Positions 1 through 33,972 of a stretch of 33,972 nt of DNA are shown piece by piece. The notes under the pieces were generated by a model. It ran no database searches, had not been told where the DNA came from, and saw nothing but the letters and a program-made list of their open reading frames with translations. Origin of the DNA: Candidatus Bathyarchaeota archaeon (GTDB lineage Archaea > Thermoproteota > Bathyarchaeia > Bathyarchaeales > Bathycorpusculaceae); assembly GCA_012515445.1 (NCBI GenBank), contig JAAYYI010000079.1:1-33972 (forward strand), read 5' to 3'. Each line of letters starts with the position of its first letter. Positions within the stretch are counted from its first letter, which is position 1. The position numbers were made by a program, and so were the translations under genes.

Positions 1-128
1 GTCGGTTTGCCGGTCATAGGACTCGGGTTCCACCTGATCCCGTTCCGAACTCAGAAGTTAAACCGTGCTCCGTTCCCAGCTGTAGTGTGGTCTTCGGCCA
101 CGTGAACCTGGGAAAGCTGGCAGCCACC
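1..128 (+). rRNA. 5S ribosomal RNA, 5' end at or just outside the window edge
   Basis: The hallmark 5S loop sequence CCTGATCCCGTTCCGAACTC followed by AGAAGTTAAAC is present at about 33-63, and the gene has the usual length of about 120-130 nt. The 5' segment TTGCCGGT (about 7-14) can pair with GCTGGCAG (about 115-122), forming helix I with some G-U pairs. No 23S or 16S sequence lies downstream; the next feature is a protein gene with its own TATA box. Whether a 23S gene lies upstream cannot be seen. The exact ends are estimated from the helix. Confidence 0.93.
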
Positions 129-174
129 TATTTATCATTTTACTGGCATAAAACCATGCGAATTTAGCATATCC

Positions 175-182
175 TTATAAAT
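175..182 (+). promoter_or_regulatory. TATA box of the DUF1512 gene
   Basis: TTATAAAT lies about 40 nt before the TTG at 219. A start site about 25 nt downstream (near 203) would fall after the alternative TTG at 198 and just before the SD-like AAGTGGTG at 203-210. This supports 219 as the true start codon. No experimental start site is known. Confidence 0.6.
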
Positions 183-218
183 GACCATTAATAGTTTTTG
201 GGAAGTGGTGTCTACACA

Positions 219-1328
219 TTGAGCTTAGTTCCTGGATCAGATTCTCTAACACAAATCATTAGCTTACTAACGTACGCTTTCTTCATAGTATTCATCTTCT
301 ACGGTCAACGTATCCAGATGTACATTATGGTTCGCGAAGTTGAAAACAACCTGCACAAGCTGCGGGTCATAAAAGACGAGGGCCGCAAAACGGCGATAGA
401 AGCCTTAAAAGAGATGGGCAAACCAACAAGTGACCCATCTGCACGCGTCGACCGCTACTTAGACTATTTTACTATTAGCCCACAAACAATGGATCCATCG
501 GGTATAGTCTACAAACTCGACCACATACTTGACATGAGAGATGAACGTCTAAAAGAAGAAGTTCGATTAATGGCTCCGGCTGCAGCAGGCGACGAAGTCC
601 AGATAAACAACTTGGAAAACACTCTTGAAGCTGCCATGGCACTCAACTACATCTACAAAGTTGTACGCCACTACTACATACAAGGCAAAAAAACCCTTAG
701 TCTCTACGTGATCATGCAGCTACAGATGATTCTGCCTATGGTTATGAAAGAGGCTGAAGCGTATGGCAGCGCACTTAAAGCGTTTGCGTATGGTCAACCA
801 ATCGGAGACAGTGTCGGTCCACTCATCGCCTCCAGACTCATGCACGGATATGAAGCGCGTAAAGTCTACAAGGACTGCGTCGTTGCATCCGTTCCCTTCG
901 AAGGCCGCACAGCGCTCGTTCTGAAGGCTGAGGGTCCAGGAGGAAACGTCGGCAAGCCAGGTGATGCAATCGAAGGCGTGATTGAGGAGCAGCAGGGTAA
1001 ACTCGCGATGGTTATCATGATCGATGCGGGTTTGAAGCTTGAGGGCGAACTCGTCGGCGAAGTGTCAGAGGGCATCGGTGCCGCGATCGGCGGTCCAGGT
1101 GTTGACGCTTTTAAGATTGAGGAGAAAGTCACAAAGTACAAGCTGCCTCTCTACGCTGTAATCGTTAAAGAGGACATCGGCGATGCAGTTTCACCGATGC
1201 GACGCGAAATCCACGAGGCTGCTGATAAGGCAATTGAGCGTGTCCGCGACATAGTTAAGGAGCGCACAAAAGAGGGCGATACCGTGCTGATTGTCGGTGT
1301 CGGTAACAGCATCGGAGTTGGTCAATAA
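219..1328 (+). CDS. DUF1512 family protein, membrane-anchored, function unknown
   Basis: The protein has about 369 residues and begins with one hydrophobic segment (about residues 8-27), followed by FYGQRIQMYIM, which resembles the start of archaeal DUF1512 proteins. The rest is soluble: a helical first half, then a Gly-rich alpha/beta part with GPGGNVGKPGDAIEG and a C-terminal VLIVGVGNSIGVGQ. The family is widespread in Thermoproteota and has no assigned reaction. An in-frame TTG at 198 is also possible, but 219 fits the TATA spacing and the SD-like AAGTGGTG better. The stop codon overlaps by one base the ATG of the next gene, so the two are probably co-translated. The family call is from recognition, not a search. 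Confidence 0.8.
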   Translation: MSLVPGSDSLTQIISLLTYAFFIVFIFYGQRIQMYIMVREVENNLHKLRVIKDEGRKTAIEALKEMGKPTSDPSARVDRYLDYFTISPQTMDPSGIVYKLDHILDMRDERLKEEVRLMAPAAAGDEVQINNLENTLEAAMALNYIYKVVRHYYIQGKKTLSLYVIMQLQMILPMVMKEAEAYGSALKAFAYGQPIGDSVGPLIASRLMHGYEARKVYKDCVVASVPFEGRTALVLKAEGPGGNVGKPGDAIEGVIEEQQGKLAMVIMIDAGLKLEGELVGEVSEGIGAAIGGPGVDAFKIEEKVTKYKLPLYAVIVKEDIGDAVSPMRREIHEAADKAIERVRDIVKERTKEGDTVLIVGVGNSIGVGQ

Positions 1329-1774
1329 TGAGGATGAACACATTGAGCAGAAGCAAGCAAACAAACTCCACTTCAACCAGCAGCAGAATAAACACTTACC
1401 TGATACTCATAGTGCTGGTGGTGTTGGCGCTCTCCATCGTGGCGTTGTTCGTTGCGGCGCAGGTCCTGTTAACCGGTGACACAATCACCGCAGGGTTGTT
1501 CGCTGGCATCGGCTTGATCGCGATGGCTATGTGCGTGTTTCTGCTGTTCCAGTCTCGTAAGCAGACGGCTGAAGTTAAGCTGGATATTCCTAAAGTGATG
1601 ACTATCATCGAATGTCAAAACAAGGGCTGCGCAAACAAGACAACACGCGAGTTCCAACGCGGCGACTACGTCTTTAAAGACTTAGATGTTGCGTGCGGTA
1701 AATGTGGCGGCAAACAGATGATAACTGGCATCTATAAGGAAGTTAAAGAGAAAGAGAAAACCTACGCCGTTTAA
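1328..1774 (+). CDS. Small membrane protein with zinc-ribbon-like C-terminus
   Basis: The protein has 148 residues. A Ser/Thr-rich N-terminus is followed by two hydrophobic helices (about residues 23-45 and 53-74), so both ends probably face the cytoplasm. The C-terminal part carries two cysteine pairs, CQNKGC (about 96-101) and CGKCGG (about 123-128), consistent with a zinc ribbon, and ends in a Lys/Glu-rich tail. Its ATG overlaps the DUF1512 stop by one base (ATAATG context). A partner role to DUF1512 is inferred from this coupling only. I do not recognise a named family. A T-rich stretch follows the stop codon. Confidence 0.75.
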   Translation: MRMNTLSRSKQTNSTSTSSRINTYLILIVLVVLALSIVALFVAAQVLLTGDTITAGLFAGIGLIAMAMCVFLLFQSRKQTAEVKLDIPKVMTIIECQNKGCANKTTREFQRGDYVFKDLDVACGKCGGKQMITGIYKEVKEKEKTYAV

Positions 1775-1789
1775 GCGGCTACGGTTAAA

Positions 1790-1825
1790 CATTTTTTTTG
1801 TTTTTAGTTGTTTATTTATTTTTAG
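1790..1825 (+). terminator. T-rich terminator after the DUF1512 operon
   Basis: Runs of T (ATTTTTTTTGTTTTT and TTATTTATTTTT) follow the stop at 1774, as in archaeal intrinsic termination. The last bases overlap the 3' end of the convergent map gene. Confidence 0.5.
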
Positions 1826-2724
1826 GTTAGTACTTCACATCCGTTGTCTGTTACGAGTAGTGTGTGTTCGGCTTGAGCGACTGGTTTTCTGGTCATTTCG
1901 ACGAAAACTGGGTAAGCCATGATTGATTTGGATGCGAGTAGCTCTTTGAATGCGGCTTTATGCTTCTCTACTGGTAGGACGCCGATTATCCATCTTTCCG
2001 CGAATGGGAGTGTATGAAACTCTTTTTCGATGTGCTTGATTAGTTTTTTAGCGGAGTCGGTTTTTAGCGATTTGGCTTTTAGGAAGCGGTAGATGGTGGT
2101 TTGCGGGGTGTCTTCGATTATTCCTTCTGCGTCTGGCGATGTAACGAAGGGTTCAACGGCGTAAACTCCGCCGACTTCGAGTTTGCGTGGGTTCAGTCCG
2201 GCGACGCTTGGGATGGATGTGCCTGCGTGAATTAGGTATCTTCCGACGCTGTGGCCTGTTAGGTTTGCTATTGGTTTGAAGCCTCTGTTTTTGATGGTTT
2301 TTTCGACGAGTGCGCCGATTTCGCCGAGTTGGATTCCGCCGTGGATGGCGTCGATTGCTGTTTTTAGTGCGAGTTCGGCGGTTTGGGTCATTTGGCGTCC
2401 TTCGGGGTTAAATGCTGCTGTGAATGCGGTGTCGGTAACATATCCGTCGATTTGGACGCCGATGTCGATTTTGGCTGTGCAGCCTACTGGGATGATTGAT
2501 TTGTCTGCTGGTACAGCTGTGTAGTGTGCGGCGACTTCGTTTATGGATACGTTGACTGGGAAAGCTGGTTTGCCGCCTTTGCTGCGGATTAGGTTTTCTG
2601 CTTTCTCGCAGATATCGATGAATGGCATGTTTTCTTTGACGTAGGCACGCATTTCCTCTCGGACTTCGCGCAGGATTCTGCCGGATAAGCGGAACTTCGC
2701 TAACTCTTCACTGTCATATGGCAT
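1822..2724 (-). CDS. map: Type II methionine aminopeptidase
   Basis: This cytoplasmic metalloenzyme removes the N-terminal methionine from nascent proteins. It has 300 residues, the usual archaeal length. The metal ligands of the pita-bread fold are all visible: D87 and D98 in KIDIGVQIDGYVTDTAF, H158 in TGHSVGRYLIHAG, E191 in YAVEPF and E286 in QAEHTL. H67 in AAHYT matches the substrate-binding His. The helical insert typical of type II enzymes lies at about residues 193-275. The ATG is preceded by GTGA, a weak SD, and a TATA-like TTTAAG lies about 45 nt upstream. The gene is convergent to the DUF1512 operon. The upstream region holds an intergenic repeat. Confidence 0.95.
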   Translation of the reverse strand: MPYDSEELAKFRLSGRILREVREEMRAYVKENMPFIDICEKAENLIRSKGGKPAFPVNVSINEVAAHYTAVPADKSIIPVGCTAKIDIGVQIDGYVTDTAFTAAFNPEGRQMTQTAELALKTAIDAIHGGIQLGEIGALVEKTIKNRGFKPIANLTGHSVGRYLIHAGTSIPSVAGLNPRKLEVGGVYAVEPFVTSPDAEGIIEDTPQTTIYRFLKAKSLKTDSAKKLIKHIEKEFHTLPFAERWIIGVLPVEKHKAAFKELLASKSIMAYPVFVEMTRKPVAQAEHTLLVTDNGCEVLT

Positions 2725-2875
2725 ACATGTTCACTTGCGATAGTTCTGTTAATGCGGTTAACCAACTTAAACTGTTCTAGAACTCAACTGCGATTTTTTC
2801 TCTAACCCCCCTTATGTATAGACTCGACATCTGCTGAATGAAGGGAACGTGTATGCATGTGACTGCTGATTAGGG

Positions 2876-3030
2876 ACTGTGGGGTTTGTGTGGTTGCTAT
2901 GTGTGGCTTGGCTTTTCTGTGCAGTTGTTTCCGGGGCCGGCTTTTTTGCGGTTTGGATACGTTTGTTGCTCTCAAGCTACCTCCTCCCCTTATATAAAGC
3001 GCCTAAACAGAACCTACCCGTCTCAGAAGC
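2876..3030 (+). repeat. Dispersed intergenic repeat, copy 1
   Basis: The 2725-3124 gap lies between the divergent map and DUF2284 genes and holds no convincing gene. The block 2990-3024 matches the reverse complement of 25051-25085 with only three differences in 35 nt, all transitions. The upstream TCAAGCTAC (2972-2980) also recurs at the matching place in that copy (25095-25103, reverse). The first half, with GGGGTTTGTGTGGTTGC, resembles the GGTTTGGGTTGC core of the other copies more weakly. A 63-residue hydrophobic reading frame crosses the copy, but I do not call it a gene. A TATA-like CATTATATGAA near 3075 may serve the DUF2284 gene. Confidence 0.65.
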
Positions 3031-3124
3031 ACCTCCCCTTCCTTATTTAAAGGCAAATACCACTGGTTAGCCGTAAACATTATATGAAATCCTCCCTCAA
3101 CCAATAGAAAACCCGTGACCTAAC

Positions 3125-3757
3125 ATGTCCAGTAACGAACCAGAGAAATTCCAGTTCCTCGTCAAACTTGCGCTTGAGAGCGGCGCTGCAGATGCCAAGA
3201 TCATCCCTGCAAGCCAAGTCGTTGTCGAAGACCGTGTCGTATTGAAATGCAAAGTTGGCTGTAACCACTACGGCGAAACCCTCGCCTGTCCACCGTATGC
3301 GCCGGCGGCTGAGCAGTTCAGAAAAATCGTCTCTGAGTACAGTTACGCGATGTTTATGAAGTTCACGACAACCGCATCCGCGGACAAAGAAGTCTACCCC
3401 TACCTGATGACATACCAGACTGACCCGAATGTGCCCCAAGAGATTAAGGATAAGGCTGCGGCGTTCTGGCAGGGCTGGAAAGACAGCAAACGCAAAATGC
3501 TCGACTCCGTAGTAGGCTTGGAGAAAGCAGCAATGAATAAGGGCTATACTCTTGCAATGTCTTTTATCTCGGGTCACTGTCAACTCTGCGAAAAGTGCAA
3601 TACTGAAACAGGAATCTGCCGTCACCCCGAACTCATGCGCATCAGCGAAGACGCAATCGGCGTGAACGTTAAGAAAACCGCCGCCAACGCAGGCATCCAC
3701 TACCAGTTCCCTTTCAGCAGCAGCGCAGACTCATTCGCACTCTTACTAATCGAGTAA
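3125..3757 (+). CDS. DUF2284 family predicted metal-binding protein
   Basis: The protein has 210 residues. An N-terminal Cys cluster, CKVGC and the CPPYAP motif (about residues 42-60), and a second cluster, CQLCEKC with a later CRHP (about 153-167), are the hallmark of DUF2284 proteins, which are thought to bind a metal or iron-sulfur centre. The reaction is unknown; relatives are frequent in anaerobic archaea and bacteria. The ATG follows CCTAAC with no strong SD, and a TATA-like element near 3075 fits a short leader. It stands between an intergenic repeat and a DUF5615 gene 56 bp downstream. The family assignment is by motif recognition. Confidence 0.82.
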   Translation: MSSNEPEKFQFLVKLALESGAADAKIIPASQVVVEDRVVLKCKVGCNHYGETLACPPYAPAAEQFRKIVSEYSYAMFMKFTTTASADKEVYPYLMTYQTDPNVPQEIKDKAAAFWQGWKDSKRKMLDSVVGLEKAAMNKGYTLAMSFISGHCQLCEKCNTETGICRHPELMRISEDAIGVNVKKTAANAGIHYQFPFSSSADSFALLLIE

Positions 3758-3813
3758 GCCCACTTTTTGGGCAAACCCTAAAATTTTTCCCCGTTCACTC
3801 TTTTGTGGTTGCC

Positions 3814-4083
3814 ATGAAGCTTTTACTTGACGAAATGTACGCAGGATTAAAAGAGTACTTTGAGACGCTTGGCTACGAGGTCATAACCGCGCAGGAAGCG
3901 GGGCTCAAGAGCGCAAAAGACCGCACTGTAGTCGACTACGCACAGAAGCATGGTCTGTTGCTGGTTACGCAGGACCAGAAACCCGCTGAACTCGCCGAAC
4001 TCTTAGGCGTAAAATGCGTTTTCATCTCTAACTTGCTTATCGCGCAGATTGTGGATCAGAAAATCAAGGCGCTTTTCAAGTAG
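3814..4083 (+). CDS. DUF5615 family PIN-like protein
   Basis: The protein has 89 residues, starting MKLLLDEMYAGLKEYF. The early Asp (LLLDEM), the later ADE-type region (DRTVVDYA) and LLVTQDQKP match the small PIN-like fold of DUF5615/Mut7-C relatives, some of which are toxin-like or RNA-processing nucleases. No antitoxin-like partner is adjacent. A GTG at 3805 is in frame, but the ATG at 3814 begins exactly at the conserved first beta strand. The stop codon abuts the stop codon of the convergent membrane gene at 4084. Nuclease activity is inferred from the fold only. Confidence 0.75.
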   Translation: MKLLLDEMYAGLKEYFETLGYEVITAQEAGLKSAKDRTVVDYAQKHGLLLVTQDQKPAELAELLGVKCVFISNLLIAQIVDQKIKALFK

Positions 4084-4632
4084 CTAAACCGCTAAGTGGC
4101 GCAGGTACTTGTTCCAAAGGTATGCTGTTGCGTATCCGGCTGTGACGCCTGTTGCGGGACCCATAAACAGCACAAGCATATCAAGCATTGGGCTGCGCTG
4201 AAGGAACAATCCAATGTAGGTTATTCCCTGCGCCGCGAAAATATCTGGGAAAACAGCGAAGGCGGAGTAGCTGGCGACCGCGATGCACAGCGTGCTAAGA
4301 GCCATAACCGCCATCAACCTGTTGCGGTTTGCGCCCTGACGAGTACCTTTAACTCTGAAAACCGCCATAAACGCATCCACGAATACGCCGTAGAGGAATG
4401 CGAAGAGAAACGTGAAGGGCCCAAGTGAGGGACTTGCCAACGCGGTAAGTAAGCCGCCGACTGCACCCACATACATGGCGCCTACTCTATGAATAAAAAG
4501 CGACGCCAACGCCAAAAGCACCGCCTGAACAACCATCATAAGGTAGTTTAGCGGAGGCGGCAAAAACAGGTTGCCGACGAAGATGATGGCGCCGAATAAT
4601 GCGATGATAAATAGCCGCTGAAGTCTCTGCAA
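4084..4632 (-). CDS. Multi-pass membrane protein, possibly ECF-type S component
   Basis: The protein has 182 residues and five to six hydrophobic segments (about 6-25, 29-48, 52-75, 78-92, 107-128, 150-175). The layout, with short loops, a PPPLNYLMM turn and a Gly-rich GAVGGLLTALASPSLGPF stretch, resembles substrate-binding S components of energy-coupling-factor vitamin transporters. No ECF ATPase or T component is next to it, but group II S components are often encoded alone. The substrate cannot be read from the sequence. It faces a DUF5615 gene tail to tail and the divergent Cys-rich regulator at its head. Confidence 0.6.
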   Translation of the reverse strand: MQRLQRLFIIALFGAIIFVGNLFLPPPLNYLMMVVQAVLLALASLFIHRVGAMYVGAVGGLLTALASPSLGPFTFLFAFLYGVFVDAFMAVFRVKGTRQGANRNRLMAVMALSTLCIAVASYSAFAVFPDIFAAQGITYIGLFLQRSPMLDMLVLFMGPATGVTAGYATAYLWNKYLRHLAV

Positions 4633-4744
4633 CCTCGAAGTTCCCCTTTTAATATAGCATTCAGCTTTGAAGCTAAAAAACGTATATCATCGAATGGAAA
4701 AGAAAATAAGCTATCAATATAGTAGCAATTCAGAAGGGAAATGT

Positions 4745-5110
4745 ATGAACTGTGAACGATGTAGCTGTGAACTTCGGGAAGAAGACATCGTCGTCTACCA
4801 GAACAAGCACCTATGCGAGGACTGCTGCTTCGACTTGATGAATCCGCCTAAAACCTGTGACCCCACCGCTGTTTCATCAACACTAAACGTCCGTAAAGAA
4901 CTCGGACAGAGCGGCACAGAAGGCTTAAGCGAATTGCAGAAGAAAATCTATAGCCTCGTAGTTGAGCGTAGCCCAATCAGCCGAGAAGACCTACTCGCAA
5001 CCTTGCAGCTCTCGCCCTCGGAGTTTGAGCGTGAATTCTCCGTTTTGCGTCACTGCGAGCTGCTAAAAGGCTTCAAAAAGGGCAGTACCGTATTCTTCAC
5101 AAAATATTAA
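4745..5110 (+). CDS. Cys-rich zinc-binding protein with winged-helix C-terminus
   Basis: From the ATG at 4745 the protein has 121 residues. The first 35 contain CERCSCEL and CEDCCFDLMNPP, two CxxC pairs that look like a treble-clef or LIM-like zinc site. After a linker with CDPTAVSS, the last 60 residues read as a winged-helix DNA-binding domain (LSELQKKIYSLVVERSPISREDLL, then a recognition helix and a short wing). An upstream in-frame start at 4667 is possible, but AGAAGGGAA before 4745 is a good SD and the conserved part begins there. A DNA-binding regulatory role is inferred; the regulon is unknown. Confidence 0.72.
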   Translation: MNCERCSCELREEDIVVYQNKHLCEDCCFDLMNPPKTCDPTAVSSTLNVRKELGQSGTEGLSELQKKIYSLVVERSPISREDLLATLQLSPSEFEREFSVLRHCELLKGFKKGSTVFFTKY

Positions 5111-5167
5111 TTACGGCGCATGCATATTTTACTACTCTTAATTCAACAACACTTTTGTAACGGAAAG

Positions 5168-5175
5168 TTATAAAT
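5168..5175 (+). promoter_or_regulatory. TATA box of the gfcR-like gene
   Basis: TTATAAAT stands in an AT-rich stretch about 70 nt before the TTG start, which implies a leader of roughly 45-50 nt. Confidence 0.55.
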
Positions 5176-5244
5176 CTCCAAGCAACATTAATAGCAATCC
5201 ATATAAGATTTGACTTAGAAATGTATATTGGGAGTTAACGGTAA

Positions 5245-5997
5245 TTGAGCACTCACGCGGAAGACCTTAAACTAAGGTTAATGACAATCGAGCTTCTACG
5301 TACTGCAAAGTACAAGCGAAACATCACATACAGGGAATTAGCAACAAAAACAGGCTTGCCAGTCACGGTACTGAGCCGCTACGCAAAAGGCCACGTGCTC
5401 CCAAACACCACACGAGCCAAACAACTCTGGCGTGTACTTACAAAACTCGTCGGTCTCGAAGCTGAACTGCGCAGCCGCATCAAATTCGACGACATCGGAT
5501 ACTTCGATAACACCGAAATCGTCGGCGACTACAACATACTTCAGCAAGCCGCCAACCACGCGCTCGCCAACTTCGCAGGCAAACGCGTCACAAAAGTCCT
5601 AACAGCGGCAACAGACGGCATCCCACTTGCCACCATGGTCGCAAACGCGCTCGGCGTAAACCTAATCGTCGGCAAACGCAACAAAGAAGTCGGAGTAAAA
5701 GCATTCCTCGAAGAAACTTACATCCTCGGACGCGACTCCGGCGTAACAGTCACCCTCTATATTCCCAAAGAATCCATCAAAAAACGTGACAGTGTACTCG
5801 TCGTTGACGACATGATAAAAAGCGGCGAAACACAGGAGGCGCTCGTTAACTTGGTAAAGAAATCCAAAGCAGAAGTCTCTGGAATCTTTAGTCTCATCGC
5901 AGTCGGCGAGGAATGGAAGAAGCGGCTAAAATCAGGCGAAGACAGCCCAGTCGAAGTGGTAACTCACCTGAAATCCCCCTTCGACAACTCATCTTAG
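5245..5997 (+). CDS. gfcR: GfcR-like transcriptional regulator (HTH plus phosphoribosyltransferase)
   Basis: The protein has 250 residues. Residues 1-75 form an XRE-like helix-turn-helix (YRELATKTGLPVTVLSRYAKG). Residues about 85-240 form a type I phosphoribosyltransferase fold with the PRPP-binding motif VLVVDDMIKSGET (D188, D189). This architecture was once annotated as orotate phosphoribosyltransferase-like and is known in haloarchaea as GfcR, a regulator of central carbon metabolism. Effector and targets here are unknown, but tpiA, a debranching enzyme and galT lie within 15 kb. The start is TTG, with GGGAG about 10 nt upstream. The gene symbol is by architecture, not shown orthology. Confidence 0.82.
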   Translation: MSTHAEDLKLRLMTIELLRTAKYKRNITYRELATKTGLPVTVLSRYAKGHVLPNTTRAKQLWRVLTKLVGLEAELRSRIKFDDIGYFDNTEIVGDYNILQQAANHALANFAGKRVTKVLTAATDGIPLATMVANALGVNLIVGKRNKEVGVKAFLEETYILGRDSGVTVTLYIPKESIKKRDSVLVVDDMIKSGETQEALVNLVKKSKAEVSGIFSLIAVGEEWKKRLKSGEDSPVEVVTHLKSPFDNSS

Positions 5998-6046
5998 ACA
6001 AAGTTTAAGTTAACTTCCACTTTTCTAGCTATCTGCTGGAGTGCCA

Positions 6047-6472
6047 TTGAAGATAACAAGCTTCACAATACTCGTGGAGGACGTTGACAAAGCCCTAGAA
6101 TTCTATACGGAAAAGCTGGGGTTCACCAAAAGAATGGATGGAAACATCTGGGTTGGAATACGCTGGGCTACTGTTTCACCCAAAAACCAGCCGGACATCC
6201 AGCTCTCTTTTACACTGGCAGACGACACCACAAAATTTTTGGCAGTGGGAAAACAAGCTCCCAACAGTCCCCTGATGTTTCTTGAAACCGACGACTTAAA
6301 GCGTGATTACACCGAAATGAAGGCACGAGGCGTCAGCTTTTTGTCATACCCCGAAGAACGCGAATGGGGCACCGAAGTGGTGTTCGAGGATCTATACGGC
6401 AACGTATTCGTTCTTATTCAGCCACCCAAAAAGCATCTGTCAGTCAACACTGAAAAGGTACTCGAGTCTTGA
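6047..6472 (+). CDS. VOC/glyoxalase-like protein, first of a tandem pair
   Basis: The protein has 141 residues in the vicinal-oxygen-chelate fold: SFTILVEDVDKALEFYTEKLGF, then FLETDDLKRDYTEMKARGVSF and FEDLYGNVFVLIQPP. The usual first metal ligand (His or Gln in strand 1) is Phe, and the usual C-terminal Glu is replaced (VFVLIQ), so a metal-dependent glyoxalase is unlikely. It may bind a ligand or be a resistance-type protein. A GTG at 6041 is in frame, but TTG at 6047 aligns exactly with the start of the paralogue at 6522, and GGAG sits at the right spacing. The next gene is a clear duplicate. Confidence 0.8.
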   Translation: MKITSFTILVEDVDKALEFYTEKLGFTKRMDGNIWVGIRWATVSPKNQPDIQLSFTLADDTTKFLAVGKQAPNSPLMFLETDDLKRDYTEMKARGVSFLSYPEEREWGTEVVFEDLYGNVFVLIQPPKKHLSVNTEKVLES

Positions 6473-6521
6473 GCATAACCTTAAGTTTCAAGTTGTTCCA
6501 GTAATTGATGGGGCGTATCAC

Positions 6522-6926
6522 TTGAAGATGGGACATATCACACTCTTAGTCCACGATCAAGATGAAGCACTAAAATTCTACACTGAAAAACTGGGATTTA
6601 TCAAGCGAGCAGATTATCTGTCTTGGCTGGGTATCCGATGGGTAAGTGCTTCGCCCAACAACCAGCCTGACGTATCATTAACATTCGTCAAAGCCGACAC
6701 TAACGAAAAAGAAGCATCGGTCGGAAACCAAACCGCAGGTCACGTCTACCTATTTCTAGAAACAGATGACTTAGTGCGCGACTACAAAGAGATGAGTGCC
6801 AAGGGCGTGACTTTTATAAAACTCCCCGAAGACCACCCGTGGGGAAAAACCGCAACTATACTCGATCTATACGACAACATCATAAACCTTGTACAGCGCC
6901 CTAAAGAGCCACAGGAAAAACTTTAA
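6522..6926 (+). CDS. VOC/glyoxalase-like protein, second of a tandem pair
   Basis: The protein has 134 residues and is collinear with the preceding gene: both share DxALxFYTEKLGFxKR, a GIRW strand, NQPD, FLETDDLxRDY and a Tyr-Gly/Asp-Asn turn near the end. Unlike its neighbour it keeps a strand-1 His (GHITLLV), but the C-terminal Glu ligand is again missing (IINLVQ). The start is TTG with an alternative ATG two codons later. The duplication seems to include upstream DNA, because AAGTTT-AAGTT-TTCCA is found about 40-46 nt before both starts. Substrate is unknown. Confidence 0.8.
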   Translation: MKMGHITLLVHDQDEALKFYTEKLGFIKRADYLSWLGIRWVSASPNNQPDVSLTFVKADTNEKEASVGNQTAGHVYLFLETDDLVRDYKEMSAKGVTFIKLPEDHPWGKTATILDLYDNIINLVQRPKEPQEKL

Positions 6927-6971
6927 CCAAGCATACACTAATTCTGTGCATTAAACAAAGAAGGTAGACCT

Positions 6972-7997
6972 ATGCGGATGATTAAGTGGCAAAACGGCAC
7001 AGTCATAACTCCAGATCAAACCAAACTTCCACTCCAAGAAGTAACCTTAGAGATAAAAACAGTCGACCAAATGGCTGAAGCAATCAAAACGCTCCGAGTT
7101 CGAGGTGCACCGTTGCTTGGCGCAGCAGCAGGCTTCGGCGTCGCCATAGCAGCATATCAAAGCAAAGCCAAAACAGCAGCCCAGTTCCTCGCGGAGATCG
7201 AGGTGGCAGGTACACTTATCAAGCGGCAAAGGCCCACGGCAGTTAACCTGTTCTGGGGAGTCGATCGCGTCCTCAACAAAGCCAAGGCCGTAAAAGGCAC
7301 CGTTGAGCAGCTTAAAACCGCAGTAATCCAAGAAGCGCAAGCAATTGCGGACGAAGACGCCGCCCAGAACCGTGCAATCGGTAAACACGGCGCTGAACTA
7401 ATCAAAGACGGTGACACTGTTTTAACCCACTGTAACGCGGGTGAATTAGCAACCGTTGAATACGGCACCGCGCTCGGAGTTATACGAGCCGCATGGGAGC
7501 AGGGTAAAAAAATTAAAGTTATCGCCGATGAAACCCGTCCGCTACTCCAAGGTGCACGACTCACAGCCTACGAGCTGAAGCGCGACGGCATCCCAGTCAC
7601 TTTAATCACTGACAACATGGCGGCACATGTCATGAGTAAAGGCATGGTGAACCTTGTCGTCGTTGGAGCAGACCGCATTGTACAGGACGCGGTGTTCAAC
7701 AAGATCGGAACATACGGTGTCGCAGTCCTCGCCCACGAACACAACATACCCTTCTACGTGGCTGCGCCGAAATCAACCTTCGACTTAACCCGCAAAGCAT
7801 CAGAAGTCGAGATAGAGCAGCGCAAGCCTGAGGAAGTAACACATGTGGGTTGCCAGCAAACTGCCCCCGACGGCGTCGCAGTATACAACCCCGCATTTGA
7901 CGCTACACCACTCAAGTACGTTGCAGGCATCATTACGGAAAGCGGGGTCTACACAAAGAAGCACTTCTCAAAATTCAACCCCAAATTCCTACTCTAA
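6972..7997 (+). CDS. mtnA: S-methyl-5-thioribose-1-phosphate isomerase
   Basis: MtnA isomerises methylthioribose-1-phosphate to methylthioribulose-1-phosphate in methionine salvage. The 341 residues carry the family signatures LRVRGAPLLG, THCNAGELATVEYGTALG with catalytic C154, DETRPLLQGARLTAYEL, and GADRI (catalytic D234) followed by NKIGTY. The C-terminal NPAFDATPLKYVAGIITE is also typical. The related archaeal ribose-1,5-bisphosphate isomerase is the main alternative, but it lacks the LxGxRLTAYEL and NAGxLAT context seen here. AAGGTAG lies just before the ATG. No mtnB, mtnC or mtnK neighbour is visible, so the fate of the product is open. Confidence 0.9.
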   Translation: MRMIKWQNGTVITPDQTKLPLQEVTLEIKTVDQMAEAIKTLRVRGAPLLGAAAGFGVAIAAYQSKAKTAAQFLAEIEVAGTLIKRQRPTAVNLFWGVDRVLNKAKAVKGTVEQLKTAVIQEAQAIADEDAAQNRAIGKHGAELIKDGDTVLTHCNAGELATVEYGTALGVIRAAWEQGKKIKVIADETRPLLQGARLTAYELKRDGIPVTLITDNMAAHVMSKGMVNLVVVGADRIVQDAVFNKIGTYGVAVLAHEHNIPFYVAAPKSTFDLTRKASEVEIEQRKPEEVTHVGCQQTAPDGVAVYNPAFDATPLKYVAGIITESGVYTKKHFSKFNPKFLL

Positions 7998-8063
7998 ACC
8001 GCTAAGTAGAGCATAACGTTAAAGAACAGACAACAAATAACTCAACCAGCACAGCTGATCCAT

Positions 8064-8618
8064 ATGAGTGAAGCCCAAAAAAAGGCGCCAGTCGAATTCA
8101 AAACAAGCGGAACAATAACTGAAAACGGCGTAGTCGTAACGGAGCAAAGCAGCATCGACCAATTAACCAGCCGTGGATACGGCACCTCTGAGGGCAAAAC
8201 CTTCACCGTAGCCTTCTTTGAAGCACTCTACCTCCAAGACAAAGAAATGCTAGAAGCGAAAACACCCGACGGGCAAACACTAACCTTCCAAGAATTGCTC
8301 CACCGCTATGAAGAAAAAAACGAGAACGCTTGGGTGAACTACCTTGTCTACCGAGACTTACGCAGTCGTGGATACGTCGTCCGCGAAGGCTTCGGCGCAG
8401 GGATAGACTTCCGCATATACGAACGCGGATCCTACGGCAAAGACACCGCACCGTACCTCATCTTAGTAACGCAGGAAGGCAAACCCTTACCCATAGCAGA
8501 CTTAGCCGATGCACTGTCAAAGTGCCAGACACAGAAAAAAGAGTTAATCCTAGCAGTTACTAACAGGCGGGGCGAAATCGTCCATTACTCAGTGGGCGAA
8601 ATGCATTTCCCCGTCTAA
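8064..8618 (+). CDS. endA: tRNA-splicing endonuclease, probable structural (beta) subunit
   Basis: The protein has 184 residues. The C-terminal half has the EndA nuclease fold: YLVYRDLRSRGYVVREGFG, DFRIYERG, PYLILV, and KKELILAV followed by EIVHYSV. Of the catalytic triad, Tyr (Y119) and Lys (K159) are present, but the His position is Thr (T128 in DTAPYL). The second EndA-like protein at 27887-28438 has Y120, H128 and K159. This pairing matches the alpha2beta2 enzyme known from Crenarchaeota, in which a catalytically defective beta subunit supports the alpha subunit. Assembly is inferred. The gene overlaps the convergent minus-strand gene by four bases. Confidence 0.85.
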   Translation: MSEAQKKAPVEFKTSGTITENGVVVTEQSSIDQLTSRGYGTSEGKTFTVAFFEALYLQDKEMLEAKTPDGQTLTFQELLHRYEEKNENAWVNYLVYRDLRSRGYVVREGFGAGIDFRIYERGSYGKDTAPYLILVTQEGKPLPIADLADALSKCQTQKKELILAVTNRRGEIVHYSVGEMHFPV

Positions 8619-9658
8619 AACGACGAAGTTCTGCCTTCAATCAGTTCCCTAACAGTCATCATCTCAATGTTCAATCGGTAGTTAGTCCGTGCACGCACTT
8701 TACCCCGTATGGCATCATCGGCGAAGCCGAACGCAACCATTATTCCGCCTGTAGCGCGATTTCTCGCCAGCGACGCCGCAAACAGATCAATAGCGTTCAT
8801 ACCAACCGCATCGGTTTGCTTAATCGAAATCGGCAGGTTCAACCTTGAAAAGCCGTCGATGCCTAAAGCGGTATCCTTTGATGATCCCGGTTTTCCGTCT
8901 AAGCGCTTAAGCACCCACTGCTGAAAGTCGCTACTTGAGAGCCTCCTAAGGCTCGATTCGCTGACACGTCGCTTCTTGACAAAAACAAACCCTGCAACGC
9001 CAACAAATACGCCGGCCACCACAACCGCTGTGACTGTGCCGATTAGACCCCAATCTAAGCCATCGCCTTTTGTGTTGGCTACTACTGCTCCCTCGGTTAC
9101 GTAGCCGGAGCCGCCGCAGTCAAGGCAAGTAATCATCCCGGTACCGTCGCATTCGCTGCAGACTGTTCCCTCTTCAACAACTCCTGTTCCGTCACAGGAG
9201 CTACAGGTAATTTCATCCGCGTTTACCGTCATCTGTACTTTAGTCAATAACACTGTGCCACTGTAATAGGTAGTAAAGGGAATTGATAACGCCACTGTTA
9301 CCTCCTGACCCGGAGGAAAAGTTGTTTCCTCAGAGGTTACGCTGTGTCCTTCTAAGCTTGCAGTAATCGTTGCAGTAATTTCGCTGTCTTCTCGGTTGAT
9401 GTAAACTGCATTTACATCGGTTGTTGACGCCATTTTACTGGCAGTCATGGTGCTCATAAAAAGGTTAGGCTTACCCTGGCCAGTGCCGCTACAGCGGGAA
9501 CACTCTACAGTTTCTACGTCGCCGATGAAACCTGTTCCTTCGCATTCCAGGCACTCGACCTCGCCGGCGCCGTTACAGGTTGGGCACTTTACTTTCGCTG
9601 CCTGTACAAGACTTAAACATGAAAAGACTAAAAGGCTAATGAATAAAGCGCTTAGCAA
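8615..9658 (-). CDS. Exported CxxCxGxG zinc-finger, transmembrane, Mrr-like domain protein
   Basis: From the TTG at 9658 there are 347 residues. A signal peptide (about 1-20, cleavage after VQA) leads into DnaJ-type CxxCxGxG repeats in two groups: CPTCNGAG, CLECEGTG, CSRCSGTG (25-60) and CSSCDGTG, CSECDGTG, CLDCGGSG (152-185). A beta-rich spacer lies between them. A transmembrane helix (about 205-227) ends in KKRR, placing the C-terminus inside. Residues 240-342 resemble the restriction-endonuclease-fold Mrr-like domain: GIDGF (D268), ISIKQ (K280), and a later GGIMVAFGFADDA. Active residues look partly kept. The start is uncertain: an AUA at 9670, 9 nt after GGAAGGT, would add the basic residues IKHK and make a better signal peptide. 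I know no described family with this order. Confidence 0.72.
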   Translation of the reverse strand: MLSALFISLLVFSCLSLVQAAKVKCPTCNGAGEVECLECEGTGFIGDVETVECSRCSGTGQGKPNLFMSTMTASKMASTTDVNAVYINREDSEITATITASLEGHSVTSEETTFPPGQEVTVALSIPFTTYYSGTVLLTKVQMTVNADEITCSSCDGTGVVEEGTVCSECDGTGMITCLDCGGSGYVTEGAVVANTKGDGLDWGLIGTVTAVVVAGVFVGVAGFVFVKKRRVSESSLRRLSSSDFQQWVLKRLDGKPGSSKDTALGIDGFSRLNLPISIKQTDAVGMNAIDLFAASLARNRATGGIMVAFGFADDAIRGKVRARTNYRLNIEMMTVRELIEGRTSSF

Positions 9659-10004
9659 TTTATGTTTTATTTTTAATTTACCTTCCTATAATATGCATTG
9701 AATGCTTCCACGCTACTATGCTAATGCAGGGCTCTGCTTATATAATTTCGCAAAAGACAAATGCGACCAAAAAAAGTTGCAATAGAGTGGGGATTATTTC
9801 GGCGTATAGTACGGAACCCACTTAACATGCACTTCATCCTCTACTGCGCTGACTTTCTCATGAATAAGCCTCTGCTTACTTAATTGTCTTTTAAAAAATT
9901 ATTATACAAAACGTCGCGTCTCTAAAAAAAGTTTAACTCCTGGAGTTCGTTGGAAAAGTGTTATAGCCAAGAAAGCCAACCCACTTCATACCCAAGTGAA
10001 TCAT
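9659..10004. other. Intergenic region between the zinc-finger/Mrr gene and rnhB
   Basis: This divergent interval carries the minus-strand SD GGAAGGT (9680-9686), an AT-rich GCTTATATAATTT at about 9736-9748 that could be a TATA element, and an A-tract near 9770. A minus-strand frame ending at 9794 encodes a short peptide ending HVKWVPYYTPK, but it has no start codon. No RNA gene is recognised. Confidence 0.4.
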
Positions 10005-10670
10005 ATGATAGTCGCCGGCGTAGACGAAGCGGGAAGAGGATGTGTAATCGGTCCATTAGTCGTCGCTGGCCTAGCAGTAAGAACCGAAGACCTACCTCAG
10101 CTAATCTCGCTTGGCGTCAAAGACTCAAAGATGCTCACCCCAAAAAAGCGGGAAGCGCTCTACCCAGAAATTATAAAGTTAACCCATAGCTACCACACAA
10201 TCAAAGTTTTACCCTACCTGATCGACAAAGCTGTACGCAGTAAACGCGCCCTCTACAAGCTAAACCGACTAGAAGCGCAGACAATGGCAAAAGTAATTGA
10301 GCAACTAAAACCTGACCAAGTCTACGTTGACGCCGCCGACGTAGTTCAGGAACGTTTTGGCCTTCACATACAAGAATGCCTAACGTTGAAAACTTCGATT
10401 GTGTCTGAACATAAAGCCGACCGAACTTACCCCATCGTTTCGGCTGCTTCAATTATTGCTAAAGTGGAACGCGACCGAGAAATCGGAAGCCTTAAAGCAA
10501 AATATGGCGACTTCGGCAGCGGATACCTAACTGACGAGAAAACCACAGAGTTCTTGAAGCGGCAACTTGTGGAGAACGATGGCGAGTACCCAAGTTGCGT
10601 CCGCAAATCCTGGGAGCCGGCAAGGCGGGCTAGAGCGGAGTATGGATATAGGCAGAAAACCCTCGGCTGA
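10005..10670 (+). CDS. rnhB: Ribonuclease HII
   Basis: This enzyme cleaves the RNA strand of RNA-DNA hybrids and removes ribonucleotides from DNA. From the ATG at 10005 it has 221 residues. The four acidic catalytic residues are visible: D7 and E8 in GVDEAGRG, D109 in VYVDAADV, and D139 in HKADRTYP. SAASIIAKVERD and GSGYLTDEKT are family signatures, and CVRKSW is typical near the end. A GTG at 9996 is in frame, but GTGA just before 10005 looks like the SD and most archaeal proteins begin MIVAGVDEAGRG. A short T-run (about 10684-10688) follows the stop. Confidence 0.95.
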   Translation: MIVAGVDEAGRGCVIGPLVVAGLAVRTEDLPQLISLGVKDSKMLTPKKREALYPEIIKLTHSYHTIKVLPYLIDKAVRSKRALYKLNRLEAQTMAKVIEQLKPDQVYVDAADVVQERFGLHIQECLTLKTSIVSEHKADRTYPIVSAASIIAKVERDREIGSLKAKYGDFGSGYLTDEKTTEFLKRQLVENDGEYPSCVRKSWEPARRARAEYGYRQKTLG

Positions 10671-10705
10671 AGCGACTTAGCGCTTTTTACTTATTGTATT
10701 TTGTT

Positions 10706-10760
10706 GTGTCTAAAAAGATACAATTTATTAACAGCTAATGTGTAATTTGAATGTAGACAC
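10706..10760. promoter_or_regulatory. Inverted repeat flanking the TATA-like region of the TrmB-type gene
   Basis: GTGTCTA (10706-10712) and its exact reverse complement TAGACAC (10754-10760) flank the AT-rich CAATTTATTAAC, the likely TATA element, and end 24 nt before the ATG. Such paired half-sites could be an operator for the regulator encoded immediately downstream. With arms of only 7 bp, chance cannot be excluded. Confidence 0.4.
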
Positions 10761-10784
10761 TTCGGTTTTAATGGCGGTTAATTA

Positions 10785-12467
10785 ATGAGTGAAAAAGACG
10801 TAACTAGGTTTCTACAAATTTTAGGTTTGTCAAAACGTGAAATCCAGGTTTATATGTTCTTAGCTAAGAGCGGCGTGCAGTCAACGAGCTTCGTAGCCAA
10901 GCGGCTGAAGATGGAGCGCGTACAGGCTTACCGCACCTTCAAGAAGCTCCAAGAGAAAGGCTTCATTGAAGCAACACTGGAAAGACCCACCCGCTTCACA
11001 ATTGTGCCGTTCTCAGCGCTAGTGGACAACTACATTACAGCCAAAAAGAATGAGGTTGTGAACCTAAACGATCAGAAACAGAACCTGCTAACCGCCTGGC
11101 AATCGATCAGTGCACCCGAATCTGAGTATCCAGTAGCTAAGTTCTCGATTATTACCGGTAAAAAGAAGATTCATTCAAAAATGCTTAACATGATTGAGGA
11201 ATCCAAATCCGAAGTCATCGTTTTAACGACCTCGCTGGGTTTAATCCAGGAGGACATCGCCGGCGTATTTGACGCTGCCATTGCGCCTTCACAGGAACGT
11301 AACGTGCAGGTTCAAATCATAACCGACGTCTCGATGGAGAACCTCAAAGTCGTCGAACGCCTTGACCGCAATATAGCGGAGGAAAAATTAAACATTAAAC
11401 TTCACCATATAAACATGAGTTCCAAAAATTTTCCAAGGTTTCTGATTAAAGATGAGGAAGAAGCTATTCTCTACGCTCCGTTTGGAAACGAAGCCTCCGT
11501 GCTTAACCTCGAAGACGAAGGCCTCTGGATCAACGATAAAATGTTCATCTCTGTGCTTAAAGCGTTCTTTGTACAGATGTGGCAGAGTGGAGTGGACGCA
11601 TCTAGACGAATCGACGAGCTGAAAAGCGGTGTACCCATCGGAGAAACCACAGTTATCAAAGGCGTCGAAGAGGCATGGAATAAAGTAGTTAAAGTTATAG
11701 AATCAGCCAAAAACGAAATCGTCATTATTACCTCCTCTCAGAGCATTAACAGACTCGCAGAAAACGATCCGTTAACAAAATTCTTCCGCAAAGGCCTAAA
11801 CGTGCGCTTAATGGCATCCATCGACCTTGACAACTTGGAGCCCGCGCAGAAGCTGGCAAAGCATTATGAAATCAAGCATGTGCCCATCAGCTACATGATT
11901 ATGATGCTGGTGGACAACAAGCATCTCTTCATGTTTAAGAGTCCACCACTAAGCGATGTAGGCACAGAGTCAGCTTTCTATCTTGCCGACACATTCTACT
12001 CAACCGATCCTAGTCAGGTGGAGCGTGTCAGCGAGATGCTCGATGACATTTGGAAACGCGGTATCGACATAGCGGAGATCACAAGCCAAGCAGGCACTAA
12101 GCTGCCCACGGTGGAAGTGGAGACCTGCGAGTCAGTAGCCTGCACGGTGGAGCGGATGCTGCAGAACAACGTTAACTCCGTGTTGATAACTGAGCATCAC
12201 CTGCCGCTTGGAGTCATAAGCGACCGCGACATTCTAAGGCAGATCATTGGGGAGAACCGTGACCCAGCCGAGATGGCTGCCAGCGACCTAAAGTTTACTC
12301 CGCTTATTATGCTTGAAAGCGACCAATCAATGATTACAGCTATGAAGATCATGTCTGAAAAGGGCATTAAACGCGCCGCCATGGTGAAGAACGGTCAACT
12401 TATCGGCATGTTAACTGAGGAAGCCGCAAAGAAGGCAGCGCTTAAAGTAAAAGCAGCAGCAACTTAG
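10785..12467 (+). CDS. TrmB-family regulator with two PLD-like domains and a CBS pair
   Basis: The protein has 560 residues. Residues 1-80 are the TrmB winged helix (LGLSKREIQVYMFLAKSG, VQAYRTFKKLQEKGFIEA). A helical linker (about 80-105) follows. Residues about 115-275 and 295-430 are two repeats of the PLD-like fold found in the middle of TrmB proteins, each starting near KKKIHSKMLNMIEESKSEVIVLTT or EEAWNKVVKVIESAKNEIVIITS. The HKD catalytic motif is not seen, so ligand binding rather than hydrolysis is likely. Residues about 440-555 form two CBS motifs (GVISDRDILRQI; GIKRAAMVKNGQLIGMLTEE), which usually bind adenosine nucleotides. Position before tpiA and the debranching enzyme suggests control of sugar metabolism; the effector is unknown. 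Confidence 0.85.
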   Translation: MSEKDVTRFLQILGLSKREIQVYMFLAKSGVQSTSFVAKRLKMERVQAYRTFKKLQEKGFIEATLERPTRFTIVPFSALVDNYITAKKNEVVNLNDQKQNLLTAWQSISAPESEYPVAKFSIITGKKKIHSKMLNMIEESKSEVIVLTTSLGLIQEDIAGVFDAAIAPSQERNVQVQIITDVSMENLKVVERLDRNIAEEKLNIKLHHINMSSKNFPRFLIKDEEEAILYAPFGNEASVLNLEDEGLWINDKMFISVLKAFFVQMWQSGVDASRRIDELKSGVPIGETTVIKGVEEAWNKVVKVIESAKNEIVIITSSQSINRLAENDPLTKFFRKGLNVRLMASIDLDNLEPAQKLAKHYEIKHVPISYMIMMLVDNKHLFMFKSPPLSDVGTESAFYLADTFYSTDPSQVERVSEMLDDIWKRGIDIAEITSQAGTKLPTVEVETCESVACTVERMLQNNVNSVLITEHHLPLGVISDRDILRQIIGENRDPAEMAASDLKFTPLIMLESDQSMITAMKIMSEKGIKRAAMVKNGQLIGMLTEEAAKKAALKVKAAAT

Positions 12468-12485
12468 CGGGCAACCTATATCCTC

Positions 12486-12498
12486 TCTGCCTTTTTTG
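12486..12498 (+). terminator. T-rich terminator after the TrmB-type gene
   Basis: CTCTGCCTTTTTT, 20-30 nt after the stop codon, is a plausible archaeal terminator. It separates the regulator from the tpiA run. Confidence 0.4.
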
Positions 12499-12530
12499 CA
12501 TGAAAAGTATTATTAATTAAACGACTTTAA

Positions 12531-13229
<699 letters not shown>

Positions 13230-13235
13230 TTTCAC

Positions 13236-14117
13236 TTGAAAGTTGAAGCAGAATGCGAATCTTGCCTGCTTAGCAGGGCGCAGATCCAGACTTATCAGGC
13301 TACAACTAACCCTGCATTGCGTTTCAGGTGCTTAGCCGAGATTGTGAAGCTGCTTAATAGGGAGTTTAAGCCCACTTCATGCGCTGCGGAAATCGGCACA
13401 AAACGTGACCGCATCATTCGCCAACTCAGCGGCTGCGACGACCCTTACAAGTACACGAAGAAACAGGCTAACCAGAAAGCCCTCAAACTGCTGCCGCATG
13501 CGAAGAAAGTGGTGGCGTCTGGTTACAATCAACAGGAACGTTTCAAAAAGGCGGTGCTGTGCGCTATCGTGGGGAACATTATGGAGTTTGATGTTCCTGG
13601 CCACAACTTCACTCTGAATAGTTTAGCGACGGTTCTGCGGGACGCAAGCAAAGACCTAGTAATCGACGATATAGACGCTGCCTACGAACTGGCGAAGAAG
13701 GCGCAGAGTGTGTTGTACTTGGCGGATAACGCGGGCGAAATCGTTTTTGACACGCTGCTGGTTGAGCAGCTCAAGAACATGGGCTTAAAAGTCATATACG
13801 TCGTTAAAGGCGGGCCGGTTATCAACGACGCCACGATGGAGGATGTTGAAGTCAGCAAGATGGATCTCCTGGCAGACGAGGTTATAACCACAGGCGCAGA
13901 CGCGGTGGGCTTGCAGAAGAAGGAGGTTTCAGCGGAGTTCCTGAAAGTCTACGAAGCCGCCGAGTTAGTATTCGCCAAGGGCATGGGATACGCCGAGACG
14001 TTAACGGAATACAAATTAACCAAACCGCACCTATTGATGTTTAGAACAAAGTGTACACCAGTCGCGAACTATTTCTGTGTACCAAGAAACAAAAATGTAG
14101 CAAAGTTGATGACTTGA
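13236..14117 (+). CDS. DUF89 family (ARMT1-like) metal-dependent phosphatase
   Basis: The protein has 293 residues. An N-terminal CxxC (ECESCLL) precedes a helical domain; the core has LYLADNAGEIVFD (D164, N165), the metal-binding DNxGE signature of DUF89, then VVKGGPVINDATMED and a late AKGMGYAET. Characterised relatives are damage-control phosphatases acting on sugar phosphates such as fructose-1-phosphate, and ARMT1. It sits between tpiA and a glycogen debranching enzyme with gaps of 6 and 1 bp, which suggests clearance of a damaged or unwanted sugar phosphate in this pathway. The substrate is not shown by the sequence. The start is TTG. Confidence 0.88.
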   Translation: MKVEAECESCLLSRAQIQTYQATTNPALRFRCLAEIVKLLNREFKPTSCAAEIGTKRDRIIRQLSGCDDPYKYTKKQANQKALKLLPHAKKVVASGYNQQERFKKAVLCAIVGNIMEFDVPGHNFTLNSLATVLRDASKDLVIDDIDAAYELAKKAQSVLYLADNAGEIVFDTLLVEQLKNMGLKVIYVVKGGPVINDATMEDVEVSKMDLLADEVITTGADAVGLQKKEVSAEFLKVYEAAELVFAKGMGYAETLTEYKLTKPHLLMFRTKCTPVANYFCVPRNKNVAKLMT

Positions 14118-14118
14118 C

Positions 14119-16176
14119 ATGAAATTGCCTGCTTTAATCTACCCAAAACAGTCGCTTGAACGTTTTGGCGAGGTTATAGCGCAGGAATGGATAGTAACCA
14201 ACGGGTTAGGCGGCTACGCCAGCTCCACTGTGCCCTCTGTTAACACACGCAAATATCACGGTTTGCTGGTGGCTGCACTCTATCCGCCAGGTGACCGTAC
14301 GGTTTGCCTTGCTAAACTCGACGAGGACTTGCTCTTCAGCAGCACGATTCTGCGTTTAGGCGCAAACGAATTCAACGGCGGCTTTTTCCCTCATGGTTAC
14401 CAGTATCTAAAAGAATTCAAAGTTGATCCATACCCAACCTACACTTATGAAGCCGGCAACATAGCTTTACAGAAGACTATTTTCCTATTGCAGCACAAAA
14501 ATGCAGTTGCAGTACTGTACAGTGTCGCAAACAATAATGCCTCGGATGTTACAATGCGGCTTTACCCTATGCTTACCTGCCGATACTACCACACCGTCAT
14601 CGACCGGAGCAGAATACCGCTTAACTTTACGCAGGAAAGCCAGCAGAGCAGCTTCCAAACGCATTTCAGCCGCCCCCAAGCAACAGTCGCCTGCCGCGTC
14701 ACCGAAGGCAAATTCGTCAAGGCCCTTAACTGGGTTGATCGCCTACATTTCCGCGATGAAGCCGCACGTGTCGAGGCTGACCATGACGACTGCTTCCAAC
14801 CCGGATACTTCGAATTAACTATCCCTGCTCAGTCCTCCAAGACGTTTACATTCACATGTTCTGCAAGTACGCAAGCTGCGGATGCGGTGCGCACTCTTGA
14901 TTCAGTCGGCAACTCAACCCAAAATGTAGATACATCACTTTCTAAGGAGTTGAACCGAAAAGAAGCGATGCTCGACAGCTTCTACAATATGCATCCTGAA
15001 GTGCCGGTGACTGATTGGCTGAATTGGCTGCTGCTCGCCGCCGACTCCTTTATGGTTGAGAACGCTGAGGCTCATAAATCGGTGATTGCCGGTTACCCCT
15101 GGTTTGAGCCGTGGGGAAGAGACACCTTCATCTCGCTACCGGGGTTAACGCTGGTTACCGGCCGCTATGAGGACGCGAAGGATATTCTGCGGACCTTCAT
15201 GCGTTACCTCAAAGGCGGCATGATCCCTAATTTCGTCGCTGACAAGACAGGCGTCCCAGTCTACAACACCGTCGATGGTACACTCTGGTACGTTAACGCC
15301 GTTTACCAGTACCTCAAGTATACGGGCGACTATGGTTTTGTGAAGTCGGAGCTCTGGGGTAACCTTCAATCGATAATCGAGAATCACGTACATGGCACAA
15401 TGTTCGGGATTAAAGTTGACTCTGACGGGTTGCTGATGCATGGCCCAAGGCTGAGCTGGATGGACGCAGTCGTTGAGGGTGACATGATAACGCCGCGGGC
15501 GGGGAAAGCTGTTGAAATCCAAGCCTTATGGTACAATACGTTAAGGATCATGGAGGCTCTTGCCAAGCAGTTCGGTGACCCTTCGCTTTTGGTGCATTAC
15601 GGCGCTATGGCGGAGCAGACCAAGAGAAGCTTCAACATGCATTATTGGAACAGTAAACTCGGCTGCCTCTACGATGTGCTCGAACCCAACGGTTACGATG
15701 AATCGATTAGGCCTAATCAGATTTTCACTGTATCACTCGAATACACAATGCTAGATCGCGAGAAAAGCCGACGAATTGTTAATTTTGTTAGCCGCGAACT
15801 CTTGACGCCATACGGACTCCGTACATTGGCGCTCGATGACCCCAAATATGTGGGCAAATGCATGGGTGACCGCAGAAGCCGCGACACCGCTTACCACAAC
15901 GGCACAATCTGGCCATGGCTGCTTGGACCCTACATCACCGCTTACCTAAAAGTAAACGATTACAGCCCAGAAGCACGCAAATACGCGCTGGATAACCTTG
16001 TGCTGCCGCTCTGCACAGTGGGCATGCACAAAGGCGGCTTAGGTACAATCAACGAAATCTACGACTGCGACCCGCCCAATGAGCCGCGGGGCTGCATCTC
16101 GCAGGCTTGGAGCATAGCTGAACCGCTAAGAGCTTATGTGGAAGAAATACTGCTGGTTAAACCAAAGTCTGAATAA
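14119..16176 (+). CDS. Glycogen debranching enzyme (amylo-alpha-1,6-glucosidase type)
   Basis: The protein has 685 residues. The N-terminal beta domain (about 1-270) starts with EWIVTNGLGGYASSTVPSVN and KYHGLLVAA, typical of archaeal and bacterial debranching enzymes. The C-terminal (alpha/alpha)6 barrel (about 290-680) carries YPWFEPWGRDTFISLPGL (about 325-342), SWMDA (about 447-451), and NGTIWPWLLGPY (about 593-604); acidic residues in these motifs are the likely catalytic set. It would trim alpha-1,6 branches from glycogen-like polymers in the cytoplasm. The ATG is 1 bp after the DUF89 stop, so it is the third gene of a tight run with tpiA. No signal peptide is present. Confidence 0.9.
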   Translation: MKLPALIYPKQSLERFGEVIAQEWIVTNGLGGYASSTVPSVNTRKYHGLLVAALYPPGDRTVCLAKLDEDLLFSSTILRLGANEFNGGFFPHGYQYLKEFKVDPYPTYTYEAGNIALQKTIFLLQHKNAVAVLYSVANNNASDVTMRLYPMLTCRYYHTVIDRSRIPLNFTQESQQSSFQTHFSRPQATVACRVTEGKFVKALNWVDRLHFRDEAARVEADHDDCFQPGYFELTIPAQSSKTFTFTCSASTQAADAVRTLDSVGNSTQNVDTSLSKELNRKEAMLDSFYNMHPEVPVTDWLNWLLLAADSFMVENAEAHKSVIAGYPWFEPWGRDTFISLPGLTLVTGRYEDAKDILRTFMRYLKGGMIPNFVADKTGVPVYNTVDGTLWYVNAVYQYLKYTGDYGFVKSELWGNLQSIIENHVHGTMFGIKVDSDGLLMHGPRLSWMDAVVEGDMITPRAGKAVEIQALWYNTLRIMEALAKQFGDPSLLVHYGAMAEQTKRSFNMHYWNSKLGCLYDVLEPNGYDESIRPNQIFTVSLEYTMLDREKSRRIVNFVSRELLTPYGLRTLALDDPKYVGKCMGDRRSRDTAYHNGTIWPWLLGPYITAYLKVNDYSPEARKYALDNLVLPLCTVGMHKGGLGTINEIYDCDPPNEPRGCISQAWSIAEPLRAYVEEILLVKPKSE

Positions 16177-16341
16177 GTGCCACATAAGTTAGCAACATAA
16201 GTAGTCAAAAAATAGGCAAGTATTCATACTACCTGATCTAAGAAAATACGGTTCGCTTCGTTTACCTCTTCAAAAGGAAATCAACTTTTTAGAAGTGGAT
16301 TATGAAAAAATCTAAAAAGGCATAAAGCCAACTAGTAGGTA

Positions 16342-17163
16342 ATGGTTTCCGAGCTTGACTCGCTACATAAAATACTGAATGATAAAACGCGAAGAAAAAT
16401 AGTTCTTTTGCTAAATGAGAAGGGCAGCTTGAGCTATACTGACTTGAAGAGTAGCTTAGAGATTACTAACAATGGTCTTTTGAACTTTCACTTAAAAGCT
16501 CTAGTCGACCTGGTGACAAAAAATGAGAAGGGACAATACATACTCACTGAAAGAGGCAAGTTTGCTTCAAAACTGTTGAGTGAATTTACCGAAGAAGACA
16601 ATACGTTTCATGCTAGAAAAAAAGGGTGGAAACGGCTATTTGTTGTAGTGCTTGCATTAAATATGACTTCATTTTCGTTACTGTTGTCATTGACATTTTT
16701 GGGCTATATCGATGTGGTTGAAATGATCAGCGGTATATTCGGCTTTTGTGCTTCTACTGTTTGTCTATTTTTTTTCTTTAAATTGATTCTACCTGAAACT
16801 AAAAATCAAGCTCAGACAGGGCAAGTAAGAACTATTCAGGATATTTTTGTTTCAGCACGACAAATAATAGAAGTAAAAGAAGAGATACAGCGCTGGGTAA
16901 ATGAAGAGGGAATTGCTATAGAAGTGGAACGGGAAGGTTTCATTAGAGGTCGCATAGGTGTTCCTAGCGGTCGGGGATTTAGCCTCCCGAAATATTTTGA
17001 GGTTTCTTTCAAGCTTCACCAGAATGGTGTGCTGGTTCATACGGAGGGATGGATAAGCGTATTTGATGTAAGCCATAGAAGTTTCTCTAAGACAGTGCTG
17101 GCCTATGCGGGGGTACCGAGAAAAAAGGCTGGGATATCATGGAAACTCTCTGGCAACGACTAA
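16342..17163 (+). CDS. Membrane-bound winged-helix regulator
   Basis: The protein has 273 residues. Residues 1-85 are an ArsR-like winged helix (LHKILNDKTRRKIVLLLNEKGSLSY, LLNFHLKALVDLV, a wing ending ILTERGKFASKLL). Two hydrophobic helices follow (about 97-120 and 127-150). The C-terminal part (about 165-273) is soluble, rich in beta strands and basic residues, and unrecognised. It may be a one-component, membrane-tethered transcription factor; its signal is unknown. Base composition of the gene is AT-richer than the sugar genes before it. The ATG follows TAGGTA. No neighbouring gene is obviously co-transcribed. Confidence 0.7.
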   Translation: MVSELDSLHKILNDKTRRKIVLLLNEKGSLSYTDLKSSLEITNNGLLNFHLKALVDLVTKNEKGQYILTERGKFASKLLSEFTEEDNTFHARKKGWKRLFVVVLALNMTSFSLLLSLTFLGYIDVVEMISGIFGFCASTVCLFFFFKLILPETKNQAQTGQVRTIQDIFVSARQIIEVKEEIQRWVNEEGIAIEVEREGFIRGRIGVPSGRGFSLPKYFEVSFKLHQNGVLVHTEGWISVFDVSHRSFSKTVLAYAGVPRKKAGISWKLSGND

Positions 17164-17366
17164 AAGTGTTGTCCGCATAATTGGTTTTCTCAATGAGAAA
17201 AAAATTTATGATAAGTTCGTTCATTAAGCACCTCTACTTTTTACCCTATAATTCGGTTCTAGTTAATCCTCACTAGTTCTTAGCTGGATATGTTACTAAA
17301 ATATCCCAAGCAAAAGGGACAGTAGATCAGTCGTTATAACTACCCTTAGAGGGTAATAGTTGGTTA

Positions 17367-17771
17367 TCAATCTGCCAGTGGGAAAAATCGTTCCTGTATT
17401 TTTTTACTTGCAGGTATTCCAATCATGAAGCCAACGGCATATCCAAACGAAAGAATTAGCAAAACATCAAATCCTTGAACAGGGACTCCAGTGATGGATC
17501 TAGCCACTAAAGCGACGACAACTAAGATTGGAAACCCCACGGCTATTCCAATGCAGCACGCATAAAAGATTCTGATTTGTTTTGAAGAACCCTGCGTTTT
17601 AAGATAATAAACACCGATTAACAATACCCCCGATAGAGCTAACACAGCGATTGCAGCGGTAGTTATTTCACTCGCCGCTGGCCAAAGCAAGGGCACCACA
17701 AATAGTCGAAGAAGAATTCCAGTGATGAAAATAAGAATAAAGTATGCACCTAATAACTTTGATTTAGACAT
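17367..17771 (-). CDS. Small four-helix membrane protein, unknown function
   Basis: The protein has 134 residues with four hydrophobic segments (about 7-28, 36-57, 70-90, 102-122) and a basic C-terminal ASKKIQERF. Start choice is firm: ATG with the strong SD GAGGGAG about 7 nt upstream and a TTATAAC TATA-like box about 35 nt before. I recognise no family. It lies alone on the minus strand in an AT-rich patch between two winged-helix genes. Confidence 0.6.
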   Translation of the reverse strand: MSKSKLLGAYFILIFITGILLRLFVVPLLWPAASEITTAAIAVLALSGVLLIGVYYLKTQGSSKQIRIFYACCIGIAVGFPILVVVALVARSITGVPVQGFDVLLILSFGYAVGFMIGIPASKKIQERFFPLAD

Positions 17772-18119
17772 TTTGACTCCCTCGTAAATTAAAAGTTACT
17801 ATTTAAGTTATAAACACTTTAGATAACGAAAATTATCTTCTATTTTTCTAACGCATAGAGCTTAGTACTTTTTGTAGGGATAACTTGTTTGGGGGATACA
17901 ATCAACTGATTAATAATCAGCATCCGATAGCGTGGTATAACAGACAAGGAAATAACTCGAAAAGATATGAAACCATCGCTCAATTAATTGCGAAACGTAC
18001 TCTTAATCGGAGAAAGGAACGGTATACAACAAGAGCGCTAAGTAAGAACATGACGACTTTGCTTGAAGTTTTAAGACAATGTAGCAAGAGCGATATCATA
18101 CGCTTTAGGTGTGTTGGCT
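17772..18119. other. Gene-poor AT-rich stretch
   Basis: It contains the minus-strand promoter of the membrane gene (TTATAAC region near 17805) and the leader of the 18120 gene with SD AGGTGTG. An 80-residue plus-strand frame with a TTG start at 17885 has no recognisable features and overlaps the next gene. I see no RNA gene or clear repeat. Confidence 0.4.
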
Positions 18120-18401
18120 ATGGGTAATCATGAAAAGTCCTCTTATGAAGCAGCAGTTTTAGTGCTGCTCAGTCTATCTAAAGGTGCTAAATCAAGGAAA
18201 AATATTCTAACGGCATTGCTTTCAGGTCCAAAGAATTGTGCCCAAATAGCGAAAGAACTATCGTTAGATTGGTGGACAGTTCAGAAACATATTCAGGTTC
18301 TTTATAGGGAAAATATGGTAGTACACTTGGATTTTGGACGTATAAAGTTCTACAAACTTACCGCAAAAAGCGAAGAAATAATAAAAAGATATTCAAGCTA
18401 G
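18120..18401 (+). CDS. Small winged-helix DNA-binding protein
   Basis: The protein has 93 residues and is almost entirely a winged helix: LLSGPKNCAQIAKELSLDWWTVQKHIQVLYRENMV, then a wing with HLDFGRIKFYKLT and a short C-terminal helix. This is the size of small archaeal ArsR/MarR-like one-domain regulators. The ATG at 18120 has AGGTGTG six nt upstream; the in-frame GTG at 18111 lies inside that SD and is less likely. Targets are unknown. Confidence 0.7.
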   Translation: MGNHEKSSYEAAVLVLLSLSKGAKSRKNILTALLSGPKNCAQIAKELSLDWWTVQKHIQVLYRENMVVHLDFGRIKFYKLTAKSEEIIKRYSS

Positions 18402-18520
18402 GCCAAGGAACTTAACTAGTGGATATTTATAATCGATTTCTTGGATTGCGGGTAAAAGCACTGACCGTGATATTAGGTCTCTAACCTAGCATAGATCAAA
18501 AAATCGGCCGCTTAGATATC

Positions 18521-18655
18521 GGAACTTGTAGAAGATGCCTCAACCAGCCAGCGACCCAAACCAGCCGCAGAAGCAAAAAAGCAGGCGCCTACAAACCCCT
18601 TTGGTAGAAGATAATTAAAGAGGGTACCCAGCTATTATCTTATAATTTGAAATTT
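18521..18655 (-). repeat. Dispersed intergenic repeat, copy 2
   Basis: Read on the minus strand, this copy has GGTTTGGGTCGC (18551-18562, reverse) followed by TGGCTGGTTGAGGC, matching the core of copies 3 and 4. A degenerate frame reads GFVGACFFASAAGLGRWLVE, similar to the frame of copy 4. It lies directly after copy 3 in the same orientation. There are in-frame stops, so it is not called a gene. Confidence 0.6.
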
Positions 18656-18699
18656 TAGCCGCATAACAATCTATGTCTAGCCCAGACTGAACTACCTTG

Positions 18700-18825
18700 T
18701 GCAATGCCCACAACCAGCCTGCAACCCAAACCAGACCCAGAAACAAAAACAGGCACTTCTGCAATTAACACTGGAAGAAGAAGTAATAGGGCTGGATTCT
18801 CCTCTTCTACTAATTTAAAAATAAA
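18700..18825 (-). repeat. Dispersed intergenic repeat, copy 3
   Basis: On the minus strand it starts with AAATTAGTAGAAGAGGAGAA, continues with a CCAGCCCTATTACTTC-like segment and GCAGAAG, and reaches GGTTTGGGTTGC (18721-18732, reverse). Its frame reads EEENPALLLLLPVLIAEV and then SGSGLGCRLVV, which lines up with EEKVPALLLHLPKLFADV and KSGLGCFLVE in copy 4. The gap 18402-18849 between the winged-helix gene and galT therefore consists largely of two head-to-tail copies. Confidence 0.65.
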
Positions 18826-18849
18826 ACCCCAAACAAGTTTGATCTACTG

Positions 18850-19878
18850 TTAGGGCTTTATTGCTTTTTTGAGTGCTTCAGCCGCTGACTCTGGTGTTAC
18901 GGTGTTGATGTAGACGCCTGTGCTCTTCTCAAACCCCGCCCAAGTGGAGAGTTTGGGGTAGACTTCGAGATGCCAGTGATAGCCTTCCTCTATGGTTTGG
19001 TGGATTCCATAATTGTAGGGTGGATCGTTAACTAAGTCCTTTAGCGCTTTTAGGCTCGATTTCAGCGTGGCTGCAAGCGATTTAACTTCTTCAGGAGTCA
19101 AATTGCCGATGTTTGGTGCATGCCGCTTGGGCAGTATCCAGAACTCCATCGGATTAATACTGGCGTATGGCGCGATGACTGCAAAATCTTCGTTCTCCAT
19201 GATCAGCCGCTGGGTTTTTACTTCTCGCTCGATGATGTCACAGAAGACGCATCTGCCCTGCTCCTTTTGGTAGTTGTCGGCAGCTTGCTTTTCCTCTTTA
19301 ATCATCGTTGGAATCATGGGTGTGGCGATGATTTGGCTATGAGCATGAGATAGCGAGGCGCCGGCTTCTAAGCCATAGTTTCGGAAAATCGAAATGTACT
19401 TCACATACGATTTTGCGGCAAGAGCCCTGAACCTGTCAATATATGATTCTATAACTAGTTCCAGCTGCGGCAAGCTTGCGTCCGCTGGACCCTCCTCATG
19501 GATAGGCGACTCAACCACTACTTCATGGAGGCCTATGGCGTAGCCGAAGTCTGCTGTACTAAAAATTTTAAGTGCATCTTCGGAGCGCTGGGGATGAGTG
19601 AAAGCTGGGTACATGTTGGGTATGGTGCGGACCAGCCAGTTTGTTGGACGCTGCCCTTCCGGTGGGTCATGCCCACGCTTCACTTCGCCGTCTACACTCT
19701 GCAGGAGCAATACAGCGGGGGGTGTCATGTGCTCGTTTCCGACGCAGAGTGGGCAAGCAGCGGATTTAGCGGCTTCCGGTCTGGCTTTGGCGAGGTCTGT
19801 GGGTCTTTTGCTGCGTTCCTTGGCGATGACGACCCAGCGGTCAAGAAGATAATCCTTACGAAGTTCATTATAGGGCAT
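18850..19878 (-). CDS. galT: Galactose-1-phosphate uridylyltransferase
   Basis: This cytoplasmic enzyme exchanges UMP between UDP-glucose and galactose-1-phosphate. The 342 residues carry the histidine-triad-like motif SHAHSQ (H178, H180, Q182), with the nucleophile His in the middle. Zinc-site pairs CPLC (42-45) and CVFC are present, and the C-terminal half has GYHWHLEVYPK. The HAHSQ variant of HPHGQ is common in archaeal enzymes. The gene ends next to a repeat array and is divergent from the GT39-like gene. No galK or galE is in the window. Confidence 0.93.
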   Translation of the reverse strand: MPYNELRKDYLLDRWVVIAKERSKRPTDLAKARPEAAKSAACPLCVGNEHMTPPAVLLLQSVDGEVKRGHDPPEGQRPTNWLVRTIPNMYPAFTHPQRSEDALKIFSTADFGYAIGLHEVVVESPIHEEGPADASLPQLELVIESYIDRFRALAAKSYVKYISIFRNYGLEAGASLSHAHSQIIATPMIPTMIKEEKQAADNYQKEQGRCVFCDIIEREVKTQRLIMENEDFAVIAPYASINPMEFWILPKRHAPNIGNLTPEEVKSLAATLKSSLKALKDLVNDPPYNYGIHQTIEEGYHWHLEVYPKLSTWAGFEKSTGVYINTVTPESAAEALKKAIKP

Positions 19879-20036
19879 AAGTTAAGCGCCTGCACTAGTT
19901 TTGTGGCTGTATTCTTATTTTAGGTTTACTTGATGTCACCGATTGGTTTGAACTTAAGCAACTTTTTGGGAATTTTAATTTAAACTAATTTGGTCTTGAA
20001 TGATAGTAAATGAACTGTGCACTGGCATGATTAACT

Positions 20037-20043
20037 TTTATAT
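20037..20043 (+). promoter_or_regulatory. TATA box of the GT39-like gene
   Basis: TTTATAT in the context AACTTTTATATGC lies about 43 nt before the ATG at 20086, the usual distance for a short archaeal leader. Confidence 0.55.
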
Positions 20044-20085
20044 GCATACAGATGGTAAATAGTATGGCTATCTGCGCTGTGACTC

Positions 20086-21681
20086 ATGTCTGTCCCTATC
20101 TTTACTCAGCTAAGAGCAGCCTTAAACAAGTGGCGGTTAGCCTTTGTCGGTTTCGCGTTAGCTTACACCTTGATTCTTCTACTGCTCGTTGACTATCACC
20201 CGATACAGTGGGACGAAGTCATCCACCTTAACTCGGGTAACTTCCTCTACTGGGGTCTCTACGACAAATTCATCCTAAACGCGTTCTATCCACCCCTGTT
20301 TGATGTACTGGAGTTCATATCCTTCGAAACATTAGGCGTAAGCCTGTTTGCAGCAAGACTTGTGCCCGTATTGTTTTCAGTCCTGGCCCTCTGGCTTGTG
20401 TACGAATTGGCCAATAGCATGTACGGCGGCAAAGTCGGTTTGCTTTCTGCTGTTTTCCTAGCGGTGATGCCAGGTTACTTCTGGGTATCACAGAGTGCAA
20501 TGCTGGAGTCTTCGCTGGTCTTCTTCGTAGTCGCTTCGCTACTGTTTTTTTACCAGTGGCTGACTACCCGCAAAGACAGAATGCTTGTATTCACAGGTAT
20601 AGCATTGGGGCTGGGGTTCCTCTGTAAATACCAGATAATCGTGGCGGCACTCATACTGATACTTAGCATCCTGTTTCTGGCCAGAAAACAGCTAAAACTT
20701 GCCTTCAAGAAATTCACAATAACTATAGCCGCCGCCGTGTTGGTTGTCTCGCCATGGCTGATTATCACCTATCAGGTTTACGCCTCCCACTTTCTCAGCC
20801 AGTGGCTCTATGCACTGCAAGTCGGTAATCCCGAGCGGTCAATTTACAGCGAACGCTTCTTCCAGCCCATATTCTACCTCATCGACGTAGTCTGGCCATA
20901 CGACACCATCCACCCCATATCCCTCCTCATGTACATCGCGGGTTTGGCGGGGCTTGCCTTTTTCGCTTGGCGACGAAAACCACAAGACAAGTACATCCTC
21001 ATATGGTTCATCGTAATCTATGTGTTTTTCACGTTGATTTCGAACAGGGCTTGGCGTTATGTTTTACCCCTGTTTCCCACATTGGCTATTTCTGCTGCTG
21101 TACTCTTCGCTACGCTCTTTGGAAAAGCTGAATCCGTCTGGCACAGCGCTCACTTAAGCATGAATAGGAAGCGGCTGGCTAAAGCGGCTGCAGGCGCTCT
21201 TACTGTATTATTGGCTTGCACAGTCGCCGTCAGCATATATGATGCATATGTGATTGAGAACCAGAACCACATTGACATCGAAATAGAAGCCGCCACCCAT
21301 TATGCATTCACAAACCTAAACGGCAACAAATCAATCATGGTACTCTGTCCCTTTGACTTGCTAAGCCGAGAAATGGTCCGCTTCTACCTCTGGGAAGACG
21401 GTGACAACACCATACCCGTGTTCCAGTACCCACGGCAGGCAGTGGACGCTTACACACCCGACTTTAACATAGCTGAACTAATTCGTCTGTGCAATACGCT
21501 TAAGGTACAATATGTCTTCACATACGAGTACGGCGGAACTGTACCCTACTTCAACTCGACGCTGAACGCACAGCAGGTTTTTGAGCAACTCTACAGTTCA
21601 GGCAACTTTACACACATTAGCAGCGAAGCTACATTCGGTGAGAACCCAAGAAGAATATTTGTACTAGAGTTCATCGGCTAA
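20086..21681 (+). CDS. GT39/PMT-like membrane glycosyltransferase
   Basis: The protein has 531 residues. Ten to twelve hydrophobic helices fill residues about 18-400; the first external loop holds the diagnostic acidic pair in QWDEVIHLNSG (D and E, about residue 46), as in dolichyl-phosphate-mannose-dependent transferases and ArnT. A soluble domain of about 130 residues closes the protein outside the membrane. It likely moves a sugar from a dolichol-phosphate donor to a lipid or protein on the outer face. It stands just before a sequon-rich surface protein, and a DPM1-like GT2 gene is 12 kb away. The acceptor is unknown. Confidence 0.83.
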   Translation: MSVPIFTQLRAALNKWRLAFVGFALAYTLILLLLVDYHPIQWDEVIHLNSGNFLYWGLYDKFILNAFYPPLFDVLEFISFETLGVSLFAARLVPVLFSVLALWLVYELANSMYGGKVGLLSAVFLAVMPGYFWVSQSAMLESSLVFFVVASLLFFYQWLTTRKDRMLVFTGIALGLGFLCKYQIIVAALILILSILFLARKQLKLAFKKFTITIAAAVLVVSPWLIITYQVYASHFLSQWLYALQVGNPERSIYSERFFQPIFYLIDVVWPYDTIHPISLLMYIAGLAGLAFFAWRRKPQDKYILIWFIVIYVFFTLISNRAWRYVLPLFPTLAISAAVLFATLFGKAESVWHSAHLSMNRKRLAKAAAGALTVLLACTVAVSIYDAYVIENQNHIDIEIEAATHYAFTNLNGNKSIMVLCPFDLLSREMVRFYLWEDGDNTIPVFQYPRQAVDAYTPDFNIAELIRLCNTLKVQYVFTYEYGGTVPYFNSTLNAQQVFEQLYSSGNFTHISSEATFGENPRRIFVLEFIG

Positions 21682-22047
21682 TAAAAGCCCCAACTGTTAT
21701 CCAAGCATTATTAGTATACAGAAATAAACCTCAAAAGGTTTCATCGGTACAAAAATGCCATATCTGTAAACTTTACTGCTGACAAGGCTTCTCCTGTAAG
21801 CCTATCTTTCTATGAATATTTTACATATAAAAAACGAATAGCCGTGACATTTTTTCAATAATTTAGATTAAAATAAACCACTTGTTTCGTAAAATCTTCT
21901 TCTTAGCGATCTCAATCGGTCACTTGCCGCTTTATTTTCGGTAGCTGCTTATAATGCTGTTATAACGGCCTGTACAACGCGTTATTAGTTCTTTAAATAT
22001 CAATATCCGATACCCCTTGGACAGAAACATAAAAAGGAGAAAGAAAA
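21682..22047 (+). promoter_or_regulatory. Leader and promoter of the surface protein gene
   Basis: The 366-nt gap holds no gene that I can support. Near its end are an inverted repeat ATAACG (21962-21967) and CGTTAT (21980-21985), a TATA-like CTTTAAATAT (21991-22000), and a strong SD AAGGAGA (22034-22040) eight nt before the TTG. The inverted repeat next to the TATA could be a regulator site. The first 270 nt are AT-rich without clear structure. Confidence 0.5.
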
Positions 22048-24831
22048 TTGCAGATATCAAAAAAGAAATACGGAATAACATTATTCGTCGCATTAACCTT
22101 ACTAACCATCGCTACCCCGATGTTACTTGCACCTACCGCATCGGCTCACACACCAGGATGGAACATACCGACCTTCGCATACGTCGCTGCATCACCTAAC
22201 CCATACGGACTAGGCTCATCTCAACCAGTACTAATCGTCTTTTGGCTCAACGTACCACCACCAACCGCTCAAGGCACAAGTGGTGACCGTTGGAGAAACA
22301 TGACAATAGACGTCACTTCCCCATCCGGGCACGTCGAACACTTCGGCCCAATCACCTCTGACCCAACAGGCTCAAGCTACATCCAGTACACCCCAACTGA
22401 AACAGGAGACTACAAAGTAGACTTCAACTTCCCAGGCCAAACCCTCAGCCGCACTGGCCCATCAGGAATCCAAGGCCCAGACAACGTATACGTCGGCGAC
22501 TACTTTATGCCAAGCAACACATCAACAACATTCACCGTAAACAACACTCCAACCTCCTACTACCAAGAAGCACCTCTACCAGTCAGCTACTGGGAACGCC
22601 CAATTAACGAAAACAACCAATTCTGGTCTGTCTTAGGCAGTCACTGGCTAGGCCAAAACGAGTACGGCGCAACATACATGAAGTACAACCCATACGGCAG
22701 AGCACCAAACACTGCACACGTAATCAACACTATCCCACTCACTTGGGGAGGAATAGTCGGGGGAGGCCACGCAATTAACGACTACATGAGCTTCTACTCA
22801 GGCAGCCAATACCAACTGAAATTCTCTAACCCAATCATCATGTACGGCATTCTCTACTACAGCAATCCAGTTAACAACGCAATAAACGGAAACGGAGTCA
22901 CAGCAGTAGACCTGAGAACCGGTGAGACACTATGGACAAACCCCAACATTAACACAGTAACTATTGGACAACTATACAACTATGAATCACCAAACCAGCA
23001 CGGAACCACAGGCAACTACTTATGGACAACCGGAACCGCCATCGGAACAGGCATCACTAACCCCGACCAAGCAGCAATAAACCAGTACTTAGGCTCAAGC
23101 ACCTTCCTAGGCAAGAGCTACGGACCAGAATACAACCTTGGTTCAGTACCAGCAATCAACGCAAGAACACAACCAGTCAACGCACCGGGCAGCTGGATCG
23201 CAATCGACCCACAAACCGGCAAAACCCTATTCAACGAAACAAACGTCCCCTCAGGCACACGCGCATATGGCCCACAGGGAGAATGGCTAATCTACGGTAT
23301 CGGCAGAGCAAACGCAAACTCACCATTTACTTACCTATGGCAATGGAACAACACCAAACTGCCAGGCAACGACGCAGCCGGCGGAATCTCACAATGGCTA
23401 CCCGGCATCAATAACTACAACATGAGTGCAGCATACGACTGGAACGTAACACTATCCGAACCACTATACCCAACACAATCAACCATAGGCGCTGCAGGAA
23501 TGTTCGGTGGATCAGCTTCATACAACGCAACCACAGGTCTATTCACAAACAACCCAACAATCCTCAGAGTATTCCCAGGCAACCTAATCTTCGGTCAAAG
23601 CTCAGGTCTACAACAGACACCCGGCACAAGCTCAGGCACATGGGGAACACCAGACCCATACACACTATGGGCAATCAACATCAATGCATCACGCGGAGCA
23701 ATCGGTGAAGTTATGTGGGAGAAGAACTACCCAGCACCAGCAGGCAACATCACCTCATGTGTCGGCATTGCTGACGGAGAAACCAACGTAGTAACAATGT
23801 ACTACCGCGAAACTATGCAATGGACAGGCATCGACATGCTCACAGGCAACGTAATATGGGGACCAACCGCAACAGAAACACCCGCATGGAACTACTACAC
23901 AGGCACAACAGGCCTCACAAACCCAATCGGCATCGGCTATGGACACATGTACGTAGCAGGCTACGGAGGAGTTCTAAGAGCATACGACCTTAAGACTGGA
24001 AACGTCGATTTCACCTACGGCAACGACCCAAGCAACCCAAAGAACAGCACCGCAACAACAGAAACAGCATACGGAACATACCCAACTCAAGTAGCGGCAG
24101 TCGCAGACGGCAAAGTCTACCTAGTCGAAGAAGAACACTCACTCAACGCCCCAGCATACCACGGTGCAAAGACACGCGCAGTAAACGCAACAACAGGCGA
24201 ACTCCTATGGGAAATGTATGGCATGAGCTCATGGCAAGAACAGGCAGTTGCAGACGGCTACTACACATGGTTCAACATGAACGACCAGAGGATCTACATT
24301 AACGGTCCAGGCCCAAGCAAAACAACAGTTACAACTTCAAACTCCGTAACACAGCAAGGCGGCAGCGTACTAATCACAGGCACAATTACAGACGAATCAC
24401 CAAACCCAGCTCTAAAGGGCACCGCAGCAATCTCTGACGAAGACCAAGGACGATGGATGGATTACATGGTTACAAAGACCACCACTGAACCCACAAACGT
24501 GAAAGGCGTTACTGTCGTACTAACAGCAGTCGACCCCAACGGCAACCCAGTCACCATAGGCACAGCTACAAGCGACCAAACAGGTAACTTCAAGAAACTC
24601 TGGACTCCAGACGTTGCAGGCGAATACACAATCTACGCTAAATTCGAAGGCACACAATCATATGGCCCATCATCAGCAGGAACAGCATTCGCGATAGAAG
24701 CAGCACACGCAACATCAACACCAACAACAACCAATGCATCAGTCGACAACACATACACAATCGTCGGCATGGGCATCGCAATAATCGCTGTAGTCGCAAT
24801 CGTCGGTCTATTAATCCTAAGAAAGAAATAA
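22048..24831 (+). CDS. Secreted, membrane-anchored PQQ-like beta-propeller surface protein
   Basis: The protein has 927 residues. A signal peptide (about 1-33, KKK n-region, cleavage after ASA) is followed by an Ig-like domain (about 40-165). The middle (about 165-760) repeats beta-propeller blades with xTGxxxW-type turns: DLRTGETLW, DPQTGKTLF, DMLTGNVIW, DLKTGNVDF, NATTGELLW. A second Ig-like domain (about 765-890), a Thr/Ser stalk and a C-terminal helix (about 904-924) with RKK anchor it outside the cell. At least 13 N-x-S/T sequons suggest heavy N-glycosylation. Strong SD, long leader and uniform codon choice (ACA, CCA, GCA) suggest high expression. S-layer component or cell-surface quinoprotein-like receptor are both possible; no enzyme activity is shown. 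Confidence 0.85.
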   Translation: MQISKKKYGITLFVALTLLTIATPMLLAPTASAHTPGWNIPTFAYVAASPNPYGLGSSQPVLIVFWLNVPPPTAQGTSGDRWRNMTIDVTSPSGHVEHFGPITSDPTGSSYIQYTPTETGDYKVDFNFPGQTLSRTGPSGIQGPDNVYVGDYFMPSNTSTTFTVNNTPTSYYQEAPLPVSYWERPINENNQFWSVLGSHWLGQNEYGATYMKYNPYGRAPNTAHVINTIPLTWGGIVGGGHAINDYMSFYSGSQYQLKFSNPIIMYGILYYSNPVNNAINGNGVTAVDLRTGETLWTNPNINTVTIGQLYNYESPNQHGTTGNYLWTTGTAIGTGITNPDQAAINQYLGSSTFLGKSYGPEYNLGSVPAINARTQPVNAPGSWIAIDPQTGKTLFNETNVPSGTRAYGPQGEWLIYGIGRANANSPFTYLWQWNNTKLPGNDAAGGISQWLPGINNYNMSAAYDWNVTLSEPLYPTQSTIGAAGMFGGSASYNATTGLFTNNPTILRVFPGNLIFGQSSGLQQTPGTSSGTWGTPDPYTLWAININASRGAIGEVMWEKNYPAPAGNITSCVGIADGETNVVTMYYRETMQWTGIDMLTGNVIWGPTATETPAWNYYTGTTGLTNPIGIGYGHMYVAGYGGVLRAYDLKTGNVDFTYGNDPSNPKNSTATTETAYGTYPTQVAAVADGKVYLVEEEHSLNAPAYHGAKTRAVNATTGELLWEMYGMSSWQEQAVADGYYTWFNMNDQRIYINGPGPSKTTVTTSNSVTQQGGSVLITGTITDESPNPALKGTAAISDEDQGRWMDYMVTKTTTEPTNVKGVTVVLTAVDPNGNPVTIGTATSDQTGNFKKLWTPDVAGEYTIYAKFEGTQSYGPSSAGTAFAIEAAHATSTPTTTNASVDNTYTIVGMGIAIIAVVAIVGLLILRKK

Positions 24832-24847
24832 GCAACAAATCCCCAAC

Positions 24848-24864
24848 CTTTCTTTTTTTCTTAC
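24848..24864 (+). terminator. T-rich terminator after the surface protein gene
   Basis: CTTTCTTTTTTTCTTAC begins 17 nt after the stop codon; this fits an archaeal intrinsic terminator. Confidence 0.55.
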
Positions 24865-25050
24865 TTAGTTCTCAAACAGGCCAGACAATGTCAAGAACCC
24901 CTTATGCATGCTGCCAATAGTATTTTTTTGGGAGCCAATTCTCAGTAACATGCTATCTATAGCTGTTTATCTATCTGCTCTATTAACAGTTGTATGCAAA
25001 AACCATAGAGGGGGTCTCTACGCCTTTGATAGGGAGGGGGTCCTCACTTT

Positions 25051-25280
25051 GAGACGGGTAGGTCCTATTTAGGCGCTTTACATAATGGATGGGAAGTAGC
25101 TTGAAGGTAACAGAAGCTGTCGCCGCCGCATTAAAAACCGTACCAAAGCCGCTTTTGAAAACGCCTCAACCAAAAAGCAACCCAAACCCGACTTAAAGCC
25201 AAAAACATCTGCAAAAAGTTTAGGTAAATGAAGTAGCAGGGCGGGAACCTTTTCTTCTAATTTGAAATCAAAAAATCGTC
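25051..25280 (-). repeat. Dispersed intergenic repeat, copy 4 (most complete)
   Basis: The gap 24832-25364 contains this copy. Its distal end on the minus strand, 25051-25085, is the 35-nt block shared with copy 1 with three transitions. Its proximal end has AAATTAGAAGAAAAGG and the core GGTTTGGGTTGC (25177-25188, reverse) shared with copies 2 and 3. It thus joins both halves seen separately elsewhere. The minus-strand frame (25287 to 25078) stays open for 69 codons with EEKVPALLLHLPKLFADV, but the other copies carry stops. Function is unknown. Confidence 0.7.
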
Positions 25281-25364
25281 TAAACACGCGGTAAGTCGCA
25301 TAAAGCTTGATGGCAACATTTTAATTCTATTTACAGCCTAAGAGGATAAAACAGGTAATCAAGT

Positions 25365-27137
25365 TTGAGCAGCGAAGCAAAAAGCAGCAAACAAGCATGC
25401 GACAAATTCGTCGCAGTCAACGAACTCGCAAAACGCAGAGGCTTCTTCTGGAGCAGCTTCGAAATCTACGGCGGCAGCGGAGGATTCGTCACCTACGGAC
25501 CACTTGGCTCACGCCTAAAACAAAACATCGAAGCACGCCTAAGAGACCTCATGGTCAAAAAAGTCGGCATCTACGAAATGGAATCATCAGTAATCGCACC
25601 AGGCAAAATCTTCGAGGCATCAGGCCACGTGGACCACTTTAAAGAGCCCATGGTTGAATGCCAAAAATGCCACATCCGATTCAGAGCAGATCATCTTCTC
25701 GAAGAGAAAGGCATAAGCTCAAAAGACGCCGAAAAAATGACCTTAGAGGACGTTAAAGCTGAAATACAGCGCCATGAAATCGTCTGCCCAGACTGTAAAG
25801 GTGCATTTGGCGAACCAACACGATACTTAACCATGTTCCAAACCACTATCGGTCCATACAGCGGTGCAGTCGGCTACGGCAGACCCGAAGCCGCACAGAA
25901 CATCTTCGTGGAATTCAACAGGTTATTCGCTATTTCACGTGAGCGTCTGCCATTCGGCGCAATACAAATCGGCCACGCACTGCGAAACGAGATTTCACCA
26001 CGCCAAGGATTAATCCGCTTGCGGGAATTCACAATCGCAGACTTAGAATTCTTTTTTGACCCAGAGGAACCAAACTGTGAATACATCTCTGAGGTCGCAG
26101 ACGAAGTCCTGCCAATAGTACTTGCAGAGACACGCCAAAACGACCAGGAAACCCCAACACTACTATCCGTACGAGAAGCACTGGACAAAAAAATCATCCG
26201 CTGCGAGTGGCAAGCATTCTTCATGGCTCAAGCAAAGCGGCTACTGCTCTCGCTGGGTGTCCCAATGGAGAATCAGCGCTTCATCGAAAAGCTGCCATGG
26301 GAGAAAGCCCACTACAGCAGCCAAAGCTTCGACCAAGAAGTCCTAGTCGATCGTTGGGGCTGGACCGAAGTATCAGGACACGCTTACCGCACTGATTTCG
26401 ACTTGTCATGCCATATGAAAGCAAGCGGAATCGACATGACCGTTTACAAAGAGTATCCCAACCCAGTGGAAACCGAGGAACTCGTAGCCAAACCAATCTT
26501 ATCGAAGCTTGGCCCAGTGTACAAGGGCGAAGCAGCCAAAGCAGCAGCGGCAATCGCTAAAGTTCCCGCTAAGGAAGTGCAGGATGCACTCGCAAAAGAC
26601 GGCTACATAACCGTAGAAGGCTACAAAGTCACCAAAGACCAAGTCGAAGTATGCATGCAGAAAACCACAATCCGCGGCAAACGCTATATCCCCCACGTAG
26701 TCGAGCCATCTTTCGGTTGCGACCGCTTATTCTACGTAGCACTCGAATATGCATACCGCCAAAAAGACGACCGCGTGGTTCTAAGCTTCCCACGGAGCAT
26801 TGCGCCAATCCAAATCGGGGTCTACCCGCTGATGGGCAAAGACGGCATGGACACCAAAGCCAAAGAAGTCCAGCGGCTACTCGCCTGCGAGGGCTTCATG
26901 ACTGACTACGACGAAGCAGGCTCAATAGGCAGACGCTACGCACGCGCAGACGAGGCAGGCGTGCAGCTAGGCATAACCATTGACTACGATACATTAACTG
27001 ACGGCACAGTAACCATCCGTGACAGAGACAGCTGGCAACAGGTTCGCACGCCCATCAATGATTTACCCAAACTGCTGCACAAGTACTTTGAATGCAAAGC
27101 TAACTTCACCGACTTAGGGAGCTTAATCAAAAGTTAA
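25365..27137 (+). CDS. glyS: Glycyl-tRNA synthetase, archaeal/eukaryal type
   Basis: The enzyme charges tRNA-Gly in the cytoplasm. The 590 residues are the usual class II homodimeric length. Motifs are visible: RRGFFWSSFEIYGGSGGFVTYGPLG near the N-terminus, GRPEAAQNIFVEFNRLF, motif 2 around LRLREFTIADLEFFFDP, and motif 3 EPSFGCDRLFY. Residues about 485-585 are the anticodon-binding domain (IAPIQIGVYPL). A zinc-like CQKC and CPDC pair lies in the insertion. The start is TTG with AGGT upstream. It is followed by the DUF47 and endA genes on the same strand. Confidence 0.95.
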   Translation: MSSEAKSSKQACDKFVAVNELAKRRGFFWSSFEIYGGSGGFVTYGPLGSRLKQNIEARLRDLMVKKVGIYEMESSVIAPGKIFEASGHVDHFKEPMVECQKCHIRFRADHLLEEKGISSKDAEKMTLEDVKAEIQRHEIVCPDCKGAFGEPTRYLTMFQTTIGPYSGAVGYGRPEAAQNIFVEFNRLFAISRERLPFGAIQIGHALRNEISPRQGLIRLREFTIADLEFFFDPEEPNCEYISEVADEVLPIVLAETRQNDQETPTLLSVREALDKKIIRCEWQAFFMAQAKRLLLSLGVPMENQRFIEKLPWEKAHYSSQSFDQEVLVDRWGWTEVSGHAYRTDFDLSCHMKASGIDMTVYKEYPNPVETEELVAKPILSKLGPVYKGEAAKAAAAIAKVPAKEVQDALAKDGYITVEGYKVTKDQVEVCMQKTTIRGKRYIPHVVEPSFGCDRLFYVALEYAYRQKDDRVVLSFPRSIAPIQIGVYPLMGKDGMDTKAKEVQRLLACEGFMTDYDEAGSIGRRYARADEAGVQLGITIDYDTLTDGTVTIRDRDSWQQVRTPINDLPKLLHKYFECKANFTDLGSLIKS

Positions 27138-27210
27138 GTAGCTACCTTTTTTAATACATACGTGTTAACTTTATGATTCAATCATTCATGATTATAGCGG
27201 GGGACACAGA

Positions 27211-27870
27211 ATAGTACTTCCATCAGAAACAGAAGAGCGCGTGAAGAGGCGCGCCCTCAATGCATGCCAAGATAACTTACGCAAAGTAGTTGACGTATCA
27301 AGGAAAATACCGCAACTAGTCGAGTTCTTCGCAAGCGGCGATAAAGAAAACGTACACAGACTCTTCAGCGAGATAAAAATGGGTGAAGAAGAAGTCATAA
27401 AATCACGCCGAATGGTATCACAAGAGTTAGCTGAAATCGGCGCTATACTCTACGCTAGAGAAGACTTTCTAAGATTCACTAACCTGTCAAGCGAAATCGC
27501 TGACTTCTCAGAGGGCATCGCGTATTACCTTGTTGAAATCATGGAACACAACTGGACAATCCCCAGTGATATCAAAAAAGACCTCCTAAAACTAAGCTTA
27601 GCAGCCCTTGACGCTACATTAAAACTTAGAGAAACCATGATGGTCCTCAACTACGGTTCACAGAAAACCCTCGAACGCGCCAAAGATGTGGAAATCGCCG
27701 AACGCATCGTAGACGACCAATACCGAGCGCTGACAATTAAAATCTTAACATCAAAACTAGACACGCCAGTACTTCTCCTTCTAAGGGATGTCCTGCAGCT
27801 ACTCGAAAACTCCGCAGACAAAGCCGAAGACGCAGCAGACACAGCACGTATGGTCTCAATGATAATGTAG
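27211..27870 (+). CDS. DUF47 (PhoU-like) family protein, probable AUA start
   Basis: The all-helical protein matches DUF47/TIGR00153-like PhoU relatives, often linked to phosphate uptake; no Pit transporter gene is beside it. From the AUA at 27211 it has about 219 residues and begins with a PSETEERVKRRALNACQDNL stretch. The GGGGG at 27199-27203 lies seven nt before the AUA as an SD. The alternative start, GTG at 27241, has no SD and cuts off part of the first helix. No ATG, GTG or TTG is available between the upstream region and 27241. The start is therefore an inference from SD position and helix length. Function is likely regulatory or chaperone-like. Confidence 0.72.
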   Translation: MVLPSETEERVKRRALNACQDNLRKVVDVSRKIPQLVEFFASGDKENVHRLFSEIKMGEEEVIKSRRMVSQELAEIGAILYAREDFLRFTNLSSEIADFSEGIAYYLVEIMEHNWTIPSDIKKDLLKLSLAALDATLKLRETMMVLNYGSQKTLERAKDVEIAERIVDDQYRALTIKILTSKLDTPVLLLLRDVLQLLENSADKAEDAADTARMVSMIM

Positions 27871-27886
27871 GACGAAGACGAAAACA

Positions 27887-28438
27887 ATGCCTAAAATACG
27901 GGTTGAATTAATAGAGAATTTTCTTGTCGTCTGGAACCCACAGGAGGGCTCCCAACTCTACAAAACCGCTTACTATGGCAGACCCGTCGGCATTCCAAAA
28001 CCAAAAATTCCAGAATTCGACGTACCGCTAGTACTCGATTTAATGGAAGGCTTATACCTAGCGGAAACTGAGCAGATCGAGGTTTACGAGAAACACGATG
28101 AACCCGTAAGTTTAGATAAGCTTCAGGCTAAAACCAGAGAATTATACGAGGAATTCGACGAGAAATACGCTGTATACCAGAATATGCGCAACAGCGGATT
28201 AATCGTTTTACCAGGCATAAAATTCGGCTGCGACTTCGCCGTATACAAGTACGGCCCAGGTGTGGAGCATGCGCCTTATATGGTTACCGTCAAGAAGCCA
28301 GATTCGGACATTTCCGCAACTGAGATAGTGAAGAACGGCCGCTTAGCAACAACGGTGCGTAAGCGCTTCATCATCGCGGTGCCGGATTTGGTCACTAAGG
28401 AAATAAAGTATCTGATGTTTAAGTGGTTTAAGGCTTAA
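27887..28438 (+). CDS. endA: tRNA-splicing endonuclease, probable catalytic (alpha) subunit
   Basis: The protein has 183 residues. An N-terminal domain (about 1-85) is followed by the nuclease fold: YAVYQNMRNSGLIVLPGIKFG, DFAVYKYG, EHAPYMVTV, and RKRFIIAV. The whole catalytic triad is present: Y120, H128, K159. The companion at 8064-8618 aligns at the same positions but has Thr for the His. The two probably form the heterotetrameric enzyme that excises archaeal tRNA introns at bulge-helix-bulge sites. It begins 16 bp after the DUF47 stop and overlaps the convergent pyrophosphorylase gene by four bases. Confidence 0.88.
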   Translation: MPKIRVELIENFLVVWNPQEGSQLYKTAYYGRPVGIPKPKIPEFDVPLVLDLMEGLYLAETEQIEVYEKHDEPVSLDKLQAKTRELYEEFDEKYAVYQNMRNSGLIVLPGIKFGCDFAVYKYGPGVEHAPYMVTVKKPDSDISATEIVKNGRLATTVRKRFIIAVPDLVTKEIKYLMFKWFKA

Positions 28439-29730
28439 TTAGCGATTATTGTCTGGTTTTGGAATTCTCCCCGGATGTTTTGATGTGGATAAACTTTGGT
28501 TGTCGCGAGGTTGCAGCCTTCGTCTAGGATAACGTCGTCGGCTATGACGCTTACCGCGCTGATCTTTGTGGGTTTACTGCAGTTTGAGTTGATAACGACG
28601 GATCTGCCGATTATGCTATCATATACTTCGGCGCTGTCACCAATTATTGTGCGATCTAAAACGGCGGAGTTCACCACCACAGCGTTTTTGCCTATATGCG
28701 TAAAGTTGTCGATGCATGAGTTCACTATTCTTGCGCCATCCTCAATTTGGCAGTGACGGCCGATCAGTACAGCACCCTCTATGGTGATTCTTTTCTGCTT
28801 GACCTTTTGAATGATCTCATCGCGGCGTATAGATGAATCGTCACTGTCTCCCTGAAGCCAAACCATGCAGTTATCGCTTAATCTTTCGCCAAAGTCCTTA
28901 AGAGTCGATAATCCGCCATGCAGTATGTTTTTCATGGCTTCAAGGTAATTCTTTGGTGTGCCGACGTCGAACCAGCTGCCTTTAAGTGTGTAACCGTAAA
29001 CTGGGCGGCCGGTAGAAATCACGTATGGGATGAAGTCGTATCCGAAGTCTAAGCGGTTCTTCTCCTTCATTATCTGCTGGATGCCTTTCTCCTTGAAGAT
29101 TCTGCGTACTTCAGGTGAAATCATGTAGAGTCCTGTGTTTGCGAGGTTACTTGGCGCATCCTTGGGCAGCGGTTTCTCGACGAATCGCTTGATGCGTCCG
29201 GTGCTGTCGATGTCTGCTATTCCTAGTCCTTCGACGTTGTCGACTTCGCGAAGTACGATTGTGAGGCATGATTCTTTTTCTTTATGGAAGTCAATTAGTT
29301 TCTTTACTTTCATATCGAAGATGTTGTCGCCTTGTACGGCGAAGATGGGGTTGGTGAGGTCGTAGTATTCCATGTTTATGCGTGCGGAATCAGCGCTTCC
29401 CAGGTCTGGGACGTTCGGCTGGTATTTTATGTGGATGTGTGGCTTTATTTTGTAGTGTGCTGAGAAGCCTATGCCTGACTGGAAGTAATCGTAGAGGTCG
29501 CGGTAGTTGGTGTAGCCTTTGACGCCGAAGATGAAGTTGCGTATGCCTTGGTTTGCAAGCGATAATAGCGAGAATTCTACTAGCGGCCGGTTTAGCAGTC
29601 TTAGACAGGCTTTACTGGTGTCTTGTGTCAGGGGCATTAGCCTTGTTGCTTTTCCGCCGACGGGGATAATCACTCGGATTTTGTCAGGTGAATAGTTATC
29701 GCCTACGAGTGGTGCATACTTATCGCTCAA
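28435..29730 (-). CDS. NDP-sugar pyrophosphorylase with left-handed beta-helix
   Basis: The protein has 431 residues. The N-terminal nucleotidyltransferase domain (about 18-270) has VGGKATRLMPLT (a GGxGTRL variant with Ala), FAVQGDNIFD and VEKP; it would join a sugar-1-phosphate to an NTP. The C-terminal part (about 310-431) is a left-handed beta-helix of hexapeptide-like repeats (IGRHCQIEDGARIVNS, IGDSAEVYDSIIG), seen in GlmU-like and mannose-1-phosphate guanylyltransferase proteins. The sugar and nucleotide cannot be decided from the motifs. The start is TTG. It may supply donors to the nearby glycosyltransferases. Confidence 0.87.
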   Translation of the reverse strand: MSDKYAPLVGDNYSPDKIRVIIPVGGKATRLMPLTQDTSKACLRLLNRPLVEFSLLSLANQGIRNFIFGVKGYTNYRDLYDYFQSGIGFSAHYKIKPHIHIKYQPNVPDLGSADSARINMEYYDLTNPIFAVQGDNIFDMKVKKLIDFHKEKESCLTIVLREVDNVEGLGIADIDSTGRIKRFVEKPLPKDAPSNLANTGLYMISPEVRRIFKEKGIQQIMKEKNRLDFGYDFIPYVISTGRPVYGYTLKGSWFDVGTPKNYLEAMKNILHGGLSTLKDFGERLSDNCMVWLQGDSDDSSIRRDEIIQKVKQKRITIEGAVLIGRHCQIEDGARIVNSCIDNFTHIGKNAVVVNSAVLDRTIIGDSAEVYDSIIGRSVVINSNCSKPTKISAVSVIADDVILDEGCNLATTKVYPHQNIRGEFQNQTIIAN

Positions 29731-29790
29731 ACCGATTCATCCTGCATTAAAAAGAGGCGCTGTTGACCTTTTAATGTTTTCCATATACCG

Positions 29791-30225
29791 CTAGCTCGGC
29801 TGCTTTTGGGGTTTGCTTCGATAAGTCGGTGTTTTAATTAAGTGGATACTTACCGCCGCAGCTATCGCTATCATGGCTACCTGTGCGATAAGGAAGTCGT
29901 GAACTATAAAAAATGATGAATAACCGATTGTAATCCAGAGTACCGATATGGCTAATATCTTGGTTTTCAAGGGGATTCCTTTGCCTTCTCGATAGTTTCT
30001 GATGTAACTGCCACACCATCGATTGTTCAGAAGCCAGTTGAGCATCCGCTCGGAGCTGCGCATGTAGCAGGCTGCAGAAAGTAGCAGAAACGGCGTTGCA
30101 GGCAGTAACGGAATAAATATGCCTATTGCGCCTAGTATAAGCGAGATTGTACCTGCAATTATCAGAAGGATTCGAAGTGCTCTGTGTTTTTTTATCTTAG
30201 ACGCGGATGGTGGCGCATTTGTCAT
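29791..30225 (-). CDS. DUF454 (YbaN-like) inner membrane protein
   Basis: From the ATG at 30225 the protein has 144 residues. The family signature is clear: IPLLPATPFLLLSAACYMRSSERMLNWLLNNRW, then a YIRNYREGKGIPLKTKI turn. Three to four hydrophobic segments are present. An in-frame upstream extension to 30279 is hydrophobic but not family-like, so I prefer 30225. Function is unknown in all organisms that I can recall. It is a solo minus-strand gene between the pyrophosphorylase and a repeat copy. Confidence 0.83.
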   Translation of the reverse strand: MTNAPPSASKIKKHRALRILLIIAGTISLILGAIGIFIPLLPATPFLLLSAACYMRSSERMLNWLLNNRWCGSYIRNYREGKGIPLKTKILAISVLWITIGYSSFFIVHDFLIAQVAMIAIAAAVSIHLIKTPTYRSKPQKQPS

Positions 30226-30340
30226 GGTGTTCAGAATAAACCAACGTTGGAAGTAAATAAAAATACTGTACGGTGACAAAGCTAATTTCTCAAGCTTCTA
30301 TTTCTCTGCCGATACCTCCCATTATTTAACAGCAGATCAA

Positions 30341-30575
30341 AAAATATTTCTAATTTAGAAGAAGAGAATGCCGCCCTACCACTTCATTTTCTTTAATTTT
30401 TTGCAGAAACAGCTGATTTTGGTTCAGCGTCTGAATTTTTGTTGTGGGTTGGTTGTGGCGATTGTACAAGCAAGAAAGGGCAAAATAGCGCTTTTTTGGT
30501 CGACTGTTAAAGGCGACGTGGTTAGGTTTTTGTCCTCTTATCTGGCATGTATGACTCCTAGCGTATACCCACGTA
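30341..30575 (+). repeat. Dispersed intergenic repeat, copy 5
   Basis: On the plus strand it has CTAATTTAGAAGAAGAGAAT, GCCGCCCTACCACTTCATTT and TTTTTTGCAGA, which follow the first half of copy 4 closely (AAATTAGAAGAAAAGG, CCCGCCCTGCTACTTCATTT, TTTTTGCAGA). The core region GTGGGTTGGTTGTGGC is diverged, and the distal half is hardly recognisable (TTGTCCTCTTATCTGGC). The frame LEEENAALPLHFL is interrupted by a stop. It fills the gap before the beta-mannosidase 3' end. Confidence 0.62.
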
Positions 30576-33080
30576 TTAGGGTGGCTGGTAAGGGAAAGAT
30601 TGCCACTTCAGAGCCCCTCTAAACTGCTCAATACTCAAGGGCGCCTCAAGATCTACAGTAACTGTTTTCTTTTGATGCGGAAGCAGATCAAAAAAGTTGT
30701 CGCTTAACTTCTTTTCCACATCGCCTATGTCCAGTTTAACTGCTTTAGCATAAACCTGCGACTCAAAAGTAACCGTAAATGTTCTATCGTTCACTTTCTC
30801 TACATATGCTTGGATTTGCGGTGCCGGTAGCTTTAGGTTCTTGGGCTCTACGGCGGTTCTTATGTCAACATAGAGCACTTTACCTGCGCTTTCAAGTGTT
30901 GAAACCATCAGGCAGTTACTCTTCAAGGGCAAATCTTCGAGGCTTTTATGGATCAAAAGAGCTGAAGTGTAGGCGGGTACCGGCCTTTTTGTTATCTCGT
31001 CGTATAGGACTTCGCCGCTAAAAGTCATAACCTCCAGTTTCAGCGACGCCTCCAGTGCCGTCGCAGTTTCATTGACAACGTATACTTCAACTTTGTCCTG
31101 CTTGATGATAAGTGGGGCAATAATCGGTTCATATGCCCTTTTCACGTAGTAATATGCTGCTTTAGGGTTCAAACCATAATCAATCAGCGCCCAACTGATG
31201 ACTGGCCAGCAATCATTAAACTGCCAGATGAGGCACCCGCTGGTCTTGAACATGCGGCTGCGCCAATGCGTAACTGCGGTTTTTAGTGCATCCCCCTGAT
31301 TTAACTGGCTGTAGAGCACGAAACGCTCCATGTCGTCTGGAACTGGGTAATGCACAGCAAGTAGCGCGCGAAGCAGCTCCAATCCGCCTGTTTGCTTTTC
31401 ATGCGCTTTAAACGCGTACGAGCTGGGCGTGAGGTCTTCTTTCTCCAAGTAGGCCGACAGCAATTTCATAGTAGGTGGCGCCTGCCATCCGAACTCCGAA
31501 ATGAAGCGCCCGTTATCCTCCAAGTAGCCTGTATAATCTATGCCTTGGCTCCATACTTCCCAGTTGTGTCTGTCGCCTTCATGTCTGCCTGATGCATCTT
31601 CACCGCCAAACGGGGAACTAGGCCGATAAGGACGAGATGGATCTAATGCTTGGCATATACGCGCTAACAGGGATTCGTAGATTGTTGAGCCGTAAAGCCG
31701 CTCTACTCTGTCCCGCTGTTTCCACAGTACGTTATGAAGCCACTGATTTTCATTGTTTCCACACCAAACCACAATCGACGGGTGCCCCCGGAGACGTAAA
31801 ATCGCCTCCATAGCCTCACGCTCAGCTTCTTTTAGGAACCACTCTTCCTCTGGGTAGCCTGCACAGACGTACATGAAATCCTGCCAGATCATGATGCCCA
31901 AAGCGTCACAGAGGCTATAGAAATCTTCTGACTCGTAAACTCCGCCGCCCCAAACCCGAAGCATATTAAAGTTGGCGTCTGCAGCGTAGCCGAGGAGTCT
32001 ATTGTAGAGTTGGTAGTTAACTTTTGGTAGAAATGAATCTGCAGGTATCCAGTTTGCGCCTTTGCAGAATACGGGTTGCCCGTTGATTTTAAAAATAAAC
32101 GATTTGCCTTCAGCATCAGGTTCCTGAACAAGCTCAATATTTCTTATGCCTACCTTGATTCGTGTATCATCCAGTAGCTCTGCCCCAGAATAAACCTCAA
32201 CAGAGGCGTCATAGAGCGACGGTTCGCCATATCCTCTTGGCCACCAAAGCTTGGGTTCCGTTACTTCGAAGGTGCAGTCAGCAAAGTTCCTGCCAGCTAC
32301 CACGTTTACTTCAACGTCTTCCTCTAAGCGTTGTCCATAACCGCTAAGCAGAAATTTTACACATAAGTCCTCTTCACAGGCGGCGTGAACTTCTGCAGTC
32401 AACTTAACCGTTGATTTCTGCACTGAAACACTCAAGGGCGTTGAGGCAACATATCCCAGTCGTGCTTTGTTATAGGCGTAGATTTTAGCCTCTCGCCAGA
32501 TTCCCGCTGTGGGTAAGGTTGGTCCCCAATCCCAGCCAAACGAGTACTGCGCTTTACGTACATATGGTCGTGCGCTAAAGTTTTCGGCGCAGAGGCAGGC
32601 ATACTTGTGTTTATGCTTAGCTTCCAGTTCACTTGCGACTTTGTAGACGGGTTTGAAACGTATAGCGATTATGTTTTTTCCTACTTTAGCAGCGTTTTTG
32701 ATGTTGAAGCGCCATGGGGTAAACATGTTGTTTGCCTCGCCGACTTTCAAGTCGTTAACCCAGATTGTGGCAAAAGTATCTAAGCCTCCGAAGTAAAGTT
32801 CAACCACATCTTTACCCATTAATTCCGCAGTTAGTTCTATCTCCTTTCGGTACCACCACTCGTTCTCGCTGACCCACTGCACTTCACGCTCGTTACAGCC
32901 CTTGAAGGGGTCAGGGATAAGCTTGTTATCCATCAGATTTGTGTGGGCAGTCAGTGGCGCCTCTGCTAGCAGCCAGCCCTCCATCGGGCAATCTACTCTG
33001 TGCGCTCCCTGCTCTTCTCCGTTAAGACCCTTGTAGCCTTTGAAACGCCATAATCCGTCGAGTTTTACTTCTGTAAGCAT
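30576..33080 (-). CDS. Beta-mannosidase, glycoside hydrolase family 2
   Basis: From the ATG at 33080 the protein has 834 residues. It opens with a jelly-roll sugar-binding domain (LDGLWRFKGYKG; VELYFGGLDTFATIWVNDLKVG), then an immunoglobulin-like domain and the TIM barrel with GNNENQW (acid/base E444) and SEFGWQ (nucleophile E529), and C-terminal beta domains. It would release mannose from beta-mannosides. No signal peptide is seen with this start. An upstream in-frame extension to 33248 is hydrophobic and lacks conservation-like features; AAGGGCA precedes 33080 as an SD. Its place beside a GT2 gene suggests turnover of manno-oligosaccharides. The 33081-33190 gap is AT-rich. Confidence 0.9.
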   Translation of the reverse strand: MLTEVKLDGLWRFKGYKGLNGEEQGAHRVDCPMEGWLLAEAPLTAHTNLMDNKLIPDPFKGCNEREVQWVSENEWWYRKEIELTAELMGKDVVELYFGGLDTFATIWVNDLKVGEANNMFTPWRFNIKNAAKVGKNIIAIRFKPVYKVASELEAKHKHKYACLCAENFSARPYVRKAQYSFGWDWGPTLPTAGIWREAKIYAYNKARLGYVASTPLSVSVQKSTVKLTAEVHAACEEDLCVKFLLSGYGQRLEEDVEVNVVAGRNFADCTFEVTEPKLWWPRGYGEPSLYDASVEVYSGAELLDDTRIKVGIRNIELVQEPDAEGKSFIFKINGQPVFCKGANWIPADSFLPKVNYQLYNRLLGYAADANFNMLRVWGGGVYESEDFYSLCDALGIMIWQDFMYVCAGYPEEEWFLKEAEREAMEAILRLRGHPSIVVWCGNNENQWLHNVLWKQRDRVERLYGSTIYESLLARICQALDPSRPYRPSSPFGGEDASGRHEGDRHNWEVWSQGIDYTGYLEDNGRFISEFGWQAPPTMKLLSAYLEKEDLTPSSYAFKAHEKQTGGLELLRALLAVHYPVPDDMERFVLYSQLNQGDALKTAVTHWRSRMFKTSGCLIWQFNDCWPVISWALIDYGLNPKAAYYYVKRAYEPIIAPLIIKQDKVEVYVVNETATALEASLKLEVMTFSGEVLYDEITKRPVPAYTSALLIHKSLEDLPLKSNCLMVSTLESAGKVLYVDIRTAVEPKNLKLPAPQIQAYVEKVNDRTFTVTFESQVYAKAVKLDIGDVEKKLSDNFFDLLPHQKKTVTVDLEAPLSIEQFRGALKWQSFPYQPP

Positions 33081-33190
33081 ATTGTTGCCCTTGTAAAGCG
33101 AAGAAGATTCTGCGCTAATAATCTTACTCAAAAACCATATAAATCGATTAATGTTTGCGGTTTTTTTGTTATTTATCGCTAACTTGTTGA

Positions 33191-33853
33191 TTATTTTAGC
33201 AAATAATATGCAAATAAGCATTTGATTGATGCGATGTTTATCCGCCAATTCGCCCTAAATGAGCTGCCGATTCTTGGGTTACTGCGTCTTGGCGGCGGAT
33301 CATACTTTACTTCGCTGATTCGGTATCCCCGCTTCTTGGCAGCAACCAGCAGTTCACCACCGAATGATTCACCGCACCTAAGCTCGACTCTTGATATGGC
33401 TTCTTGTTTGTACACTCTAAAGTTTGAGTAGAAATCCGTTGTGTTGCATAACTTGCCAAGTGTTTTAGCTGCCCATCTTTCAGAAAACCTTGGCAGTGAA
33501 CGCCGTGAAGCTACAATAACATCGTTGTCATCCATTTTTTCTAGGAGTAGCGGTATCAACTCTGGCGGGTTTTCGAGGTCAGAGTCTATTGTAACTACTG
33601 TTGAATACTTTGCTAATTTGGCGCCGTATAGCAACCCTTTGGTTTGTCCCTCGCGCTGTTTTCCAACAGCAACATCAGCATATTGTTTGGCTACTTCAAG
33701 TGTGCCATCAGTTGATTCATCATCCACCACAATCACTTCGTGGGCTATTTCTTTGAGTGCAGCGTGGATTCTTCGTATTAGTTCTTGTATGTTTTCTTTC
33801 TCGTTCCATGTGGTAGTAACGACTGATGTGCCCTGCTGTTTTTCGCCGTTCAT
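33191..33853 (-). CDS. Glycosyltransferase family 2, dolichol-phosphate mannosyltransferase-like
   Basis: The protein has 220 residues. The N-terminal GT-A fold carries VVTTTWNEKENI, the nucleotide-binding DDESTDGT (D44, D45) and the metal-binding DSD (D90-D92) followed by NPPELI, typical of DPM1-like enzymes. ESFGGELLVAAKKRGYRISEV is also typical of DPM1-like enzymes. There is no clear membrane helix, so a soluble or peripheral enzyme is expected. It could load a sugar on dolichol phosphate for the GT39-like transferase at 20086. The donor sugar is unproven. The 119 bases before its ATG up to the window edge hold no gene that I can support. Confidence 0.88.
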   Translation of the reverse strand: MNGEKQQGTSVVTTTWNEKENIQELIRRIHAALKEIAHEVIVVDDESTDGTLEVAKQYADVAVGKQREGQTKGLLYGAKLAKYSTVVTIDSDLENPPELIPLLLEKMDDNDVIVASRRSLPRFSERWAAKTLGKLCNTTDFYSNFRVYKQEAISRVELRCGESFGGELLVAAKKRGYRISEVKYDPPPRRSNPRIGSSFRANWRINIASIKCLFAYYLLK

Positions 33854-33972
33854 GTCTAACTCTTATGTGCTGCTCTGGGTTATTTAGCGGTGCGGTAGTT
33901 TGGCCCTTCAACAGCTTGATCTCTTGTGTTTTAGAGCCATAACCCCATCCTATTGGATACAATAAGCTTTTA

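Follow-up and report, generated by a model that had tools for sequence, protein, structure and literature searches.

The archaeal MITEs SM1-SM4 of Sulfolobus solfataricus are recorded in 25-44 copies, and the Chunjie MITE, 178-235 bp in length, occurs together with partial copies lacking TIRs or DRs, according to the available part of the source (PMC10969869). The same text describes the BOX, RUP and SPRITE elements of pneumococcus as small intergenic repeats that cluster and insert into one another (PMC10969869). For the STAR elements of staphylococci inter-locus recombination has been considered, and the authors, in the accessible portion of their report, argued against gene conversion (PMC3532100).

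The window, i.e., the whole stretch of DNA analysed (33,972 nucleotides), is contig C58 of a 2.44-Mb, 127-contig Bathyarchaeota assembly (G000, 92% complete), and holds a 5S rRNA gene at its start (6-125). In it the initial annotation had recognised five copies of one degenerate repeat family. The family is real and larger than first noted, with a core of about 115 nt and many copies beyond the window, and a search of titles and abstracts, with subscription journals mostly outside its coverage, returned no paper describing it. Four of the five copies contain the core, which was found at E 6e-25 to 6e-16 by a model built on 58 copies in nine genomes, with no rows taken from the window (next-best window match, E 0.35), while the fifth (2876-3030, +) has no core match. 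The features of the window are the following:

2962..3050 (+): module B alone, corresponding to the first copy of the initial annotation (own-genome searches; no core match there)
18490..18503 (-): right TIR remnant TTTTTTGATCTATG (read from the sequence by eye, no separate score)
18521..18648 (-): core copy, second of two and more degenerate (58-copy model, E 7.5e-22)
18695..18826 (-): core copy, the first of two adjacent ones (58-copy model, E 6.2e-25)
18836..18852 (-): left TIR remnant TAACAGTAGATCAAACT, 2 mismatches (TIR pattern scan)
25025..25114 (-): module B beside the core, outside the core family (own-genome sequence searches)
25142..25275 (-): core copy within the repeat singled out initially (58-copy model, E 5.5e-16)
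30330..30506 (+): complete 177-bp MITE copy, with left TIR CAGCAGATCAAAA and right TIR TTTTGGTCGACTG enclosing the core, the whole flanked on each side by a 4-bp TTAA
30345..30491 (+): core (module A) of the complete MITE copy (58-copy model, E 3.5e-20)

Two dispersed repeats in the window and their distribution

The repeat at 25051-25280 had been presented as a single unit. It does contain a degenerate core; nonetheless, its only part in common with 2876-3030 is the '35-nt end', and it is therefore one degenerate core beside one copy of module B, a separate dispersed repeat to which that end belongs and not a part of the core family. The ordered set of motifs on which a single family had been founded had merged two different repeats. 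When 25028-25280 was compared with its own genome, 41 matches covered two separate parts of the query, the core (module A) and module B. At least 40 own-genome matches to one window copy of module B were obtained (40 of 92 candidates scored), and 25 of the 27 matches within 433 kb of that genome lay outside predicted genes, with no clear orientation relative to them. Module B consists of two halves, TTTGTTGCTCT..CCCCTTATATAAAGC and GGACCTACC..CCCTTATTTAA, each also found alone and each ending in a TATA-like box, in which TIR elements, the MITE included, often sit. A modular structure is also a property of BOX repeats.

At 18.5-18.8 kb two cores lie between TIR remnants in an arrangement suggestive of a single dimeric element of about 360 bp, and locus L172 of genome G018 has the same plan, two cores within one TIR pair. 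Beyond the window, a model built from an alignment of 37 core copies found at least 99 core matches in the own genome at E up to 0.001 (best 150 of 1,556 first-look candidates scored). With the 58-copy model, 14 of the 32 genomes of the genus matched at E up to 1e-6, with at least 92 cores each in the own genome and in G018, 57 in G029, 54 in G013, 52 in G015, 27 in G024 and 1-14 in eight others. Under stricter filters, 16 genomes from an even draw of 201 of the class matched the core, all within the taxonomic family of the window and belonging to 3 of 84 genera. The version of the core differs from genome to genome, and an exact scan for the core motif in named genomes returned seven stretches, all from Candidatus Bathyarchaeota FK_Sedi_B_Bin.165, BE326-BA-RLH and AM-2014_bin-0583. 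One high-scoring copy (G152:C23:44508-44653, E 1.1e-26) belongs to another genus of the family, in a genome with only two matches, and is possibly a recent transfer. As to a virus origin, the exact 23-position core motif, the one motif tried, had 0 matches in viral contigs.

Terminal repeats, target sites and a candidate transposase

Four core copies of the own genome (window 30330-30506, L006, L014 and L015) lie inside TIR pairs of the form TAACAGTAGATCAAAAA. Allowing up to 2 mismatches, this pattern had 54 matches in the own genome vs. 1 for a reversed control, and it also bounds core-less elements of 183-188, 284-296 and 425-430 bp there, while G018 has core elements of 173-184 bp with these TIRs at their ends. 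The initial annotation had named a match to a transposon end as evidence that would speak against its reading, and such a match was indeed found, for part of the family only. The flanks of the TIR elements are mostly TTAA, TTAT or ATAA. An exact 4-bp flank repeat was present in 13 of 49 automatically paired TIRs, chance pairs included, vs. 4.8 on average and never more than 12 over 500 shuffles, a modest excess in that the targets are themselves alike (TTAW); widths of 2, 3 and 5-8 showed no clear excess in the TIR pairs, and several clear TIR elements have no matching 4-bp repeat.

At least 18 of the 54 own-genome TIR matches are within 400 nt of a contig end, and this crowding indicates that repeats of this group break the assembly, so that full elements may be missing from it. 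At the start of contig C68 (L143), the end of C56 and the start of C16, all of the own genome, a contig-end TIR is followed by a gene start (MTKGKPWDIEE..) resembling one at L158, where the gene adjoins a weak terminase match (phrog_38, E 0.0014); this is apparently a MITE type that has part of a provirus gene inside it. A search with a joined peptide for an autonomous transposase hit the small gene next to the weak terminase match instead.

A candidate partner was located in G018 through the spacing of TIRs. The element (L169) is 1,113 bp long, has the same TIRs as the core elements and TTAT on both sides, and contains an ORF of 347 aa, whose product matches the DDE domain PF01609 (45.3 bits vs. 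a cut-off of 23) and has ISH3 (NF033541, E 4e-51) as its best NCBIfam match, at 173.8 bits and so below the curated cut-off of 225. By these matches the protein is an ISH3-like DDE transposase, a divergent relative not to be filed as a member of ISH3. Judged by eye, the transposon and the MITE share their TIRs only. Among the 41 genomes searched, the transposase was matched at E up to 1e-10 only in G018 and in G012, where a fragment of it is flanked by two TIR matches that are 0.7 kb apart; no match was found in the own genome, nor in G013, though the latter has many copies of the core.

Coding capacity, folding and placement of the core

A reading frame with an EE..SGLG peptide, recognised by the initial annotation in several copies and broken in others, had suggested a decayed small gene as one of two possible ancestors. 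The frame is visible in the consensus, where it can be read except for one stop, and is not conserved as such: 13 of 65 copies are open and in frame, and such copies, with the readable consensus, speak for a decayed protein-coding gene or gene fragment. However, stops interrupt 45 of the 65 copies and 22 have length changes that are not multiples of 3, variability by codon position is flat (0.170/0.158/0.166) with no excess at third positions, and Pfam held no family for three peptides of the shared frame at E up to 10. The decayed gene is therefore extremely improbable, and the core is non-coding. Annotators of this clade should be aware that peptides of the EE..SGLG type can be fragments of these elements.

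The other proposed ancestor was a structured noncoding element. As first noted, no named family matches the core: at gathering scores Rfam matched only the 5S rRNA, and permissive thresholds gave four sub-threshold matches around 24980-25320, all unrelated. Folding of five copies on both strands (ten folds) was no better than for shuffled sequences (z-scores +1.84 to -1.62), and RNAalifold proposed five pairs for the own copies and none for the genus-wide alignment. Visual inspection of alignment A2 suggested two helices (columns 31-42 with 63-72, and 131-140 with 148-157), with arm types that include GTTGTTG/CAACAAC, GGAAGATG/CATCTTC and GTAGATGA/TCATCTAC. They exceeded all 500 shuffles on three of five measures, namely the paired cells (78.7% vs. 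75.0%), the cells changed on both sides (58 vs. 36.1) and the covariation score (0.196 vs. 0.140 shuffled and at most 0.116 when slid), and did not exceed them in pairs with double changes (10 vs. 9.3; 223/500) or in further pair types (25 vs. 23.9; 190/500). Since the helices were chosen from the same sequences and related copies were counted separately, we tentatively read them as marking an imperfect inverted repeat within the element and not as proof of an RNA; the structured ancestor gains weak support from the three measures, with the folds and the genus-wide RNAalifold result pointing the other way.

All copies had initially been described as intergenic. In a 433-kb sample (the window and a further 399 kb, with simple gene prediction of our own) the core was matched 20 times at E < 1e-9; 18 of these matches are entirely intergenic by that prediction, and the other two run about 4 and 15 nt into the edge of a predicted gene. 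In 13 cross-genome pairs of copies sharing a flanking gene (>= 150 bits), 6 have the same gene end and orientation, vs. about 3 expected by chance, and in the pair L039/L215 both flanking genes are shared, the spacing between stop codon and element being different; old insertions shared between genomes are possible. ARAGORN placed five of 133 cores 1-13 nt behind a tRNA gene, the left end facing the tRNA 3' end in each (L218, L224, L229 and L231 of G013, L112 of G029), and in one G015 copy a tRNA 3' end lies 68 nt to the right of the element. The number expected by chance was estimated as 0.1-0.2 from the own genome (4 tRNA genes, 91.6 kb between genes in 433 kb). The association is only a lead, because it was seen before it was counted and the estimate derives from the own genome, while four of the five cases are in G013.

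These observations bear on whether the core could be a functional intergenic element (an RNA gene, a terminator or a protein-binding site) held by purifying selection, with TIRs free to decay. A conserved core with lost ends, covariation above shuffles and slid controls and the placement behind some tRNA genes agree with such a function. Nevertheless, the 20 copies showed no preferred orientation relative to genes (the upstream gene faces the element in 8 and points away from it in 12), the core is missing, at E 1e-6, from 18 of the genus's 32 genomes, and the five folded copies have no stable fold, all of which makes selection for a function a very unlikely account.

Loss of ends, proposed recombination and comparison with known systems

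The fate of the ends was followed in 133 distinct copies, mostly the best-scoring ones (69 from the own genome, 30 from G018, 17 from G013, 6 from G029, 5 from G024, 3 from G012 and one each from G006, G010 and G015), an end being called recognisable at 11 of 15 positions, a level that shuffled flanks pass in 1%. Of the own copies, 66 of 69 could be anchored; 10 had a recognisable left end and 13 a recognisable right one, with both present in 6 and neither in 49, so that most copies are assigned by homology of the core only. The core at 25142..25275 has a passing TIR at neither end. Both ends were recognisable in 11 of 30 G018 copies and neither in 6, whereas neither was found in 11 of 17 copies of G013 and in 16 of 17 from the remaining genomes. 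Among the 65 own copies scoring above 60, 17 keep a recognisable end, and their median core identity to the consensus (0.851, n = 17) does not differ from that of the others (0.842, p 0.59). Had the ends diverged like the cores, about 57 own copies would be expected to show a left end, vs. the 10 observed: the ends are too few for the divergence of the core, and ends and core have therefore had different histories. The core persists or spreads without its ends.

One explanation would have the core as a mobile unit of its own, running from a T-rich left edge to a TACAAG right edge, moving by a TIR-free route (e.g., single-strand or RNA-templated) and captured at some point in a TIR element. The 49 of 66 own copies without TIRs have similar outer borders even so, core identity is the same with or without an end, and the five copies behind tRNAs leave little room for a left TIR, as independent mobility would predict. 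On the other hand, TIR-bearing copies are common in G018, and in three pairs of own copies an identical tract stops inside the element (59-75 nt at 97-99%, the remainder of the core to the right being 57-67% identical), which recombination predicts and transposition does not. We consider a self-mobile core unlikely.

Tracts of this kind are not limited to the own genome. Shared stretches of 124 nt (L219/L225, inverted copies about 3 kb apart in G018), 137 nt (L223/L228, G018) and 118 nt (L218/L082, G013) are 97-98% identical, vs. 28-52% in the sequence to their left and 32-37% in that to their right, and L222/L233 of G013 have 220 nt in common, including TIRs and neighbouring sequence, which may be a larger duplication or conversion. 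A PHI-type test gave p 0.0015 for the own genome (65 copies), 0.0005 for G018 (the 15 copies, out of 30, that score above 75) and 0.055 for G013 (17 copies); summed run lengths exceeded all 60 permutations in the three genomes, and the longest single run exceeded them in the own genome and G018 only, not in G013, with the reservation that clustering of variable sites can inflate all these tests. From these patterns we infer ectopic recombination between copies, with tracts that would seldom reach the edges of the element.

The explanation we favour, and hold to be probable, is that the core family is a MITE spread by a trans-acting transposase at its TIRs, the core having then been kept alike by ectopic recombination. 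The MITE origin is well supported, and the recombination part, resting on the mosaic tracts, is less certain. TIRs bound 30330-30506 and three further own copies as well as 11 of the 30 G018 copies, the 4-bp duplication is in excess, and the family is multicopy, mainly intergenic and without coding capacity; an autonomous partner with the same ends occurs in relatives only (L169 of G018 and the G012 fragment). The element would be a non-coding MITE of about 173-188 bp, whose TIRs CAGTAGATCAAAA would be recognised in trans by a transposase, presumably of the G018 type, and which would insert at TTAW sites with a duplication of about 4 bp and so spread between genes. In end-less copies, tracts copied between elements in the manner of gene conversion would keep the core alike, and the ends, adjoining unique flanks, would seldom be included in the tracts and would hence decay. 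As most own copies are end-less and no relative of the transposase was found in the 92%-complete assembly, the transposition route of the own genome has probably come to a halt or is missing its partner. Counting against the favoured explanation are that same majority of end-less own copies, the fact that transposon and MITE have only their TIRs in common, the lack of a transposase match in the own genome and G013, the ISH3 score under its cut-off, the chance pairs among the TIRs and the clear elements with no 4-bp repeat, the weaker G013 results and the possible inflation of the recombination tests, and the sharing beyond the core in L222/L233, which recombination confined to the core does not predict. 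It is conceivable, if doubtful, that the core was propagated or homogenised independently of the ends, with a consensus per genome through concerted evolution of about 100 dispersed intergenic repeats and some core-only insertions behind tRNAs in fixed orientation.

An unexplained repeat thereby becomes a transposon-derived family with a candidate partner, probably a new MITE family of Bathyarchaeota with a likely ISH3-like partner. The family is unusual in that its middle persists without the ends, a testable oddity for which recombination is ranked ahead of independent mobility, and the latter ahead of selection. If recombination among about 100 short dispersed copies holds true, ectopic gene conversion in uncultured archaea would be naturally recorded in these genomes.

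STAR elements are likewise interspersed intergenic repeats, the difference from what the available portion of that report describes being that tracts shared between copies are seen here. Nested small repeats recall BOX, RUP and SPRITE, with the MITE often placed in the TATA-like end of module B; judged by name, their sequences would be unrelated to those described here. The relation to the ISH3 family lies in the DDE transposase, and the distance from it in the score of the G018 protein (174 bits vs. a cut-off of 225). Prokaryotic MITEs such as SM1-SM4 and Chunjie, as far as the accessible text describes them, are alike in size, TIRs, short target duplication, intergenic placement, lack of coding capacity and partial end-less copies (PMC10969869). 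The family described here differs from the known MITEs in sequence, and in that its end-less copies form the majority in the own genome, with cores no more diverged than those of copies that keep an end.
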